From assembly GCA_017415945.1 (NCBI GenBank), contig JAFQDR010000003.1:1-6769 (forward strand): a stretch of 6,769 nucleotides of DNA. Reading direction: 5' to 3'. Made by a program: the position numbers and the translations under genes. The DNA is from Oscillospiraceae bacterium. Its GTDB lineage: Bacteria > Bacillota_A > Clostridia > Oscillospirales > Oscillospiraceae. Shown piece by piece: positions 1-6,769 of this stretch. Under the pieces are notes generated by a model. That model saw only the letters and a program-made list of their open reading frames with translations, ran no database searches and was not told the origin of the DNA. Every line of letters begins with the position of its first letter. Position 1 is the first letter of the stretch.

Positions 1-195
1 GGACGCCATGACACCACGGGGGATAATGAAACTTGCTCACGCTCTCCCACGGACTTGAGGGGAAGCCCTGCGGCATACGCCAGCCCATTCGCAAAGGCAG
101 CGGTGCTGTGGAGTTATGACAGCCTTACCAAAGGCGGCTTGGATTATCCCCACTCGTCAGGGTGCGTGGCAAATATGACGGGAACAACGAAGTAA
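1..195 (+). other. Unassigned left-edge region: open frame to TAA at 193-195 or folded RNA
   Basis: Frame 1 is open from the window edge to a TAA at 193-195, giving 64 residues that end SGCVANMTGTTK, with the stop only 9 nt before a terminator-like hairpin. That is the layout of a gene end, so this may be the 3' end of a gene starting outside the window. I recognise no domain, and the residue composition is not convincingly protein-like. The same stretch also has RNA-like pairing: GGGGATAAT (19-27) is a perfect inverted match to ATTATCCCC (143-151), and inside it lie short hairpins at 58-69, 98-108 and 122-135. The two readings cannot be separated from one sequence. Confidence 0.3.
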
Positions 196-204
196 AACAA
201 AGTC

Positions 205-268
205 AAAACAGCCGTGCCGAACTCTGCCTATATGTATGTGGCTCCAATCCTTTCGGCACGGCTGTTTT
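205..268. terminator. 17-bp perfect inverted repeat, likely rho-independent terminator
   Basis: The arms 205-221 (AAAACAGCCGTGCCGAA) and 252-268 are exact reverse complements, separated by 30 nt. The GC-rich stem is flanked by A4 on the left and T4 on the right, so it could stop transcription in both directions. It sits just after the TAA at 193-195 and before the small gene at 356, so it probably separates upstream transcription from the recombinase module. The 30-nt loop is long for a terminator and the T-tract is short. A protein-binding or recombination role is therefore possible. Confidence 0.6.
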
Positions 269-282
269 CAAAATCAGATACC

Positions 283-312
283 ATGCGCTGACGGAACCCT
301 CTGTCAGCGTAT
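283..312. repeat. Compact 13-bp hairpin with tetraloop
   Basis: Positions 283-295 pair with 300-312 across a 4-nt loop (ACCC). There are 13 pairs, two of them G-U, with a fully matched core CGCTGAC/GTCAGCG. It lies 14 nt after the preceding terminator-like repeat and 44 nt before the ATG at 356. No run of T follows directly, so it is not a textbook terminator. It could be a leader structure for the small gene, an operator, or a recombinase or relaxase site. I see no clear promoter between it and the gene. Confidence 0.45.
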
Positions 313-355
313 TCATGTGATTTTGAACACTATTATGACAAGGAAGGAGACTATC

Positions 356-577
356 ATGGATCAGTTGAAATACCCCGAAAACAACAGCCACGATGTTCTT
401 GTAGACATCCGCGATGTGTCTGTTGACAAGGAACTGCCGAAAGAAGAACGTATTGCCGCTTTTGTACGCCAGATCAAAAATCCTTACCGTTTCCGCTGTG
501 GCAACTTTGTCATTAACGCCAGTTTTGCCGGAAACGGTACCACATTGGAAGAATGTCTGAAAGGAATTTTACGATGA
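356..577 (+). CDS. Small conserved hypothetical protein of ICE type (73 aa, possibly DUF6870)
   Basis: The start is ATG 356, chosen because AGGAAGGAG (341-349) lies 6 nt upstream. The frame stays open further left to 236, but that extension runs through the two hairpins and has no ribosome site. The 73-residue product is soluble, with no signal peptide or membrane segment. An acidic N-terminal half contains VDIRDVSVDK, followed by a basic helix-like stretch EERIAAFVRQI. The conserved-looking core NPYRFRCG is followed by short beta-like and helical stretches ending TTLEECLKGILR. From memory this resembles a small protein of clostridial integrative conjugative elements that recent Pfam releases call DUF6870; the family number is not certain. 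Function is unknown. Its place directly before the recombinase operon suggests a role in, or simple linkage to, element mobility. It may be transcribed separately, because a promoter lies just after its stop. Confidence 0.75.
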   Translation: MDQLKYPENNSHDVLVDIRDVSVDKELPKEERIAAFVRQIKNPYRFRCGNFVINASFAGNGTTLEECLKGILR

Positions 578-633
578 GCGACAAACTCGACTGCTCCTGT
601 GACAAGTGGTATAATAAAGACGGAAAAGGATAA
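574..633 (+). CDS. Possible 19-aa micro-ORF overlapping the preceding gene
   Basis: ATG 574 overlaps the TGA of the preceding gene (ATGA), a classic coupled arrangement, and AAAGGA (560-565) lies about 8 nt upstream. It would encode MSDKLDCSCDKWYNKDGKG, which contains a CxC pair, and ends TAA 631-633. The predicted promoter of the recombinase operon (587-615) lies inside it. It is too short to recognise and may be chance. Only conservation of the peptide across relatives would make it a gene. Confidence 0.2.
   Translation: MSDKLDCSCDKWYNKDGKG
587..615 (+). promoter_or_regulatory. Sigma-A type promoter of the recombinase operon (extended -10)
   Basis: The -10 is TATAAT at 610-615, a perfect consensus, preceded by TG at 607-608 (extended -10, TGGTATAAT). 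The best -35 is TCGACT at 587-592, four of six matches to TTGACA, with an ideal 17-nt spacer. Transcription would begin near 622, leaving a leader of about 80 nt before the ATG at 701. This promoter allows the three recombinases to be expressed independently of the upstream small gene. Confidence 0.6.
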
Positions 634-652
634 ACACTGACAACCGCATAAC

Positions 653-699
653 CACTCTTTTTGTTACGGGAGCATCCGGCTACGAAAGGAGTGCTTTTT
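653..699 (+). promoter_or_regulatory. Leader hairpin that covers the ribosome site of the first recombinase, with T-tract
   Basis: In RNA, 653-664 (CACTCTTTTTGT) can pair with 682-693 (ACGAAAGGAGTG) over 12 positions, two of them G-U. Three more pairs can form inside the loop (667-669 with 676-678). The right arm contains the ribosome site AAAGGAG (685-691) of the recombinase gene at 701, so the folded form should block translation. T5 (695-699) follows one base after the stem, so the structure may also act as a weak terminator or attenuator. No ATG-started leader peptide is seen between 622 and 700. Confidence 0.5.
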
Positions 700-700
700 C

Positions 701-2329
701 ATGCCTAAATTCAAAGCAACAGCTTACATTCGCCTGTCCTACACGGATGACCGTTCCAGCGAAAGTGACAGCGTATCCAACCAGCGCAAGCTCATCGAAA
801 ACTTTGTGGAACGAAACCCGGACATTGAAATTGTTTCAGAAAAGATTGACGACGGGTACAGTGGTATAATTTTTGATCGCCCAGCGTTTAAGGAAATGAT
901 GCAGGATGTAACCGATGGGAACATCAACTGTGTGATCGTCAAAGACCTATCGCGCCTTGGACGTGAGTATATCGAAACTGGACGGTATCTGCGGCGCATC
1001 TTTCCTGCCTACGGAGTGCGGTTTATCGCGATCACCGACAGCATCGACACCGCCCACGAAAACAGCGGCGACGATCTGACTGTATCAGTCAAAAACATTA
1101 TGAACGAAGCCTACTGCCGAGATATTTCCATCAAGACCCGTTCCTCCTTGGATATTAAGAGACGTAACGGCGATTTTGTAGGAGCGTTCACAGTGTACGG
1201 TTATATGAAATCCGAAGAAAATAAAAATCGGCTTGTACCCGATCCCTACGCTTCCCGCGTGGTGAAAGATATTTTCCGTATGCGCCTGGACGGCTCCAGC
1301 GCATTGCGGATTGCAAACGAACTGAATCGGCTCGGTATCCTCTCACCGTTGGCATACAAGAAAAACTGCGGTCTGCCATATGCGAAAAACGGCTATGCAG
1401 ATAAAGAGGACTGCAAATGGTCGGCTACTACAATCATCCGCATTTTGCAGGATGAAACCTATACCGGTGTGTTGGTACAGGGCAAGCAAGGAACACAGCA
1501 TTACAAAATCAAACAGATAGAACAACGTCCGGAATCCGAATGGATACGGATACCTGACGCCCATGAAGCACTTATCAGTAAACAGGACTTTGATCTTGTA
1601 CAGCGTATCCGCCGCCTGGACACCCGTACTTCCCCGAAAGAGGATACCGTGTATCTATTCTCCGGCATTTTGATCTGCGGCTGCTGCGGCTCTCGCATGA
1701 CCAGAAAAACCAACCGTGCAAACGGCAAGGAATACCACTATTATTATTGTCCCACCGGAAAGAAAAAAGGCTGTGACAGTCCCACGATGATCAAAGAAAG
1801 CGAACTGATTGAATGTGTCCGACTGAGCCTGAAATCCTACATAGACAATGTAGCCTGTCTGGAAACCATGCTCAAAAGTATCGACCAAAGCACCATCAAT
1901 CAGGCACTTATCCGGGAATATGCTGATCACATCAAATCAAACGAACAGCGTTTGGAGCAGGCAATGGAGTTCAAAAGCCGCCTGTATGAAAATCTTGTAA
2001 GCGGGATGCTGACCAAAGAGGAATATGCTGACTATAAGTCAAAGTACACCAAACAGGCTGAAAACATCCGTGAAAGTATCCGTGCGCTGCAAGAAAAACT
2101 GGAGGACATTCGGGAAAACAAAAGCGAGAGAAACCGCTGGATCAGCCATTTCACGCAGTTTTCCTCGCTTGAAACCTTAGACCGCAAGGCGGTTGTACAC
2201 ATGATTCAAAGCATCCATATTCTCAGCAAGACGGAGCTGAAAATTACATTCGCCTACGAAGATGAGTATGCCAAGGCATTGAAACTCGTCGCACAGGCTG
2301 AACAAATCGAATACAGAAAGGTGGGATAA
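701..2329 (+). CDS. Large serine recombinase 1 (site-specific integrase/resolvase family, 542 aa)
   Basis: First gene of a three-recombinase operon. ATG 701 follows AAAGGAG (685-691). The N-terminal resolvase-type catalytic domain (about residues 5-150) has YIRLS with the nucleophile Ser13 and Arg11, then DDGYSG at 51-56, FDRP at 58-61, and KDLSRLGR at 81-88 carrying the active-site arginines. The recombinase DNA-binding domain covers about 160-305, including WSATTIIRIL and YTGVLVQGK. A zinc-ribbon follows: Cys326 and Cys329 (with an extra Cys328) plus Cys350 and Cys358. The coiled-coil insertion is about 410-470, with LYENLVSGMLTKEEY at 428-442. The length fits large serine integrases and transposases such as TndX. 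Members cut both strands at att sites, form a phosphoserine link and rotate the ends to exchange DNA. No damage is visible. Compared with the other two, this one lacks the TGYY motif before the coiled coil. Confidence 0.95.
   Translation: MPKFKATAYIRLSYTDDRSSESDSVSNQRKLIENFVERNPDIEIVSEKIDDGYSGIIFDRPAFKEMMQDVTDGNINCVIVKDLSRLGREYIETGRYLRRIFPAYGVRFIAITDSIDTAHENSGDDLTVSVKNIMNEAYCRDISIKTRSSLDIKRRNGDFVGAFTVYGYMKSEENKNRLVPDPYASRVVKDIFRMRLDGSSALRIANELNRLGILSPLAYKKNCGLPYAKNGYADKEDCKWSATTIIRILQDETYTGVLVQGKQGTQHYKIKQIEQRPESEWIRIPDAHEALISKQDFDLVQRIRRLDTRTSPKEDTVYLFSGILICGCCGSRMTRKTNRANGKEYHYYYCPTGKKKGCDSPTMIKESELIECVRLSLKSYIDNVACLETMLKSIDQSTINQALIREYADHIKSNEQRLEQAMEFKSRLYENLVSGMLTKEEYADYKSKYTKQAENIRESIRALQEKLEDIRENKSERNRWISHFTQFSSLETLDRKAVVHMIQSIHILSKTELKITFAYEDEYAKALKLVAQAEQIEYRKVG
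2317..2324 (+). promoter_or_regulatory. Ribosome site fixing the TTG start of recombinase 2
   Basis: AAAGGTGG lies at the very end of recombinase 1, before its TAA (2327-2329), with 8 nt to TTG 2333. No in-frame ATG exists before the catalytic YVRLS motif of the second protein. TTG 2333 is therefore the only start that has both a ribosome site and a complete catalytic domain. Confidence 0.6.
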
Positions 2330-2332
2330 GCA

Positions 2333-3991
2333 TTGGCACGAAAGAGCAGAAAAGAAGCCGCTCAGACAGTATTGCCGCAAGCAGATACATCTTGCCATGC
2401 TGCTATTTATGTCCGTCTTTCTGTGGAAGATAAGCATACCCGCACCGCGTCGATTGAAACACAGCAGTTGATTATCAGTGCATATCTGGAACGCAACCCG
2501 GAGATCAGCGTTTATGATACCTATATCGACAACGGCGTGAGTGGCAGAACCTTTCACCGCCCAGCCTTTCAGCAGATGCTTTCCGATATTGAAGCCGGTC
2601 AGATAAACTGCGTGATTGTGAAAGACCTTTCCCGGCTCGGCAGAAATTCCATCGACACCGGCTATTATATCGAACAATATTTCCGACTCCGCAATATCCG
2701 CTTTATCTCGGTCACAGAAAATTATGACAGCAATGATCCAGATACTCATTCCGGCATCTTGCTTCCTTTGCGGAATATGATAAATGAAGCTTATGCACTC
2801 GATATCAGCCGCAAAATTAAGGCACAGCAACGACAGGCAATGAAAGACGGAAAATATGTAGGCGGTCGTACTCCTTATGGCTATGTAAAAGCACCGGATG
2901 ACTGCCATCAGTTAATTATTGACCCTGATGCCGCTGTGGTAGTACAAAAAATATTTCAATGGGCATCAGAGGGAGCAGGACTGAACACAATTGTTCTTCG
3001 GTTGAATGCGTGTGGCTATGTCACACCCAGCCATCATAAACAGTCACAGGGCATCATTGTGAATGATAACCTGATTGGTACAGGTAAATGGCAAACACGC
3101 ACAGTTGCAAAAATCCTCCGTTCTCCTGTCTATACCGGGGATCTGGTGCAGGGCGTCTCAAAAATTATTGACCACCAACAGGTAAAAGCTGATAAAGACG
3201 AGTGGACGATAGTACGGGATACCCATGAAGCCATCATTGACCACGATTTGTATGACCGCGTACAGAAGGTACTGGACACCACTGCCGATAAATACAAAGA
3301 CAAGGAGATCAACGCCTACACCCCAAACATTCTGAAGGGAAAGATTTTCTGCGCTGAATGCGGCGGTAATCTCCACCGTCAGCGGAATATCCGTAAAAAA
3401 TCTGCGGACATATACCGATACCACTGTATTACCCGCAGCCGTGTTGGAGAACACGCCTGTACCCACATTCAATCCATTCGTGAGGATGAACTGCTGGACA
3501 TTCTTTCCAATATGCTTCAGCGAGAACTGGATACTACCCTGGGTACGTATTCACTCTCATTAACAGAAGATACCGGGTACTATGCTGAACGCACAGAGAT
3601 ACAGGGAAAGATCACGAGCCGCAGACAGGAAATGGAGCGATTGCGTGGTTTGGTACGAAGCCTGTATGAGAATTATATCCGAAATGTGCTTACGTCAGAT
3701 GAGTATTTCGCATACAAGCAGAAATATGAAGCTGGGATAGAACGGTTATCCGAAGAAATCGTACAGCTTGAGAGCGGATTGAGCACTATAGAAAAGCAGA
3801 TCGCACAGTACAAAGAGTTAAAGCAGGACGCAGCAAACATCCGTGGCAACCCTGAACTGACTGCTGCCCTGATCGAACGTCTTATCGACCGTGTGGAGGT
3901 GACCGGAGATAATCAGATCACCGTCCGTTATCGCTTTCAGAGCGAATTCCAAAATTGTGAGGAGGTGTTGAACCTGTGCAGAAATATATAA
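2333..3991 (+). CDS. Large serine recombinase 2 (552 aa, TTG start)
   Basis: Starts at TTG 2333, three bases after the stop of recombinase 1, so the two are almost certainly co-transcribed and translationally coupled. A basic N-terminal extension of about 22 residues precedes the catalytic domain. Motifs: YVRLS with nucleophile Ser30 and Arg28, DNGVSG at 66-71, HRP at 75-77, and KDLSRLGR at 97-104. The recombinase domain is about 175-315 (YGYVKAPDD; TVAKILRSPVYTGDLVQG). The zinc-ribbon uses CAEC at 340-343 plus Cys365 and Cys376. The coiled coil is about 425-495, introduced by TGYYAER (414-420) and containing LYENYIRNVLTSDEY (444-458). All expected residues are present. It is clearly related to its neighbours but well diverged, so this is not a recent duplication. 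It presumably recombines the same element ends, either alone or together with the other two enzymes. Confidence 0.95.
   Translation: MARKSRKEAAQTVLPQADTSCHAAIYVRLSVEDKHTRTASIETQQLIISAYLERNPEISVYDTYIDNGVSGRTFHRPAFQQMLSDIEAGQINCVIVKDLSRLGRNSIDTGYYIEQYFRLRNIRFISVTENYDSNDPDTHSGILLPLRNMINEAYALDISRKIKAQQRQAMKDGKYVGGRTPYGYVKAPDDCHQLIIDPDAAVVVQKIFQWASEGAGLNTIVLRLNACGYVTPSHHKQSQGIIVNDNLIGTGKWQTRTVAKILRSPVYTGDLVQGVSKIIDHQQVKADKDEWTIVRDTHEAIIDHDLYDRVQKVLDTTADKYKDKEINAYTPNILKGKIFCAECGGNLHRQRNIRKKSADIYRYHCITRSRVGEHACTHIQSIREDELLDILSNMLQRELDTTLGTYSLSLTEDTGYYAERTEIQGKITSRRQEMERLRGLVRSLYENYIRNVLTSDEYFAYKQKYEAGIERLSEEIVQLESGLSTIEKQIAQYKELKQDAANIRGNPELTAALIERLIDRVEVTGDNQITVRYRFQSEFQNCEEVLNLCRNI
3959..3967 (+). 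promoter_or_regulatory. Strong ribosome site fixing the GTG start of recombinase 3
   Basis: GAGGAGGTG, a near-perfect match to the anti-Shine-Dalgarno complement, lies inside the end of recombinase 2, 8 nt before GTG 3976. It is the strongest ribosome site in the operon and supports the GTG start and the 16-nt gene overlap. Confidence 0.75.
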
Positions 3992-5502
3992 TTGCGCTGT
4001 ATATCCGCCTGTCTATTGAGGACTACAAATACGAAAGCATGAGTATTGAAAATCAACGGTTGGAACTGAACGCCTATGTCAGAACCATGCCGGAAGCCGA
4101 TTATGCCGAAATAATTGAGTTTGTGGACAACGGATTTACCGGTACGAATTTTGAACGTCCGCAGGTACAGAAACTCCTTGAAATGGTGCGCGAGAACAAA
4201 ATCGACTGCATCATCGTGAAAGACTTTTCACGCTTTGGGCGTAACAGCATTGAAACTCCGTATTTTCTTGAACGTGTATTTCCTCTGTTTCATACACGGT
4301 TTATTTCTCTCGGAAATGACTATGACAGTGCCAAACTCAAAGGCGACACCGGCGGTATGGATGTTGCCTTTCAGTATCTTATCAGTGAATACTACAGCCG
4401 CGATATGTCCATGAAAACCAAAAGTGCTAAGTATGCCAAAATGCAGCGCGGCGAGTATCAGAGCAAAATCTGTCCTTATGGCTACCGGAAAAGTGCGGAT
4501 GGCAGAATGGAACCCGATCCCGAAGCCGCAGAAGTAGTACAGTTGATTTTTCAGCTTGCTGCGGACGGCACAAATGCCACAGCTATTACAAAAGAACTAT
4601 ATAACCGTGGAATACCAACTCCCGGTGAATACAAGGCCGCGAGAGGAAACCATACGCATGATGTATCACGAAGTCGCGGTATATGGAGCAATTCCACCGT
4701 CCTGCGTATTCTGGAGGATGAACGGTATGCCGGGACATATGTTATCGGCAAACGCGCTGTTATCGAAGTCGGCGGTACAAGAAGCCGCAAAAGAGACCGA
4801 GACAAATGGTTCATCATACCCGATCACCATCCTGCCATTGTTGAGAAAGATCTTTTTGACAAGGTTCAGATGACTCAGCAGCGTTTTTCCATTCCCAATA
4901 AAAAGCAGCGGGATTATCCGCTCCGAAGCAAAGTGTTCTGTGGATGCTGCCACCATGCGCTTTCCAGAATCGCGCAAAAGACACCGTATTTCATGTGCCG
5001 TCACTCACAGGCAGACCCTTCAAGCCGTTGTTATTCTCTACGGGTAAATGCCGCTGAATTAGAACAGGCAGTATTCCAAACACTGAAAAAGCAACTGGAA
5101 CTGACTCTTTCATGCAGTACAGACGACAAGGCACAAACCGGTTATTATGTTGCCGAACGCTCAGAATATGAACGACAGGTAGAAGCCTTGGAGAATGACA
5201 AACAAAACCTGTTTGAACGCTTTGTCATGGGTGAGATAGATATGGATACTTATAAAGCGGAAAAGGCTGCGTATGACGAGATAATTACACGCACCAACAA
5301 TGCCTTTGCCGCCATAGCAACCCAGGCGAAACAGAAGCAGGAGGAACAGGAACGTCAAAACAGCCGAGGCGAGATTTGGTCTGCAATTACTGAATCTACC
5401 GGACTGACACCGGAACTGACCGATCTGCTGATTGAAAAAGTGATGGTGTATCCTGATAATCGCCTCGACATTATCTACAAAGTGAAAGACCTTTTTGAAT
5501 GA
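3976..5502 (+). CDS. Large serine recombinase 3 (508 aa, GTG start)
   Basis: Last gene of the operon. It overlaps recombinase 2 by 16 nt, which suggests coupled translation. The catalytic domain starts at once: YIRLS with nucleophile Ser13 and Arg11, DNGFTG at 51-56, ERP at 60-62, and KDFSRFGR at 82-89, a slightly variant arginine motif with Phe for Leu. The recombinase domain is about 160-305 (CPYGYRKSADG; STVLRILEDERYAGTYVIGKR). The zinc-ribbon has CGCC at 322-325 plus Cys341 and Cys352. The coiled coil is about 395-460, introduced by TGYYVAER (388-395) and containing LFERFVMGEIDMDTY (412-426). This TGYY/coiled-coil arrangement is shared with recombinase 2. The gene is intact and lies only about 90 bp from the point where the invaded integrase resumes, the usual position of an integrase beside its element end. 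Its last 32 nt are overlapped, on the other strand, by the foreign tail of the broken integrase. Confidence 0.95.
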   Translation: MQKYIIALYIRLSIEDYKYESMSIENQRLELNAYVRTMPEADYAEIIEFVDNGFTGTNFERPQVQKLLEMVRENKIDCIIVKDFSRFGRNSIETPYFLERVFPLFHTRFISLGNDYDSAKLKGDTGGMDVAFQYLISEYYSRDMSMKTKSAKYAKMQRGEYQSKICPYGYRKSADGRMEPDPEAAEVVQLIFQLAADGTNATAITKELYNRGIPTPGEYKAARGNHTHDVSRSRGIWSNSTVLRILEDERYAGTYVIGKRAVIEVGGTRSRKRDRDKWFIIPDHHPAIVEKDLFDKVQMTQQRFSIPNKKQRDYPLRSKVFCGCCHHALSRIAQKTPYFMCRHSQADPSSRCYSLRVNAAELEQAVFQTLKKQLELTLSCSTDDKAQTGYYVAERSEYERQVEALENDKQNLFERFVMGEIDMDTYKAEKAAYDEIITRTNNAFAAIATQAKQKQEEQERQNSRGEIWSAITESTGLTPELTDLLIEKVMVYPDNRLDIIYKVKDLFE

Positions 5503-5510
5503 CTAAATGA

Positions 5511-5562
5511 GAAAATCGACCTCGCAAATGCCGTATTCCAGACATCTGTAAGGTCGATTTTC
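5511..5562. terminator. 12-bp perfect inverted repeat after the recombinase operon
   Basis: GAAAATCGACCT (5511-5522) and AGGTCGATTTTC (5551-5562) match exactly, with a 28-nt loop that itself holds CAGA/TCTG arms (5539-5548). It lies 8 nt after the last recombinase stop. A T6 run (5571-5576) comes 8 nt after the stem on the plus strand, further away than in a classic terminator. It probably ends the operon transcript. Because it lies between the last recombinase and the element junction, it could also be part of the recombinase binding site. Confidence 0.5.
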
Positions 5563-5584
5563 CAATAAAATTTTTTGTCAGGTT

Positions 5585-5600
5585 CTTGACATACGGGTGG
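5585..5600. other. Candidate element end (insertion junction in the integrase gene)
   Basis: Reading the minus-strand integrase, family resemblance is complete up to HDLRH, whose last codon is 5599-5597. The next codons give PYVKNLTKNF and match nothing expected in any frame. The junction therefore lies at or just left of 5596. A GA dinucleotide occurs at 5588-5589. TnpX and TndX of Tn4451 and Tn5397 are known to cross over at GA, so this is a reasonable but unproven crossover point. The other end of the element is not in the window. Confidence 0.5.
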
Positions 5601-6584
5601 CGCAGATCGTGGAAGCGAATATCGGGCAGTCCTGCCGCTTTGAGAATGGATTTCAGCTTGTCGTATGCCGTACTTGGATTCATCGGCTTCTCCAGTTCCA
5701 GCAGATTTGGGAATATCCATTCAGTCAGCGCCTGCTCCTTTCGCTCGGTGAGGATGCGAAGTGTGCTTGCCGGCAGACGGATGACGCGTTTGCCTTTTTC
5801 GGTTTTGGTTTCGCCAATTTCCAATTTTCCGCCCTCGCCGTTGCTGACCGATCGCTCGATTTTCAGCGTGCCGCGCTCGGTATCAAGATCACTCCATTTG
5901 AGTCCGCAGATCTCTCCGCGGCGCAGTCCTGTGGTGATCTCGGTGTAGAAGAAGTCACGCCACAGTACTTCGCGCTCGATGGCTTCCATGAATCTGGCAA
6001 GCTCACCTTCGCTTAAAATCTTTTTGTCGGGATAATTGCACTTCGGAATCTTCGTACCGGCGGTCGGATTTTTTGCGATCAGCCGCGCCTGAACAGCCGC
6101 TTCCATCACCTCATGCAGGAGCATATGGATGCTTCGCACGGTGGAATCGGAGAGTCCGTCGCCGTATTTTTCACGGCAATTTTCTCTGCCGTCGCGCTTC
6201 AGCTTGTTGTACATCCGCTGAATCTGCTGTGTGGTGATGAGGCTGATCTGCTTGTCACCGAGTTGGCGGTTGATCTGTTTTGCGTACCTACGGTAGCCGC
6301 GGACGGTGCTCGGACGGAGGGTAACCTCGGCGTAGTCCTTGAACCAACGCTCGAACCATTCGCCGAGCGTCATGCGGCTGTCCTCGGTCAGATCTACGCC
6401 GCGATAGGCTTCGATGGCGCGGTGAAGCTTCGGTAGCAGTTCCTTCTGCGTCTTCGCCTGCACCCATTTGTAGAGGTAGCTGCCGTCCGCCTTGTGTCCG
6501 ATCACGATCGCGCCCTCCCACCGACCGTCCGCACGTTTGCGGATCATACCGTCTCCATTCGGTCTTCGTTTTGCCATGAATGGT

Positions 6585-6591
6585 CTCCTTT
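6585..6591 (-). promoter_or_regulatory. Ribosome site fixing the integrase start
   Basis: On the minus strand AAAGGAG is followed by 7 nt and ATG (6577-6575). This decides the start at MAKRRPNGDG rather than the in-frame ATG 111 nt further upstream at 6688, which has no such site and would add 37 residues unlike the family. Confidence 0.75.
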
Positions 6592-6613
6592 CGCATGGAT
6601 TTTTCAGTACAAC

Positions 6614-6642
6614 ACAATACCACAGAACGTGGAATATATCCA
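6614..6642 (-). promoter_or_regulatory. Probable promoter of the truncated integrase
   Basis: On the minus strand, TGGATA (6642-6637) and TATTGT (6619-6614) each match the -35 and -10 consensus at four of six positions, with a 17-nt spacer. TG precedes the -10 with one base between (extended -10). The spacer holds a small dyad, CCAC (6620-6623) and GTGG (6629-6632), which could be an operator. The predicted start is about 30 nt before the ATG at 6577. Confidence 0.35.
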
Positions 6643-6714
6643 GAGATAATCGCGGTGTTATCAGAAAAGTTGCAATTATGCTCCGCATTTAACTTGCTTT
6701 TCCAACCAAACAGT

Positions 6715-6730
6715 GATTCAGTTATGAATC
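6715..6730. repeat. Short dyad GATTCA-4-TGAATC
   Basis: GATTCA (6715-6720) and TGAATC (6725-6730) form a perfect 6-bp dyad around GTTA. It lies upstream of the integrase promoter on the minus strand and overlaps the presumed end of the gene at the right edge. It could be a regulator or excisionase site, but 6-bp dyads also occur by chance. Confidence 0.25.
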
Positions 6731-6769
6731 GGAAATAGTAATTCGCCAACGAGTCGCTTTACCAATTGA
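6722..6769 (-). CDS. Possible 3' end of an excisionase-like gene (partial, cut by the window edge)
   Basis: From the right edge the minus strand reads SIGKATRWRITISDS and then TAA (6724-6722). IGKATRWRI resembles the wing of AlpA/excisionase-type winged-helix proteins, in which a segment like IGRATRWR is common near the C-terminus. Such genes are usually placed directly before an integrase, as here: the integrase ATG is about 145 nt downstream. Only 15 residues are visible, so the assignment is tentative. Confidence 0.3.
   Translation of the reverse strand, partial: SIGKATRWRITISDS

Follow-up and report, generated by a model that had tools for sequence, protein, structure and literature searches.

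Gene organization of the locus

The window analyzed here is the whole stretch of 6,769 nucleotides at the start of contig JAFQDR010000003.1 (Oscillospiraceae bacterium, assembly GCA_017415945.1). It contains three large serine recombinase genes in tandem and in one orientation on the forward strand, the arrangement by which triplet-bearing integrative conjugative elements (ICEs) are recognized. Recombinase 1 (positions 701..2329), recombinase 2 (2333..3991) and recombinase 3 (3976..5502) were each assigned Resolvase, Recombinase and Zn ribbon domains by Pfam. TnpX-type large serine recombinases work as a single recombinase and differ in their use of targets, although the N-terminal catalytic domain of TnpX (PDB 2mhc) is related in sequence to recombinase 3 (E value 6.5e-19). 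Upstream of the triplet, the forward strand carries the 3' part of a conserved non-coding stretch (1..80) and a gene for a DUF6870 protein (236..577; Pfam PF21757), which lies within the element and is also present in a 98%-identical element at locus L044. Downstream of recombinase 3, an inverted repeat (5511..5562; 20-nt arms, 85% complementary) is probably the terminator of the recombinase operon. It is followed on the forward strand by the 24-bp right arm of the element attachment site (5574..5597; TTTGTC...CTTGACATACGGG), which was recognized by a conserved end pattern and partially mirrors the left arm, likewise of 24 bp, in related elements, and then by TG (5598..5599), the putative 2-bp crossover dinucleotide, corresponding to the CA of a catalytic His codon on the integrase strand. 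The triplet is thus located at an extremity of the element, and the distance of 95 bp between the stop of recombinase 3 and the junction dinucleotide agrees with the first-pass annotation, which had placed the break about 90 bp from the last serine recombinase. The window covers only the right end of the element (5.6 kb), its left end lying beyond the contig. A megablast comparison with plasmid and phage collections gave no similar DNA, and a protein search with recombinase 3 at an E limit of 1e-100 yielded no plasmid match and one phage record (54% identity).

On the reverse strand, an open reading frame of 368 aa (5471..6577) combines the N-terminal 327 residues of a tyrosine integrase through HDLRH (5598..6577), which represent the target gene, with a false C-terminal tail (5471..5597) that is read out of the element end. 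It had been proposed that this protein matches its family for 327 residues and then changes abruptly, losing the LGH box and the catalytic Tyr, and an alignment with nine relatives bore this out. The integrase was unbroken up to HDLRH (residues 323-327); beyond this point, eight of the nine relatives read T-F-A-T-H-A-L...GILGHTNASFTLDTYTH and run on to LGHTNASFTLDTYTH, and the window reads PYVKNLTKNFIGK... followed by a stop. Judged by the features of PF00589, the HxxRH box was present, and the LGH box and catalytic Tyr were absent past residue 327; when the frame was cut at the junction, its Phage_integrase match ended at profile position 134 of 172. Since the catalytic Tyr is lost, the integrase is inferred to be non-functional. 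The nearest intact relatives have 387 aa and show 88-92% identity over 93% of the query. As to homologues that might naturally bear the same tail, the intact ones have a normal C-terminus, and the lone tail-bearer, the ninth aligned relative P0079, has a tail (PYVKLKTKK) resembling that of the window and of a type seen at other insertions. Thus, P0079 looks like another interrupted copy.

Right-end junctions and target genes

Loci of the family were gathered via recombinase 3, end patterns or genome searches, with L040-L042 added via the window's integrase. The DNA around relatives of recombinase 3 was retrieved for 39 genome loci and 17 viral-contig loci. The order rec1-rec2-rec3 was found in 46 of these 56 relatives; the other 10 had no ordered triplet, partly because contigs end. 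A conserved element end, TTTGTC-N5-CTTGACA[CT]A-N-GG-GTG, was identified 3' of recombinase 3, mostly at a distance of about 20-220 bp and in some relatives at 0.5-4.7 kb. Eight of 95 loci had no exact match to this pattern and are outside the counts; some of these stem from a contig end (e.g. L036), and others differ by approximately one base (L016, L032 and L033).

When GTG was not required, 119 matches to the element end were found in all fetched DNA, 6 of which had too little flank, and the remaining ones collapsed to 84 distinct flanks. GTG was present at the junction in every one of the 84, and the opposite strand, read in frame, gave HxxRH in 76 (HDLRH in 50). By comparison, 0.4% of the TG sites in the same flank DNA (52/13840) read H..R[HQ], which speaks against a chance pattern. 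The eight exceptions read P*IRH, PHISH, HDLWH, HELSH, QHMSH, YDLRH, QSLPH and HGHTH, and one flank counted among the 76 (L009, HTFRH) lacks any Pfam domain and probably represents an off-target site. Therefore, either off-target insertion or decay does occur. A search of 394 genomes from one order, in which sites were selected by the element end only and with its core left out, gave 22 sites in 21 genomes, and 17 of the sites were flanked by HxxRH; 6 of the 22 sites were previously known, and 12 of the 16 new ones read HxxRH. A reversed-pattern control in the same sample returned 0 among the matches listed.

The interrupted genes were diverse tyrosine recombinases. Among the first 68 distinct flanks, the N-half frame reached 100 aa or more in 51, of which 46 matched Phage_integrase (PF00589) and 37 the SAM-like domain PF14659; five had no PF00589 match at 1e-3. 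Ten flanks besides that of the window were checked individually: the PF00589 match stopped at profile position 134 in six (L001, L017, L041, L053, L055 and L093, the last being a target of the Tn916 integrase kind), L071 and L045 matched best to an earlier part, L028 showed N-terminal integrase domains only and L009 showed nothing. At identity thresholds of 90%, 50% and 40%, 61 N-halves fell into 60, 38 and 26 clusters, respectively. The window's element recurs at L044 (98% identical over 5.6 kb), where the target integrase (L041, same contig) is 31% identical to that of the window, and a third integrase, 32% identical to the window's (L040), is occupied by an element of this type of which the final bases are present. 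With respect to conservation of the putative attB beyond the protein code, the fetched DNA offered only 13 intact integrases as controls.

Left ends and C-terminal halves

The missing C-terminus of the integrase had been predicted to lie at the other end of the element; the window contig shows one end, and the prediction held in related elements. For seven elements, the DNA on the left side was read over as much as 60 kb. In genome G011, an integrase C-half (LGH...Y) was found 51 kb away from the right end, adjoining the left-end sequence TGCC-NN-TACGGTATAAT-N-ACGACA, which was also present to the left of the elements in G002, G005 and G009. This sequence was not found in the fetched stretches of G006, G007 and G008: the left end of G008 is just beyond the fetched stretch, that of G007 is on another contig, and a pattern scan of genome G006 gave no left end.

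Together with those from pattern scans and from a search with a missing C-terminal piece, this made 26 distinct left ends. Three were too near the end of their stretch to read; 19 of the 23 that could be read by eye gave H-T/S...GH...Y, in addition to which one of the three (L134), once given more flank, read LGH...Y. No recognizable C-half was seen in the other four (the second site of L115, L124, L126 and L136), and three of these four lie in genomes G017 and G018, where the right ends are also atypical (L023, HELSH; L014, PHISH). Two left ends with one mismatch are outside these counts, one at which the contig ends after LGH (L132) and one reading LGH...Y (L139). The H, G-H and Y were invariant in 16 aligned C-halves.

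Seven genomes (G001, G002, G005, G008, G009, G011 and G014) carried both element ends on a single contig. Elements with one left and one right end per contig measured 5.4, 51.0, 51.2, 53.4 and 60.2 kb; in G001, two right ends lay 60.1 and 67.0 kb from the left end, and G009 had two left ends. Neither the window nor L044 contained the left-end pattern of the relatives when up to five substitutions were allowed. The search with the missing C-terminal piece retrieved L155, in which the C-half of a relative of the window integrase abuts a diverged left end. Of the 24 positions in the arm of this left end, 16 mirror the right arm of the window. Elements of the window's type may therefore have such a left end, although L155 is not established as the window's own.

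Uninterrupted relatives and crossover point

Uninterrupted relatives were identified for the target genes of three elements. The flanks of the L011 element aligned in register with relative G295 (left 92%, right 95% identity) and overlapped there by exactly TG, with no element between them. Both halves of the target gene also matched one uninterrupted gene of a relative in the case of G014 (N-half 62%, C-half 70% identity) and of G002 (N-half 72%, C-half 87%). In G295, the uninterrupted integrase and its neighborhood were present twice, approximately 10.8 kb apart (L152, 8547-9629 and 19394-20000), so the host element is probably in tandem there.

Serine recombinases make 2-bp staggered cuts. 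The junction triplet was GTG at all 84 right ends, and GTG, ATG and TTG at 16, 9 and 1 of the 26 left ends, respectively; the lone TTG (L126, genome G018) pairs with the atypical right end of the same genome (L014, PHISH). As G is constant at right ends and G, A or T occurs at left ends, the first base belongs to the element on the right and to the target on the left, and the shared overlap is therefore TG, which on the integrase strand is the CA that opens the catalytic His codon. The family thus combines a disrupted target gene with a very short direct repeat, the 2-bp TG, seen at 84 right and 26 left ends (the window contributing one end). On each side, the attachment arms span 24 bp with mirrored TTTGTCGT / ACGACAAA ends; in one common pair, the two arms agree at 15 of the 24 positions.

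Gene content and related arrangements

Ten larger open reading frames of the 51.2-kb G011 element included genes for ParB, a type IV secretion system (T4SS) coupling protein (PF02534), a MobA/VirD2-type relaxase (PF03432), a topoisomerase, an ArdC-like protein and an NlpC/P60 protein. Therefore, at least this member looks like an ICE. The window's element is probably an ICE. L044 extends the latter by 5.3 kb, adding a large protein and a second one whose sigma-factor match is weak and below the family cut-off. The large, repeat-rich protein (L044, 2-4201) is element cargo and, judged from sequence, is probably a surface protein.

Several other arrangements were observed. The 5.4-kb element between the integrase halves of L011 (6245-11634) lacks recombinase 1 and keeps a ParA-like ATPase and an LPD16 protein. 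We considered it as a minimal element and rejected this because recombinase 1 is missing; a deletion derivative is more likely, and this copy may be defective. At L036 (10001-11004), recombinase 3 is 94-99% identical to that of the window and the preceding 10 kb contain neither recombinase 1 nor 2, pointing to truncation or misassembly. In L058 (1517-6454) and L027 (4517-9427), the family's recombinases are directly preceded by another, distant serine-recombinase triplet (31-39% identical), suggesting stacked or fused elements, and two left ends close together in G009 (contig 1, 2845635 and 2852160) and two right ends close together in L002 (12750 and 19715) suggest tandem or partly deleted ones. 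Finally, the conserved stretch of approximately 115-145 nt upstream of the triplet (window 1-80; L044 5260-5410) was found at the same place in L001, L003, L021, L023, L032, L037 and L051. It had no Rfam match; its consensus fold based on eight sequences contained 33 pairs, 7 of them with double-sided changes, and the covariation term was small (-0.7). It is possibly a structured RNA or a regulatory site.

Comparison with known elements

ICEs with serine-integrase triplets are already known. Those of streptococci are described as integrating into mutT, traG and hsdM, the repeats being 2-8 bp long (Ambroset et al., 2016; PMC4701971); as in the family studied here, the triplet lies at one end in the same orientation, a gene is disrupted and the direct repeats are very short. 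They may also strike a gene of another ICE (traG), just as mobile-element genes are struck here. In our family, which occurs mostly in gut Clostridia, the target is instead the HxxRH box of tyrosine recombinases and not one of the published targets (PMC4701971), although the latter vary and a target gene does not strictly define such elements. Streptococcal integrative mobilizable elements (IMEs) can occupy ICE genes such as traG, maff2 and snf2 (PMC5357655). Tn1806-like ICEs have conserved triple serine integrases and target hsdM, snf2 or an Eco57I-type methylase gene; they likewise insert into another ICE (ICESa2603-family), as demonstrated there by conjugation, but it is snf2 of the resident ICE that is hit, not its integrase gene as here (PMC12942858). 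For ICESsuYZDH1-type triplets, four integration sites are given, two of which are named as MutT/Nudix genes (PMC10269897). Multi-targeting large serine recombinases (LSRs), in which one recombinase cluster uses many target gene clusters (Durrant et al., 2022; PMC10083194), resemble our family in this breadth, whereas their account in the accessible text names neither triplets nor tyrosine-integrase targets, and reports target-gene enrichment only outside the multi-targeting clade. Searches of open-licence PMC text yielded no description of such elements targeting tyrosine-integrase genes.

Proposed mechanism and alternative explanations

The window very probably represents the right end of an element whose three serine recombinases integrate site-specifically into tyrosine recombinase genes. 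Dozens of distinct junctions at the HxxRH box support the nested insertion proposed by the first-pass annotation, as do the C-terminal halves beside the opposite element end and the uninterrupted relatives; the junctions, both gene halves, the 2-bp overlap and the breadth of targets were all observed in the family. We suggest the following mechanism. The element's attP would consist of two 24-bp arms around TG, and attB would be the DNA coding for the R-F-H-D-L-R-H-T region of a tyrosine integrase. Strand exchange between them, presumably catalyzed by the triplet, would take place at the TG that corresponds to the CA of the second His codon of HxxRH; because both His codons start with CA, the dinucleotide would be fixed by the catalysis of the target enzyme. 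Insertion would part the HxxRH half from the GH...Tyr half and take away the nucleophile, so that the split integrase would be inactive and the host element's integrase silenced until the inserted element excises, which would restore the gene.

It is highly improbable that the truncated integrase is a naturally occurring form that has a C-terminus of its own, or a decayed gene that came to lie beside the recombinases by chance. A protein with this kind of tail is indeed present in the database (P0079), and the N-half frame is shorter than 250 aa in 16 of 61 flanks of at least 1200 bp, suggesting that some copies are decayed or off-target. However, many unrelated integrases are joined to this element end at one and the same codon, their missing half is located at the opposite end, and relatives without any interruption are available. 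For the family, comparison with these relatives refuted both a natural tail variant and simple decay, and we rejected them.

Two explanations were considered for the choice of target. The somewhat favored one is that any gene with a suitable DNA motif is targeted, the integrase box being simply the commonest match, with no gain from disabling it. Several of the off-target sites are indeed box-like (HDLWH, YDLRH and HELSH), and serine-integrase triplets elsewhere use other conserved genes; the preference for integrases, on the other hand, is strong (76/84), although the data do not separate it from selection. We consider it possible, if rather doubtful, that insertion was selected since it locks or exploits a rival element through antagonism, hitch-hiking or piggy-backing. 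The targets are mobile-element genes, an open N-half of at least 250 aa was kept in 45 of the same 61 flanks, and the other side of the L040 contig (junction L078), with the window's type of element end, lies beside prophage-like genes including a terminase. Nevertheless, an integrase gene that serves only as a harmless and abundant site would lead to the same pattern, and such a conserved DNA site accounts for the data equally well as a benefit from disabling a rival.

For the lineage as a whole, we tentatively propose, with slightly less than even confidence, that conjugative elements evolved integration into a catalytic-site codon of the whole tyrosine recombinase superfamily and that landing immobilizes the host element for as long as the invader stays. 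A target could not change the CA of its catalytic His without loss of function, and therefore any element with a tyrosine integrase would offer a landing site. Thus, site-specific integration would be aimed at the catalytic motif of a superfamily rather than at one gene, with the dinucleotide fixed by catalysis. This would account for a class of truncated 'integrases' in databases and supplies serine-recombinase attachment sites open to direct testing. It also predicts stacking, and possibly mutual immobilization, of mobile elements in gut bacteria.
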